Assembly (NCBI RefSeq): GCF_002155915.1
Contig: NZ_MUME01000020.1
Location: 1 to 64,000 of the forward strand
Direction of reading: 5' to 3'
DNA: 64,000 nucleotides
Source: Streptomyces thermovulgaris
GTDB lineage: Bacteria > Actinomycetota > Actinomycetes > Streptomycetales > Streptomycetaceae
Below the pieces are notes generated by a model that did no database searches, had not been told where the DNA came from, and was given only the letters and a program-made list of their open reading frames with translations. Both the position numbers and the translations under genes were made by a program. The first letter of the stretch is position 1, and each line of letters opens with the position of its first letter. Positions 1-64,000 of the stretch are shown here, one piece after another.

Positions 1-85
1 GCCCGCGCACCCTCCCGGTGTACTGAGCGGGGCCCCCGCCCACGGCGGTGCCTCGCAGTCGGCGCGCCACCGTAGGATGGACCGC

Positions 86-673
86 ATGGCCAAGACCAGT
101 ACGACGACCCAGGGGCTGCGTGCGGCGATCGAGCGCAGCGGCTACTACCCGGCTCTCGTGGCCGAGGCGGTGGAGGCCGCCGTGGGCGGCGAGCCCATCC
201 GGTCGTACCTGGTCCACCAGGAGACGACATTCGACCAGAACGAGGTGCGGCGGCATGTGACGGTGCTCGTCCTCACCAGCACCCGCTTCATCGTCAGCCA
301 CACCGACGAGCAGGCCGCCGACAACACCTCCCCGACGCCGTACGCCACGACCTCCACCGAGTCGGTGCGGCTCGACCGGATCTCCTCGGTCGTGGTCAGC
401 CGCGTGGTCTCCAACCCGGAGCAGTACACGCCGGGCACCCTGCCCCGCGAGATCGTGCTGACCATCGGCTGGGGCGCCGTCTCCCGCATCGATCTCGAGC
501 CCGCCGCCTGCGGCGACCCCAACTGCGAGGCGGACCACGGCTACACGGGCAACTCGACGGCCGACGACCTCAGCCTGCGCGTCAGCGAGGCCGGGGACGG
601 ACCGGAGACGGTGCGTCAGGCCCTGGCCTTCGCACAGGCCATCTCCGAGGCCACCGCGAACCCGGGCCGCTGA
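86..673 (+). CDS. DUF5998 family protein (conserved actinobacterial, function unknown)
   Basis: A 195-residue soluble protein with no signal peptide or membrane segment. It resembles the uncharacterised DUF5998 family of Streptomyces; a short Cys/His-containing stretch (CGDPNCEADHGYTG) lies in the C-terminal third. An in-frame ATG at 77 is also possible, but TAGGAT at 73-78 looks like a -10 hexamer that would start transcription near 85-86, so the ATG at 86 would be leaderless. The stop codon overlaps the start of the next gene (TGATG), which indicates co-transcription. The family assignment is from memory of the protein's appearance and the function is unknown. Confidence 0.8.
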   Translation: MAKTSTTTQGLRAAIERSGYYPALVAEAVEAAVGGEPIRSYLVHQETTFDQNEVRRHVTVLVLTSTRFIVSHTDEQAADNTSPTPYATTSTESVRLDRISSVVVSRVVSNPEQYTPGTLPREIVLTIGWGAVSRIDLEPAACGDPNCEADHGYTGNSTADDLSLRVSEAGDGPETVRQALAFAQAISEATANPGR

Positions 674-1914
674 TGACGCGCCCGTCCTCCGCCGCCCCGG
701 ACCACGGGCGCCCCGTGCCCGCCTCCGACGACGCCACCGCCTGGAACCGGCCGCAGTCCCTCGCCGTCGAGTCCGCGCCCGTCCCGCAGTACGGGTCCGG
801 CTCGCTCGCCGACCTGCTGCCCACGCTGGCCGCCGGCATGGGCGTGCCGGAGATGACCGCCGCGATCCCCGAGCTGACCCCCGTCGACCGCGCCTGCGTC
901 TTCCTGGTCGACGGCCTCGGCTGGGAGCAGCTGAAGGCGCACCCCGAGGACGCCCCCTTCCTCACCTCCCTGCTGGGCAGCTCCCGCGGCGGCACCGGCC
1001 GTCCGCTCACCGCCGGCTACCCGGCCACCACGGCGACCTCCCTCGCCTCCGTCGGCACCGGCCTGCCCCCGGGCGCCCACGGCCTGCCCGGCTACACCGT
1101 GCGCAACCCGGCCACCGGCGAGCTGATGAACCAGCTGCGCTGGCAGCCGTACACCGAGCCGGACGTCTGGCAGCCGTACCCCAGCGTCTTCCAGCTGGCC
1201 CACCGGGCGGGGGTGCACGCCGCCCAGGTGTCCTCCCCGCTCTTCGAGGACACCCCGCTGACCAGGATCGCGCTCAGCGGTGGAACGTTCCTGGGACGGC
1301 TGACCGGGGAGGAGCGGATGGATCTCGCGGCCGAGCAGCTGGCCGCCGCCGACCGTGCCCTCGTCTACACCTACTACTCCGAACTCGACGGCGCCGGCCA
1401 CCGCTACGGCGTCGACTCCGACACCTGGCGCGGCCAGCTCATGCACGTGGACCGGCTCGCCCAGCGCCTGGCCGAGCAGCTGCCGCCCCGCAGCGCGCTC
1501 TACATCACCGCCGACCACGGCATGGTCGACATCCCGTTCGACGAGCAGCACCGCTACGACTTCGACGAGGAGTGGGAGCTGCGCGCCGGAGTCGCCCTGC
1601 TCGGCGGCGAGGGACGCGCCCGGCACGTCTACGCGGTGCCGGGGGCCGAGGGCGACGTCCTGGCCTGCTGGCGCGAGGTGCTCGGCGAGCAGTTCTGGGT
1701 CGCCTCCCGCGACGAGGCGATCGCGGCCGGCTGGTTCGGGCCGCACATCGACGAGCGCGTGTACGGGAGGATCGGCGACGTGGTCGCCGCCGCCCGCGAC
1801 GACGTCCTGCTCATCGCCTCCCAGCGGGAGCCCAACGAGTCCTCGATGGTCGGCAACCACGGCTCGATGACCCCTGCCGAGCAGCTCGTCCCGCTGCTCG
1901 AAGTACGCTCCTGA
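673..1914 (+). CDS. Alkaline phosphatase superfamily / type I phosphodiesterase-nucleotide pyrophosphatase
   Basis: A 413-residue cytosolic enzyme of the nucleotide pyrophosphatase/phosphodiesterase branch of the alkaline phosphatase fold. Metal-binding signatures are visible: FLVDGLGW near residue 77, the nucleophile region GYPATTATSLAS near 114, an ELDGAGH motif near 238, ITADHGMVDIP near 277 and NHGSMTP near the C-terminus. These fit two-metal hydrolysis of phosphate esters or phosphodiesters; the substrate cannot be inferred. The ATG overlaps the stop of the DUF5998 gene, so the two are translationally coupled. Thymidine kinase follows on the same strand after about 60 bp and may belong to the same transcript. 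Confidence 0.9.
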   Translation: MTRPSSAAPDHGRPVPASDDATAWNRPQSLAVESAPVPQYGSGSLADLLPTLAAGMGVPEMTAAIPELTPVDRACVFLVDGLGWEQLKAHPEDAPFLTSLLGSSRGGTGRPLTAGYPATTATSLASVGTGLPPGAHGLPGYTVRNPATGELMNQLRWQPYTEPDVWQPYPSVFQLAHRAGVHAAQVSSPLFEDTPLTRIALSGGTFLGRLTGEERMDLAAEQLAAADRALVYTYYSELDGAGHRYGVDSDTWRGQLMHVDRLAQRLAEQLPPRSALYITADHGMVDIPFDEQHRYDFDEEWELRAGVALLGGEGRARHVYAVPGAEGDVLACWREVLGEQFWVASRDEAIAAGWFGPHIDERVYGRIGDVVAAARDDVLLIASQREPNESSMVGNHGSMTPAEQLVPLLEVRS

Positions 1915-1972
1915 CGTCACCGTCCGCACACCGCATCCGCACGCACACTCACCGAAAGGTGCCTTCTCGCCC

Positions 1973-2623
1973 ATGCCCGAGCTGGTGTTCTTCTCCGGAA
2001 CGATGGACTGCGGGAAGTCGACACTGGCTCTGCAGATCGAGCACAACCGCTCCACGCGCGGGCTGGCGGGCATCATCTTCACCCGCAACGACCGCGCCGG
2101 ACAGGGCAGGCTCTCCTCCCGTCTCGGCCTGGTCACCGACGCGGTGGAGGCCGAGGACGGCATGGACCTGTACGCCTATGTCGTCGACCACCTCTCCCGG
2201 GGCGGACGCGCCGACTACGTGATCGCGGACGAGGCCCAGTTCCTCGCGCCCGAGCAGATCGACCAGCTCGCGTGCGTGGTCGACGACCTGGGGATCGACG
2301 TCTACGCCTTCGGCATCACCACGGACTTCCGCACCAAGCTGTTTCCCGGGTCCCAGCGTCTGGTGGAACTGGCCGACCGGATCGAGGTGCTCCAGGTCGA
2401 GGCCCTGTGCTGGTGCGGCGCCCGTGCCACGCACAACGCCCGTACGGTGGGCGGTGTCATGGTCGTCGAGGGCGCCCAGGTGGTCGTCGGCGACGTGACC
2501 AGCTCCACGGACGAGATCGGCTACGAGGTCCTGTGCCGCCGTCACCACCGCCTGCGCATGACGGCCGCCTCGGCCCGTGCCGCCGCACGGTCGTCGGACA
2601 CCCTGCCCGTGTCCTCGGACTGA
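1973..2623 (+). CDS. tdk: Thymidine kinase (type II, zinc-containing)
   Basis: This 216-residue enzyme phosphorylates thymidine to dTMP in the pyrimidine salvage pathway. The P-loop is at the N-terminus (FFSGTMDCGKST, residues 5-16), with a Walker B/DEAQF segment near residue 89 and the lasso-loop region YAFGITTDFR. A Cys pair (CWCG) and a later Cys-His segment (CRRHH) form the zinc site usual in this family. The length matches other bacterial type II thymidine kinases. ATG 1973 follows a GAAAGGTG ribosome-binding sequence. It sits downstream of the phosphodiesterase gene on the same strand. Confidence 0.95.
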   Translation: MPELVFFSGTMDCGKSTLALQIEHNRSTRGLAGIIFTRNDRAGQGRLSSRLGLVTDAVEAEDGMDLYAYVVDHLSRGGRADYVIADEAQFLAPEQIDQLACVVDDLGIDVYAFGITTDFRTKLFPGSQRLVELADRIEVLQVEALCWCGARATHNARTVGGVMVVEGAQVVVGDVTSSTDEIGYEVLCRRHHRLRMTAASARAAARSSDTLPVSSD

Positions 2624-2847
2624 CTCCCCCCCGGCTTCGGCTGATTCCTGCTCAGGTGACGGGTGCGCCCGTACGAGCGGGGCGCGTCCGGTTTCCGGCC
2701 GGCCGTCCGCGGGGACGGTGACGCAGCCGGCCGGAGCACACGGCGGGCCCGGGTGCCAAGACGCCCCGGCACCGGAGCCCGTGTCCCTTCCGGCACCGCT
2801 TCGGCCGGCGGATGCGGCGCCCGGGCGGCGAACCGTGTCCGCCGGCG

Positions 2848-4002
2848 TCAGCCGACGGGGGTGGCGGCGGCCCGCATGTCGAGGAAGTTCTGCTTGTAGG
2901 CGTCGTGCGGTGCCGCGCCCTCCAGCCGGAGCAGGGCCTCGTCGTTCTCCCGGAGCGAGGAGTGGTCCAGGTTGTGCGAGCCGGTGAAGGTCCACTTGGT
3001 GTCCCGGTGGCCCGCGTAGTTGCCCTCGATGATCAGGTACTTCGAGTGCACCAGATAACCGTCCGCGGTGTTGAGCCGGTACAGCTTCAGCCGGGGATGC
3101 CCCTGCATGATCCCGACGTCGTTGCTGTTCGCGTACACCACCTCCACCCAGCAGTTCTGGTCCGCCAGCGCCCGGAGTTTGCGCGCCACCGCGTCCCGGT
3201 GCAGGGCGAAGGCGCTGACCCGTATCACCGTCTTGTGCGATGCCGAGCCCACCGAGGTGTTGCCCGTGCAGGTCACGTTGTTCAGCACGTCGACCACGAG
3301 ATCACCGGTGGCCTGCGGGAAGAAGTAGTACTTCGCCGTGCCCACCTTGCCCTGGCGGAAGTAGTCGCCGTTCTTCCGCATGGCCGCCAGGTCGTTGAAG
3401 TACGACACGTAGGCCGAGTACAGCTCGGTGTTGCCGACGACCGTGTAGGCGTTGTTCCAGTACTTCTCCACGTTGAGGGAGGTCTGGTTGGCGGAGGTCT
3501 GGATCACCACGTCCTCCGCCTCGCCCGGGGCCCCGATCCGGGAAAAGGTGAAGAACTTGTTGTGGTTGATCGGATTCACCTCCGCGGGGGCGTCGGCGAT
3601 GCAGGCCCGGCCCGTGGTGCACACCCGCACCCACGAGCCGCCCGAGGTGTCGCTGCCGAGCGCGGCCCGCAGGCTCTGCGCGGCGGGCCGGTCCGCGTAC
3701 GCGGAGTCCAGCACGACCCTGACCTGGACGCCCCGCTTGTGCGCCGCGATCAGCGCGTCCGCGTAGTCCTGGTCGGTCAGCGCGTACAGGGCGGCGCGAA
3801 TGGTCCGCCCGCTCTGTGTGGCGTTGATCGCGCCGATGATGTGGTTCTTGACGGCGTTCTTCTGGGCCGTGGTGCCCCGAGGGTTGTTGAAGACCGCTCC
3901 GGTGACGACAGGTGCGGCGGCTTCCCCGGCAGCTGCCGCGGTGCTGCCCGGCGCCAGCAGGGCACCGAGCAGCAGAGCGGTTGTGAGGATGCGTCTGGTC
4001 AT
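2848..4002 (-). CDS. Secreted phospholipase D-like (HKD) protein
   Basis: A 384-residue protein with an N-terminal signal peptide (MTRRILTTALLLGALLAPGS, then an Ala-rich cleavage region). Two phosphodiesterase HKD motifs are present: HNKFF at about residue 147, followed by a TSAN segment, and HSKYLIIEG near 320, followed by the TGSHNLDHSSLREND segment. This pattern is typical of secreted Streptomyces PLD-like proteins. They hydrolyse phosphodiesters, though whether the target is a phospholipid or a nucleic acid is not determined here. A much longer open frame runs upstream, but the ATG at 4002 is chosen because it begins the signal peptide. It is transcribed away from the tRNA-like gene. Confidence 0.88.
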   Translation of the reverse strand: MTRRILTTALLLGALLAPGSTAAAAGEAAAPVVTGAVFNNPRGTTAQKNAVKNHIIGAINATQSGRTIRAALYALTDQDYADALIAAHKRGVQVRVVLDSAYADRPAAQSLRAALGSDTSGGSWVRVCTTGRACIADAPAEVNPINHNKFFTFSRIGAPGEAEDVVIQTSANQTSLNVEKYWNNAYTVVGNTELYSAYVSYFNDLAAMRKNGDYFRQGKVGTAKYYFFPQATGDLVVDVLNNVTCTGNTSVGSASHKTVIRVSAFALHRDAVARKLRALADQNCWVEVVYANSNDVGIMQGHPRLKLYRLNTADGYLVHSKYLIIEGNYAGHRDTKWTFTGSHNLDHSSLRENDEALLRLEGAAPHDAYKQNFLDMRAAATPVG

Positions 4003-4245
4003 GATGGATCGTTTCCCTGGAGGTGATGGGCTGTCCGCGGAGAGTCGGCAGTCTTTCAGCACCTTCTGGATCCGGTCGAGACCGGCGGGTGTGCTTGCGC
4101 GATCGGAGTGCGGCCGGTTCCCGGGCGGTCGTCCGCGGAGGCGGTGGCGCGGCCGGTGCCGCCACGGTTCCGGGCCGCCGGGGGACTTCGGGCGTCCTCG
4201 GAAGACCGGGGCCCAGCGGAGAACGAAGGGCAAGGAACGGCAAAA

Positions 4246-4266
4246 AAGTTGAGGTCTGATCAACTT
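4246..4266. repeat. 7-bp inverted repeat upstream of the tRNA-like gene
   Basis: AAGTTGA (4246-4252) and TCAACTT (4260-4266) are perfect inverted arms around a 7-nt spacer. It lies in an AT-rich pocket between the divergent PLD-like gene and the tRNA-like gene, so it could be an operator or part of either promoter. No regulator is assigned. Confidence 0.5.
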
Positions 4267-4281
4267 CAAAACGGACAGGAC

Positions 4282-4287
4282 TATGAT
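4282..4287 (+). promoter_or_regulatory. Probable -10 element for the tRNA-like gene
   Basis: TATGAT lies 11 bp before the first base of the acceptor stem, a spacing expected for a -10 box of a stable-RNA promoter. No convincing -35 hexamer is seen at 16-18 bp. Confidence 0.5.
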
Positions 4288-4298
4288 CCCCCCTTGGC

Positions 4299-4374
4299 AA
4301 GGCTGTAGCGCAGAGGTCGTCGCGCCCTAGCAGCAAGCTGGAGGACGTCGGTTCGAATCCGACCAGCCTTGCCA
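4299..4374 (+). tRNA. tRNA-like gene with abnormal anticodon arm (possibly GCA)
   Basis: The acceptor arms AAGGCTG (4299-4305) and CAGCCTT (4364-4370) pair perfectly and are followed by G73 and an encoded CCA. T8-A9, a GCGC/GCGC D-stem (4308-4311 with 4322-4325) and a GTCGG-TTCGAAT-CCGAC T-arm (4347-4363) are canonical. The anticodon arm is not: the best fold is CTAGC (4327-4331) with GCTGG (4337-4341), including one T-G pair, closing a five-base loop AGCAA. There is no U33. If read as an anticodon the centre is GCA (Cys). The total length with CCA is 76 nt. It could be a functional non-canonical tRNA, a tRNA-like regulatory RNA or a decayed tRNA. Confidence 0.72.
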
Positions 4375-4480
4375 CCCTTGTCCTGGCGGAAAGTTGACTG
4401 GCGTCGGTCCGTTCCGGGCGGGCGGAGGGCGATGCCGCCCTCGGCGAGCCGGGCACCGGCGATGGACCGGTGGAGTGAAG

Positions 4481-5614
4481 ATGACGCAGCCGACACCCGT
4501 GCGTTGCCCGGCGATCGAAGCCCCGGACGTCCCGCTCAACGACCCCTCCGGGCTGGACCCGCTGCTGGACCGGCTGACGTCGGCGCAAGCGGTCGAGACC
4601 GACGAGACCTTCCCGCTCGGCACCCTGTGCGCGGACGGACGCGTCGACCTGTGCAAGCAGGGGCTCGGAGCGGCCGGCGCCGCCCGTCTGATGCCCGTCG
4701 CCGCCACCTCGCCGCACGCCCGGCACATCCTGCTCGGCACCAACTCCCTCGGCGACGAAGGGGCGTCGGCGGTGGCCCGGGCGCTCGTCGACGGCCACCG
4801 GCTGCACACGCTCTACCTCGGCTGCAACCGCATCGGCCCGGAAGGCGTCCGCGCGCTCGCCGACGCGCTGTCGGCGGACGGGACCGTCCGCGCCCTGTGG
4901 CTCAAGCGCAACCCGGTGGGCGACGACGGTGCCTTCGCGCTCGCCGCGATGCTCCGCCGCAACACCACGCTGCGCACCCTCGACCTGGTCAACACCGGCG
5001 TCACCACCGCGGGGCTGCGCGCCCTGCTGGACGCCCTCACCAGCCGCCCGCACCCGGTGGAACGCCTCTTCCTCGGCGGGAACGGCCTGACCCCCGACGC
5101 CGCCGGGCTGCTGGCTGCGCTGATCCGCGAGGCGGGCGTGCGTGAGCTGTACCTGCCCGCCAACCACCTCGGCGACAAGGGCGCCGCCGTCCTCGCGGCC
5201 GCGGCCGGCTCCGGGCGGCCGGTGCGCCTCGGACTGGGCGGCAACGGCATCGGCCCCGCCGGGGCGCATGCCCTCGCCGACGCCCTGGACGGCATCGAGG
5301 CGCTCGACCTGGGACGGCCGCCGTCGGAGCGCAGCCTCGGCGCCCCCGCCAACACCACCGGCGACGAAGGGGCCCGTGCTCTGGCCGCCGCGCTTCCGGG
5401 CAGCCCGCTGCGCCGGCTCGAGCTGCGCCACACCGGGCTCACCGGACGGGGCGCGAAGGCCCTGCTGGCGGCCGTGCCGGACGACTCGCCCCTGGAGTAC
5501 GTCGGCCTGGGACCCGGGCTGCCCCGGAAGGTGAAGCGCTCCTTCGCCCGGCGCCTGCGGCCCGTGAGCAAGGCTCACCCCGACCTGCGCGCGATAGGAA
5601 GTGTCTACCGGTGA
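4481..5614 (+). CDS. Leucine-rich-repeat (ribonuclease-inhibitor-like) protein
   Basis: A 377-residue cytosolic protein made almost entirely of about nine 27-29-residue leucine-rich repeats of the RNase-inhibitor type, with the pattern LxxLxLxxNxIGxxGaxALAxAL (e.g. LHTLYLGCNRIGPEG and VRALWLKRNPVGDDG). The repeats run from about residue 80 to 350. Such folds are protein-interaction surfaces and no catalytic motif is present. The ATG at 4481 has GGAG about 6 bp upstream. The stop overlaps the GTG of the ankyrin gene (GTGA), the first of two identical couplings in a four-gene cassette. Inference: a recognition or sensor subunit of the MoxR/vWA system that follows. Confidence 0.85.
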   Translation: MTQPTPVRCPAIEAPDVPLNDPSGLDPLLDRLTSAQAVETDETFPLGTLCADGRVDLCKQGLGAAGAARLMPVAATSPHARHILLGTNSLGDEGASAVARALVDGHRLHTLYLGCNRIGPEGVRALADALSADGTVRALWLKRNPVGDDGAFALAAMLRRNTTLRTLDLVNTGVTTAGLRALLDALTSRPHPVERLFLGGNGLTPDAAGLLAALIREAGVRELYLPANHLGDKGAAVLAAAAGSGRPVRLGLGGNGIGPAGAHALADALDGIEALDLGRPPSERSLGAPANTTGDEGARALAAALPGSPLRRLELRHTGLTGRGAKALLAAVPDDSPLEYVGLGPGLPRKVKRSFARRLRPVSKAHPDLRAIGSVYR

Positions 5615-7443
5615 GCCCCCGCCCCGAACTCCCTTGTTTTCCGCCGGAGGAGGCGGCGTGCTGGCGGCGGATCCGCCGCTACGCGGTGCCCCGGCGGATG
5701 ATCGAGCGTGCGACCGAACGCCGTCTGGCCGGCGACTGGCGGGGGGCGTGCGCGGCGGCCAACGTGGACGTCGCCGTCGACCTGTCCGAGGTCGGCGAGC
5801 AGTGGGGCCCCGACGTCGCCGCGGCGCTGGAGGACGACCTGCGCCACCTGGTCCCGGACCTGGTGCACTGGCATCTGCCCCGGCTGCTGGGCGGACGGAC
5901 CACACTCGCCACCGGCCGGACCGTGGTCCTCGCCCGCTACCGGCCGGTGGAAGCGGGCGAGAGCCCCCGCACCACGCCGTACCTCCACCTCACCACGCCC
6001 CCGATGAGGGAGGGCCCGCAGCGGCTCACCCTGCGTTTTCGGACGATCGAGGACGAGCGGGCCGTCGGTGTCTTCGGGGACCGGACCGAGGACTGGCGGA
6101 CCGCCCGGCACCTGTGGGACGCACGGCACACCGCCGAACTGCGCGAGCGGTGCGGCGGCCGCGAACGGCCGCCGTTCTTCCACCCCGACGGCAGACCACG
6201 CGGTGCGGACGAGCTGCCCACGGCCGACCCCGGCCCCGAGGACGCGGTGGCACGGGCCGAGTGGATCACCCTGCTGCACCAGAGGGGAGAGGTCCGGGGG
6301 GCCTTCGCCGCGGCCGGGATCGAGGCCGACCTGACGCCTCTGCATGACCTTCCCACGTGGTCCCGGAGCGATCCGGAGCTGCTCCTCGGCAGGCGCGCGC
6401 TCAACCACATCCGCCTGGAGCAGGAGGTCCGCCGCCTGGCGGACGAGGGCGTCGGGAACCGCTTCCGCATCTTCGGCGACTGGTGGACGCACATCCTGCT
6501 GGAACCGGCGGGCGGACGCGCCGGGCTGCGGGTGAGGGCCGTCCACCCGGACAAGGTCAAGGACGTGCCCTTCCTGGCCGAGGCACTCTGGCGCAGGCTC
6601 CCCGACCTCGACCTGATGCGCACCGGCGGAGTCGAGCCGGAACACCTGCACCCGCTGGTCCGTGAGGCGCTGTTCCCCGCGCTCCAGGTCACCGACGAGG
6701 CCGCCGGACCGCCGGGTCCCGCCCCCCTCGCCCCCGTCCGGGTGAGGTGCCGCGGCGAATGGCACGAGGTGGGCTTCCGCAAGGGCGGACTGCTCCACAT
6801 GCCGCACAGCGACGAGGAACAGCGGCGCGAGCAGGCCCTGCGTGCGTTCGGCGGTGCCGTCGCCGGGTGCTTCGCCGTCCAGCAGACATGGACGTCGGGA
6901 ACCGGCCGGCTGCCGAAGGCACTGCGCGCCCAGCAGCGGGAGCTGTTCCTGCGCGCCCAGCACGGCGACACCCAGGGCGTGCTCGCCCTCCTGGACGCGG
7001 GAATGGACCCCCGGGCGCGCGACGGTGCCCGGCGCACGCTGCTGCACATGCTGCACCTGCTCGACCACGAGCTGCTTCTGCCCCGGCTGCTCGAGGAGGG
7101 CCTCGACCTGGAGGCCCGGGACCACCGGGAGCGCACACCGCTGTTCACGGCGGTCAACGACGGCGGTTCCAGGGCCCTCGTGGAGGCGTTCCTCGCCGCC
7201 GGCGCCCGGATCGACGTGGTCGACCACCAGGAGTTCTCGCTGGCCCAGATCATCCGTCGGTACAAGCGTTCCGACCTGGCCTTCCTGCGGCAGCGCGTGC
7301 TCGAGGAACATCCGGGCATCGGCGCCGACTGGTGGGAGGAGATGATGGACGACGCCGAGGAGGACGAGGCGTACGTCTACGAGAACCTGGGCGGCGAGGA
7401 CGCCAAGGACGACGAGGACGACGGCGAGGGCGAGGACTCGTGA
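5611..7443 (+). CDS. Large protein with C-terminal ankyrin repeats and acidic tail
   Basis: A 610-residue protein. Residues 1 to about 440 form an N-terminal region that I do not recognise. About 450-580 hold three to four ankyrin-type repeats (for example FLRAQHGDTQGVLALLDAGMDPRARDG and HRERTPLFTAVNDGGSRALVEAFLAAGA). The C-terminal 35 residues are strongly acidic, with runs of Asp and Glu. There is no signal peptide or membrane segment. The GTG start overlaps the LRR gene stop by four bases, and its own stop overlaps the GTG of the ATPase gene in the same way, so synthesis of the first three proteins is linked. Inference: an adaptor that delivers clients to, or regulates, the MoxR ATPase. 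Confidence 0.8.
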   Translation: MSPRPELPCFPPEEAACWRRIRRYAVPRRMIERATERRLAGDWRGACAAANVDVAVDLSEVGEQWGPDVAAALEDDLRHLVPDLVHWHLPRLLGGRTTLATGRTVVLARYRPVEAGESPRTTPYLHLTTPPMREGPQRLTLRFRTIEDERAVGVFGDRTEDWRTARHLWDARHTAELRERCGGRERPPFFHPDGRPRGADELPTADPGPEDAVARAEWITLLHQRGEVRGAFAAAGIEADLTPLHDLPTWSRSDPELLLGRRALNHIRLEQEVRRLADEGVGNRFRIFGDWWTHILLEPAGGRAGLRVRAVHPDKVKDVPFLAEALWRRLPDLDLMRTGGVEPEHLHPLVREALFPALQVTDEAAGPPGPAPLAPVRVRCRGEWHEVGFRKGGLLHMPHSDEEQRREQALRAFGGAVAGCFAVQQTWTSGTGRLPKALRAQQRELFLRAQHGDTQGVLALLDAGMDPRARDGARRTLLHMLHLLDHELLLPRLLEEGLDLEARDHRERTPLFTAVNDGGSRALVEAFLAAGARIDVVDHQEFSLAQIIRRYKRSDLAFLRQRVLEEHPGIGADWWEEMMDDAEEDEAYVYENLGGEDAKDDEDDGEGEDS

Positions 7444-8645
7444 GCACCACCCCCACCTCCCGCACCGGGCCGGGACCGCTGGCCGCCGCGGACGACCTCC
7501 TCGACAGGCTGCGCGCCCGGCGGACCGAGCCCGCCACCAGCCCCCAGCTGGAGGCGCTCGCCCTGGCCGTGACGGCCAATCAGCCCGTTCTGCTGTGGGG
7601 CGAACCGGGCATCGGCAAGTCGGCCGGCCTGGAGCAGCTCGCCGCCGGACTCGGCCTTCACCTGGAGACGGTCATCGCCAGCGTGCACGAGCCGTCGGAC
7701 TTCGCCGGACTGCCGATCGTCGGGGACGACCCGGCCGCGACCGGTGTCCCGATGGCCCCGCCCGACTGGGCGGTCCGGCTCACCCGCGCCGGACAGGGCC
7801 TGCTCTTCTTCGACGAGCTGTCCTCCGCGCCACCGGCCGTGCAGGCGGCGCTGCTGCGTGTCGTGCTCGAACGCCGGGTCGGCAGCCTCGTCCTGCCCGA
7901 GGCGGTGCGCATCGTCGCCGCCGCCAACCCGCCGTCGAGCGCCGCGGACGGCTGGCATCTCAGCCCGCCGCTCGCCAACCGCTTCATCCACCTCACCTGG
8001 ACCCACGACCCCGCCACGGTCGCGCGCGGCATGGCCGGCACCTGGCCCGAGGTGGCCATCCCCGTGGTCGACCCGGCCAAGGTGCCCGGTGCCGTCGCTC
8101 GGGCCCGCGGCGCCGTCTCCGGTTTCCTCACGGCCCGCCCGGGCCTGGTCCACCACATCCCCGCCGACGCCGAGAGCCGGGGCCGGGCATGGCCGTCCCC
8201 GCGGACCTGGGAGATGGCGCTGCGGCTGCTCGCGACGGGATACGCGGCCGGCGTCGGCCGCGAGGCACTGGCCGCCGCGCTCACCGGCGCCGTCGGGGAC
8301 GGCGCGGGCATCGAACTGCTGTCGTATCTGGAGCACCTCGACCTGCCGGACCCCGAGCGGGTCCTCGCCGATCCCGACGCCTTCGCCCTGCCCCAGCGCG
8401 GCGACCGGCAGCTGGCCTTCCTCATCGCGGTGGTCGCCGCGATCCAGGGAAACCTCACCCGGCCCCGCTGGGAGGCCGGCTGGGCGGTCCTGGCCAAGGC
8501 CGTGGAAGCGGGCGTGCCCGACGTGGCCGCCCGGGCCGCCACCGACCTCGCGGCGATGCGCCAACTGGACTGGCCCGTGCCCCCCGGCATCGACGGATTC
8601 CTGGAACTGCTGCAGATGTCCGGGGCCCTGCCCGGCGGCCGGTGA
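7440..8645 (+). CDS. MoxR-type AAA+ ATPase
   Basis: A 401-residue AAA+ ATPase. Walker A is GEPGIGKS (about residues 56-63), Walker B is LLFFDELSS (about 121-129), and sensor-1 is AANPPSS. A C-terminal helical lid domain follows. This layout is typical of MoxR ATPases that work with a partner carrying a von Willebrand factor A domain, and such a partner is encoded next. The GTG start overlaps the ankyrin gene stop. The enzyme probably uses ATP to remodel or activate client proteins; the client is unknown but the LRR and ankyrin partners are candidates. The downstream gene begins after 34 bp. Confidence 0.88.
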   Translation: MSTTPTSRTGPGPLAAADDLLDRLRARRTEPATSPQLEALALAVTANQPVLLWGEPGIGKSAGLEQLAAGLGLHLETVIASVHEPSDFAGLPIVGDDPAATGVPMAPPDWAVRLTRAGQGLLFFDELSSAPPAVQAALLRVVLERRVGSLVLPEAVRIVAAANPPSSAADGWHLSPPLANRFIHLTWTHDPATVARGMAGTWPEVAIPVVDPAKVPGAVARARGAVSGFLTARPGLVHHIPADAESRGRAWPSPRTWEMALRLLATGYAAGVGREALAAALTGAVGDGAGIELLSYLEHLDLPDPERVLADPDAFALPQRGDRQLAFLIAVVAAIQGNLTRPRWEAGWAVLAKAVEAGVPDVAARAATDLAAMRQLDWPVPPGIDGFLELLQMSGALPGGR

Positions 8646-8679
8646 GGTCCGAGGGCACGAAGGAGGGCATGCAGGGGGC

Positions 8680-9870
8680 ATGAGGGAATCCCGCGGGGAC
8701 CTGGACATGACCAAACTGCTCGCCGCCCGCTACCGGGCGGCGAGCGACCGGCCCTATCTGGCGTCGGCCCTGTACGCCCTGACCGTCGTGCCCTGCCGTG
8801 AGGTGCCGACGATGGGAGTGGACCGGCACTGGCGCTGCTATGTGTCCCCCGCCTTCGTCGACGCGACCCCCGTGGAGGAACTCGCGGGCGTATGGGTGCA
8901 CGAGGTGGCGCATCTGCTGCGCGACCACCACGGCCGCGCCGACCGGCTCCCGGCCGCCGAGCAGCGCGACTGGCACCGCGTCAACGTCGCCCAGGACTGC
9001 GAGATCAACGACGACCTGCTCGCCGACGGTCTGCGCCTGCCCGACGGACGTGCCGAGCCCCGCCTCTTCGGCCTGCCCGGCGGGAAGCTGTTCGAGGTCT
9101 ACCTGGAGCAGCTGCCGCCGCAGGTGCGGGGGCACGACTGCGGATCGGGAGCCCACGGCCGCCCGGTGCCCTGGGAGCTTCCGGGAACCGCCGGCCCCGC
9201 CCGGCTGGGCGAGGTCGAGGCCCAGGCACTGCGCCGGCACACCGCCGAGGCGATGCGCGCCCACCAGCGTGCCCGCGGCACCCTGCCCGCGGGCTGGCAG
9301 CGCTGGGCGGAGGAGGTCCTGGAGCCCACGGTGGACTGGCGGCAGGCGCTGACCGGAGCGGTCCGGGAGGCCGCCGCATGGGCCGGCGGGGCCGTCGACT
9401 ACACCTACCGCCGCCCCTCGCGCCGCACACCGGCGCTGCGCGGCGTCGTCCTGCCGAGCCTGCGCCGTCCGCTGCCCCGGGTGGCCGTCGTCATCGACAC
9501 CTCGGGCTCGATGGGCGAGGCGGAACTCGCGGCCGCCCTGGGAGAGGTGACGGGCGTGCTGCGCGAGGTCGGCATCCAGGGCAACCGCGTCACCGTTCTC
9601 GCGTGCGACGCCGATGTGCACGCCGTGTCCCGGGTGACGGCCACCGAGCAGATCGGCCTCGCCGGCGGCGGCGGCACGGACATGCGGGTCGGGATCGACG
9701 CCGCGCTCGCGGCACGGGACCGCCCGTCCATCGTCGTCGTCCTCACCGACGGCCTCACGCCCTGGCCCGACGAGATCCCCTCCTGCCGTCTCATCGCGGC
9801 CCTGATCGGCTCCGCGGCACCGCAGCCTCCGAGCTGGGTGGAGACGGTACGCATCCCCCTCCCCGCCTGA
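8680..9870 (+). CDS. vWA-domain putative zinc metallopeptidase (DUF2201-like)
   Basis: A 396-residue protein. The N-terminal half carries a zinc-protease-like HEVAH motif (WVHEVAHLLRDHH, about residues 70-82). The C-terminal part is a von Willebrand A domain with a MIDAS motif DTSGSMG near residue 273 and a later GGGGTDM segment. The combination matches the DUF2201 putative metallopeptidases usually paired with MoxR ATPases. ATG 8680 is chosen because AAGGAGG lies 13 bp upstream; an in-frame ATG at 8707 is an alternative. It is the last gene of the cassette and ends 12 bp from the convergent PhzF gene. Proteolytic activity is inferred only. Confidence 0.85.
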   Translation: MRESRGDLDMTKLLAARYRAASDRPYLASALYALTVVPCREVPTMGVDRHWRCYVSPAFVDATPVEELAGVWVHEVAHLLRDHHGRADRLPAAEQRDWHRVNVAQDCEINDDLLADGLRLPDGRAEPRLFGLPGGKLFEVYLEQLPPQVRGHDCGSGAHGRPVPWELPGTAGPARLGEVEAQALRRHTAEAMRAHQRARGTLPAGWQRWAEEVLEPTVDWRQALTGAVREAAAWAGGAVDYTYRRPSRRTPALRGVVLPSLRRPLPRVAVVIDTSGSMGEAELAAALGEVTGVLREVGIQGNRVTVLACDADVHAVSRVTATEQIGLAGGGGTDMRVGIDAALAARDRPSIVVVLTDGLTPWPDEIPSCRLIAALIGSAAPQPPSWVETVRIPLPA

Positions 9871-9882
9871 CCGGGACGACGC

Positions 9883-10758
9883 TCAGCCGATGCGCGTCCC
9901 CGTCCCGCTGACCCGCACGCGCGGGTCGCCCGCGCGCAGCGTCACCGTGAGCTCGCCGGGACGGCCCAGGTCCTCGCCCTGGTGCAGGGTGAGAACGGCG
10001 TCCTCGGGGACCAGGCCGAGTTCACGGGCGTACGCACCGAACGCGGCGGCCGCGGCACCGGTCGCCGGGTCCTCGACGACACCGCCGACGGGGAACGGGT
10101 CACGGACGTGGAAGACGGTGTCCGACTCCCGCCACACCAGCTGGACCGTGGTCAGGTCCAGACGGTGCATCAGGGCCTCGAGGCGCGCGAAGTCGTACGC
10201 GAGGTCCGCGAGACGGGCGCGTGTCGCCGCCGCGAGGACGAGATGGCGGGCACCGGCGAACGCGACACGCGGCGGGAAGGCGGGATCGAGGTCGGCGGCC
10301 GGCCAGTCGAGCGCGGCGAGCGCCTCCGCGAGGTCGTCCTCGTCGACCTTCTCGACGTACGGCTCGACGCTGGTGAGCGTGGCCCTGAGCGTCCCGTTCT
10401 CCTCGGTCACCTCCACCGGCACGGTGCCGGCGCGCGTCGCGAACACCAGCCTGCCGGGGCCGATCCGCTCGGCGAGCGCGACGGCGGCCGCGACGGTGGC
10501 GTGCCCGCAGAACGGCACCTCGGCCTTGGGGCTGAAGTAGCGGATGCCGTACGCGCGTCCCTCCTGGCCGCCGAGATCCTCCGGAGGCGCGGTCAGGAAC
10601 GCGGACTCCGAGTACCCGAGGCCGGCGGCGACGGCCAGCATGTCGCCGTCGTCCAGACCGGTGGCGTCCAGGACGACACCGGCGGGGTTCCCGCCGTCGG
10701 GGGTGGTGGAGAAGGCGGTGTAGCGCAGGACCTCGGGCTGCGGTGCGTTCGTCGCCAT
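9883..10758 (-). CDS. PhzF family protein (phenazine biosynthesis-like isomerase fold)
   Basis: A 291-residue protein of the PhzF/YddE family, which has a diaminopimelate-epimerase-like fold. The family's conserved Glu lies in the GYSESAF segment near residue 43. Other signatures are CGHATVAAA near 80 and EDPATGAAAAAFGAY in the C-terminal domain. Family members isomerise or epimerise small carboxylic acids. No phenazine genes are nearby, so a phenazine role is unlikely. Start ATG 10758 gives the expected N-terminus, LRYTAFSTTPDGGNPAGVV. Confidence 0.92.
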   Translation of the reverse strand: MATNAPQPEVLRYTAFSTTPDGGNPAGVVLDATGLDDGDMLAVAAGLGYSESAFLTAPPEDLGGQEGRAYGIRYFSPKAEVPFCGHATVAAAVALAERIGPGRLVFATRAGTVPVEVTEENGTLRATLTSVEPYVEKVDEDDLAEALAALDWPAADLDPAFPPRVAFAGARHLVLAAATRARLADLAYDFARLEALMHRLDLTTVQLVWRESDTVFHVRDPFPVGGVVEDPATGAAAAAFGAYARELGLVPEDAVLTLHQGEDLGRPGELTVTLRAGDPRVRVSGTGTRIG

Positions 10759-10963
10759 GCCTGCGGCAACACAGGCCGGTCCACGGCTATTCCGGCCCCG
10801 GGAACAGCCCCGGAACGACGGAGCGGCCACCGGCCCGGGCCCGGCCGCCCGCCGCCGGGGCCGCCCGGCTCCGCGAGGCACCCGGGAACCCCCGGCGGAC
10901 CCACCGCACACCGGCATGTCCGGGCACCGGCACGTCCGGCCGGGACGGCGACAGGTGCGGGGC

Positions 10964-11605
10964 TCAGTTCCGGTTCCGGCTTCGGCGGTACTCGGCCAGG
11001 GCCCCGCTTGCCCAGAGCGGGACCAGCCGGGGTATCTCGGTGGCCGGCACCGTGCCGCGCAGGGAGCGCAGGCCCAGCTTGGCCAGGAAGTCGGCGGCCT
11101 CGTTGAGCGGATTGCCCACATGGGCCTTCTCGTGGACGAAGGTCAGGCCGGGCGTGTGCTCCGCGTACATCTGCAGCTCGACGAGGCTGGGCCGGCGGCC
11201 CCGTGCGCGCAGCCGGGTCTCGTACCCGTCCGGCATCCGGCTGCCGCCGTTCTGCCACTCGTGCAGGAAGCCCAGGGCGGCGAGGTTGTCGACGCGCACT
11301 TCGACGGGCTGCCCGGGGTGCGCCGCGACGACACGCCGCAGCCCCCAGTAGACCGCCCGGAGTTCGGTGACGACCACGCGGGCCCGGGCCCTGACGAGGT
11401 GCCGCGGGTAGACGTGGGCGCGCAGTCCGGTCTCGCCGCTGGTGGCGAGGTAGCCGGTGCCCACCTTGTCGGCGGCGACGGAGGCGTCCGTGGCGAGAAC
11501 GATCGGCCGTTGACGGAGGGCCTTGACCGCGCCCTCGTAGTGCACCTGCCGGCGGCCTCGGCGGACAAGGCGGGGCGGGCGAGCGAGCGGAGACCGACGG
11601 CCCAT
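10964..11605 (-). CDS. RNase H-fold protein (RNase HI-like)
   Basis: A 213-residue protein with features of the RNase H fold: an ATDAS strand near residue 39 that carries the first catalytic Asp, a TELRAVYWGL helix with the expected Glu, a VRVDN strand with a second Asp, and a C-terminal HEKAHVGNPLNEAADFLAK segment resembling the substrate-handling and final acidic residues of RNase HI. It may cleave RNA in RNA-DNA hybrids. The basic N-terminal 30 residues could be a nucleic-acid-binding extension. The start is supported by an AGGAGG ribosome-binding site upstream of ATG 11605. Confidence 0.78.
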   Translation of the reverse strand: MGRRSPLARPPRLVRRGRRQVHYEGAVKALRQRPIVLATDASVAADKVGTGYLATSGETGLRAHVYPRHLVRARARVVVTELRAVYWGLRRVVAAHPGQPVEVRVDNLAALGFLHEWQNGGSRMPDGYETRLRARGRRPSLVELQMYAEHTPGLTFVHEKAHVGNPLNEAADFLAKLGLRSLRGTVPATEIPRLVPLWASGALAEYRRSRNRN

Positions 11606-11763
11606 CGGCGGATCCTCCTGTGCGCAGAGGGCGAGAGGCGAAGCAGGACGGGATGGGGAGGACGGCGGCGGGAGGCGACCCGGTTCCGGACCGGGGCGCC
11701 TCCCGCACCCACCGCGCCCCCTGCACACCCACGCGCCCCTTGCAAGGTTGCGTGCGCCCCCTC

Positions 11764-12245
11764 ATGCACGAGCGCGGCATCCGCGGAAGCCGGTCGGCCG
11801 GCCTTGGTCCACTTCCGGCAGCCCTGCTCAAGGGCGTGGCCACCACCCCGCACACGGCCGAGCCGGCCGCGGACCTGCTCCAGCACGTGGAGGCGGCCGT
11901 CGCCGCCGACCGCGTCTGCAGGACACATGAAGCCGTGCGGTTCGAACCGATGGCGGCTCTCCTGCGCGCGGACCGACAGCCCGAGGGCTCCGCGGTCGTC
12001 GACGTCAGGTGCGTCACCGACACGGTCCTGCCCTCTACGAGGTTCCCGGCGCCGGCCGGACGTCCCATGCCGGCCTCCGTGCAGGCGCGGCGCGGCTCCT
12101 GGAAGCCGACCACATCCTGCCGACCAGGGCCGACCGCCTCTGCCTCGTACTCTCCGAGCCGCCGGTTGAACCGTGGTCGGCCGCCTCCATCCGTGATGTC
12201 TTCACCGTCGAGGTCATCCGGCGCACCCCCGACGACTGGGGGCAG
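11764..12245 (+). pseudogene. Possible frameshifted remnant of an unrecognised gene
   Basis: Two open frames with coding-like third positions join near 12030. The first includes HVEAAVAADRV, RTHEAVRFEPMAALLRADRQP and VVDVRCVTDTV. The second, in another frame, continues with LYEVPGAGRTSHAGLRAGAA, RADRLCLVLSEPP and FTVEVIRRTPDDWG. Read across the shift at 12025-12035 they would make one 150-160-residue polypeptide. I do not recognise the family. The rest of the 830-bp gap between the RNase H-like and metallophosphoesterase genes holds only the terminator at 12352. Confidence 0.35.
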
Positions 12246-12351
12246 CGAAGCCAGGACGGCCCTGGGGCCGGTCTCGACGAACGCCCGGACTTCCCGGCTC
12301 ACGGGTGAACGGTCGTCGTCGAGGCCGGTTTCGGCAGGGCACTCCGGCAGA

Positions 12352-12389
12352 CCGCACCGGACCCACCGGCAACGGTGGGTCCGGTGCGG
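12352..12389. terminator. Strong hairpin terminator of the metallophosphoesterase gene
   Basis: A perfect 17-bp stem, CCGCACCGGACCCACCG with its complement, closes a GCAA loop about 50 bp beyond the stop of the minus-strand metallophosphoesterase gene. Confidence 0.8.
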
Positions 12390-12440
12390 GGTGGGGCCGG
12401 CCGCCCGCGGCTCTTCCGGGCCGCCGGCCCGGCGGGCGGC

Positions 12441-13940
12441 TCAGACGCAGGTGAAGGACTTGTTGGCCGTGCTCGTGCTCAGGGTGCAGGTCTGGCCCCT
12501 CACGGAACCGTTCGTGTCACGGAAGACAAGGGTCCAGGTGCTGCCGGTGTCGAGCAGCTCCGCGTAGCCGAACACTCCGATCCCTCCGGGAGGGTTCTGT
12601 TCCTGGGTGATCGACTGGTGGACGGGCTGGGGCAGCCTGCCGAACATCTTGCCGACGACGTTCGCGTCGTTCGGGCCGTTGTCCAGCGGAGCGCCCGAGG
12701 AACCCACGGTCAGCTGGGGCGGCCGGGCGGTGTTGAAGTCGAGCATCTGGTAGATGTGGATGTGTCCCGACAGGACCAGCCGCACGTTCTCGCGCAGCGC
12801 GTGCAGGCTGGTGTTCGCGACGGCGCTGTCGAGGACGGGCGTTGCCCATGTCACATTGCCGGGCGCGAAGCCGGCCTGCTTCACCATCCACAACGGTTTG
12901 TGCGTGAGGACGAAATAGTCCTGGGTGGCGTGTTGCGGCAGTCCCGCGTCCCGGTTCACGGCCTCGAACTGGTTGGTGAAGAGGTTTCTGTTCGCCATGT
13001 TCCCGCTGTCGCCCGGGTCGGCGAGCGAGGAGTCCACGGAGACGAGGTTCAGGGTGCCGGCGCGGAGGAACGCGGGTGGAGTGAAGTTGCTGCAACTGCC
13101 GTTGCTGCGGAGATCGTCCGCGAGGTAGCGGAACCATGCCCCGCCCGCGCCGCCCTGCCCCGCCAAGTTGCAGTCCTCGTGGTTGCCCCGGACCAACACG
13201 ACGGGCGCCCTGGCCAGCAGCGCTTCGGCGGGCCGGAAGAAATCGGCGACGAGGCAGTCCCAGCTGGCCGCATCGGCGGACGTCCGGCAGCCCGGGTTCG
13301 CCGGCTTGTCGTTCGCCCTGTTGGGGTCCTCCCGGTAGAGGTAGTCGCCGACGTGGATCACGAGATCCGGGTTCCCGTTGGCCAGGCTGGTCGCGATCCG
13401 CCCGAAGGGCCAGCCGGTCGCGCAGTTCTGGGCGGGGCCCGTCACCGGGAGGCTGCAGCCGGTGTCGCCGATGACGCCGATCCTGCCGGGACGCGTCGTG
13501 GGTGTCCACCTCGGCAGGGGCAGCTGCCGGTTCGCGGGGTGCAGCGTGGCCGCGCGGACCGTCGTCTGCTCGAGCACCGCGTCGGTGGCCGTCAGGGGTA
13601 CCGTCAACTCGCACACGGTGGTGGGGAACTGCGACCCCATGGGGGTGCTCACCCGGTGCATCTGGAACGGGTTCCTGGCCGTTCCGAGGGTGTAACGCAC
13701 GGTGGGACAGCTCTGGCTGCTGTCCGTGGACACGTAGCGGATCTGGGTGCCGCGGCTGGTCAGCTGGGTCCACGCCCAGGCCTCACCGTCGAGCGCGGCT
13801 CCCGGTGGAGCGGTCGGTTTGGGGGGCTGCGGCCCCGCACCGTCGGCGGCGGACCGGTCGGGGGCGGCGCCCGCCGAGACCGCCGTGGCCAGGACACCCG
13901 CCACGGCGAGGGCTGCGATCCGGGACATCGTTGTTCTCAC
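12441..13940 (-). CDS. Secreted metallophosphoesterase (purple acid phosphatase-like)
   Basis: A protein of about 499 residues with a signal peptide (MSRIAALAVAGVLATAVSAG). It has the calcineurin-like metal-binding set: GDTGCS, GDYLYREDP, GNHEDC, LTHKP and SGHIHIYQ. The N-terminal region before the catalytic domain may be a fibronectin-like module. It probably hydrolyses phosphomonoesters or diesters outside the cell. The GTG at 13940 is preferred because GGAGG lies about 8 bp upstream; the ATG at 13928 would leave that site too far away. The Cys-rich C-terminus (QTCTLSTSTANKSFTCV) suggests a disulfide in the exported protein. Confidence 0.87.
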   Translation of the reverse strand: MRTTMSRIAALAVAGVLATAVSAGAAPDRSAADGAGPQPPKPTAPPGAALDGEAWAWTQLTSRGTQIRYVSTDSSQSCPTVRYTLGTARNPFQMHRVSTPMGSQFPTTVCELTVPLTATDAVLEQTTVRAATLHPANRQLPLPRWTPTTRPGRIGVIGDTGCSLPVTGPAQNCATGWPFGRIATSLANGNPDLVIHVGDYLYREDPNRANDKPANPGCRTSADAASWDCLVADFFRPAEALLARAPVVLVRGNHEDCNLAGQGGAGGAWFRYLADDLRSNGSCSNFTPPAFLRAGTLNLVSVDSSLADPGDSGNMANRNLFTNQFEAVNRDAGLPQHATQDYFVLTHKPLWMVKQAGFAPGNVTWATPVLDSAVANTSLHALRENVRLVLSGHIHIYQMLDFNTARPPQLTVGSSGAPLDNGPNDANVVGKMFGRLPQPVHQSITQEQNPPGGIGVFGYAELLDTGSTWTLVFRDTNGSVRGQTCTLSTSTANKSFTCV

Positions 13941-14404
13941 GTTCCTCCGTTCGGCTGACGGCGGCCGGCGGATCACGTCGCCGGTGATCATCCCGCCATC
14001 GTCACCGACGGTGTTCTCCCGTGCACCACGACACGACGTGGGTGAACGGCTGGGAGAACCTGAACGGAGTGGGAGGTTCCTCGACGGAAGCGCGTGCGGC
14101 GGCCCGCGCGGCCCCGGCCCGGAACGTCCGGGCGACCTGCCCGGACACGCCCGGCCACCGCTCAAGGGCAACGGTGCGCAAGAACGCGCCGTTGCCCCCG
14201 GAAGGGGAACGGCCCTGACGACGCCGTCGCCCGTGTGGGCCGGGACTCCATGCCGCTCGTGCCGTCGCCGCCCCGTCCGCGGGACGCGACACGGCACCGC
14301 CGCCGCATGGCAGTCGTACCGGCCTGCGTCATGATGCTGTCACCGGGGGTGCCGTCGATATCACCCTTTTGGGCGGCATCCGCTGTCAACGTGGATTGCC
14401 GAAG
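13941..14404. other. Intergenic region without a recognisable gene
   Basis: It lies between the 5' end of the metallophosphoesterase gene and the 3' end of the VOC gene. A lower-GC patch at 14320-14400 is visible, but no gene, RNA or clear hairpin is seen. Confidence 0.5.
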
Positions 14405-15208
14405 TCACCGCGGGTCCTGGATCAGCGCGAACCGGGCGCCGTCCGGGTCGGTCACCGTGGCCGCCCGGCCGTGAGGTGTGTCATGGGCGGGGGTGAGGAC
14501 CCGGCCGCCGAGACCGGTGAGCCGTTCGAGCGCGTCGCCCAGATCGGTGATCTGAAAGTACGTCAGCCAGTGCGGGCCCCGGTCGCGCAGCAGGGCGCGG
14601 TCCGCCTGGTGCACCCCGGCGACCGGGTGTCCGTCCAGGTGCAGGGTCACCCGGTCGGGGCCGTCGGCCGACGTCGCCTTCCCCTTGTAGCCGAACAGCG
14701 CCTCGTAGAACGCGACCGCCCCCTCCGTCTCCCAGGTCACCAGTTCGTTCCACACGGGGGCGCCGGGCACGCCGGTGATCCCCCTGTCCAGGTGGGCGGA
14801 GGTCTGCCGGACGCCGAACACCGCGCCCGACGGATCGGAGCCGATCATCAGGCGCCCGGAGCCGTCGGTGTCCAGCGGCCCCACCCCGATCGTGCCGCAG
14901 CGCAGGCGTACCGTTTCGGCCGTCAGATCCACGTCGTCCGAGGCGAGATGGGGCGTCCAGGCGGCGGGCAGACGCTCAACGGGCGGTAAGTGCCCGATGT
15001 CCGCCACCTCGTGACCGTCCAGCAGGGCCCGTGCGCCAAGGCCCGGCCGGCGGGGGCCCGGCCGGAACTCCCAGCCGAAGAGCGCTGCGTAGAAGGTCTG
15101 GGCGGTGGTCAGGTCGTGGGTCGTCAGGCTCACCCAGCACGGCGTGCCGGGCGCGCACCGAGTGGGTGCCCGGCCGTCCGGGCCGGCCGGCTCCGGTGCC
15201 TTGGTCAT
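14405..15208 (-). CDS. VOC superfamily protein with two glyoxalase-like domains
   Basis: A 267-residue protein of two tandem glyoxalase/bleomycin-resistance/dioxygenase domains. Each domain opens with a substrate-side strand (CWVSLTTHDLTTAQTFYAALFGWEF and WNELVTWETEGAVAFYEALFGY) and ends with a DPSGA or DPDGARFALIQDP strand. Similar Streptomyces proteins are annotated as glyoxalases or hydroxylases, but substrates are unknown. ATG 15208 is chosen because the protein aligns with the family from there; the upstream open frame looks non-coding. Confidence 0.88.
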   Translation of the reverse strand: MTKAPEPAGPDGRAPTRCAPGTPCWVSLTTHDLTTAQTFYAALFGWEFRPGPRRPGLGARALLDGHEVADIGHLPPVERLPAAWTPHLASDDVDLTAETVRLRCGTIGVGPLDTDGSGRLMIGSDPSGAVFGVRQTSAHLDRGITGVPGAPVWNELVTWETEGAVAFYEALFGYKGKATSADGPDRVTLHLDGHPVAGVHQADRALLRDRGPHWLTYFQITDLGDALERLTGLGGRVLTPAHDTPHGRAATVTDPDGARFALIQDPR

Positions 15209-15483
15209 GTCCGTCCATCTCTCGGCCTGTGCTGGCGGCCGCATCGATTCCGCCTTCCCGGAAGGCGTCCCTGAAGGCCTCCCCGGGGGCGGTGTCCCGT
15301 CCGCGGGGGGCCCGGTACGCGATGTGCTGCCCGTTTTCCCGTGATTGTTCCGTGCGTGCCGGTGAAGGTCGGTCTGCTGTACGGCGTGTGTCCGGTCCCG
15401 TACGCGTCGTGACCGGACCTGTTCGGCGGGCAGAGTAGCCGGAGTCGGGCGTTGCGGCCACCCCGTGCGCAAGGATGGTGGCC

Positions 15484-16329
15484 ATGAACCCCATCATCTC
15501 CGCATCCGAGCTCGCGAGCGCTCTGGAGGGACCGCGTCCGCCGGTGCTGCTCGACGTCCGCTGGCAGCTCACGGCGCCCGGTGAGCCGCCCTTCGACGGG
15601 CGTGCCGCGTACGAGGCCGGGCACATCCCCGGCGCCGTCTTCGTCGACCTGGACCGCGAACTGGCCTCGGCGCCGGGCGAGAAGGGCCGTCATCCGCTGC
15701 CCGACCTGGAGGTCTTCGGCGCCGCGATGCGCCGCGCGGGGGTGTCCGCGAGCCGGCCGGTCGTCGTCTACGACGGCGGATTGGGCTGGGCGGCGGCCCG
15801 CGCCTGGTGGCTGCTGCGCTGGACCGGGCATCCCGAGGTACGGGTCCTCGACGGAGGGCTGGCGGCCTGGGAGGGCCCCCTGAGCGCCGCGCCCGGGCCC
15901 GAGCCGGCCGAGGGCGACTTCTCGCCGGTCCCGGGGGCGCTGCCGCTGCTCGACGCCGACGCGGCCGGGGAGCTGGCGCGTTCCGGGCTGCTGCTCGACG
16001 CGCGCGCGGGGGAGCGGTACCGGGGCGAGGTGGAGCCGATCGACCGGGTGGGCGGGCACATCCCGGGCGCGGTGTCCGCGCCCACCACCGAGAACACCGG
16101 CCCGGACGGGCGCTTCCTGCCCGCCGGGGAACTCGCGGCCCGCTTCAAGGCGCTGGGAGCGGCCGACGGCCGGCAGGTCGGCGTCTACTGCGGTTCGGGC
16201 GTCTCCGCGGCGCACGAGGTGCTGGCCCTGGCCGTCGCGGGAATCCCGGCGGCGCTGTACGTCGGCTCCTGGTCGGAGTGGTCGTCGGACCCGTCCCGGC
16301 CGGTCGCGGTGGGCCCGGACCCGCAGTGA
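15484..16329 (+). CDS. sseA: Thiosulfate/3-mercaptopyruvate sulfurtransferase (two rhodanese domains)
   Basis: A protein of about 281 residues with an N-terminal inactive rhodanese domain (VLLDVRW, then GHIPGAVFVDLD) and a C-terminal active one (LLDARAGERY, GHIPGAVSAP). The catalytic Cys is in the loop CGSGVS near residue 235. It transfers sulfane sulfur to cyanide or another thiophilic acceptor. Starts at 15475 (ATG), 15478 (GTG) and 15484 (ATG) are all in frame. AAGGAT at 15471-15476 can act as ribosome-binding site or -10 element and best fits 15484. A shared terminator separates it from convergent sepH. Confidence 0.9.
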   Translation: MNPIISASELASALEGPRPPVLLDVRWQLTAPGEPPFDGRAAYEAGHIPGAVFVDLDRELASAPGEKGRHPLPDLEVFGAAMRRAGVSASRPVVVYDGGLGWAAARAWWLLRWTGHPEVRVLDGGLAAWEGPLSAAPGPEPAEGDFSPVPGALPLLDADAAGELARSGLLLDARAGERYRGEVEPIDRVGGHIPGAVSAPTTENTGPDGRFLPAGELAARFKALGAADGRQVGVYCGSGVSAAHEVLALAVAGIPAALYVGSWSEWSSDPSRPVAVGPDPQ

Positions 16330-16362
16330 CCGGCCGCCGGCCGCAGGCCGGCACGGACGCAC

Positions 16363-16401
16363 GGGCGGAGGGCCGCACCCGGTGGGCGCGGCCCTCCGCC
16401 C
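16363..16401. terminator. Bidirectional terminator between sseA and sepH
   Basis: A perfect 14-bp stem, GGGCGGAGGGCCGC with its complement, and an 11-nt loop lie between two convergent stop codons. Confidence 0.85.
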
Positions 16402-16417
16402 ATGGCCTGTGATCTTG

Positions 16418-17443
16418 CTACTCCTGCTTCTTGCGGCGCGTACCGAACACGATCTCGTCCCAGCTCGGGACCGCGGCCCGGCGGCCGGGACGGACGCCGT
16501 CCGCCTCCGCCTGGCGGTCGGTGGCACCGATCAGACGGTCGCGGTGGCTGCTGACGGAGCGCGGCATGAGGACGTCCGCGTAGGCGGAGCCGGCGGAGGC
16601 CGCGGGGGCCGGGGGCTCCTCCGCCTCCGGTTCCTTCCCGGACTCCTCCCCCTGCTCCGACGTGCGTTCGGGCACCACGAGGTCGCCGCGGAAGTTCGGC
16701 ACCGCCTCCAGCAGGCTGGTCAGCGAGTCGCGTTCCCCCGCGCTCTCCTCGGCCGGCTCGGAGGACTGCGCGGGCACCACCGAACGGTCGCGGTCCCGGT
16801 CGAAGGCGCGCTCGCGCGGCAGACGCGCGATGCGCGGCACGAACGGGTAGGTGGGCCCCGGCACACCGAGGTCGTCGGTCTCGCCGATCAGGGCGCGTGC
16901 TTCGTCGTCGACGGCCTGCACCAGACGGCGCGGCGGGTCGTACATCCAGCTCGCGGTGTGCGTCTCGCCCGCGACCCGGTAGACCAGCAGCACCTCCCAG
17001 GTGCCGTCGTCCCGTCGCCAGGAGTCCCACTGGGCGGTGTCCTTCTCGGCGCCGCGCAGCATCAGCCGTTCCTGGACGACGTCGCCGAGCAGCGGGCCGG
17101 AGTTCTCGCCGGGGCGGCGGACCGGGGTCTTGCGGGCCCGTTCGGCCATGAAGGCGCGCTCGGCGAGCACGGGGCCCTCGAAGCGCCGTACACGGTCGAC
17201 GGGGATGCCGGCGAGCTGGGCGACCTCCTCCGCGGTCGCACCGGCTCGTATCCGGGCCTGGATGTCGCGGGGGCGGAGATGGCTCTCCACCTCGATCTCG
17301 ATCTGGCCGAGACGGGGACGGTCGCCGCGCACGGCGGCGCGGAGCCGTTCGTCGATCGGAAGCGTGTACTCCGTGCCGTCCGCAGCCTTCAGCACCAGCC
17401 GTGTGCCGTCATTGGAGACGGCCACGACACGCAGTTCGGGCAT
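16418..17443 (-). CDS. sepH: SepH, actinobacterial septation protein
   Basis: A 341-residue protein matching SepH, which in Streptomyces stimulates FtsZ assembly at division septa. The N-terminal DUF3071 domain includes MPELRVVAVSNDG and a helix-turn-helix-like segment (IRAGATAEEVAQLAGIPVDRV). A variable acidic Pro/Glu-rich linker follows, then the short conserved C-terminal block RRAAVPSWDEIVFGTRRKK. The length matches known SepH. A GGGAGGT ribosome-binding site precedes ATG 17443. It is monocistronic and faces the rhodanese gene. Confidence 0.95.
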   Translation of the reverse strand: MPELRVVAVSNDGTRLVLKAADGTEYTLPIDERLRAAVRGDRPRLGQIEIEVESHLRPRDIQARIRAGATAEEVAQLAGIPVDRVRRFEGPVLAERAFMAERARKTPVRRPGENSGPLLGDVVQERLMLRGAEKDTAQWDSWRRDDGTWEVLLVYRVAGETHTASWMYDPPRRLVQAVDDEARALIGETDDLGVPGPTYPFVPRIARLPRERAFDRDRDRSVVPAQSSEPAEESAGERDSLTSLLEAVPNFRGDLVVPERTSEQGEESGKEPEAEEPPAPAASAGSAYADVLMPRSVSSHRDRLIGATDRQAEADGVRPGRRAAVPSWDEIVFGTRRKKQE

Positions 17444-18275
17444 GGGGACCTCCCGGGTGGTGCCTGCCGACGTCACGTGCGTCGCTGCTTCCGCTAGTCG
17501 AGTGTGGCCTGCCCGGGTGCAGCCTGCCACAACCTTGCCGAGTTGCCCGGCGTGTCGGGCGCGGGCCCTGGATCGCCGTTATGGCACGGTTACCCGTTGG
17601 CAACGGTGAGTGACCACCTTCGTCACCTTGTGCAACCAGCCCCCTCCCGGCAATCCGGCAGAGCCGCGGACACCCCAAAGGGAGGCCGGGCCCCAGGGCT
17701 CACAACCGTACTCCATTCGGACCACGTGCGTGGATTGGCACGCCGCCCAACTTCTGGCAAGGAGCGGGACTTGGCCGCCCCCGACCGGTTTTTTCGATCA
17801 TGAACGTGGCGTACTTCACGTAATCCCCGGAATCGGAACTAACGGTTTCGTTCGCGTCCCTCCTTCTCGCTCCCTTCTCATGCGGTTCTCGTGCGGTCGG
17901 CCGACCACATGTGAAAGGTGCGGCCGTGTACGGCAGAAGAGGGAAGGGACCGCAAGCGCGGGGAAGGTCCGTCGGCGACGAGGAGCCGGACGCGGACGGC
18001 AGAAGAACGGCAGAAAGAAGGATGAGCACAGGATCGGTCTGAGCCCCTCTCAACTCGCGGGCGTCACCCGTCACCTTCGGCGGCGGCAGGGGGCGGCGAG
18101 GTGACGAGCGGCCGCCGCGCACCGCTCCCGCGGCAGCAGGACGGCCCGGCGCCGGCACCGAAACCCGCGGACGGCGGCGGGAGCACCGAGAACGGCGGAA
18201 GCACGGGCCCCGGAGGGCGCCGGGGCGGGCGATCCGGCCGGGGCCGGAGCCGCCGCCCCGCCGCTCGGGCGACCG
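17444..18275. other. Long intergenic region upstream of sepH
   Basis: About 830 bp separate the sepH start from the end of the lactone oxidase gene. A relatively AT-rich stretch at 17785-17860 may hold promoters. Short open frames exist but none has a ribosome-binding site and coding-like third positions together. I see no RNA gene. Confidence 0.5.
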
Positions 18276-19595
18276 CTACGCCCCCAGCACCCGCCGCAAG
18301 TAGTCGTTCTGGAACCGGCGGTGGGGGTCCAGCCGGTCCCGCAGCGCCGTGAACTCGCCGAAGCGCGGATAGACCTCGGCGAAGTAGTCGGCGTCCCGGG
18401 TGTGGAGCTTCCCCCAGTGCGGCCGGCCCTCGTGCGCGACGAAGATGCGCTCGGCGGCGGTGAAGTACCGCTGGTAGGGGGTGCCCCGGAACATGTGGAT
18501 CGCCACATAGGCGCTGTCGCGGCCCGAGGCCGTGGACAGGGGGATGTCGTCGGCCGGCGCGGTGCGCACCTCCACCGGGAAGCTCACCCTCAGATCGGAG
18601 CGGTCGACCATGGCCTTCAGCTCGCGCAGCGTGTCCACCAGGGCCGCGCGCGGGACGGCGTACTCCATCTCCACGAAGCGCACCCGGCGCGGGGAGGTGA
18701 AGACCTTGTAGGGGATGTCGGTGTAGGTCCGCGTGGACAGCGCCCGGCTGGCGATCCTGGCGATCGACGGGATGGTGGCGGGCACCGCACGGCCCACCAG
18801 ATTGGCCACCTGGAACACCCCGTTGGAGAGGAACTCGTCCTCGAACCAGCCGGACAGCTGTCCCAGCGGTCTCTCCGGGCCGGGGCTGCGGTTGTTGCGC
18901 TTGGTGATGGTGTTGCCGGTGTGCGGGAACCAGTAGAACTCGAAGTGCTCGTTCTCCGCCCAGAGCTGGTCGAACTCCGCGAGCACCCGCTCGAGCGGCA
19001 TCGGCTCCTCGCGGGCGGTGAGCAGGAAGATCGGCTCCACGGCGAAGGTGATGGCCGTGACGATCCCGAGGGCCCCCAGTCCGATGCGTGCCGCCGTGAA
19101 GATCTCGGGGTTCTCCTCCGGTGAGCAGGTGAGCACCGAGCCGTCCGCCGTGACCAGTTCCAGACCCTTGATCTGGGCGGCGAGCGAGCCCGAGTCGCGC
19201 CCCGTGCCGTGGGTGCCGGTGCTGGTCGCCCCGGACACCGTCTGCTCCATGATGTCGCCCATGTTGGTGAGCGACAGGCCCTCGCGTGCGAGAGCGACAT
19301 TGAGTCTCTTGAGCGGGGTGCCGGCCTCCACGGTGACCGTCATCGCCTCACGGTCGATCGCGCGTATGCCGGTCAGCAGGTCCGGACGGATCATGACGCC
19401 GTCCGTCGCCGCGATGGAGGTGAACGAGTGACCGGTGCCGACGGCCTTCACTCGCAGGTCGTCCTCGGCGGCCTTGCGCACGGCTGCTGCCAGCTCCTCC
19501 ACGGAGGCCGGCGTGACCTCGCGCGCGGGGCGGATGCCGACGGTGCCGCCCCAGTTACGCCATGTGCCGTTCTTCGTGCTCGTTGTGCTGTTCAA
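18276..19595 (-). CDS. FAD-linked D-arabinono-1,4-lactone oxidase-type oxidoreductase
   Basis: A 439-residue member of the aldonolactone oxidase family. The FAD-binding PCMH domain includes VKAVGTGHSFTSIAATDG and SGATSTGTHGTGR. The C-terminal ALO domain ends with the conserved RPHWGKLH motif and RFQNDYLRRVLG. It oxidises a sugar lactone using FAD and oxygen or another acceptor; the natural substrate in Streptomyces is uncertain. The start is TTG at 19595, supported by GGAGG 6 bp upstream. It lies 41 bp inside the end of the MFS gene, so translation of the two is coupled. Confidence 0.9.
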   Translation of the reverse strand: MNSTTSTKNGTWRNWGGTVGIRPAREVTPASVEELAAAVRKAAEDDLRVKAVGTGHSFTSIAATDGVMIRPDLLTGIRAIDREAMTVTVEAGTPLKRLNVALAREGLSLTNMGDIMEQTVSGATSTGTHGTGRDSGSLAAQIKGLELVTADGSVLTCSPEENPEIFTAARIGLGALGIVTAITFAVEPIFLLTAREEPMPLERVLAEFDQLWAENEHFEFYWFPHTGNTITKRNNRSPGPERPLGQLSGWFEDEFLSNGVFQVANLVGRAVPATIPSIARIASRALSTRTYTDIPYKVFTSPRRVRFVEMEYAVPRAALVDTLRELKAMVDRSDLRVSFPVEVRTAPADDIPLSTASGRDSAYVAIHMFRGTPYQRYFTAAERIFVAHEGRPHWGKLHTRDADYFAEVYPRFGEFTALRDRLDPHRRFQNDYLRRVLGA

Positions 19596-20793
19596 CGGAG
19601 CCTCCCCGACCTGGAACCGGCCTGTTGAGCCGGCGGTACCCGAGGAAACCGACCGCGACCGCGGCGGCTCCGGACACTGCCGCAACCCCGTACCCGGCCC
19701 GCGCCCCGGCCTCGTCGATCACCCAGCCGGCCACCGAGGAACCCAGGGCCACCCCGATCGCCAGCCCGGTGCTCACCCAGGTCATGCCCTCGGTCAGCTG
19801 CGCGCGTGGTACGTGCTCCTCGACGAGGGCCATTGTCGTGATCATCGTAGGAGCGATGGACAGGCCCGCGACGAACAGCGCCACGGCCAGAAACGGCAGG
19901 TTTCCGACCAGTAGGAGGGGGATCATACTCACGGCCATCATGCAGATGCCCAGCAACCAGCGACGGGCGGGCGGCCCCGAGAAGCGCAGCAGTCCGTAGA
20001 CGATGCCCGCCGTGCAGGACCCGGCCGCGTACAGGGCGAGCACCACGCTCGCGGCGCTCTTGTGACCCTGCTCGTCGGCGAAGGCCACGGTGACCACGTC
20101 CACCGCTCCGAAGATCGCCCCGGTCGCCACGAAGGTGACCACCAGCACCTGCAGTCCGCCCGACCGCAGGGCCGAACCGCCGCCGTACTGCTTGCGCGGG
20201 TGCGGCTCGGGCTCGGTGGAGTGCTGCGCGGTCAGCCAGAAGACGCCGATCGCGAGGAAACAGGCGGCCAGCAGCGGCCCCGCCGCCGGGAACCAGGCGG
20301 TCGACAGCCCGATGGAGACGATCGGCCCGAAGATGAAGCAGACCTCGTCGACCACCGATTCGAACGAGTAGGCCGTGTGCAGCTGCGGGGTTCCCCGGTA
20401 CAGGGCCGCCCAGCGCGCGCGGACCATCGCGCCCACGCTCGGCACCGAGCCGATCCCGGCGGCGCACACGAACAGCACCCAGTCCGGCCACCGCAGGGAC
20501 GCGGCGAGCAGCAGCCCCGCCGCGGCGGCCAGCGAGACGAGCGTCGCGGGCCGCGTCACCCGGCGCTGCCCGTACTGGTCGACCAGCCGGGATATCTGGG
20601 GGCCGATGAGGGCGGCGGACAGGGCGATGGTGGCCGACAGCGCCCCCGCGAGGCCGTAGCGCCCGGTGAGCTGGGAGATCATCGTCACCACGCCGATGCC
20701 CATCATCGACAGGGGCAGACGGCCGATGAACCCCGCGGCGGCGAAGCCCTTGGAGCCGGGGGCGGCGAACAGGGCACGGTAAGGGCTGGGCAC
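19555..20793 (-). CDS. Major facilitator superfamily transporter
   Basis: A 412-residue integral membrane protein with about twelve hydrophobic segments in two halves and a hydrophilic central loop (STEPEPHPRKQYGGG). A motif-A-like basic stretch (SRLVDQYGQRRVTRP) follows the second helix. It resembles sugar or drug efflux MFS proteins; the substrate is unknown. GTG start at 20793. It overlaps the lactone oxidase gene and is divergent from hemH, with a TGTA-N5-TACA element between them. Confidence 0.9.
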   Translation of the reverse strand: MPSPYRALFAAPGSKGFAAAGFIGRLPLSMMGIGVVTMISQLTGRYGLAGALSATIALSAALIGPQISRLVDQYGQRRVTRPATLVSLAAAAGLLLAASLRWPDWVLFVCAAGIGSVPSVGAMVRARWAALYRGTPQLHTAYSFESVVDEVCFIFGPIVSIGLSTAWFPAAGPLLAACFLAIGVFWLTAQHSTEPEPHPRKQYGGGSALRSGGLQVLVVTFVATGAIFGAVDVVTVAFADEQGHKSAASVVLALYAAGSCTAGIVYGLLRFSGPPARRWLLGICMMAVSMIPLLLVGNLPFLAVALFVAGLSIAPTMITTMALVEEHVPRAQLTEGMTWVSTGLAIGVALGSSVAGWVIDEAGARAGYGVAAVSGAAAVAVGFLGYRRLNRPVPGRGGSVEQHNEHEERHMA

Positions 20794-20830
20794 AGGGTCT
20801 CCGGGGATCCGGTAAGGCGTGAAGATAGCC

Positions 20831-20843
20831 TGTACAGCTTACA
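20831..20843. promoter_or_regulatory. Candidate operator TGTA-N5-TACA between MFS and hemH
   Basis: TGTACAGCTTACA has perfect TGTA/TACA ends. It lies 38 bp from the MFS start and 63 bp from hemH, a position suited to repression of the transporter or both genes. No regulator gene is adjacent. Confidence 0.35.
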
Positions 20844-20905
20844 AGCGGGCTGTTCCGGCGCGGGCCGGGATCCCGGTCGTTCGGGCGAAGTGGCAGGATC
20901 GAGGC

Positions 20906-22033
20906 ATGGCTGACGTGCTCGATCCCACCCCGTACGACGCCCTGCTCCTGCTCTCGTTCGGCGGCCCCGAGGGGCCGGACGAGGTGATTCCGTTCCTGGA
21001 GAACGTGACGCGGGGGCGCAACATTCCCACCGAGCGGCTGAAGGAGGTCGGCGAGCACTACTTCCTGTTCGGCGGGGTCAGCCCCATCAACGACCAGAAC
21101 CGTGCCCTGCTGGCCGCCCTCCGCGAGGACTTCGCCGACCACGGCCTGAACCTGCCGGTCTACTGGGGCAACCGCAACTGGGCGCCCTACCTCACCGACA
21201 CCCTGCGGGACATGGTCCGCGACGGCCGCCGCCGCATCCTGGTCCTCGCCACCAGCGCCTACGCCTCCTACTCCGGCTGCCGCCAGTACCGCGAGAACCT
21301 CGCGGACGCCCTCGCCACCCTCCAGGCCGAGGGCCTCGAGCTGCCGAAGGTCGACAAGCTGCGGCACTACTTCAACCACCCCGGCTTCGTCGAGCCGATG
21401 ACCGACGGTGTGATCCAGGCCCTCGCCGACCTTCCCGAGGACGTCCGCGACGGCGCGCACATCGCCTTCTGCACCCACTCGATCCCGGTCTCGGCCGCGG
21501 ACACCTCCGGCCCCGTGGAGGGACACGGCGACGGAGGGGCGTACGTCCGCCAGCACCTGGACGTGGCCCGGCTGATCGCCGACGCCGTCCGCGAGCGCAC
21601 CGGCGTCGACCACCCCTGGCGGCTCGTCTACCAGTCCCGCTCCGGCGCCCCGCACATCCCGTGGCTCGAGCCCGACATCTGCGACCACCTCGAGGAGCAG
21701 CACGCGGCCGGCGTCCCGGCGGTCGTCATGGCGCCCATCGGCTTCGTCTCCGACCACATGGAGGTCATCTACGACCTCGACACCGAGGCCAAGGCCAAGG
21801 CCGAGGAACTGGGCCTGCCGGTGCGCCGCTCGGCCACCGTCGGCGCGGACCCGCGGTTCGTCGCCGCCATCCGCGACCTGGTCCTGGAGCGCGCCGCCGT
21901 CGAACGCGGGGAGCAGGTCACCCCGTGCGCCCTCGGCACCCTGGGCCCGAGCCACCACCTCTGCCCGGTGGGCTGCTGCCCGGCCCGTGAGTCCCGTCCC
22001 GCCGCCGCGGGCGCCGACAGCCCCTACGCCTGA
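20906..22033 (+). CDS. hemH: Ferrochelatase (coproporphyrin III ferrochelatase in actinobacteria)
   Basis: A 375-residue enzyme that inserts ferrous iron into a porphyrin. In actinobacteria the substrate is coproporphyrin III, so the gene is also called cpfC. The N-terminal [16 protein letters not shown], the HSIP segment carrying the catalytic His, and the C-terminal [15 protein letters not shown] are family signatures. A C-terminal Cys group ([20 protein letters not shown]) may ligate the [2Fe-2S] cluster found in actinobacterial enzymes. CAGGAT at 20894-20899, 6 bp before ATG 20906, suggests a near-leaderless message or a weak ribosome-binding site. Confidence 0.95.
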
Positions 22034-22041
22034 GGAGCCCC

Positions 22042-22857
22042 GTGACCGACGCCCTGCACACGGAACTGCTGCGGCTCGCCCTCGAGGCCGCCGCACGCGC
22101 CGGAGACCTGCTCCGGGACGGCCGCCCCGCCGACCTCGCGGTGGCCGCCACGAAGACCAGCCCGATCGATGTCGTCACCGAGATGGACATCGCCGCGGAG
22201 AAACTGATCACCGGCATGATCGCCGACCGGCGCCCCGACGACGGCATCCTCGGCGAGGAGGGTGCCGTCACCGAGGGCACGAGCGGCGTCCGCTGGGTGA
22301 TAGACCCGCTCGACGGCACGGTGAACTATCTCTACGGCCTGCCGGCCTGGGCCGTGTCCGTCGCGGCCGAGCAGGACGGCGAGGCCGTCGTGGGGGTCGT
22401 GACCGTGCCGATGCGCGGCGAGACCTTCCACGCCGTACGCGGCCGGGGAGCCTGGGTCACCGGCGGCCGGTCCGGCGAGCGCGGGCTGGCCTGCCGTCCG
22501 GCTCCGCCCCTGGACCAGGCCCTGGTCTCCACCGGCTTCAACTACGTCACCGAGGTCCGCGCCCACCAGGCCGAGGTCGCCCACCGTCTGATCCCGCAGG
22601 TGCGCGACATCCGCCGCAGCGGCTCGGCCGCGACGGACCTCTGCGACCTGGCGGCCGGCCGTCTGGACGGCTACTACGAGCGCGGTCTGAACCCCTGGGA
22701 CTTCGCCGCGGGCGACCTGATCGCCAGGGAGGCGGGCGCCCTGACCGGCGGCCGCCCGGGAGAGCCCCCGTCGGGGGAGCTGATGGTGGCGGCGACCCCG
22801 GGCGTCTTCGAGCCGCTCCAGCGGCTCCTGGACGAGTACGGGGCCTGGCACGACTGA
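22042..22857 (+). CDS. Inositol monophosphatase family protein
   Basis: A 271-residue Mg-dependent phosphatase of the SuhB/IMPase family. The metal and lithium-sensitive motifs are visible: LGEEGA near residue 71, DPLDGTVNY near 90 and WDFAAGDLI near 218. Likely substrates are inositol or histidinol phosphates or related sugar phosphates. It starts with GTG 9 bp after the hemH stop and has GAGGAG as ribosome-binding site, so it is probably co-transcribed with hemH. Confidence 0.93.
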   Translation: MTDALHTELLRLALEAAARAGDLLRDGRPADLAVAATKTSPIDVVTEMDIAAEKLITGMIADRRPDDGILGEEGAVTEGTSGVRWVIDPLDGTVNYLYGLPAWAVSVAAEQDGEAVVGVVTVPMRGETFHAVRGRGAWVTGGRSGERGLACRPAPPLDQALVSTGFNYVTEVRAHQAEVAHRLIPQVRDIRRSGSAATDLCDLAAGRLDGYYERGLNPWDFAAGDLIAREAGALTGGRPGEPPSGELMVAATPGVFEPLQRLLDEYGAWHD

Positions 22858-23286
22858 CCCGCGCGGCGGACAGCGCCGTGACCTGCGCGGCAGGCGCCCC
22901 GGCCGGGGGCACGGCCCCGTCCGGAGCCCGTCTCCCGGGGGTGCGAGCCCCTTCGCGCCCGCTGCTTCCACCCGCCGACTGCGGGAAAGCAGCGGGCGCG
23001 TTGCGTGTCGAGGGACCAGGGGGCCCTGCGCGAGGGCCATGAGGCCCTTGCACGACGAGGGTCCCTCCGCCCGCCGCGGGCCCGGGGGAGCGCGGGGAGT
23101 GCGGAACACGCGGAGGAGCGCGGGGAGCGCGGGGAGCGCAGAGGCCCACGGAGACGCGCGGCGCCGAGCACGACCGGCCTTCCCCGTCCGCCGGCTTCCG
23201 CGCCCGCGGGCGACCGGGCCGCCGTACGCCGTCCCTGCGTGCGGTCCGCGTCCGCAGATCCCACGAGCGGATGCGTCCTTGCCGAA

Positions 23287-23327
23287 CGAGCGGGGCCCCG
23301 GCGCTGGATTCGCCGGGGCCCCGCTCG
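23287..23327. terminator. Bidirectional terminator with a 17-bp perfect stem
   Basis: CGAGCGGGGCCCCGGCG and its exact complement flank a 7-nt loop, just beyond the stop of the small minus-strand gene and about 430 bp after the inositol monophosphatase gene. The intervening 22858-23286 is GC-rich with no gene seen. Confidence 0.88.
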
Positions 23328-23339
23328 CGTGCAGGTCGA

Positions 23340-23513
23340 TCAGGCGCCGGACGTGCCGACCTCCACACCGTGCTCGGCGGCGAGGCGGCGCAGGTCGTCG
23401 AGTTCGCCCAGCTCCACCTCGACGAGGAAGTCGTCGCCCTCGTCGCGAGCCCGCGTCAGGATGGACTCGGTCGCCCTTATGCGCTGCAGAAGTCCTGCGG
23501 TGAAAGCGTCCAT
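23340..23513 (-). CDS. Small conserved hypothetical protein (57 aa)
   Basis: A 57-residue protein beginning MDAFTAGLLQRIRATESILT and ending EHGVEVGTSGA, mostly helical with an acidic central part. It has a GAGGGGG ribosome-binding site before ATG 23513 and coding-like third positions. I recall similar small proteins next to cutR in other Streptomyces. Function unknown; no membrane segment or Cys motif. Confidence 0.65.
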   Translation of the reverse strand: MDAFTAGLLQRIRATESILTRARDEGDDFLVEVELGELDDLRRLAAEHGVEVGTSGA

Positions 23514-23859
23514 GCTGCGCCCCCTCGTCCTGGGTCGTGGGTCGGGTGGCACGGGGGTGTGCCGTTCGGAAGGGGCGATCACGCCTCGGCAGGCGTCCGA
23601 TGCGCTGCCCCGCGGGGCGGCGGCGACGTCGGACACCCACACCCACTCTGCGCAAGCGGATCGCGGAGTGCCGCATGGTGGCACGGCACATGCAGAGCGT
23701 GATCGCGGGGTGTAAAGCCGTCCTCCCCAGGCTTCCTCCCGGGGAAACCTCGATCCGGCGAAAAAATCCGCCATTCCCGCACCCTTCATCCGATCTTCAC
23801 TTCCTTCACGGCGGCTGGTTCCCCGCCCCCGGCTTACAGCCGACTTAGGCCAAAAGGGG

Positions 23860-23865
23860 CAGGAT
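23860..23865 (+). promoter_or_regulatory. Possible -10 element for cutRS
   Basis: CAGGAT follows an AT-richer stretch (23740-23850). It would give an 80-nt leader before cutR. No clear -35 hexamer is visible. Confidence 0.3.
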
Positions 23866-23951
23866 GGAGACGCACAGAACCGTGAAGGCAACCCCTGCCC
23901 GTGCCGCGCCTGAACGGCGCCGCGCGGGCGGACACAGGAAGGACAAGCGAC

Positions 23952-24605
23952 GTGCGCGTACTCGTCGTCGAGGACGAGCAACTGCTCGCCGATGCGGTGG
24001 CCACCGGACTGCGCCGGGAGGCCATGGCCGTCGACGTCGTGTACGACGGTGCGGCCGCCCTGGAGCGCATCGGCGTCAACGACTACGACGTGGTCGTCCT
24101 CGACCGCGACCTCCCCCTGGTGCACGGCGACGACGTCTGCCGCAAGATCGTCGAGCTCGGCATGCCCACGCGCGTGCTGATGCTGACCGCCTCCGGCGAC
24201 GTCAGCGACCGTGTGGAGGGCCTGGAGATCGGCGCCGACGACTATCTGCCCAAGCCGTTCGCGTTCAGCGAGCTGACGGCACGCGTGCGTGCCCTGGGCC
24301 GGCGGACCAGCGTGCCCCTGCCGCCCGTCCTGGAGCGCGCCGGGATCAAGCTCGACCCGAACCGTCGTGAGGTCTTCCGTGACGGCAGGGAGGTCCAGCT
24401 CGCGCCGAAGGAGTTCGCCGTGCTGGAGGTGCTCATGCGCAGCGAGGGCGCGGTGGTGTCCGCGGAGCAGCTGCTGGAGAAGGCCTGGGACGAGAACACC
24501 GACCCGTTCACCAATGTCGTGCGCGTCACGGTGATGACGCTGCGCCGCAAGCTCGGCGAGCCCCCGGTGATCGTCACCGTGCCCGGCTCCGGATACCGGA
24601 TCTGA
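23952..24605 (+). CDS. cutR: OmpR-family response regulator CutR
   Basis: A 217-residue response regulator. The receiver domain has the acidic pair in VVEDEQ, the phospho-acceptor Asp in VVVLDRDLPL near residue 50, the Thr in MLTAS and the Lys in PKPF. The C-terminal winged helix is OmpR-type, with LAPKEFAVLEVL and NVVRVTVMTLRRKLG. GTG 23952 has AGGAAGGA upstream and gives the 217-residue length of CutR. Its partner kinase follows after 6 bp. In Streptomyces the CutRS pair has been linked to antibiotic production and extracellular protein quality control; that role is taken from the literature. Confidence 0.92.
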   Translation: MRVLVVEDEQLLADAVATGLRREAMAVDVVYDGAAALERIGVNDYDVVVLDRDLPLVHGDDVCRKIVELGMPTRVLMLTASGDVSDRVEGLEIGADDYLPKPFAFSELTARVRALGRRTSVPLPPVLERAGIKLDPNRREVFRDGREVQLAPKEFAVLEVLMRSEGAVVSAEQLLEKAWDENTDPFTNVVRVTVMTLRRKLGEPPVIVTVPGSGYRI

Positions 24606-24611
24606 TCCGCC

Positions 24612-25862
24612 GTGGCCGCCACTCCCGCGCCGCCCCAGGCGCCCCCGAAACCCACCTGGGACCCCAGAAGGCCGGAGCCGCCCTTCCCGTGGCTGCGCCC
24701 GACCATCCGGATACGGCTCACGCTGCTGTACGGCGGCATGTTCCTGATCGCCGGCATCCTGCTGCTGCTGATCATCTATCTGCTGGCAGCACAGGCGCTG
24801 AACACGGGGAACAGGCCGCTGTTCAAGATCGTGGACGGCACCGCCATCAGGGTCGCCAGCGAGAACTGTCCCGCCGTCAACAACGCGAGCAACCTCTCGC
24901 TCGCCGAGTTCAACGCCGCGATCAGCGCGTGCATCGACCATCAACGCCAGGAGGCCCTGGACAGCCTGCTCAGCCGCTCGCTGCTGGCGCTGCTCGGCCT
25001 CGCCGTGATCGCCTTCGCCTTCGGCTACGCGATGGCGGGCCGGGTGCTGGCGCCGCTCGGCCGGATCACCCGCACCGCCCGCGCGGTGGCCGGTTCGGAC
25101 CTGTCCCGGCGGATCGAGCTGGACGGCCCGGACGACGAGCTGAAGGAGCTCGCGGACACCTTCGACGACATGCTGGAGCGGCTGCAGCGGGCCTTCACCG
25201 CCCAGCAGCGCTTCGTCGGCAACGCCTCCCACGAGCTGCGCACACCGCTCGCGATCAACCGCACGCTCCTGGAGGTGCAGCTGTCCGATCCGAACGCGCC
25301 CGTGGAGGTGCAACAGCTCGGCAAGACCCTGCTGGCCACCAATGAGCGCAGCGAGCAGCTGGTGGAGGGCCTGCTGCTGCTCGCCCGCAGCGACAACCAG
25401 ATCGTCGAGCGCAAGCCGGTGGACCTGGCCGAGGTGGCCACCCAGGCCATCGACCAGGTGCATGCGGAGGCCCAGGCGAAGGGGGTCGAGATCCGCGGCG
25501 AGCGCAAGCCTGCGGTCGTGCAGGGCAACGGCGTGCTGCTGGAGCGGATCGCGCTGAACCTGGTGCAGAACGCGGTGCGGTACAACATCGCCGAGAACGG
25601 CTGGGTGGAGGTCGTGACCGACATCCAGCACGGCCAGGCGGTCCTGGTGGTCACGAACACCGGGCCCGTGGTCCCGGCGTACGAGGTCGACAACCTCTTC
25701 GAGCCCTTCAGACGGCTGCGCACCGAGCGCACGGGCAGCGACAAGGGCGTCGGCCTGGGCCTGTCCATCGCCCGCTCCGTGGCAAGAGCGCACGGAGGAT
25801 ACATCACGGCTCAGCCCCGCGAGGGGGGCGGACTCGTGATGCGGGTCACGCTTCCCGTCTGA
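24612..25862 (+). CDS. cutS: Sensor histidine kinase CutS
   Basis: A 416-residue membrane kinase. TM1 is about residues 37-60 (TLLYGGMFLIAGILLLLIIYL) and TM2 about 115-140 (LLALLGLAVIAFAFGYAMAG). The short extracytoplasmic loop between them contains two Cys (ENCPAV and ISACID) that could form a redox-sensitive disulfide. A HAMP domain follows, then the H-box NASHELRTPLAINRTL with the phospho-accepting His, an N-box NLVQNAVRYNI and a G-box DKGVGLGLSIA. It starts at GTG 24612, six bases after cutR. Confidence 0.92.
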   Translation: MAATPAPPQAPPKPTWDPRRPEPPFPWLRPTIRIRLTLLYGGMFLIAGILLLLIIYLLAAQALNTGNRPLFKIVDGTAIRVASENCPAVNNASNLSLAEFNAAISACIDHQRQEALDSLLSRSLLALLGLAVIAFAFGYAMAGRVLAPLGRITRTARAVAGSDLSRRIELDGPDDELKELADTFDDMLERLQRAFTAQQRFVGNASHELRTPLAINRTLLEVQLSDPNAPVEVQQLGKTLLATNERSEQLVEGLLLLARSDNQIVERKPVDLAEVATQAIDQVHAEAQAKGVEIRGERKPAVVQGNGVLLERIALNLVQNAVRYNIAENGWVEVVTDIQHGQAVLVVTNTGPVVPAYEVDNLFEPFRRLRTERTGSDKGVGLGLSIARSVARAHGGYITAQPREGGGLVMRVTLPV

Positions 25863-25935
25863 GACCGGGCGCCGACACGCGGGGGAGTGTTCGCTTTGCG
25901 CGGAATTCTCGGGGTCCGCCCCCCGCTTCTTCCTG

Positions 25936-25949
25936 TGTGATCGATCACA
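25936..25949. promoter_or_regulatory. Perfect 14-bp palindrome TGTGATCGATCACA
   Basis: A perfect palindrome in the 390-bp gap between cutS and the DUF4193 gene, 320 bp before the latter's start. It resembles a Crp-type TGTGA/TCACA site but with a 4-bp rather than 6-bp spacer, so the binding protein is uncertain. Confidence 0.45.
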
Positions 25950-25975
25950 TGGGCGGTTTTCCGGTCATCTACTCT

Positions 25976-26038
25976 CCGTGGTCGCAGCGGCAGCCGAAAA
26001 GCCAGGAAAATCCGGGTTTTCGGCTGTCCTGACCACGG
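25976..26038. terminator. Long hairpin downstream of cutS
   Basis: CCGTGGTC (25976-25983) pairs with GACCACGG (26031-26038), and CAGCCGAAAA (25991-26000) pairs with TTTTCGGCTG (26017-26026). An internal loop interrupts the 63-bp structure. It most likely terminates cutRS, though it could also act as a leader structure for the DUF4193 gene. Confidence 0.65.
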
Positions 26039-26256
26039 GAAGTACACGGGGAGACCGCTTTGAAGCGCCGGATCCGAACCGTGTACGGTCCCGATCGCCA
26101 CCCGAGCCGATCACTCTTGAGGAGTGCGGTTGGGTGTCGATTGAGTAACAGACCTTGATGTGAGGCAAAATCTCCGCCTCGGGTCGGGCACAAGTCCGGC
26201 CTCTCACGCGTTACGTGCGCTGGAGACACCGCAGACACCCAGAGGGGGAGAGCGAC

Positions 26257-26553
26257 ATGGCAACCGATTACGACACCCCACGCAAGACCGACGACGACGT
26301 CGACTCGGACAGCCTGGAAGAACTGAAGGCCAGGCGGAACGACAAGTCGGCCTCCTCCGTGGACGTCGACGAGTTCGAGGCCGCGGAAAGCCTGGAGCTG
26401 CCCGGCGCCGACCTCTCCAACGAGGAACTGGCCGTCCGGGTGCTTCCCAAGCAGCAGGACGAGTTCACTTGCATGAGCTGCTTCCTGGTGCACCACCGCA
26501 GCCAGCTGGCCCGGGAGAAGAACGGTCAGCCGATCTGCCGAGACTGCGACTGA
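26257..26553 (+). CDS. DUF4193 family protein (small zinc-ribbon-like)
   Basis: A 98-residue acidic protein conserved in actinobacteria. The N-terminal half is rich in Asp and Glu (TDDDVDSDSLEELKARR). The C-terminus has two Cys pairs, CMSC and CRDC, about 24 residues apart, which probably bind zinc. Start ATG 26257 follows an AGAGGGGGAG ribosome-binding site. It is monocistronic, with its own AT-rich upstream region. Function unknown; it may interact with RNA polymerase or nucleic acid, but that is conjecture. Confidence 0.9.
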   Translation: MATDYDTPRKTDDDVDSDSLEELKARRNDKSASSVDVDEFEAAESLELPGADLSNEELAVRVLPKQQDEFTCMSCFLVHHRSQLAREKNGQPICRDCD

Positions 26554-26566
26554 GGCAGGGTCGGCC

Positions 26567-27196
26567 GTGTCCGGCTCGACCCCTCCTTGGAAGCACCGCT
26601 TCTCCCGCGGGAGATTTCACGGGAAGCTCCTCGGGAAAGCGGACCGAACGAACCCGGGACCGTCCGACGGCTCTCACGGCGCGCGTGACGACGAGCGAGG
26701 CCCATTCCGTCCATCCGGCACGACCGGACCGCCGGGATCGGCCTCGCTCACTCCCGTCTACGGGCGCGGTGCCTTCGCCGCTCCTGCGAAAGGCGCCGCG
26801 CCCGCCGTACGCCGGGCCGCGACGCTCGGAGCAGGGTCGGGAAGGAGGCCGCCGGGAACGGCGTCCGCGGAAGCGGGGTCCGCGCCAGGGCGGCCCCTCG
26901 AACCTCTCGCCGGCCGGATCGCCGACATGCCCCCACCGGTCCCCGTACGGGACCTCGCCACGCTCCGGCGGCACTTTCCGGGCCTCGGGCCCGCACAGCT
27001 CGCGGACGAGCCGACGACGGGCGCCGTGACCGCCTCCTCCGCGGCCGGAGCCGGCGTCGGGGCGGCGGCCGTGCCGCCCGTACCGCCCGCGACGCCGACC
27101 GGTCCGGCCGCGGAGCTCACCAAGGTCACGGCGGTCGAGCCCGAGCTGATCACCGAGCCCCACGGGGCGTACGGGACGCGGCCCCCGGACATCTGA
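26567..27196 (+). pseudogene. Possible truncated remnant of an unrecognised gene
   Basis: An open frame whose second half (26880-27196) has coding-like third positions and reads RDLATLRRHFPGLGPAQLAD, an Ala/Gly-rich helical stretch, and AELTKVTAVEPELITEP before stopping at GTRPPDI. The first half looks non-coding and has no ribosome-binding site. It may be a fragment of a larger helical protein. From 27197 to 27524 nothing is recognised. Confidence 0.25.
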
Positions 27197-27524
27197 AGAC
27201 CCGCAGCGCCGTGCGTCCGTCCTCCCGGTCGGAGGAGCACGGCGTCGACGTGCTGCGCAGGCCGTCCACCCTCGACGCGGCCCTGTGGGAGTGTGCCGTT
27301 CGGACCCGGCCCGGGAACCCGCCGACGAGCGACCGGAAGGCCCCGGCGGGCACCACGACCACCGCGACGGCCCCGAGGAGGCCGGAAGAAGGGGTCCGGG
27401 AGAAAGAGGGTCAGGGGGACAAGAAGGGGGCTCCCGTGGCGCCGTCACAGGCCCGGACAGTCCCGCACTCCTCCTCGTCCGTCCCCGCACCGGTGCCGCC
27501 CCGGCCCTCGGACCGGTGCCGCGC

Positions 27525-28001
27525 CTACGCGGCCCCCGGCTTCGCCGCCGCCTGCGCCGCCCGCAGCGCCTCGGCCAGCCGCTCCGGCTCCCGCGTCGAC
27601 AGATACAGATACGGCGTCGGGTCCTCCGGGTCGGTGACCTCCACCCGCAGCGCCGTCGGAATGTAGGCGCGCAGCAGCAGGAAGGCCCGGGTGTCCGCCT
27701 TGTAGGTGCGCCAGGCGCGCGCCTCCTCCGCGTCCAGCACCTGGGCCTCGCCCAGCGCCGTGACCGGGATCCTCGCCTCGCCCGCGATCAGCAGGCCGCC
27801 CGCGACCCGGATGCGCACCGATCCGTAGGAGCTCACCGCGATCGCCGTCACCGCCGTGCCGCCGGCCAGGCCGGCCAGCATCGGCAGGATGCCGAGGGGA
27901 AGCAGGATCAGGCCGACCGAGACGCCGATCAGCAGGCTGATCAGCCACCAGGACCGGGGCGCGGTGAGACGTTCTTCGTACGGCTGCGCGGAGAGCTGCA
28001 T
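27525..28001 (-). CDS. DUF3093 domain membrane protein
   Basis: A 158-residue protein with two adjacent hydrophobic segments near the N-terminus (about residues 18-40 and 42-60) and a soluble C-terminal domain, matching the DUF3093 family of actinobacteria. The C-terminal YLYLSTREPERLAEALRAAQ is typical. It is divergent from the thioesterase-dut pair; 57 bp separate the starts, including a CCAAGCTTGG palindrome. Function unknown. Confidence 0.88.
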   Translation of the reverse strand: MQLSAQPYEERLTAPRSWWLISLLIGVSVGLILLPLGILPMLAGLAGGTAVTAIAVSSYGSVRIRVAGGLLIAGEARIPVTALGEAQVLDAEEARAWRTYKADTRAFLLLRAYIPTALRVEVTDPEDPTPYLYLSTREPERLAEALRAAQAAAKPGAA

Positions 28002-28058
28002 GCACCAAGCTTGGCACGGTGTCCGGTCGGCGCCGACGCGCGGGTAAGGTCTGCGCCT

Positions 28059-28643
28059 GTGAGTGGTACTTCCGCAGCGCTTCAGCCCCCTGCCGACGCC
28101 GTGAAACCCATACGGCACCCCGATGCGCCCGCGCCCGGCGAGCTCCTCGGCGCGCACTACAAGGAGTGTTTCGGGTGCGGCGACGAGCAGCCGCACGGGC
28201 TGCACCTCCAGGCACGCGCCGGGGAGGGCGTCAGCGTCACCGCCGAGTTCACCGTGCAGCCCGCCCATCAGGGCGCGCCCGGTCTCGCGCACGGCGGTGT
28301 CCTCGCCACCGCCCTCGACGAGACCCTCGGCTCGCTGAACTGGCTGCTGCGCACGATCGCCGTGACCGGACGGCTGGAGACCGACTTCGTGCGGCCGGTG
28401 CCGGTCGGCGCGACCCTGTATCTGGAGGCCGAGGTCACCGCGGTGGCCGGCCGGAAGATCTACTCCACGGCCACCGGCCGCATCGGGGGTCCCGACGGGC
28501 CGGTCGCCGTGCGCGCCGACGCGCTCTTCATCGAGGTCAAGGTGGACCACTTCGTGGAGCACGGCCGCGAGAAGGAGATCCAGGCCGCGATGAACGACCC
28601 GGACCAGGTCAGGCGCGCCCGTGCCTTCGAGGTGAATCCGTGA
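28059..28643 (+). CDS. PaaI-type hotdog-fold thioesterase
   Basis: A 194-residue protein with a hotdog thioesterase domain. Signatures are an N-terminal ECFGCGDEQPHGL segment with a Cys pair, the catalytic-helix region GLAHGGVLATALDETLG, and LETDFVRPVPVG. It probably hydrolyses acyl-CoA thioesters. TAAGGT at 28045-28050 is a -10-like sequence 8 bp before GTG 28059, which suggests a leaderless message. Its stop overlaps the GTG of dut (GTGA), so the two are coupled. Confidence 0.88.
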   Translation: MSGTSAALQPPADAVKPIRHPDAPAPGELLGAHYKECFGCGDEQPHGLHLQARAGEGVSVTAEFTVQPAHQGAPGLAHGGVLATALDETLGSLNWLLRTIAVTGRLETDFVRPVPVGATLYLEAEVTAVAGRKIYSTATGRIGGPDGPVAVRADALFIEVKVDHFVEHGREKEIQAAMNDPDQVRRARAFEVNP

Positions 28644-29191
28644 GCCGCAGGCCGCTGAATGTGCTGGTCCGGCGTGTCGACCCCGACGTACCGCTTCCGG
28701 CGTACGCGCATCCGGGCGACGCCGGTGCCGATCTGCGGACCACCGTGGCGTGCGAACTGGCGCCGGGGGAACGGGCCGTGCTGCCCACGGGCGTGGCCGT
28801 CGCCCTGCCCGAGGGGTACGCGGCGTTCGTGCATCCGCGCTCGGGCCTCGCGGCCCGCTGCGGTGTCGCCCTCGTGAATGCCCCGGGGACGATCGATGCC
28901 GGGTACCGTGGAGAGATCAAGGTGATCGTGGTGAACCTCGATCCGCGCGAGCCGGTGCGGTTCGAGCGCTTCGACCGGATTGCCCAACTGGTCGTCCAGC
29001 AGGTCGAGAGGGTCTGCTTCCAGGAGGCGGCGGAGCTTCCCGACTCGGCGCGGGCCGAGGGGGGCTTCGGGTCCACGGGCGGACACGCCGCCGTGGACGG
29101 CACGAGCGGCACGGACGGCCGGGCCGCCGTGGGCGGTCCGGCGGGTGGGAATCGATACGCTTCGGTCGTATGTGACCGGGAAGGACAGTGA
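28640..29191 (+). CDS. dut: dUTP diphosphatase (dUTPase)
   Basis: A 183-residue trimeric-type dUTPase that converts dUTP to dUMP. Conserved motifs in order: AGADLRT, PRSGLAA, the uracil-recognition hairpin NAPGTIDAGYRGEIKVIVVN with catalytic Asp, RIAQLVVQ, and the P-loop-like motif 5 EGGFGSTG. A 30-residue Gly/Ala tail follows motif 5. GTG start overlaps the thioesterase stop by four bases. The DUF3710 gene starts just after its stop. Confidence 0.95.
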   Translation: MSRRPLNVLVRRVDPDVPLPAYAHPGDAGADLRTTVACELAPGERAVLPTGVAVALPEGYAAFVHPRSGLAARCGVALVNAPGTIDAGYRGEIKVIVVNLDPREPVRFERFDRIAQLVVQQVERVCFQEAAELPDSARAEGGFGSTGGHAAVDGTSGTDGRAAVGGPAGGNRYASVVCDREGQ

Positions 29192-29192
29192 C

Positions 29193-29954
29193 GTGTTCGG
29201 ACGTCGCAAGAAGAGGGGTGCCGCCAGGAGCGCGGCCCGCGAGGCCGAGCAGGTCGTCGACAACGTCGGCACCGAGGCGGACGAGGAGGGCGAGCGCGAG
29301 CGGGTGAGGCTCGAGCCCGCACCGCGGCCCGACGGGCCCTGGGACATCTCCGAGGTGCGCAACCCGGGCGCGGGCCGGGTGGACCTGGGAGGCCTGTTCG
29401 TGCCGGGCGTCGACGGCATGGAGCTGCGGGTGGAGGTCGCGGGCGACGCGATCGTCGCGGCGACCGTCGTCCTGCAGGACAGCGCCATCCAGCTGCAGGC
29501 CTTCGCCGCGCCCAAGCGCGAGGGCATCTGGAACGAGGTGCGCGAGGAGATCGCCGCCGGCATCACCCAGCAGGGCGGCATCGTGGACGAGGTCGAGGGG
29601 CCGCTGGGCTGGGAGCTGCGCGCCCAGGTCCCGGTGCAGCTGCCGGACGGCACGAGCGGCTTCCAGGTCGTGCGGTTCGTCGGCGTGGACGGCCCCCGCT
29701 GGTTCCTGCGCGGAGTGATCTCCGGTCAGGGCGCGGTGCAGCCGCAGGCGGCCGGGCTGCTGGAGCAGATCTTCCGGGACACGGTCGTGGTCCGCGGCGA
29801 CGGCCCGATGGCCCCCCGCGATCCGATCGTCCTGAAGCTGCCGAACGACGCGCAGATGGTGCCCGAGGGCGCCCAGCAGCAGGAGGGCCAGTCCCGCTTC
29901 TCCGGCGGCCTGGCCCAGTTCCAGCGCGGCCCGGAGATCACCGAGGTCCGCTGA
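29193..29954 (+). CDS. DUF3710 family protein
   Basis: A 253-residue soluble protein conserved in actinobacteria next to dut. It begins with a basic stretch (MFGRRKKRGAARSAAR), then an acidic one, and a folded core including PWDISEVRNPGAGRVDLGG and VVRFVGVDGPRWFLRGVISG. Function unknown. GTG 29193 overlaps the dut stop region and is preceded by GGAAGGA, so it belongs to the thioesterase-dut operon. Confidence 0.9.
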   Translation: MFGRRKKRGAARSAAREAEQVVDNVGTEADEEGERERVRLEPAPRPDGPWDISEVRNPGAGRVDLGGLFVPGVDGMELRVEVAGDAIVAATVVLQDSAIQLQAFAAPKREGIWNEVREEIAAGITQQGGIVDEVEGPLGWELRAQVPVQLPDGTSGFQVVRFVGVDGPRWFLRGVISGQGAVQPQAAGLLEQIFRDTVVVRGDGPMAPRDPIVLKLPNDAQMVPEGAQQQEGQSRFSGGLAQFQRGPEITEVR

Positions 29955-30481
29955 GGAAGCCGTTCGGGCCGGGCCCGGAGCGCGTCCGGATCGGCCCGGC
30001 CCCGGTGAGCGGTGCCCCGCGGCCGGCCCGGACGGGGCCCCGGCCACGGCACTCCGCCGGCCCGGGTGCCACGGCACCCCGCCGGTCCGGACGAGCGGGG
30101 ACGCGGCCTTCTGCCCGCGGGACCCGGGGGAGAACACGCCCGGCTCCCGCGGCGTCGGAACGGTCCCTCCCCGGGGCAGCGGCCGCCGCCGTCACCTCGG
30201 CACAGGCCGTTCGAGGGCCGTACCCCGCACGGTCTTCCCGGGGGGCGGCCCTTCACGGTGCACGGCCGCCTTCCGGCACCCACGGCCTCCCGCCGCAGGC
30301 GGCCCCCGCGCGAAGGGATCCCGGCGGTCGCACACCCGCCGGGGAGACCGGACGCACGCCCGCCAGGGGCACCCGGGCGCATGCCCGTCCGGGAGACCGG
30401 GACCGAACCGGGGATTGAGGGGAGCGGCGGGGACCGTGATACTGGCGTGCGGTCCACGGGGGACCGCAGCGGGGAGGGCAC
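29955..30481. other. Intergenic region before the ABC ATPase gene
   Basis: Very GC-rich sequence with proline/arginine-rich open frames on both strands typical of non-coding Streptomyces DNA. No gene, RNA or strong hairpin is identified. Confidence 0.5.
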
Positions 30482-31174
<693 letters not shown>

Positions 31175-31369
31175 GCCGGACCGTGACGCTCGTCGGGCCG
31201 GGGGCCGGGCCGTGACGCACCGGTGAGCCGCGCCCCGCGGCACGGCGCCACCGCGCCGGCCAGGGGCTCGCTCCAGGGGCTTCTTTGCCCCAGGGCCCTC
31301 GTTCCAGGGCCCTCGCCCCGGGAAGCGAGCGGTTATACCGCGGTCGGCGCCCCCCGGTACGCTTCAGGC

Positions 31370-31768
31370 ATGGGTGCTGTTCCTCGTCCCGAAAAGCCGG
31401 CGGGCCGGTTCCGGCGGATGCTCGGCCGGCTTTCCTCGTCGCAGGAGGACCTGGAGTCCGAGGAACTGCGGGAGGACACCGAGACCGCGGGCTGCACGCG
31501 GATCTGCGACTGTCGTGACCGGCAGGTCGTCACGGTCACTGGTACCTTGCGCACGGTCACTCTGCGCCCGCGCGGCGGGGTCCCGACCCTGGAGGCCGAG
31601 CTGTTCGACGGCTCCGGCGCCCTGGACGTGGTGTGGCTCGGCAGGCGTTCCATCGTCGGAATAGAACCGGGACGCAAGCTGATCGCATCGGGCCGGATCT
31701 CGATGAACCGGGGCCGCCGGGTGCTGTTCAACCCCAAATACGAACTGCGACCTCTCGGACGGGAGTAG
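31370..31768 (+). CDS. OB-fold nucleic acid-binding protein
   Basis: A 132-residue protein with an OB-fold-like domain (VVTVTGTLRTVTLRPRGGVPTLEAELFDGSGALDVVWLG), like those in RecG or tRNA synthetases. A short Cys pattern (AGCTRICDCRD) precedes it. It is a conserved Streptomyces protein of unknown role. TACGCT (31358-31363), 6 bp before ATG 31370, fits a -10 element of a leaderless message. DUF3159 follows after 3 bp. Confidence 0.85.
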   Translation: MGAVPRPEKPAGRFRRMLGRLSSSQEDLESEELREDTETAGCTRICDCRDRQVVTVTGTLRTVTLRPRGGVPTLEAELFDGSGALDVVWLGRRSIVGIEPGRKLIASGRISMNRGRRVLFNPKYELRPLGRE

Positions 31769-31771
31769 CCG

Positions 31772-32542
31772 GTGACGTCACTCGACAAGCCGACCGAAGA
31801 CACGACGGCCGACGACAACCGGGCGGTGACGGAGGCCGCGCTGTTCGAGGCGTTCGGCGGAGTCCGGGGCATGGTCGAGACGGTGGTGCCCGGCCTCGTC
31901 TTCGTCACCATCTTCACGATCAACAAGAACCTGCACTGGTCCGCGATCGCCGCCCTGGCCGTCTCGCTGGTGCTGGTCGTGGTCCGGCTGGCGATGCGGG
32001 ACACCGTCAAGCACGCCTTCAGCGGAGTCTTCGGCGTCGCCTTCGGCGTGGTCTTCGCGATGATGACCGGCAACGCCAAGGACTTCTACCTGCCGGGGAT
32101 GCTCTACACCCTGGGCCTGGGACTGGCGTACATCATCACCACCCTCGCCGGGGTCCCGCTGATCGGCCTGATGCTCGGCCCGGTCTTCCGGGAGAACCTC
32201 TCCTGGCGCACCCGCAACCCGGGCCGCAAGAAGGCGTACGCCAAGGCCAGCTGGGCCTGGGGCCTGATCCTGCTCGGCAAGTGCGCGATCCTCTTCCCGC
32301 TGTACTGGTGGGCCGACACCACGAAGTTCGGCTGGGTCCTGGTCGCGCTCAAGGTCCCGCCCTTCCTGCTGGCGGTCTGGCTGACCTGGGTCTTCCTGGC
32401 GAAGGCGCCCCCGCCGATCGACGTGTTCGCGGAGATGGAGGCCCAGGAGAGGGCCGAGGAGGAGAAAAGGGCGGCCCTCGCACGGGAAGGCGGGGAACAC
32501 GGCGAGGCACCGGCCGGAGGCCGCCACCGCCGCCGGACGTGA
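31772..32542 (+). CDS. DUF3159 integral membrane protein
   Basis: A 256-residue membrane protein with about six hydrophobic segments between residues 30 and 215 and a charged C-terminal tail (FAEMEAQERAEEEKRAALAREGG). It matches the DUF3159 family of actinobacteria. Function unknown. The GTG start lies 3 bp after the OB-fold gene, so the two form an operon. It converges on the TrkA genes across a strong terminator. Confidence 0.9.
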   Translation: MTSLDKPTEDTTADDNRAVTEAALFEAFGGVRGMVETVVPGLVFVTIFTINKNLHWSAIAALAVSLVLVVVRLAMRDTVKHAFSGVFGVAFGVVFAMMTGNAKDFYLPGMLYTLGLGLAYIITTLAGVPLIGLMLGPVFRENLSWRTRNPGRKKAYAKASWAWGLILLGKCAILFPLYWWADTTKFGWVLVALKVPPFLLAVWLTWVFLAKAPPPIDVFAEMEAQERAEEEKRAALAREGGEHGEAPAGGRHRRRT

Positions 32543-32604
32543 ATGCGGCCTTTGCCGCCACGGCGGACACGGTCCGCACCCACGGCCCCACCACGGCTCG
32601 TACC

Positions 32605-32646
32605 ACGGCGAGGGGCGCCCGGGGATCCCCGGGCGCCCCTCGCCGT
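32605..32646. terminator. Bidirectional terminator, 20-bp perfect palindrome
   Basis: A 42-bp perfect inverted repeat centred on ggggATcccc lies between the convergent DUF3159 and TrkA-type genes. Confidence 0.88.
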
Positions 32647-32679
32647 CGTTCGTCCGCCGGTTTTCCGGTCCGCCGGGCC

Positions 32680-33348
32680 TCAGTCCTTGCGGCGGACCGA
32701 CAGCAGATCCTCCAGCTGCTCCTCCCGGTCCTGCGCGGCCACGAACAGCAGCTCGTCGCCCGCCTCCAGGCAGTCCTCCCGGGACGGGGCGAGCACACGG
32801 GTGCCGCGGATGATGGTGACCAGCGCGGTGTCCTCCGGCCACTGGACGTCGCCGACCCGGGTGCCGGCCAGCGCCGACTCCTCCGGCAGGGTCAGCTCCA
32901 CCAGGTTGGCGTCGCCGTGGCTGAAGCGCATCAGGCGGACCAGATCGCCCACGCTGACCGCCTCCTCCACCAGAGCGGACATCAGACGCGGGGTCGACAC
33001 GGCGACGTCCACGCCCCAGGACTCGTTGAACAACCACTCGTTCTTCGGGTTGTTCACCCGGGCCACCACCCGCGGCACGGCGTACTCCGTCTTCGCCAGC
33101 AGGGAGACGACCAGGTTCACCTTGTCGTCGCCGGTCGCGGCGATCACCACGTTGCAGCGCTGCAGCGCCGCCTCGTCCAGCGAGGTGATCTCGCAGGCGT
33201 CGGCGAGCAGCCACTCCGCCCGCGGGACGCGCTCGACCGAGATCGCGGTCGGCGCCTTGTCGATGAGAAGGACCTCGTGGCCGTTCTCCAGCAGCTCGCT
33301 CGCGATCGAGCGGCCGACCGCGCCGGCCCCGGCAATGGCGACCCTCAT
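32680..33348 (-). CDS. TrkA-type K+ channel/transporter regulatory protein (CeoC-like)
   Basis: A 222-residue protein with an N-terminal Rossmann NAD-binding domain (MRVAIAGAGAVGRSIASELL) and a C-terminal RCK/TrkA_C domain. Such proteins gate K+ uptake systems in response to NAD(H) or nucleotides. It lies one base from the paralogous gene upstream, so the pair resembles the ceoB-ceoC arrangement in mycobacteria. A KimA-like permease gene is divergent from the pair and is the likely transport partner. Confidence 0.9.
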   Translation of the reverse strand: MRVAIAGAGAVGRSIASELLENGHEVLLIDKAPTAISVERVPRAEWLLADACEITSLDEAALQRCNVVIAATGDDKVNLVVSLLAKTEYAVPRVVARVNNPKNEWLFNESWGVDVAVSTPRLMSALVEEAVSVGDLVRLMRFSHGDANLVELTLPEESALAGTRVGDVQWPEDTALVTIIRGTRVLAPSREDCLEAGDELLFVAAQDREEQLEDLLSVRRKD

Positions 33349-33349
33349 G

Positions 33350-34021
33350 TCAGCGACCGCCTTCCTCTCGGGGCCCCTCGGCGAAGGCCGCCTCGACCTT
33401 GTCCACGTCGCCCGTCCGCATCATCACGTGCACAAGATCGCCCTCCTGCAGAACCGTCTGCGAGGTCGGCAGGATCGCCTCGCCGAGACGGGTCAGGAAC
33501 GCCACCCGGGCGCCCGTCTCCTCCTGCAGCCTGCTGATCTTGTGCCCCACCCACTTCGGGGAGGCGTGCACCTCGGCGAGCTGGACGCCGCCGGTCGGGT
33601 CGCGCCACAACGGCTCCGCGCCCGAGGGCAGCAGACGGCGCAGCATCTGGTCGGCGGTCCAGCGGACCGTGGCCACGGTCGGGATGCCCAGACGCTGGTA
33701 CACCTCGGCACGGCGCGGGTCGTAGATCCGGGCCGCGACGTTCTGCACCCCGAACGTCTCGCGGGCCACCCGCGCGGAGATGATGTTCGAGTTGTCGCCG
33801 CTGGAGACGGCTGCGAAGGCACCGGCCTCCTCGATGCCCGCCTCGCGCAGCGTGTCCTGGTCGAAACCGATCCCGGTGACCCGGCGGCCGCCGAATCCGG
33901 GACCCAGTCGGCGGAAGGCGGTGGGATCCCGGTCGATCACCGCGATCGTGTGCCCCTGCTGCTCCAGGGTCTGGGCGAGAGCGGAGCCCACTCTCCCGCA
34001 GCCCATGATGACGATGTGCAC
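33350..34021 (-). CDS. TrkA-type K+ regulatory protein (CeoB-like)
   Basis: A 223-residue TrkA_N/TrkA_C protein. The Rossmann motif is MHIVIMGCGRVGSALAQ, with an acidic residue after beta-2 (VIDRDP) as in NAD-binding RCK domains. The C-terminal ligand domain includes GHKISRLQEETGARVAFLTR. First gene of the ceoBC-like pair, transcribed away from the permease gene. The two proteins probably form hetero-oligomeric rings that control potassium transport. Confidence 0.9.
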   Translation of the reverse strand: MHIVIMGCGRVGSALAQTLEQQGHTIAVIDRDPTAFRRLGPGFGGRRVTGIGFDQDTLREAGIEEAGAFAAVSSGDNSNIISARVARETFGVQNVAARIYDPRRAEVYQRLGIPTVATVRWTADQMLRRLLPSGAEPLWRDPTGGVQLAEVHASPKWVGHKISRLQEETGARVAFLTRLGEAILPTSQTVLQEGDLVHVMMRTGDVDKVEAAFAEGPREEGGR

Positions 34022-34153
34022 GACCGTCCTTCCGGTGTCAACAGCTACTGCTCAGCCCCATCAGGGTCTCAGACAGAGGGACAAGCTACACACGTGCTGT
34101 GCGCGGTGGGCACCCCCCTGCCGCATGCCGGACGGTTCCCGGCTTCCAGCCTC

Positions 34154-34357
34154 TCACCCTGCTCCCCTCCGGCTCTCCTCCCGGCTTCCTGCGTCCTCCC
34201 GGTCCTCCCGCTCGCCTTCTGCCGGTTCCCCCGGTTCTCCCGGCTTTTCCCACTCCACCCCGAACGGCCGGCGCCGGGTGATGCCGCGCGCGCCGCGCAG
34301 GGTCAGAAGGCCGAGCAGTGCGGCGGCGGCGCCGATCGGCTCCGCGGTCGAGGACAT
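34154..34357 (-). CDS. Small hypothetical protein (67 aa)
   Basis: A 67-residue open frame starting MSSTAEPIGAAAALLGLLTL, with one short hydrophobic segment and a charged Glu/Arg-rich tail. A GGAGGT ribosome-binding site precedes ATG 34357. It lies in the gap between the TrkA pair and the permease gene. I do not recognise it; it could be a small membrane-associated protein or a chance frame. Confidence 0.45.
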   Translation of the reverse strand: MSSTAEPIGAAAALLGLLTLRGARGITRRRPFGVEWEKPGEPGEPAEGEREDREDAGSREESRRGAG

Positions 34358-34559
34358 GCCACCTCCGGGTGCCTCGAGTGCGACGAGGAACGCGATCCGG
34401 ACAGCCAGGCACGGCACACCCCTCGCCCGCCCGGTCCACGGGCCCCGGCCCCGGATTTCACCCGCGAGGCAGACCCCGCCCGGGGCACCCGCGCCCGGGC
34501 GTCCACGGCCGTGGAGGACGATGGGCCGCGGGAAACGCGAAGGTCTACGATCCTCTGTT

Positions 34560-36680
34560 GTGTCCAAACTGACCGACGTGCCCAAACGCATCCTGATCGG
34601 GCACGCACTGCGCAGTGACCGGCTGGGCGAGACCCTTCTGCCGAAGCGGATCGCACTCCCCGTCTTCGCCTCCGACCCGCTGTCCTCCGTGGCCTACGCG
34701 CCGGGGGAGATCCTGCTGGTCCTGTCCCTCGCGGGAGTGTCGGCGTACCACTTCAGCCCCTGGATCGCGGTCGCGGTCGCCGTACTGATGCTCACCGTGG
34801 TGGCCTCCTACCGGCAGATCGTGCACGCCTATCCGAGCGGCGGCGGCGACTACGAGGTGGCCGGCACCAACCTGGGCCCCCGAGCGGGCCTGACGGTCGC
34901 CAGCGCGCTCCTGTTCGACTACGTCATGACCGTCGCCGTGTCCATCTCCGCCGGCATCGAGAACCTGGGCTCCGCGATCCCCTTCGTCGTCGAGCACAAG
35001 GTGCTCTGCGCGGTCGGCGTGATCGTGCTGCTGACGCTGATGAACCTGCGCGGGGTGAGGGAGTCGGGCACGCTCTTCGCCATCCCGACGTACGTCTTCG
35101 TCACGGGCGTCTTCCTCATGATCGGCTGGGGCGCCTTCCGCGGACTGGTGCTCGGCGACACCATGCGGGCACCGACGGCCGACCTCGACATCAGGCCGGA
35201 GCACCAGGGAATCGCCGGCTTCGCCCTCGTCTTCTTGCTGCTGCGCGCCTTCTCCTCCGGCTGCGCCGCGCTCACCGGCGTCGAGGCGATCTCCAACGGA
35301 GTCCCGGGCTTCCGCAGGCCCAAGGCGAAGAACGCCGCGACCACGCTGCTGATGATGGGCCTGCTGGCCGTGGCGATGTTCTGCGGCATCATCACCCTCG
35401 CCATGTCGACCAAGGTCCGCATGGCCGAATACCCGGCCACCGACCTGCTCCGCAACGGCGTCCCGGTCGGCCCCGACTACGTCCAGGACCCGGTGATCTC
35501 CCAGGTCGCCGAAGCGGTGTTCGGCCACGGCAGCATCCCGTTCGTCGTGCTCGCCGTGGCCACGGCCCTGGTCCTCTTCCTCGCGGCCAACACCGCCTAC
35601 AACGGCTTCCCGGTGCTCGGCGCGATCCTCGCCCAGGACCGCTTCCTGCCCCGCCAGCTGCACACCCGCGGCGACCGGCTCGCCTTCTCCAACGGCATCG
35701 TGCTGCTCGCGGGCGCCGCGGCCCTGCTGATCGCCGTCTACGGCGCCCACTCCTCGCGGCTGATCCAGCTGTACATCGTCGGCGTGTTCGTGTCCTTCAC
35801 GGTCAGCCAGATCGGCATGGTCAGGCACTGGAACCGGCAGCTGGACGCCGAACGGGACACGGCCAGGCGCCGTCACATGATCCGCTCCCGTGCCATCAAC
35901 GCCTTCGGCGCCCTGCTCACCGCCCTGGTGCTGGTCGTCGTCCTCGTCACCAAGTTCACGCACGGCGCCTGGGTGGCCGTGCTCGCGATGTGCCTCTTCT
36001 ACGTGATGATGACCGCGATCCGCCGGCACTACGACCGCGTCGCCGAGGAGCTCGCCGCCCCCGAGGGCCCGAGCGACGACATGGCACGGCCCTCCCGCGT
36101 CCACTCCGTCGTCCTCGTATCCAAGATCCACCGCCCCACCCTGCGCGCCCTGGCCTACGCCAGGCTGATGCGCTCGGACACCCTGGAGGCGCTCACCGTC
36201 AACGTGGACCAGGCCGAGACCAGGAAGCTGTGCGAGGAGTGGGGGCGGCGCGGCATCGACGTCCCGCTGAAGGTGCTCGACTCGCCGTACCGCGAGGTCA
36301 CCCGGCCGGTCATCGAGTACGTCAAGAGCCTGCGCAAGGAGTCCCCGCGGGACGTCGTCTCGGTGATCATCCCCGAGTACGTCGTCGGTCACTGGTACGA
36401 GCACCTGCTGCACAACCAGAGCGCCCTGCGCCTGAAGGGAAGGCTGCTGTTCACCCCGGGCGTGATGGTGACCTCGGTGCCCTACCAGCTGGCCTCCTCC
36501 GAGGCGGCCAAGCAGCGCGCCCGCCGGTACCAGGAGTGGAACGCACCGGGATCGGTGCGGCGGGGACCGGCCCGGGAGCGGGCCAAGGAGGAGAAGGAAC
36601 GGCAGGAACGGGCCGAGGAGGCGCGGGAACGGCGGAAACGGGCCAAGGAGGAGCAGGAACCACCGGCGGGAAAGGACTGA
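34560..36680 (+). CDS. APC-superfamily permease, KimA-like potassium transporter
   Basis: A 706-residue permease. About twelve transmembrane segments span residues 40-490, with the N-terminal signature LPVFASDPLSSVAYAPGEIL typical of KimA/YdaO K+ transporters. A cytosolic C-terminal domain of about 180 residues follows and ends in a highly charged Lys/Glu/Arg tail. KimA family proteins import K+ and are controlled by c-di-AMP in Firmicutes. The divergent TrkA pair supports a K+ role. GTG 34560 sits 8 bp after TACGAT (34546-34551), suggesting a leaderless message. Confidence 0.85.
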   Translation: MSKLTDVPKRILIGHALRSDRLGETLLPKRIALPVFASDPLSSVAYAPGEILLVLSLAGVSAYHFSPWIAVAVAVLMLTVVASYRQIVHAYPSGGGDYEVAGTNLGPRAGLTVASALLFDYVMTVAVSISAGIENLGSAIPFVVEHKVLCAVGVIVLLTLMNLRGVRESGTLFAIPTYVFVTGVFLMIGWGAFRGLVLGDTMRAPTADLDIRPEHQGIAGFALVFLLLRAFSSGCAALTGVEAISNGVPGFRRPKAKNAATTLLMMGLLAVAMFCGIITLAMSTKVRMAEYPATDLLRNGVPVGPDYVQDPVISQVAEAVFGHGSIPFVVLAVATALVLFLAANTAYNGFPVLGAILAQDRFLPRQLHTRGDRLAFSNGIVLLAGAAALLIAVYGAHSSRLIQLYIVGVFVSFTVSQIGMVRHWNRQLDAERDTARRRHMIRSRAINAFGALLTALVLVVVLVTKFTHGAWVAVLAMCLFYVMMTAIRRHYDRVAEELAAPEGPSDDMARPSRVHSVVLVSKIHRPTLRALAYARLMRSDTLEALTVNVDQAETRKLCEEWGRRGIDVPLKVLDSPYREVTRPVIEYVKSLRKESPRDVVSVIIPEYVVGHWYEHLLHNQSALRLKGRLLFTPGVMVTSVPYQLASSEAAKQRARRYQEWNAPGSVRRGPARERAKEEKERQERAEEARERRKRAKEEQEPPAGKD

Positions 36681-36749
36681 CGAACTCTCCCGTAGACTGG
36701 TGGGCTGTTGTCAGACCGTCCCCCCTTCTGGATCCGGAGTCACCCCGCC

Positions 36750-38105
36750 ATGCAGACAGAACCGAGGAACACGCAGGTGGGACCGGAGAAGGGCACGCTG
36801 GTGGGCCAGGAGTACGAGGTCGAGATCGGCCCCGTGGCCCACGGCGGCCACTGTGTCGCCCGCACGCCCGAGGGCCAGGTGCTGTTCGTACGGCACGCGC
36901 TGCCCGGCGAGCGGGTCGTGGCGCGGGTGACGGAGGGCGAGGAGGGCGCCCGCTTCCTGCGCGCGGACGCGGTGCGGGTCGTCGAGGCCTCCAAGGACCG
37001 CATCGAGCCCCCCTGCCCCTACGCCGGCCCCGGCCGCTGCGGCGGCTGCGACTGGCAGCACGCCAAGCCGGGCGCACAGCGACGGCTCAAGGCCGAGGTG
37101 ATCGCCGAGCAGCTGAAGCGGCTCGCGGGCCTCACCCCCGAGGAGGCCGGCTGGGACGGCACGGTGGTGCCGGCCGAGGGCGACAAACTGCCCGCGGGCG
37201 AGGTCCCGCGGTGGCGCACACGGGTGCAGTACGCGGTCGACCCGGCCACGGGCAGGGCCGGCCTGCGCCGCCACCGCTCCCACGAGGTCGAGCCGGTCGA
37301 CCACTGCATGATCGCGGCGGAGGGCGTCGACGAGCTGGGCGTCGAGCAGCGCGACTGGACGGGCATGGAGTCGGTCGAGGCGGTGGCGGCGACGGGCTCG
37401 CACGACCGTCAGGTGATCCTGACCCCGCGCCCGGGTGCCCGCCTTCCGCTGGTCGAGCTGAACCGTCCGGTCTCCGTCCTGCGGGTCGACGAGAAGACGG
37501 GCGGCGTCCACCGGGTCCACGGCCGCCCCTTCGTCCGCGAACGCGCCGACGGCCGCACCTACCGCGTCAGCGCCGGAGGCTTCTGGCAGGTCCACCCCAA
37601 GGCGGCGGACATCCTGGTCGAGGCGGTCATGCAGGGCCTGCTTCCCCGCAAGGGCGACATGGCCCTGGACCTCTACTGCGGCGCCGGCCTCTTCGCCGGC
37701 GCCCTGGCCGACCGCGTCGGCGACAAGGGCGCGGTCCTCGGCATCGAGGCCGGCAAGCGCGCGGTCCAGGACGCCCGGCACAACCTCGCCGGCTTCCCCC
37801 GTGTCCGCATCGAACAGGGCAGGGTCGAGTCCGTCCTGCCGCGCACCGGCATCACCGAGACCGACCTGATCGTCCTGGACCCGCCCCGCTCGGGCGCGGG
37901 CCGCACGACGGTGGCCCGCCTGTCGTCCCTGGGGGCACGCAGGATCGCCTACGTCGCCTGCGACCCGGCCGCCCTCGCCCGCGACCTGGCGTACTTCCGC
38001 GAGGGCGGCTACCGGGTGCGGACACTGCGGGCGTTCGACCTGTTCCCGATGACGCACCACGTGGAGTGCGTGGCGGTCCTGGAACCCGTGAAGAAGGGGT
38101 CCTGA
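36750..38105 (+). CDS. Class I SAM-dependent RNA methyltransferase (TrmA/RlmD-like)
   Basis: A 451-residue 5-methyluridine-type RNA methyltransferase. It has an N-terminal TRAM domain, an iron-sulfur-type Cys group (CPYAGPGRCGGCDWQH), the SAM motif DLYCGAGLFAGAL, DPPRSGAG and the catalytic Cys in VACDPAALARDL. It methylates a uridine in tRNA or rRNA; which one is undetermined. ATG 36750 is chosen for its CCGGAG ribosome-binding site; a TTG at 36708 is an alternative. It ends the conserved block; a terminator and the xylanase gene follow. Confidence 0.92.
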   Translation: MQTEPRNTQVGPEKGTLVGQEYEVEIGPVAHGGHCVARTPEGQVLFVRHALPGERVVARVTEGEEGARFLRADAVRVVEASKDRIEPPCPYAGPGRCGGCDWQHAKPGAQRRLKAEVIAEQLKRLAGLTPEEAGWDGTVVPAEGDKLPAGEVPRWRTRVQYAVDPATGRAGLRRHRSHEVEPVDHCMIAAEGVDELGVEQRDWTGMESVEAVAATGSHDRQVILTPRPGARLPLVELNRPVSVLRVDEKTGGVHRVHGRPFVRERADGRTYRVSAGGFWQVHPKAADILVEAVMQGLLPRKGDMALDLYCGAGLFAGALADRVGDKGAVLGIEAGKRAVQDARHNLAGFPRVRIEQGRVESVLPRTGITETDLIVLDPPRSGAGRTTVARLSSLGARRIAYVACDPAALARDLAYFREGGYRVRTLRAFDLFPMTHHVECVAVLEPVKKGS

Positions 38106-38130
38106 CCCGCCTTTTCCTGAGAAGACGCGA

Positions 38131-38157
38131 GGGTCGCCGCCGTGACGGCGGCGACCC
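38131..38157 (+). terminator. Terminator of the RNA methyltransferase gene
   Basis: An 11-bp stem GGGTCGCCGCC/GGCGGCGACCC with a 5-nt loop starts 25 bp after the stop. The xylanase gene on the other strand ends about 90 bp further on. Confidence 0.8.
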
Positions 38158-38247
38158 GGGACCATCGACGACGTTCCTGGACAGGCGGGGGAGGAGCCGC
38201 GCCGCAGTCCGTCGTCGAGGCGTTCCTCGTGCCGGAGGCAGGTCGCG

Positions 38248-39807
<1,560 letters not shown>

Positions 39808-40099
39808 TCACCGGGCACCGCGGTCGTGCGACCGGGGCGGTCTCAGCCGGCGCGGGCCGGCCTGGTCGGCCGTCGGGTGGCGTACGGCGGGCAGCGGCGG
39901 TGTCTCGACACAGGCATGGGTAAGTCCATCGCGGCTCAGCCGGGGGATCGTCACGCGGCGTCGCGTCCCTCTCCAACCGTGCGGAGAACCAGGACGCGCT
40001 GGTGCGAACCTCACCGGAACGGAACAGGGTCGTGCAGGTGCGTGCGTACGCGGGTCTGTCGTACGGCTGTGCGCGGATCTGCCGTGCGGCACGGATTGA

Positions 40100-42178
<2,079 letters not shown>

Positions 42179-42213
42179 CCTCCCCGGTCGACGGTGACCG
42201 TCCACCTCGAAAA

Positions 42214-42238
42214 GCCCCGGCCGCCCGGCGGCCGGGGC
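42214..42238 (+). terminator. Terminator of the arabinofuranosidase gene
   Basis: GCCCCGGCCGCC and its complement form a hairpin about 35 bp after the stop; it is preceded by a short A run. Confidence 0.8.
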
Positions 42239-42302
42239 CAAGGGGTGGGCGGTTGCTGCATCCAGCTGCTGGGCAGCAGGATCCCCTGGTGGGGGTGGTG
42301 GC

Positions 42303-42644
42303 ATGGAGCGGGAACTGTTCGAACGGCTGCTGGCCGGTGACGACGAGGCGTCCGTGGCCGCTCTGGCTGCGCTCCGCCGCGGCGGTTCCCACGTGGTCTG
42401 GGACGGGACTGCGCCTGCCGAGCAGCTCGCCCTGATCTACGGACGCCGACTGCGGCACACGCGCCTTCGGGGCATCGAGACCACGAACCTGGTACACGCC
42501 GTGGAGCTGCTCGGCCGGTACCGGCGGCCGGTCCGCCTGGGGCGGATCAGAGCTGCCGACGGCTCCCGGACGTTCATGCTGTTTCTCACCGAGGACGGCA
42601 GCAGGCTGATCGCACGCACCGGCGTTCGCCGGGCTCGCACATGA
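42303..42644 (+). CDS. Hypothetical protein (113 aa)
   Basis: A 113-residue protein starting MERELFERLLAGDDEASVAALAALRR. The first half is helical and acidic. The second half has a strand-rich region RPVRLGRIRAADGSRTFMLFLTEDGSRLIA. Coding-like third positions and a GGGGGTGGTGG ribosome-binding region support it. I do not recognise a family. It stands alone between abfB and a 1.1-kb stretch with no clear gene. Confidence 0.6.
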   Translation: MERELFERLLAGDDEASVAALAALRRGGSHVVWDGTAPAEQLALIYGRRLRHTRLRGIETTNLVHAVELLGRYRRPVRLGRIRAADGSRTFMLFLTEDGSRLIARTGVRRART

Positions 42645-43782
42645 ACCCGGCGAACGGCGGCCGAAGAGTGAGGGGCCAGGGCTCTGGCCTGCGGTCGTGT
42701 CATCGACGGCGTCGGGCGGCTGATTGCTGTGCGCGCGGCACAGGCGCCGGCCGGGCTGGAGCGGGGCGCGGACAGGGCGCGGACAGGGCGCAGGCCGGGC
42801 CGAGGGCCGGGCCGCACTTGAAGCCGTCGCCGTCGTGCCGTCCTGTTGACCGTGCTCTGCATCGTGCTCCTGCTCCGACGCGGGAAGTCCGGCTCCTCAG
42901 TCGCAGGGCGACCCGGTTCGTGCCCACCGGGTGGTCCGCGGTTCGGTTCCGGTTGCCGGGATCCGCGGTCGTTCGATGGCGTTGTTGTCGGCTGGTGATG
43001 TCAGACCGTGGGATGCCCGTCCGGCAGGGGAGCGCGTACGAACGGGATGCATCGCTCGTCGCAAGCTCCCGGAGCATGGAAGTTCCTTTCGTGCTTCCGC
43101 AAGGCTCAGCCGGCCGTTGGGGCCGCCTCGCACTGGGTCGGCATCATGGTCGTCCTGCCCGTCGTCCTCCCGGAAGCCACGGGACGGATCTCGAAGGTGC
43201 CGCGCTCACTGAGCGTCAGGAAACTGCAGCAAGGTCAAGGGTGTGGACCACCCTCGGCCTTGCCCTGAACGGTGACGCACGGAGTGGCCGTCCGGGCATG
43301 TTGCCCGGCATTGCCGCCCCTCGTGAGCCGATGGGTACGAGCTGCCGCAGTCAGTGGAGGCCTTGGCTCAGGAAGCTGAGGCGATCTGCCAGCGATGGCC
43401 GGGATGTCCCACACGGAAGCGATGCCGAGGGCTGGTCGCCAGCCGAGCTGTTACGCGGTGTTCCCTCTGGTTCTGAATGACCGGAAGTCGCGAGTTCCTG
43501 CCGAGAGGTTGGTGCGACGGCGTTCGCGATGATGGACGACCGCGCGAAGGCCGGCTGTTCCCGGCTGTGTACGCCTCGCATGACCACCGCGTCGGGGCGC
43601 CCGCCTCTCGTCGTTTTCACCGTGGTCGTTCTCCTGGTCGTCGTGCTGTTTCTGTACACGGTGGCTCCGGAGGCTCCTCGCGGAGACAGACGCAGCGACG
43701 TGAGGAACCGAGCAAGCCGCGCTTGGCGCGAAGCAGCGGTGAGGTATCGGTGGGGCAGCGCGAGCGCCACCCCGCCGGAGGT
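42645..43782. other. 1.1-kb region without a clear gene
   Basis: Codon bias is weak in all frames and GC is lower than in neighbours. A hairpin (GCAAGG, AGGGTG and complements) at 43229-43263 could be a terminator. A plus-strand frame from 43580 encodes one hydrophobic segment (LVVFTVVVLLVVVLFLYTVA) but runs antisense through the DUF397 gene. Decayed genes next to the duplicated locus are likely. Confidence 0.4.
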
Positions 43783-43974
43783 TCAGACGCGTGAGCTGGC
43801 GGCCAGTGCTGTGAACGCCGTCCAGGCGTCGGGGGAGACGGTCAGGGGCTGCTTTCGGGTGTCCTTAGAGTCCCGGACGAGAACGATGCCGGGGCGCAGG
43901 GCGACCTCGATGCAGTTGTCGCCACTGCCGCCGCTGTAGCTGCTTTTGAACCAGGCCGGCTCGCTGGTGCTCAT
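43783..43974 (-). CDS. DUF397 protein, copy 1
   Basis: A 63-residue DUF397 protein (FKSSYSGGSGDNCIEVA, then VRDSKDTRKQPLTVSPDAWTAF). DUF397 proteins are usually encoded beside XRE/DUF5753 regulators in Streptomyces, where pairs act in developmental or antibiotic control in a manner compared with toxin-antitoxin or anti-sigma systems. This copy differs from copy 2 only in about eight residues near the N-terminus. Its own XRE partner is reduced to a fragment upstream. Confidence 0.82.
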   Translation of the reverse strand: MSTSEPAWFKSSYSGGSGDNCIEVALRPGIVLVRDSKDTRKQPLTVSPDAWTAFTALAASSRV

Positions 43975-44176
43975 AGCGCTCCTCGCATCTGTTCCAGCAG
44001 GCTCACGGTGGCCCTGCAATCATGGGCCTGCGAGCGCAGCTTTCCATAGCGCTGGAGCAGGACACTTACATCCTTGGGCGTGCTGATCAGGTTGCTCGAC
44101 CGCTGGCCTTCGGTGTAGCCGAGCCAGCGATGATCAGGCGCCTCGGCACCGAGCGGCATGAGCTGGATCTCGACTG
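43971..44176 (-). pseudogene. 3' fragment of an XRE/DUF5753 regulator gene
   Basis: It encodes the last residues of the XRE protein (APDHRWLGYTEGQRSSNLIS to LLEQMRGAL), nearly identical to the intact gene at 44422, but with an in-frame 39-bp deletion (13 codons) and no N-terminal helix-turn-helix. It overlaps the DUF397 copy 1 start by four bases, as in the intact pair. Confidence 0.8.
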
Positions 44177-44233
44177 ACGCGAAGCAGTCGTGGGGTGTCG
44201 GTGGGGCAGCGTGGGCACCGCCCCGCCGGAGGT

Positions 44234-44425
44234 TCAGACGCGTGAGCTGGCGGCCAGTGCTGTGAACGCCGTCCAGGCGTCGGGGGAGACGGTCAGGGGC
44301 TGCTTTCGGGTGTCCTTAGAGTCCCGGACGAGAACGATGCCGGGGCGCAGGGCGACCTCGATGCAGTTGTCGCCTTCACTGCCGCTGTAACTGCTCTTGA
44401 ACCAGCCCTGTTGAGTGGTGCTCAT
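44234..44425 (-). CDS. DUF397 protein, copy 2
   Basis: A 63-residue DUF397 protein beginning MSTTQQGWFKSSYSGSEGDNC. Start ATG 44425 overlaps the stop of the intact XRE gene (ATGA), so the two are translationally coupled. This is the complete regulator/DUF397 pair; copy 1 arose by tandem duplication of its 3' part. Confidence 0.85.
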   Translation of the reverse strand: MSTTQQGWFKSSYSGSEGDNCIEVALRPGIVLVRDSKDTRKQPLTVSPDAWTAFTALAASSRV

Positions 44426-45273
44426 AGCGCTCCTCGCATCTGTTCCAGCAGGCTCACGGTGGCCCTGCAATCATGGGCCTGCGAGCGCAGCTTTCCATAG
44501 CGCTGGAGCAGGACACTTACATCCTTGGGCGTGCTGATCAGGTTGCTCGACCGCTGGCCTTCGGTGTAGCCGAGCCAGCGATGATCAGGCGTCTCGGCCA
44601 AGTACATGTGGCCGTCGACTCCGCAGTGATCCTCCTGCCTGAGCGGCATGACCTGGATCTCGACGTTGCGCAGGCGGCTCACGGCAAGCAGGTGATCGAC
44701 GACGGCCTTTGTCACCTGGCTTCCCCCGAGATGCCGTTCCAGGACGGCTTGTTCGATGATGAAGCTGAACGCGGTGTTGGGCCGCTGAACGATGATCTGC
44801 TGGCGATCGAGACGGGCGGCGACGGCACGGTCGAGCTGTTCCTCCGTGACAGGGGGAAGCCTTCGGTCGAAGACAGCCCTGATGTACGGCTCGGGCTGCA
44901 ACAGTCCCGGAATGGCACGGCACTCGTACGCGTACAGCGAGATCGCTTCTTCCTCGATGCCCGCCCACTGCCGGAACCAGGAGGCCAGGCCGGCCTTCCG
45001 TGTCAGGCTCTTCGCCGCGGCCTCCAGCACCCGTGCCGCGACCGCGCCCAGGACCTCGTCCGACCGCTTCAGCAGCTCCCGCGGCGGGAAACGCTTCCCC
45101 TGCTCGATCTTGGCGATGTACGCGGGGGAGTAGCGCACCAGTGGCGCGAACTGCTCCTGGGTCAGGCCGGCTTCCTCCCGCAGGGCCTTGAGGACCGCGC
45201 CGAAGGTCCTCAGACTCTCGGAGAGCTCCGGCTCGCAGCCCCCGCCCACTGCGCCACCGTTGTCCGACACCAT
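44422..45273 (-). CDS. XRE-family transcriptional regulator with DUF5753
   Basis: A 283-residue protein. The helix-turn-helix is at about residues 25-75 (LKALREEAGLTQEQFAPLVRYSPAYIAKIEQGKRFPP). A DUF5753 ligand or partner domain fills the rest (ISLYAYECRAIPGLLQPEPYIRAV, VEIQVMPLRQED). Streptomyces has many such regulators coupled with DUF397 genes and often an HATPase gene, as here. It is divergent from the HATPase gene. Confidence 0.92.
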   Translation of the reverse strand: MVSDNGGAVGGGCEPELSESLRTFGAVLKALREEAGLTQEQFAPLVRYSPAYIAKIEQGKRFPPRELLKRSDEVLGAVAARVLEAAAKSLTRKAGLASWFRQWAGIEEEAISLYAYECRAIPGLLQPEPYIRAVFDRRLPPVTEEQLDRAVAARLDRQQIIVQRPNTAFSFIIEQAVLERHLGGSQVTKAVVDHLLAVSRLRNVEIQVMPLRQEDHCGVDGHMYLAETPDHRWLGYTEGQRSSNLISTPKDVSVLLQRYGKLRSQAHDCRATVSLLEQMRGAL

Positions 45274-45480
45274 CGCAGCCGCCTTCCCCGTACCACTGGG
45301 CCGTACCCGTGCCGTGCCCGGCCTTGTGCCGTACTGTTCGCCGTCCGCGCTGCGCCCCGCCAGACCGGTCCATGCTCACGTACGGCGACCGTCCCGGTCC
45401 ACTGCGTGAACCGGTACAACGCGATCTGTATCGGTGCCGGACCTGCCGACGGGGCGTCAGCTCCCGGCAGGGTGGCCCGC

Positions 45481-45960
45481 ATGTCAGCACCACGCACACA
45501 ACGTCCCGCCCACGCCCGTTCGTTCACCCAGCGTTTCTCCGCCACCCGGCGCGGTGCCCGCCTCGCCCGGCTGCTCGCGGCGCATCAGCTCACCGAGTGG
45601 GGTCACCCTCGCGGGACCGAGGTGCATGACACCGTCGTCCTCGTCGTCGCCGAACTCGCCGCGAACGCCGTCCTTCACGGCCGTGTCCCGGGTAGGGGCT
45701 TCGCCTTGTTCCTCTGCTGCGACGACGATCGGCGCGTCGTCCGGATCGAGGTGGCCGACACCCACCCCGCCCTGCCTGCGCGCACGTCCCCCGGTCCCGA
45801 CGAGGGCGGGGGCCGTGGCCTGCTCCTCGTCGACGCGCTCGCCGTCGACTGGGGCGTATGCGACCGCCTCGGTCCCGGCAAGACGGTGTGGGCCGAGTGC
45901 ACGACGGTTCCGGCCAGGCACGCGGGACGAGCTGCGGCAGCGTCCGGGACGGCGACATGA
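45481..45960 (+). CDS. ATP-binding protein (HATPase_c, anti-sigma-like)
   Basis: A 159-residue protein of the small HATPase_c family related to RsbW/SpoIIAB anti-sigma kinases. The N-box is VVAELAANAVLHG and the G-box GGGRGLLLVDALA. The divergent XRE-DUF397 pair suggests a three-part regulatory unit, common in Streptomyces. ATG 45481 is chosen for family length; the long upstream frame is antisense to the regulator gene. From 45961 to 46325 no gene is supported. Confidence 0.85.
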   Translation: MSAPRTQRPAHARSFTQRFSATRRGARLARLLAAHQLTEWGHPRGTEVHDTVVLVVAELAANAVLHGRVPGRGFALFLCCDDDRRVVRIEVADTHPALPARTSPGPDEGGGRGLLLVDALAVDWGVCDRLGPGKTVWAECTTVPARHAGRAAAASGTAT

Positions 45961-46325
45961 GCACTTTCCGGCCGTCGTCCGGCACCACCGGCTCCGTATC
46001 GTCATCGATCAACTGAAGAAGATCACCTTCGGGATCACCGGGTCGATCGGCATCCCGAAGGCCGCCGAGTACGAGACCTGCGCCGGTCGGCCGCATGGCC
46101 GCGCGATCCCGCCCGTCCGGGGCGGATCCTCCGGACCGCGCCGGGCGAGGCACCCCGGGAAGAAGGGCGCCCGGCACCCTTTCGGGTCTTCTTCCTCGGG
46201 CACATGGCCGATCGCCGTCGCCATGTCGCTGTGCTGCGCACCTTTGTGCATGCCCGTGAATGTCTGGGCCGGACCAGTACGCGGTACCCGGGCCCCGGAG
46301 CGGACGACTGCGAGGAGAGGGCCCC

Positions 46326-47328
46326 ATGCGCCGTATCCGGATCGTGGCAACCGGCGGCACCATCGCGAGCCGGTCCGAGGCGGAGGGCCGCCGGCCGGCC
46401 GTGCAGGCGAAGGAACTGGTCGCGTCGGTCGGCCCACTGCCCGACGGCATGGAGGTGGACGTCCGGGACGTGAGCACCCGGGGCAGCTACGCCTTCGACA
46501 CCGGCGATCTGCTCGCGCCGGCCCGCGAGGTGGGTGACGCACTGCGCGACGGCGCCGACGGAGTGGTCATGACCCACGGCACCGACACGATGGAGGAGAC
46601 CGCCTTCCTGCTCGACCTCGCCTTCGACGATCCGCGGCCGATCGTGCTGACCGGCGCCCAGCGTCCGTTCGACGACCGTGCCGCCGACGGCCCGGCCGAC
46701 CTCGGCGACGCCCTGGCCGTGGCCGCCGACGACACGGCCCGGGGGGCACGGCCCGCTGCTGGTCTTCGACGGCTTCGCCTTCCCCGCCCGCGGGGTGCGC
46801 AAGAGCGACACCCTGTCGGCGCACGCCTTCACCGCGCCGGGGCGCGGACCGGCGCTCCGCGTGGTGGACGGGCGCGTGGTGCCGCTGTGGCGGCCGAGCC
46901 CCAGCCCGCGGCTCCCCCTCGACCTCGGCCTTTCCCGGCTGCCCCGGGTGGACGTGGTGCCGGTCTACCCCGGCGCGGACGGACTGTTCGTCCGGGCCAG
47001 CCTGGACGCGGGCGCCACGGGAGTCGTGGTGGCCGCGGCCGGTGCGGGCAACGCCGGCCCCGAGCTGGTGGCAGCGGTCGGCGACGCGGTCGCGGCGGGC
47101 CACCCGGTGCTCGTCTGCTCACGGGTGCACTCCGGCCCGGTCGTGCCCCTCTACGCCAGCGCAGGCGCCGAGCTGCGGCGGGCCGGTGCCCTCTTCGCCG
47201 GCGACCTCAGTCCCTGGCAGGCCCGGCTGCTCCTGGCCGCCGCGAGTGCCGTACCCGGCCGGTCGCCGCAGGAGCTCGTCCGTGCCTGGCTCGCCGGACA
47301 GGACCCGCTGTCCGGGGACGGTTCCTGA
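46326..47328 (+). pseudogene. L-asparaginase gene with a +1 frameshift
   Basis: The first part encodes RIVATGGTIASRSEAEG and VMTHGTDTMEETAFLLDLAF, the two catalytic Thr motifs of type I/II bacterial asparaginases. After a run of six G at 46741-46746 the frame must shift: the continuation in another frame (GPLLVFDGFAFPARGVRKSD through to SPQELVRAWLAG) is a normal asparaginase C-terminal half of about 190 residues. Removing one G restores a single reading frame of about 334 codons. It is either a recent loss-of-function mutation, phase variation at the G tract, or a homopolymer sequencing error. Confidence 0.85.
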
Positions 47329-47448
47329 GCCGTCGCCCCGCGGCCCGCCCCCACTGCCAGGTCCGCTCTTCGCAAAAAGGAATAGATGGTTGCAGAACCA
47401 GGCGGATATGTGCAGAGCGGTACATGTCGCTCGGATCCGTACTCCCTG

Positions 47449-47484
47449 TGCCCCCAGTGCCCCCAGTGCCCCCAGTGCCCTCAG
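47449..47484 (+). repeat. 9-bp tandem repeat (TGCCCCCAG, four units)
   Basis: Three perfect units and one with a single change lie 15 bp before the start codon of the deacetylase gene. Unit number could change the spacing around the ribosome-binding site. Confidence 0.85.
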
Positions 47485-47499
47485 GCAAGGAGAGCTGCG

Positions 47500-48399
47500 A
47501 TGCCCAAGGAAATCCTCGTCGGTTTCGGAGTGGACGTGGACGCCGTCGGCGGCTGGCTCGGCTCCTACGGCGGCGAGAACTCGCCCGACGACATCTCCCG
47601 CGGCCTGTTCGCGGGCGAGGTCGGCGTGCCGCGCCTGCTGGAACTGTTCCGGCGCCGTGGTCTGACCCGGACCTTCTTCTGGCCCGGCCACTCCATCGAG
47701 ACCTTCCCGGAGGAGTTCGACGCCTGCGTCGCCGCCGGCCACGAGATCGGGCTCCACGGCTACAGCCACGAGAACCCGATCGCCATGAGCCGCGAGCAGG
47801 AGGCCGCGGTCCTGGACCGCTGCGTCGAGCTGATCGAGACCCGGTCCGGCCGCCGTCCCACCGGATACGTGGCTCCCTGGTGGGAGTTCAGCCCGGTCAC
47901 CGACGAACTGCTGCTGGAGCGGGGGATCAAGTACGACCACTCGCTGATGCACCGGGACTTCGAGCCGCACTGCGTCCGGGTCGGCGACTCCTGGACCAGG
48001 ATCGACTACGGCAGGCCGGCGAGCTGGATGAAGCCGCTGACGCGGGGGCACGAGACGGACCTCGTCGAGATCCCGGCCAACTGGTACCTCGACGACCTGC
48101 CTCCGATGATGTTCGTCAAGGCCAGCCCGAACAGCCACGGCTTCGTCAACCCCCGTGACATCGAGGAGATGTGGCGCGACCAGTTCGACTGGGTGCACCG
48201 GGAGATGGACTACGCCGTCTTCACCATGACCATCCATCCCGACGTGTCCGGCCGCCCCCAGGTCCTGCTGATGCTGGAGCGGCTCATCGACCGCATCAAC
48301 GCCCACGAAGGCGTCCGCTGGGCGACTTTCGACCACATCGCGGACGACTTCGCCGCCCGCAACCCGCGTCGGAAGGACGGCAAGGACAGCAGCGCGTGA
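47500..48399 (+). CDS. Polysaccharide deacetylase family hydrolase (cytosolic, imidase/PgdA-like)
   Basis: A 299-residue NodB-fold protein with no signal peptide. Metal site: GVDVDAV near residue 10, then [13 protein letters not shown] (about 83-95) with two His; a conserved APWWEFSP segment follows. The pattern is that of the cytosolic subgroup that includes HpPgdA and imidase-like enzymes rather than exported chitin deacetylases, so substrates may be cyclic imides or peptidoglycan precursors. ATG 47500 has AAGGAGAG upstream, preceded by the tandem repeat. Confidence 0.88.
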
Positions 48400-48595
48400 C
48401 TTTCTGCGCCAGGAGGTGCGCAGGGAGACCCGCGGGGCCGCAGGGGGACACAGCCGCGGGGGGACACAAAGGGACGGGCAGGGAGAGGGACGCAGCGGGG
48501 GACGGTCGCCGACGGGGCCGCCGCAGGGCCGTGCACCCTGCCGGGGAGCAGCGCACGCGGCTGGGTGAACGGCGCGCACGGCTCCGTACAGGCGG

Positions 48596-48625
48596 CGGCC
48601 CCGGGCGGCGTGCCGCCCGGGGCCG
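48596..48625. terminator. Terminator hairpin between deacetylase and antiporter genes
   Basis: CGGCCCCGGGCGGC and its complement with a two-base centre; realistic loop formed by the inner pairs. It separates convergent genes in an otherwise empty 320-bp gap. Confidence 0.75.
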
Positions 48626-48721
48626 TCGTTCTGCGCGGCGGTACCGGAGCTGCTGCGGCCCCCGCCGCCGGACCCGGTAAGGAGCGGGATCCGTGCCCGG
48701 ACGGGCGGGCGCTTTCGGTCG

Positions 48722-49981
48722 TCACCGGCCGGCCGGGGCCTGGTCGTCCGCCGCCGTGTCCGAGGCCGACGCCGTGGCGGCCGTCGAGTCCTGGGACGCG
48801 GTCGCGGACACGGGGACGGCCTCCCGGCGGCTGGTGAAGCGCCGGGCGATCGGCTCGGTGTAGCGGGCGGTGAGCGGCCCGAGGACGACCAGGATCAGCA
48901 CGTACGCGGTGGCCAGGGGGCCGAGGGCGGGATTGACCCCCGCGGTGACGGCGAGACCGGCGATGACGATGGAGAACTCGCCGCGGGCGACGAGGGTGCC
49001 GCCGGCCCGCCAGCTGCCCTTGGGCGAGACCCCGGCGCGCCGCGCCGCCCAGTAGCCGGTGGCGATCTTCGTCAGGGCGGTGACGACCGCCAGGGCGAGG
49101 GCGGGCAGCAGCACGGGCGGGATGTCCGCGGCGTTGGTGTGCAGGCCGAAGAAGACGAAGAACATCGCGGCGAACAGGTCCCGCAGGGGGGTGAGCAGGT
49201 GGTGCGTGCTCTCGGCGACCTCGCCGGACAGGGCGATGCCGACCAGGAAGGCGCCGACCGCGGCGGAGACCTGGAGCTGCTGCGCGACACCGGCGACCAG
49301 CAGGGTCAGGCCCAGCACCACCAGCAGCAGCTTCTCGGGGTCGTCGCTGGAGACGAACCGGGAGATGTGGCGGCCGAAGCGCACGGCGAGCAGCAGGACC
49401 AGCCCGGCGACACTGAGGGCGATGGCCAGGGTGATGCTGCCCGCCGCGAGACCGGCCCCGGCGAGCAGGGCGGTGATGATCGGCAGGTAGACCGCCATCG
49501 ACAGGTCCTCGAGCACCAGGATGCTGAGGATGACCGGCGTCTCGCGGTTGCCCACCCGGCCCAGGTCGTTGAGCACCTTGGCGATCACACCGGAGGACGA
49601 GACCCAGGTCACACCGGCGAGCACCACGGCAGCGACCGGCCCCCAGCCCATGAGCAGCGCCAGCACGGCTCCGGGTGTCGCGTTGAGCACCGCGTCCACG
49701 AGGCCGGCCGGGTACTGGGTCTTGAGGTTGGAGACCAGATCACTGGCCGTGTACTCCAGACCGAGCATGAGCAGCAGCAGGATGACGCCTATCTCGGCGC
49801 CGATCGCCACGAACTCCTCGCTGGCCCCGAGCGGCAGCAGGCCTCCCTTGCCGAAGGCCAGACCGGCCAGCAGATACAGCGGGATCGGCGAGAACCGGAG
49901 CCGTCCGGCGACCCGGCCCAGCAGTCCCAGCGCAAGGATGATCGCACCGAACTCGATCAGGAAGATCGCGGAAGAGTGCAT
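48722..49981 (-). CDS. Monovalent cation:proton antiporter (CPA2 family, KhtU/KefB-like)
   Basis: A 419-residue membrane protein with about twelve to thirteen hydrophobic segments and the CPA2 signature region (GAEIGVILLLLMLGLEYTASDL, LEDLSMAVYLPI). The short hydrophilic C-terminus lacks a TrkA domain. It exchanges K+ or Na+ for protons. The gene upstream encodes a separate TrkA_C regulatory subunit, matching the two-gene KhtT-KhtU arrangement. ATG 49981 lies 4 bp after that gene's stop and has GGGAG upstream. Confidence 0.9.
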   Translation of the reverse strand: MHSSAIFLIEFGAIILALGLLGRVAGRLRFSPIPLYLLAGLAFGKGGLLPLGASEEFVAIGAEIGVILLLLMLGLEYTASDLVSNLKTQYPAGLVDAVLNATPGAVLALLMGWGPVAAVVLAGVTWVSSSGVIAKVLNDLGRVGNRETPVILSILVLEDLSMAVYLPIITALLAGAGLAAGSITLAIALSVAGLVLLLAVRFGRHISRFVSSDDPEKLLLVVLGLTLLVAGVAQQLQVSAAVGAFLVGIALSGEVAESTHHLLTPLRDLFAAMFFVFFGLHTNAADIPPVLLPALALAVVTALTKIATGYWAARRAGVSPKGSWRAGGTLVARGEFSIVIAGLAVTAGVNPALGPLATAYVLILVVLGPLTARYTEPIARRFTSRREAVPVSATASQDSTAATASASDTAADDQAPAGR

Positions 49982-49985
49982 CGAC

Positions 49986-50471
49986 TCACTCCCGCCCAAG
50001 GATCGTGGCGGCGGCGTCGACGCCCTCGCGCGTGCCGATGACGATCAGGATGTCACCACCCGCCAGGCGGAAGTCCGGACCGGGGGAGGGGATGGCCTCG
50101 GCCCGGCGGAGCACGGCCACGATCGACACACCGGTCTCCGTGCGCATCCGGGTCTCGCCCAGCAGCCGTCCGTTCCAGTGGGACGTCGCAGCCAGCTCGA
50201 TCCGCTCCGCCACCAGGCCCAGCTCGGTGGTCGACAGCAGGTTGGGGCTGTGGTGCGCCGGTGCCAGCGCGTCGATGAGGCTCTCCGCCTCTCCCGAGGT
50301 CAGCCGCACCGACAGGGCGCAGGCGTCCGGGTCGTCCTCCCGGTACGTGTTGAGGGTCCGCGAGCCGTCCAGGTGCGCCACGACCGACAGACGGCGCCGC
50401 TCCCGCGTGGTCAGGTCATAGCGTGTTCCTATTCCGGGTAGCGGTGTTCTGCTCATGCGGGCGGCCCCCAT
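49986..50471 (-). CDS. Cation:proton antiporter regulatory subunit (TrkA_C domain)
   Basis: A 161-residue soluble protein. The N-terminal PGIGTRYDLTTRERRRLSVV region and the C-terminal RCK ligand domain (ETGVSIVAVLRRAEAIPSPGPDFRLAGGDILIVIG) are those of KhtT-type subunits, which bind c-di-AMP or nucleotides and control the partner antiporter. ATG 50471 is favoured by GGGAG 8 bp upstream; a start at 50456 is the alternative. Co-transcribed with the antiporter gene. Upstream is the regulatory region shared with the xylanase B gene. Confidence 0.87.
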   Translation of the reverse strand: MGAARMSRTPLPGIGTRYDLTTRERRRLSVVAHLDGSRTLNTYREDDPDACALSVRLTSGEAESLIDALAPAHHSPNLLSTTELGLVAERIELAATSHWNGRLLGETRMRTETGVSIVAVLRRAEAIPSPGPDFRLAGGDILIVIGTREGVDAAATILGRE

Positions 50472-50562
50472 GACGGTCTCCCTGTCTGACATGTCTGACA
50501 TCGATCGGGTTTCAGAGTGAACCCGGAAGACTTTAACCGCTCGGCCCTGGCCGCCTTGTCTT

Positions 50563-50573
50563 CGAAACTTTCG
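50563..50573. promoter_or_regulatory. CGAAWSTTTCG element 3 (CGAAACTTTCG)
   Basis: The core of a 15-bp palindrome TTCGAAACTTTCGAA (50561-50575) in the divergent region between the antiporter subunit and xylanase B genes, 260 bp from the latter's start. Confidence 0.65.
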
Positions 50574-50692
50574 AAATTGCCGGGCTGATTTTTGATCTTG
50601 CGCTCCATGCCCGTGGTGCGTGACTGGTGTTCGCCGAGGCTTGGTGCACTCTGAACTGGGGATTCGTCCCACTCAAGAATCTTCGGGTAAGG

Positions 50693-50703
50693 CGAATGTT
50701 TCG
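50693..50703. promoter_or_regulatory. CGAAWSTTTCG element 4 (CGAATGTTTCG)
   Basis: Identical to the element at 40394. It overlaps a perfect GTTTCGAAAC palindrome (50698-50707) and ends 18 bp before the -35 hexamer of the xylanase B promoter. Confidence 0.65.
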
Positions 50704-50721
50704 AAACTTCTACCGAAACCA

Positions 50722-50749
50722 TTGACAGTTGACGTGGGCAAATCAAAAT
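50722..50749 (+). promoter_or_regulatory. Probable promoter of the xylanase B gene
   Basis: TTGACA (50722-50727) and CAAAAT (50744-50749) are separated by 16 bp in an AT-rich stretch 85 bp before the start codon. Confidence 0.55.
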
Positions 50750-50833
50750 TGCCAGCGATGCGCGGCGTCGAGCCCGCGGGGTTCCGTCGTGCTGTCCGCA
50801 CCCCATCACCCCCCACGAGGAGGACGTACGAAC

Positions 50834-51829
50834 ATGAATGCGCTCGTCCAGGCGAGGGGCCGTGGAAGCGGCCGCCTCGCGTTCCTCATCAGGAGTGTCT
50901 GCGTCATCGCACTGGCCGCCCTCGCGGCGGCGATGCTGCCCGGCACGGCCAGGGCCGACACCTACGTCGACACGAACCAGACCGGCACCCACAACGGCTA
51001 CTTCTACTCGTTCTGGACCGACAGCCAGGGCACCGTCTCCATGAACATGGGCTCCGGCGGCAGCTACAGCACCTCCTGGAGAAACACCGGGAACTTCGTC
51101 GCCGGCAAGGGATGGAGCACCGGCGGACGCCGCACGGTCACCTACTCGGGCACCTTCAACCCGTCCGGCAACGCCTACCTGGCCCTCTACGGATGGTCGA
51201 CCAACCCGCTCGTCGAGTACTACATCGTCGACAACTGGGGCACCTACCGGCCCACGGGAACGTACAAGGGCACGGTCACCAGTGACGGCGGCACCTACGA
51301 CATCTACGAGACGATGCGGTACGACGCCCCCTCCATCGAGGGCATCAGGACCTTCAAGCAGTACTGGAGCGTCCGGCAGTCCAAGCGGACCGGCGGCACC
51401 ATCACCACCGGCAACCACTTCGACGCCTGGGCCCGCCACGGCATGAACCTCGGCACCTTCAACTACATGATCCTCGCGACCGAGGGCTACCAGAGCAGCG
51501 GAAGCTCCAACATCACCGTGGGCAGCTCCGGTTCGGACGGCGGCAACGACGGCGGCGGCTCGCAGGGCTGCACGGCGACGCTGTCGGCCGGTCAGCAGTG
51601 GAGCGACCGTTACAACCTCAATGTCTCGGTCAGCGGCTCCAGCAACTGGACGGTGACGATGAACGTGCCGTCCCCGGCGAGGATCATCGCCACCTGGAAC
51701 GTCAGCGCGAGCTATCCCAGCTCCCAGGTGCTGGTCGCCAGGCCCAACGGCAACGGCAACAACTGGGGCGTGACCATCCAGACCAACGGCAACTGGACCT
51801 GGCCCACGGTCTCCTGCAGTACGAGCTGA
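50834..51829 (+). CDS. xlnB: Endo-1,4-beta-xylanase B, GH11 with C-terminal CBM
   Basis: A 331-residue secreted enzyme. Signal peptide about 1-41 (twin-Arg-like RGSGR and hydrophobic [13 protein letters not shown], ending ARA). GH11 domain about 42-232, with nucleophile Glu in [13 protein letters not shown] and acid/base Glu in [10 protein letters not shown] Gly/Ser/Asp linker leads to a C-terminal CBM2-like xylan-binding module that starts [16 protein letters not shown]. It closely resembles S. lividans XlnB. The downstream gene is the acetylxylan esterase with an almost identical CBM, as in the S. lividans xlnB-axeA operon. Confidence 0.96.
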
Positions 51830-52862
51830 CCGCCCTCCACACCCCTGAGAGGCCAACGAAAGGTCACCTCACGTGAGAAGGAAACCACTTTCGTCCTTGC
51901 GGTCCCTGGTCACGACACTGGTCGCCGCCGCGCTGGCCGTCGCCGGCACCCTCATCGTCGACGCGGCCCCCGCGCAGGCGGCCACCTGCAACGGCTACGT
52001 CGGACTCACCTTCGACGACGGCCCGTCCAACGACCGCACACCGGCCCTGCTCAACGCCCTCAAACAGCACGGGCTGCGGGCCACGATGTTCAATCAGGGC
52101 CAGTACGCCGCCGCCTACCCGGCCCAGGTCAAGGCACAGGTCGACGCGGGCATGTGGGTCGGCAACCACAGCTACACCCACCCCCACCTGACCCAGCAGA
52201 GTCCGTCGCAGATCGACTCCGAGATCTCCCGGACCCAGCAGGCCATCGCGAACGCGGGAGGAGGCACACCGAAGCTGTTCCGCCCGCCCTACGGCGAGAC
52301 CAATGCGACGGTGAAGGCGGCCGCGGCCAAGTACGGTCTGACCGAGGTCCTCTGGGACGTCGACTCGCAGGACTGGAACGGCGCCAGCACCGACGCCATC
52401 GTGCAGGCGGTCTCCCGGCTCGGCGACGGCCAGATCATCCTCCTGCACGAGTGGCCCGCCAACACCCTCGCCGCGATCCCGCGCATCGCTCAGACGCTGG
52501 CCGCCAAGGGTCTGTGCACCGGCATGATCTCCCCGCAGACCGGTCGCGCGGTCGCCCCTGACGGCGGCGACGACGGTGGCGACGACGGCGGCGGTCCGCA
52601 GGGCTGCACGGCGACGCTGTCGGCCGGTCAGCAGTGGAGCGACCGCTACAACCTCAATGTCTCGGTCAGCGGCTCCAACAACTGGACGGTGACGATGAAC
52701 GTGCCGTACCCGGCGAGGATCATCGCCACCTGGAACGTCAGCGCGAGCTATCCCAGCTCCCAGGTGCTGGTCGCCAGGCCCAACGGCAACGGCAACAACT
52801 GGGGCGTGACCATCCAGACCAACGGCAACTGGACCTGGCCCACGGTCTCCTGCAGCACCAGT
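51565..52862. repeat. Near-identical CBM coding sequence repeated in xlnB and axeA
   Basis: Positions 51565-51827 and 52601-52863 are direct repeats of about 260 bp. Only a handful of base differences are visible. They encode the carbohydrate-binding module of each enzyme. Confidence 0.85.
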
Positions 52863-52865
52863 TAG
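51873..52865 (+). CDS. axeA: Acetylxylan esterase, CE4 polysaccharide deacetylase with CBM
   Basis: A 330-residue secreted esterase that removes acetyl groups from xylan. Signal peptide about 1-41. The CE4/NodB domain carries the metal and catalytic set [18 protein letters not shown] and RPPYGETN. A Gly/Asp linker joins a CBM2-like module almost identical to that of xlnB. GTG start 44 bp after xlnB indicates an operon. Together the two enzymes debranch and cut acetylated xylan. Confidence 0.95.
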
Positions 52866-53029
52866 CAGGGCGGGCCGGCCCCGGAGCAGTCCCCGAGCAG
52901 CTCCGGGACCGGCTCAGGGGGCTTCCGGGCGGCTCCGGGCGACTTCGGGGGGCGGAGCCGCCCGGAGCACTCCTGCGATGCGAAGCCCGTCCGTGGCGCG
53001 GCTGTCCGTGACGGTCGCGCCACGGCCGT

Positions 53030-53051
53030 TTCCCCGCACCGGTGCGGGGAA
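53030..53051. terminator. 22-bp palindrome, probable terminator of xlnB-axeA
   Basis: TTCCCCGCACC and its exact complement meet with no spacer, 165 bp after the axeA stop. The rest of 52866-53315 contains short imperfect GCAGTGTT-type repeats around 53100-53210 and no gene. Confidence 0.6.
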
Positions 53052-53315
53052 GGAATCCGGGCGGTGCGCCGGGCAGCGCTTCGTGCCGCGTTCCCTGCGG
53101 CGCCCCGAACAGTGTCTCCCGCGGCACCGTCCGCGGTGTTCCTGCGGTGTTGCGTGCAGTGTTCCGGTCGGTGCCTCGTGCAGTGTTTCGCGCAGCGTTT
53201 CGGACAAGTTCGGCCCCGGTCGTCGCGCACCGTGTCGTTGCTGGGCCGAACGGGTGACGTTGCGTAAGAATTGGCTGATGCAGGCGAGAAGCGCGAGTCA
53301 GGACAGGGGGAGCCG

Positions 53316-53705
53316 GTGAGCAGTCGCGACGTCACCGACGAGCAGTGGGAAGGGCTCGCCCAGGTCGTTCCGTTGCGGGGCCGCGACGCCTGGCCGTCCT
53401 CCGCGGACCATCGCGCGCTGCCGGAGGCGGAGACGGAGATGCGCCGCCGCTTCGTCGTCCTCAGGGTGAACGTGTTCGCGGACGCCCGTGAGGTCGCCGA
53501 GACCCTGATGGCGGGCGTCCCGGTCCTGCTCGACCTCACCGGTGCGGAGAACGAAGTGGCCAAGCGCGTCCTGGACTTCAGCACCGGAGTCGTCTTCGGC
53601 CTGAACAGCGGGATGCACCGCGTCGACCGCAATGTGTTCCTGCTCACCCCGCCCGGCACCGAGGTGAGCGGGCTCGTGGAGAGCGCGGCGGTCGGCGGAG
53701 GGTGA
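53316..53705 (+). CDS. SepF-like cell division protein
   Basis: A 129-residue protein with a SepF domain (RRRFVVLRVNVFADAREVAETLMAGVPVLLDLTGAENEVAKRVLDF, then STGVVFGLNSGMHRVDRNVFLLTP). It is one of the shorter SepF homologues of Streptomyces rather than the one in the ftsZ cluster. GTG 53316 has GGGGGAG upstream; an ATG-like frame from 53271 is less well supported. The stop overlaps a GTG of the next gene. Confidence 0.85.
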   Translation: MSSRDVTDEQWEGLAQVVPLRGRDAWPSSADHRALPEAETEMRRRFVVLRVNVFADAREVAETLMAGVPVLLDLTGAENEVAKRVLDFSTGVVFGLNSGMHRVDRNVFLLTPPGTEVSGLVESAAVGGG

Positions 53706-53740
53706 ACCGCGCACCGGGCACCGGTGATAGACCTGGTGCC

Positions 53741-54133
53741 GTGACCGAGTCCTCCGAGCAGCCCAAGCGGCCTGAGCAACCCGAGCAGTCCGAGCCGTCC
53801 GAGCGCTCCGGGCGTCCCGGCCTGGCCGCGCTGCAGCGGCGTCTGGCCGAGTTCGCCGCGGCCCGCCGCTGGCAGCCGTACCACACCCCGAAGAACCTGG
53901 CCGCCGCGCTCAGCGTGGAGGCGTCCGAACTCCTCGAGATCTTCCAGTGGCTGACCCCGGAGGAGTCGGCCCGTGTCATGGCCGATCCCGGGACCGCCCA
54001 CCGCGTGCGCGACGAGATCGCGGACGTCCTCGCGTATCTGCTGCAACTGTGCGAGGTGCTCGGAGTGGACCCGCTGACGGCACTGGAGGAGAAGATCGAC
54101 CGGAACGAACAGCGGTTCCCGGCAGGGGAATGA
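53741..54133 (+). CDS. MazG-like nucleotide pyrophosphohydrolase
   Basis: About 130 residues. A low-complexity Pro/Glu/Ser N-terminus (EQPKRPEQPEQSEPSERSGRP) precedes an all-alpha MazG-like domain with the metal-binding EASELLEIFQW and DEIADVLAYLLQLC segments. Such enzymes hydrolyse dCTP or other (d)NTPs to monophosphate. The start is uncertain: GTG 53741 is chosen, but GTG 53702, overlapping the sepF-like stop, would add 13 residues and couple the two genes. Confidence 0.87.
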   Translation: MTESSEQPKRPEQPEQSEPSERSGRPGLAALQRRLAEFAAARRWQPYHTPKNLAAALSVEASELLEIFQWLTPEESARVMADPGTAHRVRDEIADVLAYLLQLCEVLGVDPLTALEEKIDRNEQRFPAGE

Positions 54134-54301
54134 CATCCTCCATCGCTACGCTCCGTAGCTGTTTACGGGATGGAAACCGATTTGTTGTCCGCAGATTTCC
54201 GTCTTCCTCTAGCTTTTTGTCCCACATGGCTTCACTCTGGGTAGTGAACGAGGGGGTTCGGACGGACGTGCGAGCAAGCGCGTCGAGAGGCGGGGCGGCG
54301 C

Positions 54302-54772
54302 ATGGACGCGGTGCGGCTCATCCGGGCGAGCAGACGTGCCCTGGCGGGGAGCGGTGAGATCTCCGTCGCCCTGGCCGAGGTGTGGCAGGCGCAGGCCCTG
54401 GCGCAGGCGATCGGCAGCCGGCTGGCGGTCCACGGACCGCCCGAACTGCGCAGCGAGGCAGTGGGGCTGATGGAGCTGGCGGGCCGGGGCTGCGGAGTGC
54501 TGAACGTCCTGGATCTCGACCCCGGGGAGCTGAGGGCGGCCCGGCTCACCCGACTGGACGACGCCCGTCAGACGCTGCGGTGCCTGGACGTGCTGCTCGG
54601 CGAGGCCGGCATCGCCCTCGTCGCCGTCGCGAGCGCGGCTCCCGACGAGACGACGTACTGGCAGTGCATGGAGGCGATCGACGCCGCCGACGAGTCGAGG
54701 GACCGGGTCCGCGAGATGCTGCGGAAGCTGGCGGCGCGGGAGGCGGCACTGCCGGAGCGGGAGGCGGGCTGA
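54302..54772 (+). CDS. DUF6099-like protein
   Basis: A 156-residue, largely helical protein starting MDAVRLIRASRRALAGSGEI. It resembles a small uncharacterised Streptomyces family (DUF6099) that I recall next to MazG-like genes. No catalytic motif seen. An AT-rich stretch just upstream (54140-54250) probably holds its promoter. Function unknown. Confidence 0.65.
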   Translation: MDAVRLIRASRRALAGSGEISVALAEVWQAQALAQAIGSRLAVHGPPELRSEAVGLMELAGRGCGVLNVLDLDPGELRAARLTRLDDARQTLRCLDVLLGEAGIALVAVASAAPDETTYWQCMEAIDAADESRDRVREMLRKLAAREAALPEREAG

Positions 54773-54861
54773 CCACATGTCACCCGACCGGTGGCCGGAA
54801 GGACGACGGCCACCGGTGGGGCCCGTCCGCCCGTGCGCCGGCCGGCGTGCAGGATGGAGAC

Positions 54862-55785
54862 ATGGATCTTCGCATCTTCACCGAGCCCCAGCAGGGGGCG
54901 ACCTACGACACCCTGCTCACCGTGGCCAAGGCCACCGAGGAGCTGGGCTTCGACGGTTTCTTCCGCTCCGACCACTACCTCCACATGGGCCATGTGGACG
55001 GTCTGCCCGGCCCCACCGACGCCTGGATCACCCTCGCCGGGCTGGCCCGTGAGACCAAGCGCATCCGCCTCGGCACGCTGATGACGGCCGCCACCTTCCG
55101 GCTGCCCGGTGTGCTCGCCATCCAGGTCGCCCAGGTCGACCAGATGTCCGGCGGACGGATCGAACTCGGCCTGGGAGCAGGCTGGTTCGAGGAGGAGCAC
55201 AAGGCGTACGGCATCCCCTTCCCCAAGGAGAAGTTCGCCCGCCTGGAGGAGCAGCTGGCCATCATCACGGGCCTGTGGGCGACGGAGGTCGGCAAGACCT
55301 TCGACTTCCGCGGCACGTACTACGAGCTCACCGGCTCGCCCGCGCTGCCCAAGCCGGCGCAGGCGAAGATCCCGGTGCTCATCGGCGGCCACGGCACGAC
55401 CCGCACACCGCGTCTGGCCGCCCAGTACGCCGACGAGTTCAACATCCCCTTCGCCTCGGTCGAGGACAGCGAGCGGCAGTTCGGCCGGGTGCGGGCCGCC
55501 GCGGAGGCGATCGGCCGCAACCCCGACGACCTGATCTACTCCAACGCCCTCGTCGTCTGCGTGGGCCGGGACGACCAGGAGGTCGCCCGCCGTGCCGCGG
55601 CGATCGGCCGCGAGGTCGACGAGTTGAAGACCAACGGTCTGGCGGGCTCCCCGGCCGAGGTCGTCGACAAGATCGGCCGCTACGCCGAGATCGGCTCACG
55701 CCGGATCTACCTCCAGGTCCTCGACCTGTCCGACCTGGACCACCTGGAGCTGATCGCCTCCCAGGTCCAGTCGCAGCTGTCCTAG
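54862..55785 (+). CDS. LLM-class F420-dependent oxidoreductase
   Basis: A 307-residue protein of the luciferase-like monooxygenase family (TIM barrel). Signatures include DLRIFTEPQQGATYDTLL, FDGFFRSDHYLHMG and GRIELGLGAGWFEEEH. Actinobacterial members usually use coenzyme F420. The substrate is unknown. CAGGAT (54850-54855), 6 bp before ATG 54862, is either a -10 element of a leaderless message or its AGGA a ribosome-binding site; arcA has the same arrangement. Confidence 0.92.
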   Translation: MDLRIFTEPQQGATYDTLLTVAKATEELGFDGFFRSDHYLHMGHVDGLPGPTDAWITLAGLARETKRIRLGTLMTAATFRLPGVLAIQVAQVDQMSGGRIELGLGAGWFEEEHKAYGIPFPKEKFARLEEQLAIITGLWATEVGKTFDFRGTYYELTGSPALPKPAQAKIPVLIGGHGTTRTPRLAAQYADEFNIPFASVEDSERQFGRVRAAAEAIGRNPDDLIYSNALVVCVGRDDQEVARRAAAIGREVDELKTNGLAGSPAEVVDKIGRYAEIGSRRIYLQVLDLSDLDHLELIASQVQSQLS

Positions 55786-55912
55786 TCACGGCCGCCCCGG
55801 CCGCGGTCGGCTTCGCCGCAGCCGCCCCGGCCGCAGCCGACTCGTCCGCGGTCGATCCGTTCGCGGCCGCCCCGGCCGCAGAGGCGGACGGCCGGCCGCG
55901 GCTCCCTCCGGG

Positions 55913-56413
55913 TCACGTCCACGGCGTGCCCTCCCGGAGACACACCGGCGTGGTGCGCAGCGCCGCCTCGTGCAGAGCGGTGAGGGTCCGCACAGGGGCG
56001 GCCAGCGGCAGATCGAGCAGATCGGCCGGGGCGAACCAGCCGTACCGGTCGTGCTCGGAACTGAGCCGGACGGTCGTTCGCGCAGCGTCGGCGAGCGTGC
56101 CGCCGTGGAAGAAGCAGTCGAGGACGGGACCCGTGCCCAGCACGTCCGCGCGGTGGTCCACACCGATCAGCACGGGCACGGGCCCGAGCTCGATGCCCGT
56201 CTCCTCGCGCATCTCCCGCCGGGCCGCCGTCCAGGGGTCCTCACCGTGGTCGAGCATCCCCCCGGGCAGCCACCACTGGCCGGCGCCCGGCTGGCCGGGG
56301 CCGTACCGCAGCAGCAGCAGGCGGCCCTCGCCGTCCAGCATCACCACGCACGCGGCGAGGAGCGCCTGCGGCTGCGTCCTCACCCACTCCTCGCGTGGCA
56401 TCCACTCCACCAC
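55913..56413 (-). CDS. NUDIX hydrolase
   Basis: A 166-residue protein with a full Nudix box GGMLDHGEDPWTAARREMREETGIEL (GX5EX7REUXEEXGU pattern), about residues 51-76. It hydrolyses a nucleoside diphosphate linked to another group; specificity cannot be told. It starts at 56413, divergent from the Hen1-Pnkp operon, and converges on the LLM gene across a repetitive Ala/Pro-coding-like GC-rich stretch. Confidence 0.9.
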   Translation of the reverse strand: MVEWMPREEWVRTQPQALLAACVVMLDGEGRLLLLRYGPGQPGAGQWWLPGGMLDHGEDPWTAARREMREETGIELGPVPVLIGVDHRADVLGTGPVLDCFFHGGTLADAARTTVRLSSEHDRYGWFAPADLLDLPLAAPVRTLTALHEAALRTTPVCLREGTPWT

Positions 56414-56669
56414 TCATCGCCTCCCCGACGTCCGGCTGTTGCTCCTTCTCCCTGACAACGACGCCGCCGCCCGGGGGAAGTGGCCGCACATATGGGCCGC
56501 AAATATTGGCAGGCGCCGGTCCGCTCTCCTGTGTCAAGGTGAGGGCGGCGTCCTGCCGAGCCCCGGGACCGCGTTCCCAGGGCCTTCGCCGTGTACGGCA
56601 TCCCGGACATTCCTCGGCCGTCTTCATGCACGGCATCCCAGTCATCCCTCAGCCGGAGAGGTTCTCCGC

Positions 56670-58271
56670 ATGTTCCTGACCATCACCACCACCGGCACCG
56701 CCGAACGCCCGGCCACCGATCTCGGCTTCCTGCTGCACAAGCACCCGGACAAGGCCCAGGCGTTCTCCACCTCCTGCGGCACCGCGCACGTCCTCTATCC
56801 CGAGGCGGACGACCAGCGATGCACGGCGGCGCTGCTGCTGGAGGTCGACCCGGTGGCCCTGGTCAGGCGGGGCAAGGGCAAGGGGCGCGGCGGCGCACCC
56901 GACGCGGCGCTCGCGCAGTACGTCAACGACCGGCCGTACGCCGCCTCCTCGCTGCTCGCCGTGGCGCTGAGCAGCGTGTTCTCCAGCGCCCTGCGCGGGG
57001 TGTGCCACGCCCGGCCCGAACTCCCGGGCCAGGCAAGCCCGTTGCGCATCGCGGTACCGGCCCTCCCCGCCCGCGGCGGACCCGGCCTCGTACGGCGTCT
57101 GTTCGAGCCGCTCGGCTGGACGGTCACCGCCGAACCGGTGCCGCTGGACGAGGAGTTCCCCGAGTGGGGCGACTCACGGTACGTGCGACTCGAACTGGAG
57201 TCCGATTCGTTGACCCTCGCCGAGGCCCTGCGCCACCTCTACGTCCTGCTTCCCGTCCTCGACGACGCCAAGCACTACTGGGTCACCTCCGAGGAGGTCG
57301 ACAAGCTGCTGCGGGCCGGCGAGGGCTGGCTGTCCGGGCACCCCGAGCAGAACCTGATCACCAGCCGATATCTCGCACGCCGCTGGTCGCTGACCCGGCA
57401 GGCGAAGGAGCGCCTGGAGCTGGTGCGGCTGGCCGAGGCCGACGACAGCGAGGTCGACGAGCTGGACAACGCCGTGGCGCCCGAGGCCGAGACCGAGGCC
57501 GGCGCCGAGGCCGGCGCCGAGGCCGGAGCCGCCGGGACCGGGGACGGGGCCGAGGGGAAGCCGGTGTCGCTCGCCGCGCAGCGCCGGGACGCGATCGTCA
57601 CGGCCCTGCGGGAGTCCGGCGCCGCCCGGGTGCTCGACCTCGGGTGCGGCGAGGGCCAGTTGGTGCAGGAGCTGCTGAAGGACACGCGCTTCACCGAGAT
57701 CGTCGGCGTCGACGTGTCCGTGCGGGCTCTCACCATCGCCGCCCGGCGGCTGAAGCTGGACCGGATGGGGGAGCGGCAGGCCGCCCGCGTCACGCTCCGG
57801 CAGGGCTCGCTCGTCTACACCGACAAGCAGCTCAAGGGCTACGACGCCGCCGTGCTCAGCGAGGTGATCGAACACCTGGACCTGCCCCGGCTGCCCGCCC
57901 TGGAGTACGCGGTGTTCGGCACGGCCCGCCCCCGCACGGTGCTCGTGACCACCCCGAACGCCGAGTACAACGTCCGCTGGGAGACCCTCCCCGCGGGACA
58001 CGTCCGGCACCGCGACCACCGCTTCGAGTGGACCCGCGCCCAGTTCGGGCAGTGGGCGCACTCCGTGGCCGAACGCCACGGCTACGACGTCGGGTTCCGT
58101 CCCGTGGGTCCCGACGACCCCGAGGTCGGACCGCCCACCCAGATGGCCGTGTTCACGCTCAGGGCCACCCGGGGCGAGGGCGCGAGCGGGCACGAGAGCA
58201 GGAACACCAGGAACGACAAGCGCAGGGACGAGTGCGGGGACGAGGACGAGAAGGAGGCGACAGCGGCATGA
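56670..58271 (+). CDS. hen1: Hen1, 3'-terminal RNA ribose 2'-O-methyltransferase
   Basis: A 533-residue protein with the two-part layout of bacterial Hen1. The N-terminal Hen1-L domain (about 1-240; TTTGTAERPATDLGFLLHKH) is required with Pnkp for RNA ligation. An acidic Ala/Glu repeat linker (about 265-290) follows, then the methyltransferase domain with SAM motif VLDLGCGEGQLV and the metal-binding EVIEHLD and later His residues. It 2'-O-methylates the 3' end at an RNA break before sealing, which protects the repaired junction from re-cleavage. The stop overlaps the pnkp start (ATGA). Confidence 0.95.
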   Translation: MFLTITTTGTAERPATDLGFLLHKHPDKAQAFSTSCGTAHVLYPEADDQRCTAALLLEVDPVALVRRGKGKGRGGAPDAALAQYVNDRPYAASSLLAVALSSVFSSALRGVCHARPELPGQASPLRIAVPALPARGGPGLVRRLFEPLGWTVTAEPVPLDEEFPEWGDSRYVRLELESDSLTLAEALRHLYVLLPVLDDAKHYWVTSEEVDKLLRAGEGWLSGHPEQNLITSRYLARRWSLTRQAKERLELVRLAEADDSEVDELDNAVAPEAETEAGAEAGAEAGAAGTGDGAEGKPVSLAAQRRDAIVTALRESGAARVLDLGCGEGQLVQELLKDTRFTEIVGVDVSVRALTIAARRLKLDRMGERQAARVTLRQGSLVYTDKQLKGYDAAVLSEVIEHLDLPRLPALEYAVFGTARPRTVLVTTPNAEYNVRWETLPAGHVRHRDHRFEWTRAQFGQWAHSVAERHGYDVGFRPVGPDDPEVGPPTQMAVFTLRATRGEGASGHESRNTRNDKRRDECGDEDEKEATAA

Positions 58272-60820
58272 CCGAGACTTCGACCCCCATGCGGCAGGGC
58301 CGTGTCCTGCCCGTCACCGACCTCTCCCTCGTCGTCCTCATCGGTGCCTCCGGCTCGGGCAAGTCCACCTTCGCCCGCCGCCACTTCAAGCCCACCGAGG
58401 TGCTCTCCTCCGACTTCTGCCGGGGTCTGGTCTCCGACGACGAGAACGACCAGAGCGCCACCCGTGACGCCTTCGACGTGCTGCACTACATCGCCGGCAA
58501 GCGCCTGGCGGCCGGCCGCCGCACCGTCGTCGACGCCACCAGCGTGCAGCAGGACGCCCGCCGCCCGCTGATCGAGCTGGCGAAGCAGCACGACGTGCTG
58601 CCCATCGCCATCGTGCTGGACGTGCCGGAGGAGGTGTGCGCCGAGCGCAACGCGGCCCGCACCGACCGGGCCGGCGCGCCGCGCCGGGTGATCCGCCGGC
58701 ACACCCGCGAACTGCGCCGCTCCCTGCGGCACCTGGAGCGCGAGGGCTTCCGCAAGGTGCACGTCCTGCGCGGCGCGGAGGAGATCGAGAACGCCTCGGT
58801 CGTCACCGAGAAGCGCCTCAACGACCTCACCCACCTCACCGGCCCGTTCGACATCATCGGCGACGTCCACGGCTGCTCCGCGGAACTGGAGACCCTGCTC
58901 GGCAAGCTGGGCTACGTCGACGGCGTCCACCCCGAGGGCCGTAAGGCGGTCTTCGTCGGCGACCTGGTCGACCGCGGCCCCGACACCCCGGGCGTGCTGC
59001 GCCGGGTGATGTCCATGGTGAAGTCCGGGAACGCGCTGTGCGTACCGGGCAACCACGAGAACAAGTACGGGCGCCACCTCAGGGGCCGCAAGGTCCGGCA
59101 CACGCACGGCCTGGCCGAGACCATCGCGCAGATGGAGAAGGAGAGCGAGGAGTTCCGGCAGGAGGTACGGGAGTTCATCGACGGGCTCGTCAGCCACTAC
59201 GTGCTCGACGGCGGCCGGCTGGTCGTCAGCCACGCCGGTCTGCCGGAGAAGTACCACGGCCGCACCTCGGGCCGGGTCCGCGCGCACGCGCTCTACGGCG
59301 ACACCACCGGGGAGACGGACGAGTTCGGCCTGCCGGTGCGCCACCCGTGGGCGGAGGAGTACCGAGGCCGGGCGGCCGTGGTCTACGGCCACACCCCCGT
59401 CCCGCGGGCCACCTGGCTGAACAACACCATCTGCCTGGACACCGGCGTCGTCTTCGGCGGCAGGCTGACCGCGCTGCGCTGGCCGGAGCGGGAACTGGTC
59501 GACGTCCCCGCCGAGCGGGTCTGGTACGAGCCGGTGAAACCGCTGCGCACCGAGGCGCCCGGCGGGCACGACGGACGCCCGCTGGACCTCGGCGACGTGC
59601 ACGGCCGCCGGGGCGTCGAGACCCGGGAGGCGGGCCGGATCTCCATCCGCGAGGAGAACGCGGCGGCGGCCCTGGAGGTCATGAGCCGCTTCGCCGTCGA
59701 CCCGCGGCTGCTGCCGTACCTGCCGCCCACCATGGCGCCGACGGCGACCGCCAGGGCCGACGGCTACCTGGAGCACCCCGAGGAGGCGTTCGCCCAGTAC
59801 CGGGAGGACGGGGTCGCACGGGTCGTGTGCGAGGAGAAGCACATGGGCTCGCGGGCGGTGGCCCTGGTCTGCCGGGACGCGAAGACGGCACGCGAGCGGT
59901 TCGGAGTGGACGGTCCCACGGGCTCCCTCTACACCCGCACCGGCCGCCCCTTCTTCGACGACCCGGCCGTCACGGAGGAGATCCTGGACCGTCTGCGCAC
60001 GGCGATCACCGCGGCCGGCCTGTGGACGGAGCTGGACACGGACTGGCTGCTGCTCGACGCCGAGCTGATGCCCTGGTCGCTGAAGGCCTCCGGGCTGCTG
60101 CGCACCCAGTACGCGGCGGTCGGCGCGGCCTCCGGCGCGGTGTTCCCGGACGTGCTGGCCGCACTGGAGGGCGCCGCGGCCCGGGGCGTCGACGTCACCG
60201 GACTGCTCGACCGCCAGCGCGGACGGGCCGCCGACGCCGCCGCGTTCACGGCCGCCTACCGCCGCTACTGCTGGACCACCGAGGGCCTGGACGGCGTCCG
60301 CCTGGCACCGTTCCAGCTCCTGGCGGTCCGGGGCCGCAGCCTCGCCGGGCTGCCGCACGACGAGCAGCTGGCCCTGATCGACCGCCTCGTCGAGCACGAC
60401 GGCACCGGGCTGCTGCAGACCACCCGCCGTCTGTACGTCGACACCACCGACCCGGAGTCGGTGCGGGCCGGTGTCGACTGGTGGCTGGAGCTGACCGGGC
60501 GCGGCGGCGAGGGCATGGTCGTCAAGCCGCTGGAGGCGCTGGTGCGCACCGAGCGGGGCCGTCTGGTGCAGCCCGGCATCAAGTGCCGCGGCCGCGAGTA
60601 CCTGCGGATCATCTACGGTCCCGAGTACACCCGCCCGGACAACCTCGCCCGCCTGCGGCAGCGCTTCCTCCAGCACAAGCGCTCCCTCGCGATCCGCGAG
60701 TACGCCCTCGGCCTGGAGGCCCTGGCCCGGCTGGCCGACGGCGAACCGCTGTGGCGGGTGCACGAGGCGGTGTTCGGCGTCCTCGCCCTGGAGTCGGAGC
60801 CGGTGGACCCCCGGCTGTGA
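58268..60820 (+). CDS. pnkp: Pnkp, polynucleotide kinase-phosphatase-ligase
   Basis: An 850-residue three-domain RNA repair enzyme. The N-terminal 5'-kinase has P-loop GASGSGKST (about residues 27-35). The central calcineurin-like 2',3'-phosphatase has GDVHG, GDLVDRGPD, GNHE and YGHTPVPR (about 200-400). The C-terminal adenylyltransferase ligase has the nucleotidyl-Lys motif EEKHMGSRAV, the DAELMPWSLK segment and EGMVVKP (about 520-750). It heals and seals tRNAs cut by ribotoxins, with Hen1 as essential partner. The operon is just these two genes; a terminator follows. Confidence 0.96.
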   Translation: MTETSTPMRQGRVLPVTDLSLVVLIGASGSGKSTFARRHFKPTEVLSSDFCRGLVSDDENDQSATRDAFDVLHYIAGKRLAAGRRTVVDATSVQQDARRPLIELAKQHDVLPIAIVLDVPEEVCAERNAARTDRAGAPRRVIRRHTRELRRSLRHLEREGFRKVHVLRGAEEIENASVVTEKRLNDLTHLTGPFDIIGDVHGCSAELETLLGKLGYVDGVHPEGRKAVFVGDLVDRGPDTPGVLRRVMSMVKSGNALCVPGNHENKYGRHLRGRKVRHTHGLAETIAQMEKESEEFRQEVREFIDGLVSHYVLDGGRLVVSHAGLPEKYHGRTSGRVRAHALYGDTTGETDEFGLPVRHPWAEEYRGRAAVVYGHTPVPRATWLNNTICLDTGVVFGGRLTALRWPERELVDVPAERVWYEPVKPLRTEAPGGHDGRPLDLGDVHGRRGVETREAGRISIREENAAAALEVMSRFAVDPRLLPYLPPTMAPTATARADGYLEHPEEAFAQYREDGVARVVCEEKHMGSRAVALVCRDAKTARERFGVDGPTGSLYTRTGRPFFDDPAVTEEILDRLRTAITAAGLWTELDTDWLLLDAELMPWSLKASGLLRTQYAAVGAASGAVFPDVLAALEGAAARGVDVTGLLDRQRGRAADAAAFTAAYRRYCWTTEGLDGVRLAPFQLLAVRGRSLAGLPHDEQLALIDRLVEHDGTGLLQTTRRLYVDTTDPESVRAGVDWWLELTGRGGEGMVVKPLEALVRTERGRLVQPGIKCRGREYLRIIYGPEYTRPDNLARLRQRFLQHKRSLAIREYALGLEALARLADGEPLWRVHEAVFGVLALESEPVDPRL

Positions 60821-60879
60821 GACTCCGGCTGCGAGATCCGGCCGTGGGATCCGGTTGCGGGATCCGGCTGTGACGAGAA

Positions 60880-60910
60880 GGGGACCGGTCCGTTTCCAGG
60901 GACGGTCCCC
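60880..60910 (+). terminator. Terminator after pnkp
   Basis: GGGGACCG/CGGTCCCC stem about 60 bp beyond the stop. The following 60905-60975 contains imperfect repeats of a CCTTTCGGGG-type unit, and 60835-60870 repeats of GGGATCCGGTTGC; no gene is present before arcA. Confidence 0.7.
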
Positions 60911-61174
60911 TTCGGGGCCCCTTTCGGGGTTCCCTTCGGAGGCCCTTTTCGGGGGTGCCCTTCGAGGAACGGCTCGGGGTCCTCTCCGAGGGGGCGGCCG
61001 GCTCCCCGCCGACAGGAGGCACCCCATCGGGGGCATCCACCCCCGGAAGCAACTCGTGGGGGACGGATCCCCTTGAGGGATCAAGGGGACGAATCTCGCC
61101 GGGGTGACGAAAAAGGAGGCGTGGAATCCGGAGACCGGAGGGTGAAGGGGGCCGCCGGTGGCCAGGATGGAGAC

Positions 61175-62407
61175 ATGGGATTCCATGTCGACTCCGAGGC
61201 CGGGCGGCTCCGCCGTGTCATCCTGCACCGGCCCGATCTCGAGCTCAAAAGGCTCACCCCCAGCAACAAGGACGAGCTGCTCTTCGACGACGTGCTGTGG
61301 GTGCGCCGGGCACGTGCCGAGCACGACGGGTTCGCCGATGTGCTGCGCGATCGCGGGGTCGTCGTGCACCTCTTCGGCGACCTGCTGGCCGAGACGCTGG
61401 AGAACCCCTCGGCCCGGTCGCTCGTCCTGGACCGCGTCTTCGACGAGAAGGAGTACGGGCCGCTCGCCACCGACCACCTCCGGGCCACGTTCGAACCCCT
61501 GCCCTCCCGCGAGCTGGTCGAGGTCCTGGTCGGCGGCATGACCAAGCGGGAGTTCCTCGAGGCCCACTCCGAGCCGACGTCCGTGCGGTTCCACGTCATG
61601 GACCTGGACGACTTCCTGATCCCCCCGCTGCCCAACCACCTCTTCACCCGCGACACCTCCGCCTGGATCTACGACGGCGTGTCCATCAACGCGATGCGCT
61701 GGCCCGCCCGGCAGCGGGAGACCGTGCACTTCGAGGCGATCTACCGCTACCACCCCCTCTTCCGGAATGAGAAGTTCCACATCTGGTCCGAGGGGCAGTC
61801 CGACTACCCGTCGACCATCGAGGGCGGCGACGTCCTGGTGATCGGCAACGGCGCCGTGCTCATCGGCATGAGCGAGCGGACCACCCCGCAGGCCGTGGAG
61901 ATGCTCGCGTACAAGCTGTTCGCCGCCGGATCGGCCCGCACGATCGTCGCGCTCGACATGCCCAAGCGGCGCGCCGTCATGCACCTCGACACCGTGATGA
62001 CCATGATCGACGGCGACACCTTCACCCAGTACGCCGGGCTCGGCATGCTCCGCTCCTACACCATCGAACCGGGCGTCGGCGACAAGGACCTGAAGGTCAC
62101 CGACCACCCGCCGGAGCACATGCACCGCGCGATCGCCGCCGCCCTCGGACTGAGCGAGATCCGGGTCCTCACCGCCACCCAGGACGTGCACTCGGCCGAG
62201 CGCGAGCAGTGGGACGACGGCTGCAACGTCCTCGCCGTCGAGCCCGGCGTCGTCATCGCCTACGAACGCAACGCCACCACCAACACCCACCTGCGCAAAC
62301 AGGGCATCGAGGTCATCGAGATCCCCGGCAGCGAGCTGGGCCGCGGCCGAGGCGGCCCCCGCTGCATGAGCTGCCCGGTCGAACGGGACGCGGTGGGGGG
62401 TTACTGA
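61175..62407 (+). CDS. arcA: Arginine deiminase
   Basis: A 410-residue guanidino-modifying enzyme that hydrolyses arginine to citrulline and ammonia. Conserved features: FTRDTSAWI, the substrate region EGGDVLVIG, the catalytic His-Asp motif [11 protein letters not shown] and the nucleophilic Cys in [11 protein letters not shown] near the C-terminus. No arcB, arcC or antiporter gene is next to it, so it stands alone. ATG 61175 lies 6 bp after CAGGAT (61163-61168), as for the LLM gene. Confidence 0.95.
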
Positions 62408-62459
62408 CCCGGCCTGGGGCGGGGGTTCGCCGGCGCCGGTGACTCCGCCGTTGTGGGTG

Positions 62460-62564
62460 ACGGGGCGGCGAGGTGCCCGGAGGGGCGATATGTCCCACCT
62501 GCCGGATTCGGCGAAACTAGCGAAAACCAAGGCCCCTGCACGATAAAATCGCAGGTCACATAGC
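62460..62564 (+). promoter_or_regulatory. Probable CRISPR leader
   Basis: An AT-richer stretch (for example CGAAACTAGCGAAAACC and GATAAAATCGCAGG) directly precedes the first repeat. The repeat array is uniform here and degenerate at the far end, which places the leader on this side and transcription rightwards. Confidence 0.65.
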
Positions 62565-63570
62565 CTGCTCCCCGCACACGCGGGGATGGCCCCTTTCATC
62601 AAGGCGGCCCGCACGCGGGCCGCGCCTGCTCCCCGCACACGCGGGGATGGCCCCACGGCACTTACTCCGCCAAGGAGTACCAGCACCTGCTCCCCGCACA
62701 CGCGGGGATGGCCCCCCAGGCGCAGTACCCGGGCGCAGCCAGGCGCACTGCTCCCCGCACACGCGGGGATGGCCCCGGCCCCGGCCGGGGACGGCCGGGG
62801 CCGCTCAGCTGCTCCCCGCACACGCGGGGATGGCTCGGCGCGGGCGATCCTCGCGGAGGGCTCGGAGAGCTGCTCCCCGCACACGCGGGGATGGCCCCAC
62901 GCCGTAGCTGATCCGCAACCAGGACTGCGGGCTGCTCCCCGCACACGCGGGGATGGCCCTCAGGCGGGAACATTTTCGCGCACAACGCCAACCTGCTCCC
63001 CGCACACGCGGGGATGGCCCCTGCTCCTTGAGCCACACGGTCTCGTCGCGGATCTGCTCCCCGCACACGCGGGGATGGCCCCTACGGTTCCCGTCTTGGG
63101 ATCGGACAGGGTGACTGCTCCCCGCACACGCGGGGATGGCCCCTCCCAGCTGAGGGTGATCGCCTCAGGCGAGTCCTGCTCCCCGCACACGCGGGGATGG
63201 CCCCTCACCTCCGGCAACGGACAGGCCACGGGGCAACTGCTCCCCGCACACGCGGGGATGGCCCCGCTTCCTCAGTGTGATGGAGTGTTAGGAGGCTCTG
63301 CTCCCCGCACACGCGGGGATGGCCCCCACCACGAGGGGCCCACACCGACCGGTGTGGGCTGCTCCCCGCACACGCGGGGATGGCCCCCGTCCGGCAGGCT
63401 GATGTCCGCGTACCAGAGCCTGCTCCCCGCACACGTGGGGATGGCCCCCCTTCTTCGTCCTGCGGCGTCCAGCGCAGCAGCTGCTCCCCGCACACGCGGG
63501 GATGGCCCCACGATCGGCGGCGTGTGGTTTGTGGCGGTTTCCTGCTCCCCGCACATGCGGGGATGACCTG
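62565..63570 (+). CRISPR. CRISPR array, type I-E-like, 17 repeats and 16 spacers
   Basis: Consensus repeat CTGCTCCCCGCACACGCG continuing GGGATGGCCCC, 29 bp, with an internal CCCCGC/GCGGGG stem. Repeats start at 62565, 62626, 62687, 62748, 62809, 62870, 62932, 62993, 63054, 63115, 63176, 63237, 63298, 63359, 63420, 63481 and 63542. Spacers are 32 bp, one 33 bp. Variants: repeat 5 ends GGCTC, repeat 7 ends CCCT, repeat 15 has GTGGGG, and the last (ACATGCGGGGATGACCTG) is degenerate. Size and sequence fit type I-E. No cas gene lies within the window. Confidence 0.98.
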
Positions 63571-63619
63571 GAGCCAAAGACCGGGCAGCGTCCTCAGTGG
63601 CCGGTGCTCGCTCGACTGC

Positions 63620-64000
63620 TCACGTCACTGCGGTCAATGCCGCGTAGACCACGATGTTGCCCAGGTAGCCGGTGCCCTTGACGTAGTCGCCGCCGCAGGT
63701 GATCAACCGCAGTTCGGGCCGGCCGGTGCTGCCGTAGACCTTCTTGCTGGGGAACTTCTCCCTCTCGTAGAGCTCGACGGCGCGGACGGTGAACACCGCT
63801 GTCTTCCGGTCCACCCGGCTGATCTCGATGGTGGCGCCCTTGGTCAGGGCGCCGAGGTTGTAGAAGACGCCGGGGGCGCCGGTGGGGGTGTCCACGTGTC
63901 CGGCGACGATGGCGGTGCCTGCCGAGCCGGGAGTCGTGCCGTCGCCGTACCAGCCGGCGACGTCGGCCTTGTCGCGGGGCGGAGTCTGGAGCGTTCCCGC
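63620..64000 (-). CDS. Class F sortase, partial (5' end beyond the window)
   Basis: The C-terminal 126 residues of a class F sortase, read from position 64000 leftwards. It includes TAIVAGHVDTPTGAPGVF with the catalytic His, and the active-site Cys in ELRLITCGGDY, ending in YLGNIVVYAALTAVT. The reading frame continues past the window edge, where the signal anchor should lie. Sortases attach proteins to the cell wall; class F targets in Streptomyces are poorly known. It faces the CRISPR array from the distal side. Confidence 0.9.
   Translation of the reverse strand, partial: AGTLQTPPRDKADVAGWYGDGTTPGSAGTAIVAGHVDTPTGAPGVFYNLGALTKGATIEISRVDRKTAVFTVRAVELYEREKFPSKKVYGSTGRPELRLITCGGDYVKGTGYLGNIVVYAALTAVT

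What the first reader, a model, noticed from the sequence alone, without database searches (positions are those of the whole stretch)
4481..9870. Coupled LRR-ankyrin-MoxR-vWA/peptidase cassette
Four genes in a row, three joined by identical 4-bp GTGA overlaps, encode two repeat-protein scaffolds (leucine-rich and ankyrin), a MoxR AAA+ ATPase and a HEVAH-plus-MIDAS protein. MoxR-vWA pairs are known chaperone or conflict-system cores (established for the family). The strict coupling to one LRR and one ankyrin protein suggests a dedicated recognition-effector machine, perhaps sensing a ligand or protein and triggering proteolysis or remodelling. The ankyrin protein's 440-residue N-terminal region is unrecognised.
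Basis: partly seen in the sequence, partly recalled or inferred. Interest (0 to 1): 0.78.

Follow-up and report, generated by a model that had tools for sequence, protein, structure and literature searches.

The report
tRNA-mimic RNA with LRR-ankyrin-MoxR-peptidase operon
A small RNA shaped like a transfer RNA, but apparently not built for ordinary translation, is encoded just before a four-gene repeat-protein, ATPase and peptidase operon in Streptomyces, and related operons elsewhere carry rows of such tRNA look-alikes with different anticodons, which points to an unrecognised RNA-protein system.

Summary
The four genes are as described: LRR 4481-5614, ANK 5611-7443, MoxR-type AAA+ 7440-8645, DUF2201 metallopeptidase-vWA about 8680-9870. 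It looks unlike an ordinary tRNA (acceptor helix 9-12 bp in its subfamily, poorly paired anticodon arm, A at position 33), and the genome has its own tRNA-Cys. In 392 Streptomyces genomes, 38 hold close ANK homologues; all 38 hold this RNA subfamily (as do 4 of the other 354), and in 37 of 38 it lies 76-1302 bp upstream on the same strand. Relatives of the RNA occur singly or in rows, with varied anticodons, before LRR-ANK-MoxR-DUF2201 or SDR-LRR genes in other families and in a second Streptomyces operon type: beside 29 of 30 SDR orthologues, 0 of 20 paralogues. Many family members (33 of 35 single-RNA loci fetched) have no such neighbour. I propose an RNA-protein surveillance machine in which tRNA mimics are bait or cofactor for LRR/ANK/SDR proteins controlling a MoxR-peptidase effector. 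Linkage is shown; mechanism is inferred (about 0.3).

The parts
4282..4287 (+). TATGAT, -10 promoter element of the RNA
   Evidence: TATGAT exact in 44 of 47 distinct upstream sequences of the RNA subfamily (5/6 in two, 4/6 in one), always 8-10 nt before the conserved CAAGG; implies transcription starting at or near the 5' end of the RNA (inferred). No convincing -35 box.
4295..4374 (+). tRNA-like RNA gene (tRNA mimic), about 80 nt, 11-bp acceptor helix 4295-4305/4364-4374
   Evidence: ARAGORN 4299-4374 'tRNA-Cys gca'; Rfam tRNA 44.6 bits, the lowest of 57 tRNA hits in this genome; fold -39.8 kcal/mol, z -3.4; R1 4294-4377 107 bits, R2 4298-4371 84.4 bits (this sequence is in both models)
4481..5614 (+). 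LRR protein, 377 aa
   Evidence: PF13516 83.4 bits, 4 stretches; 76-88% identity in the 8 loci
5611..7443 (+). ANK protein, 610 aa: unassigned N-terminal region of about 440 aa, ankyrin repeats about 446-540, acidic tail
   Evidence: GTG start in a GTGA overlap with the LRR stop
7440..8645 (+). MoxR-type AAA+ ATPase, 401 aa
   Evidence: AAA_5 31.1 bits, AAA_3 24.0; 85-92% identity in the 8 loci; GTGA overlap with ANK
8680..9870 (+). DUF2201 protein: HEVAH metallopeptidase-like domain plus vWA (DTSGSM), 396 aa from the assumed ATG at 8680
   Evidence: PF13203 95.8 bits, PF09967 74.5 bits; 77-89% identity in the 8 loci

Best explanation
Anatomy (about 0.9): this is a five-part RNA-protein operon, a short tRNA-mimic RNA with its own promoter followed by LRR, ankyrin, MoxR AAA+ and DUF2201 vWA-metallopeptidase genes. 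It belongs to a wider group in which one or several tRNA mimics with different anticodons sit beside LRR or SDR genes and MoxR-DUF2201 type genes. Mechanism (inferred, about 0.3): the RNAs present tRNA anticodon arms on a common scaffold that is not used in bulk translation. The LRR, ANK (or SDR) proteins hold or inspect this RNA. When it is cut, modified or captured, for example by an anticodon-loop nuclease of a competitor, plasmid or phage, the complex changes state and lets the MoxR ATPase drive the vWA-metallopeptidase, which cleaves or remodels targets. Shown: RNA conservation, cloverleaf, promoter box, genomic linkage, intact catalytic motifs. Not shown: transcription, RNA binding, sensing, proteolysis.
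For: All 38 genomes of 392 with a close ANK homologue (E<=1e-40) carry an RNA of at least 84 bits with R1, against 4 of 354 without (G248, G305, G371, G377; the 84-bit line was chosen afterwards at a gap). In 37 of the 38 it lies 76-1302 bp upstream on the same strand; in G186 RNA and ANK are on different contigs (coordinates, subtraction). The 30 best RNA hits (one is the window) all have an LRR homologue starting about 20-110 nt downstream. TATGAT in 44 of 47. RNA columns 93% identical while ANK proteins of the same loci fall to 56%. Independent linkage: RNAs before SDR-LRR-ANK-MoxR-DUF2201 (L186, L190), LRR-ANK-ANK-MoxR-DUF2201 (L188), LRR-ANK (L189) in family f19, and before SDR-LRR2 with AAA-DUF2201b beside them in Streptomyces (L134, L196, L198) and family f3 (L122). 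Reverse test: RNA within 1.5 kb of 29 of 30 SDR orthologues (27 upstream; 26 with a hit of at least 66 bits), 0 of 20 SDR paralogues. Anticodon arm is the most variable region (mean entropy 1.43 bits; T loop 0.12, D stem 0.32).
Against: Many family RNAs are orphans: 33 of 35 single-RNA loci fetched (L071-L090, L106-L110, L125-L133, L135) hold none of 14 reference proteins; L076 and L132 hold ANK. RNA persists without ANK in G248 and without ANK-MoxR-DUF2201 in L094, and ANK-MoxR-DUF2201 trios exist without RNA (7 loci). Arm mimicry is weak: with the anticodon masked, the nearest real tRNA arm carries the same anticodon for 13 of 54 distinct arms, 6.7 expected, 16 of 2000 permutations as high; only two arms (Glu CTC, Ala GGC) match a real 17-nt arm exactly, 18 of 54 a real 7-nt loop. 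The window-type arm has A33 and matches no real arm. R2 does not separate cleanly everywhere: ordinary-looking tRNAs reach 60-65 bits in other Actinobacteria and 69-72 in four f19 loci beside tRNA-Met (L192-L195). No neighbouring nuclease or RNA ligase was identified, no PADLOC system matched beyond generic AAA and ankyrin models, and both structure models were poor.
Confidence: 0.4

Rival explanations
1. Y-RNA-like particle: the tRNA mimic is a structural cofactor that tethers or gates an RNA or protein quality-control machine built on the vWA and AAA+ proteins, without sensing attack.
For: A vWA protein with a conserved tRNA-like RNA beside it recalls Ro60 and bacterial YrlA RNA (from memory); scaffold nearly invariant.
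Against: Pfam found no TROVE domain in the four proteins; anticodon diversity in the rows is not needed for a tether.
Confidence: 0.2
2. Working tRNAs for deliberate mistranslation or stop-codon reading, with the proteins as clients or quality control.
For: Many row RNAs keep a 5-bp arm, a 7-nt loop, mostly U33, and real anticodons; streptomycete tRNA-Pro variants for mistranslation are known (recalled).
Against: Window-type RNAs have A33 in 13 of 13 and a poorly paired arm; acceptor helix 9-12 bp; no common discriminator, because position 73 is usually inside the longer helix (read); the own genome already has 49 ordinary tRNA sequences by ARAGORN, Cys and Trp included; no synthetase gene was noticed beside the operons (not searched systematically).
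Confidence: 0.15
3. Cis-acting leader: the tRNA-like fold in the 5' leader regulates the LRR operon, like a riboswitch or a tRNA-triggered attenuator.
For: Promoter box just before it and the LRR gene about 20-110 nt after it; a conserved CCGGCG...CCGGTGGAG block precedes the LRR start codon.
Against: Rows of two to four RNAs, a Trp-type RNA downstream of the SDR or LRR genes, and many orphan copies away from any such gene.
Confidence: 0.12
4. The protein-only recognition-effector machine of the first reader; the RNA is a hitch-hiking tRNA relic or integration site.
For: tRNA genes are common integration sites (recalled); orphan copies are frequent.
Against: RNA near-invariant over loci whose ANK proteins fall to 56% identity; own promoter box; linkage repeated in other families and in a second operon type, absent at paralogues.
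Confidence: 0.08

Closest known systems
Allo-tRNAs and irregular tRNA polycistrons (Mukai et al. 2017, seen as passages of the review PMC7609411)
   Same: tRNA-like genes with lengthened acceptor domains, very diverse anticodons, some in polycistrons; some could not be aminoacylated and were guessed to belong to mobile elements or toxin-antitoxin systems
   Different: Allo-tRNAs have 8/4 or 9/3 acceptor/T stems and are reported from Clostridia, Proteobacteria and Acidobacteria; here the T stem is 5 bp, and the genes sit beside LRR, ANK or SDR and MoxR-DUF2201 genes. The review text has no occurrence of Streptomyces or Actinobacteria.
MoxR-vWA chaperone pairs (RavA-ViaA and others, recalled)
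   Same: Adjacent MoxR-type AAA+ and vWA proteins with intact Walker and MIDAS motifs
   Different: The vWA protein carries a DUF2201 metallopeptidase-like domain, and the operon carries LRR, ANK and a tRNA mimic
MoxR/vWA ternary conflict systems (Kaur et al. 2020, PMC7159879, passages)
   Same: MoxR and vWA proteins with proposed sensing and effector roles in multicellular bacteria
   Different: bpMoxR model below cut-off (19.4 against 27); no VMAP or beta-propeller model among the Pfam hits; in the main text 'ankyrin' is absent and 'tRNA' and 'LRR' each occur once, shown only in the reference list
Ro60-Y RNA / Rsr-YrlA particles (recalled)
   Same: A vWA-containing protein linked to a tRNA-like noncoding RNA
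   Different: No TROVE domain found; the RNA here is a full cloverleaf without an extra protein-binding stem seen in the folds; AAA+ and peptidase partners

Membership tests
Canonical elongator tRNA | 7-bp acceptor stem, U33, paired 5-bp anticodon stem | tested here: not met
   Window subfamily: 9-12 bp acceptor, one mismatch allowed, A33 in 13 of 13 rows of A1, arm pairing different from a 5-bp stem in most rows. Many row RNAs do have a regular arm.
Canonical elongator tRNA | aminoacylation and ribosomal decoding | not testable with these tools
   needs biochemistry
Allo-tRNA / tRNA-Sec-like | T stem of 3-4 bp in an 8/4 or 9/3 acceptor domain (allo-tRNA); 8/5 with long variable arm (tRNA-Sec) | tested here: not met
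   T stem of 5 bp paired in all cells of 40 RNAs (rows were preselected for at least 4 T-stem pairs); short variable region in A6
MoxR AAA+ / vWA pair | Adjacent MoxR-type AAA+ and MIDAS vWA protein | tested here: met
   AAA_5 and DUF2201 vWA above cut-off, AAA_3 borderline; motifs in 9 of 9
MoxR-vWA ternary conflict system | bpMoxR above cut-off with VMAP or beta-propeller partner | tested here: not met
   bpMoxR 19.4 against 27 bits; no such partner among the four proteins
Ro60 / Rsr-YrlA | TROVE domain | tested here: not met
   no TROVE match in the four proteins
Known defence systems (PADLOC) | system-specific model match | tested here: not met
   weak matches only, of ANK to PDC-M72A and Ankyrin and of the ATPase to RtcR-type models; none for LRR or DUF2201
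Peptidase | proteolytic activity of the HExxH domain | not testable with these tools
   HE(V/A/T)AH in 9 of 9

The most novel reading that the evidence does not exclude
A bacterial bait-RNA immune system: sets of tRNA mimics, each displaying a different anticodon loop on a scaffold kept out of translation, are guarded by LRR, ankyrin and SDR proteins, and attack on a bait by a tRNA-targeting toxin or phage factor releases a MoxR-driven metallopeptidase.
Probability: 0.28. Interest if true: 0.95.

Novelty: categorically new. Interest (0 to 1): 0.84.

Why it matters
tRNA-like genes of this kind are called ordinary tRNAs by gene finders (Cys, Arg, Asp, SeC or Ala for the same subfamily) or distort neighbouring gene models, so a noncoding-RNA family tied to a repeat-protein, AAA+ and peptidase machine would have passed unnoticed. 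If the bait reading holds, it would be a guard-type sensor for tRNA damage in bacteria; if not, it still makes a class of tRNA mimics and the little-studied DUF2201-MoxR pairs directly testable. Ten full-text searches of the held library listed no paper that by title or abstract describes this combination; subscription journals and preprints are largely absent from that library.

Tried and rejected
Structure prediction of ANK and DUF2201 from 9-sequence alignments gave poor models (mean pLDDT 60 and 43), so no fold search was run. PADLOC and NCBIfam gave nothing specific; PDB sequence search gave only ankyrin repeats for ANK and a weak match for DUF2201 (Ika8, E 2.5e-5 over 43 residues). The idea that RNA arms are copies of the cognate real tRNA arms was tested and is only weakly supported. 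A possible internal repeat in the ANK N-terminal region is not significant by BLASTP (13 residues, E 0.2). ANK-MoxR-DUF2201 trios were checked for an overlooked RNA: R2 gives nothing above 20 bits in L096-L102 and L111; ARAGORN calls a tRNA in 3 of these 8 loci (L096, L098, L099), none just upstream of ANK. No exact match to the D-arm pattern in viral contigs, no LRR match in phages, no plasmid covering 80% of ANK (9 records with partial matches). I rejected 'ordinary tRNA', 'attachment site' and 'chance neighbour' for the reasons in the report.

Caveats on my own tests: the rows of A6 were collected by a script that required at least 7 acceptor pairs and 4 T-stem pairs, so pairing in those two helices is partly by construction; the D and anticodon helices were not preselected by pairing. 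R1 and R2 contain sequences of the loci they later find. The 84-bit line for the window-type RNA was drawn after seeing the scores. Only the top 30 of about 50 SDR orthologues were scanned, and the 20 paralogues were picked from the next ranks (52-56% identity) plus the one in the own genome. Gene calls in unnamed loci come from my simple GC3 script. Whole-genome searches over 40 genomes used stricter filters, and one search listed only its best matches.

Full report
Observation. The window lies in an unnamed draft genome of 6.0 Mb whose named relatives are Streptomyces. The four genes exist as described. Two GTGA overlaps join LRR-ANK and ANK-MoxR; the DUF2201 gene follows after about 34 nt. 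In 8 of 8 relatives found with ANK in genome contigs the four genes stand in the same order, both junctions reading NTGA.

The missed part. ARAGORN calls one tRNA in the 64-kb window, at 4299-4374, and Rfam agrees (44.6 bits), the lowest of 57 tRNA hits in this genome. ARAGORN calls a tRNA at the same place in 8 of 8 relatives and in the five full-length homologues L012-L016 of the first genome search (L012 has the same RNA sequence and contig length as L005, so they are probably one genome), but with changing anticodons: Cys, Arg, Asp, SeC, Ala. Thirteen sequences align at 93% mean column identity, higher than LRR (89%) or DUF2201 (85%) and far above ANK (70%), about equal to MoxR (92%) (amino-acid columns). 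The 5' leader bases pair with the 3' end, giving 9-12 acceptor pairs in the subfamily. The anticodon arm is weakly paired and position 33 is A in 13 of 13.

Tight linkage. A covariance model R1 over 392 Streptomyces genomes gave hits of at least 84 bits in 42 genomes. ANK at E<=1e-40 occurs in 38 of 392, all within those 42. The four extra genomes are G377 and G371 (RNA near a contig end), G305 (RNA and LRR only, L094) and G248 (RNA only, L083). RNA and ANK are 76-1302 bp apart on one strand in 37 of 38; in G186 they are on different contigs. In G122, in the second copy of G054 and in L132 the RNA lies directly before ANK without LRR; in G269 the LRR is cut short. The 30 best RNA loci, the window among them, all have the LRR gene next. 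A TATGAT box stands 8-10 nt before the conserved CAAGG in 44 of 47, so the transcript probably begins at the RNA itself.

A wider RNA family. Second-tier hits (about 55-83 bits) share the D arm and T arm but differ in the anticodon arm. Some carry a regular Trp (CCA) loop. Forty diverse members support a cloverleaf: 93.7% of cells paired, 13 of 21 pairs with double changes; 0 of 500 shuffles reach four of the five measures, 44 of 500 the count of pairs. The acceptor and T-stem part of this is partly preselected; the D stem (90.0%) and anticodon stem (81.6%, 4 of 4 pairs with double changes) were not selected by pairing. Model R2 scores the family members used in building or testing at 63.9 bits or more and ordinary tRNAs of the own genome at 56.4 or less, but ordinary-looking tRNAs reach 60-65 bits in other Actinobacteria and 69-72 in L192-L195.

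Rows and second operon type. In the same-order family f3, ARAGORN finds two to four tRNA-like genes in a row with different anticodons (L119-L124). Five of these six loci hold a homologue of a protein without Pfam match ('MDAST'); the sixth, L122, holds SDR-LRR2, a double-AAA protein and DUF2201b. In family f19 the RNAs precede SDR-LRR-ANK-MoxR-DUF2201 (L186, two RNAs; L190), LRR-ANK-ANK-MoxR-DUF2201 (L188), LRR-ANK (L189, three RNAs) and SDR-LRR (L185, L191); L187 has a lone RNA in the genome that also holds L188. In Streptomyces a second type, with RNAs before SDR-LRR2, AAA and DUF2201b on the other strand and a Trp-type RNA further on, is seen in L134, L196 and L198, without LRR2 in the map in L197, and in part in L199 and L201. 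Anticodons called near 30 SDR orthologues: Ala GGC 11, Glu CTC 10, Gly GCC 9, Trp CCA 9, Asp GTC 7, Ser GCT 4, Cys GCA 3, Ala CGC 3, and one each of Gly CCC, Asp ATC and Val GAC.

Reverse test. Starting from the SDR protein (382 genomes, 344 with a hit of any kind, most of them the ubiquitous paralogue), the 30 best orthologue loci have an R2 hit within 1.5 kb in 29 cases: 27 upstream; L219 and L232 only downstream, L219 with a weak 29-bit hit upstream; L228 none; 26 have a hit of at least 66 bits. Twenty paralogue loci have none above 18.2 bits, and ARAGORN finds no tRNA there. Some orthologues with RNA lack LRR2 in the stretch fetched (for example L207, L208, L214, L215), so the RNA goes with the SDR gene even there.

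Results against. Orphans are common: 33 of 35 single-RNA loci hold none of 14 reference proteins. ANK-MoxR-DUF2201 trios of a more distant kind (ANK about 480 aa, 28-45% identity) have neither RNA nor LRR in 7 loci. Resemblance of arms to real tRNA arms is weak (13 of 54 nearest arms with the right anticodon, 6.7 expected, 16 of 2000 permutations). Structure models failed. No plasmid or phage form was found.

Interpretation. The linkage, repeated in different families and operon types and absent at paralogues, makes the RNA a component rather than a neighbour (my estimate 0.9). What it does is inferred. A near-constant scaffold with a changing anticodon loop, in rows, beside binding-repeat proteins and an AAA+/vWA-metallopeptidase pair, suits a displayed bait or a sequence-specific cofactor better than a cis leader, a decoding tRNA or an attachment site; PARIS and other tRNA-targeting defences (review PMC11455837, seen only as a search listing) show that bacteria and phages do fight over tRNAs. 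I give the bait model about 0.3.

Literature. Searches of the held library gave no paper that by title or abstract describes this combination. Nearest: irregular tRNA polycistrons and allo-tRNAs (PMC7609411, passages) and MoxR-vWA conflict systems (PMC7159879, passages). Ro60-YrlA, RavA-ViaA and the streptomycete tRNA-Pro mistranslation work are recalled, not read. The labels IleRS, DivIVA, EF-Tu, TerD, SWIM and Zn-ribbon in this report are my readings of translations, not call results.

Noticed in passing
window 3302-5905 minus strand (ORF of 867 aa); also C-termini in L081, L089: Antisense reading of the T arm gives the peptide GFEPTSS/GFEPASS, so spurious ORFs and false protein ends run through these RNA genes.
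   Followed up: partly
L084 (about 7121-7194) and L130 (about 6733-6806): A tRNA-like RNA of the family lies in two genomes at the same spot between genes that read as IleRS and DivIVA (labels by eye); orphan copies can have a fixed place too.
   Followed up: no
L119, L120, L121, L123, L124 (family f3): Rows of two to four tRNA-like genes sit beside a protein family without Pfam match that starts MDASTHFRERGALIT and near an MFS-like gene; a possible third operon type.
   Followed up: partly
L096-L101, L111: A more distant ANK-MoxR-DUF2201 trio without LRR and RNA, in Streptomyces and in family f3; possibly the ancestral form.
   Followed up: partly
L092 4169-6710 and L083 7322-8351: Related loci in which RNA-ANK (L092) or the RNA alone (L083) is followed by a gene that reads as TerD family (label by eye).
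   Followed up: no
window about 4455-4483 and aligned loci: A conserved CCGGCG...CCGGTGGAG block just before the LRR start codon could form a small hairpin at the ribosome-binding site.
   Followed up: no
L168:53-126 (G000:C126, about 7952-8025): The only tRNA-Leu (CAA) that ARAGORN found in the fetched own-genome tRNA loci has a short variable region, unlike the other Leu tRNAs.
   Followed up: no
L079, about 600 bp from the RNA: A family RNA with loop CATCATG lies near an EF-Tu gene (label by eye).
   Followed up: no
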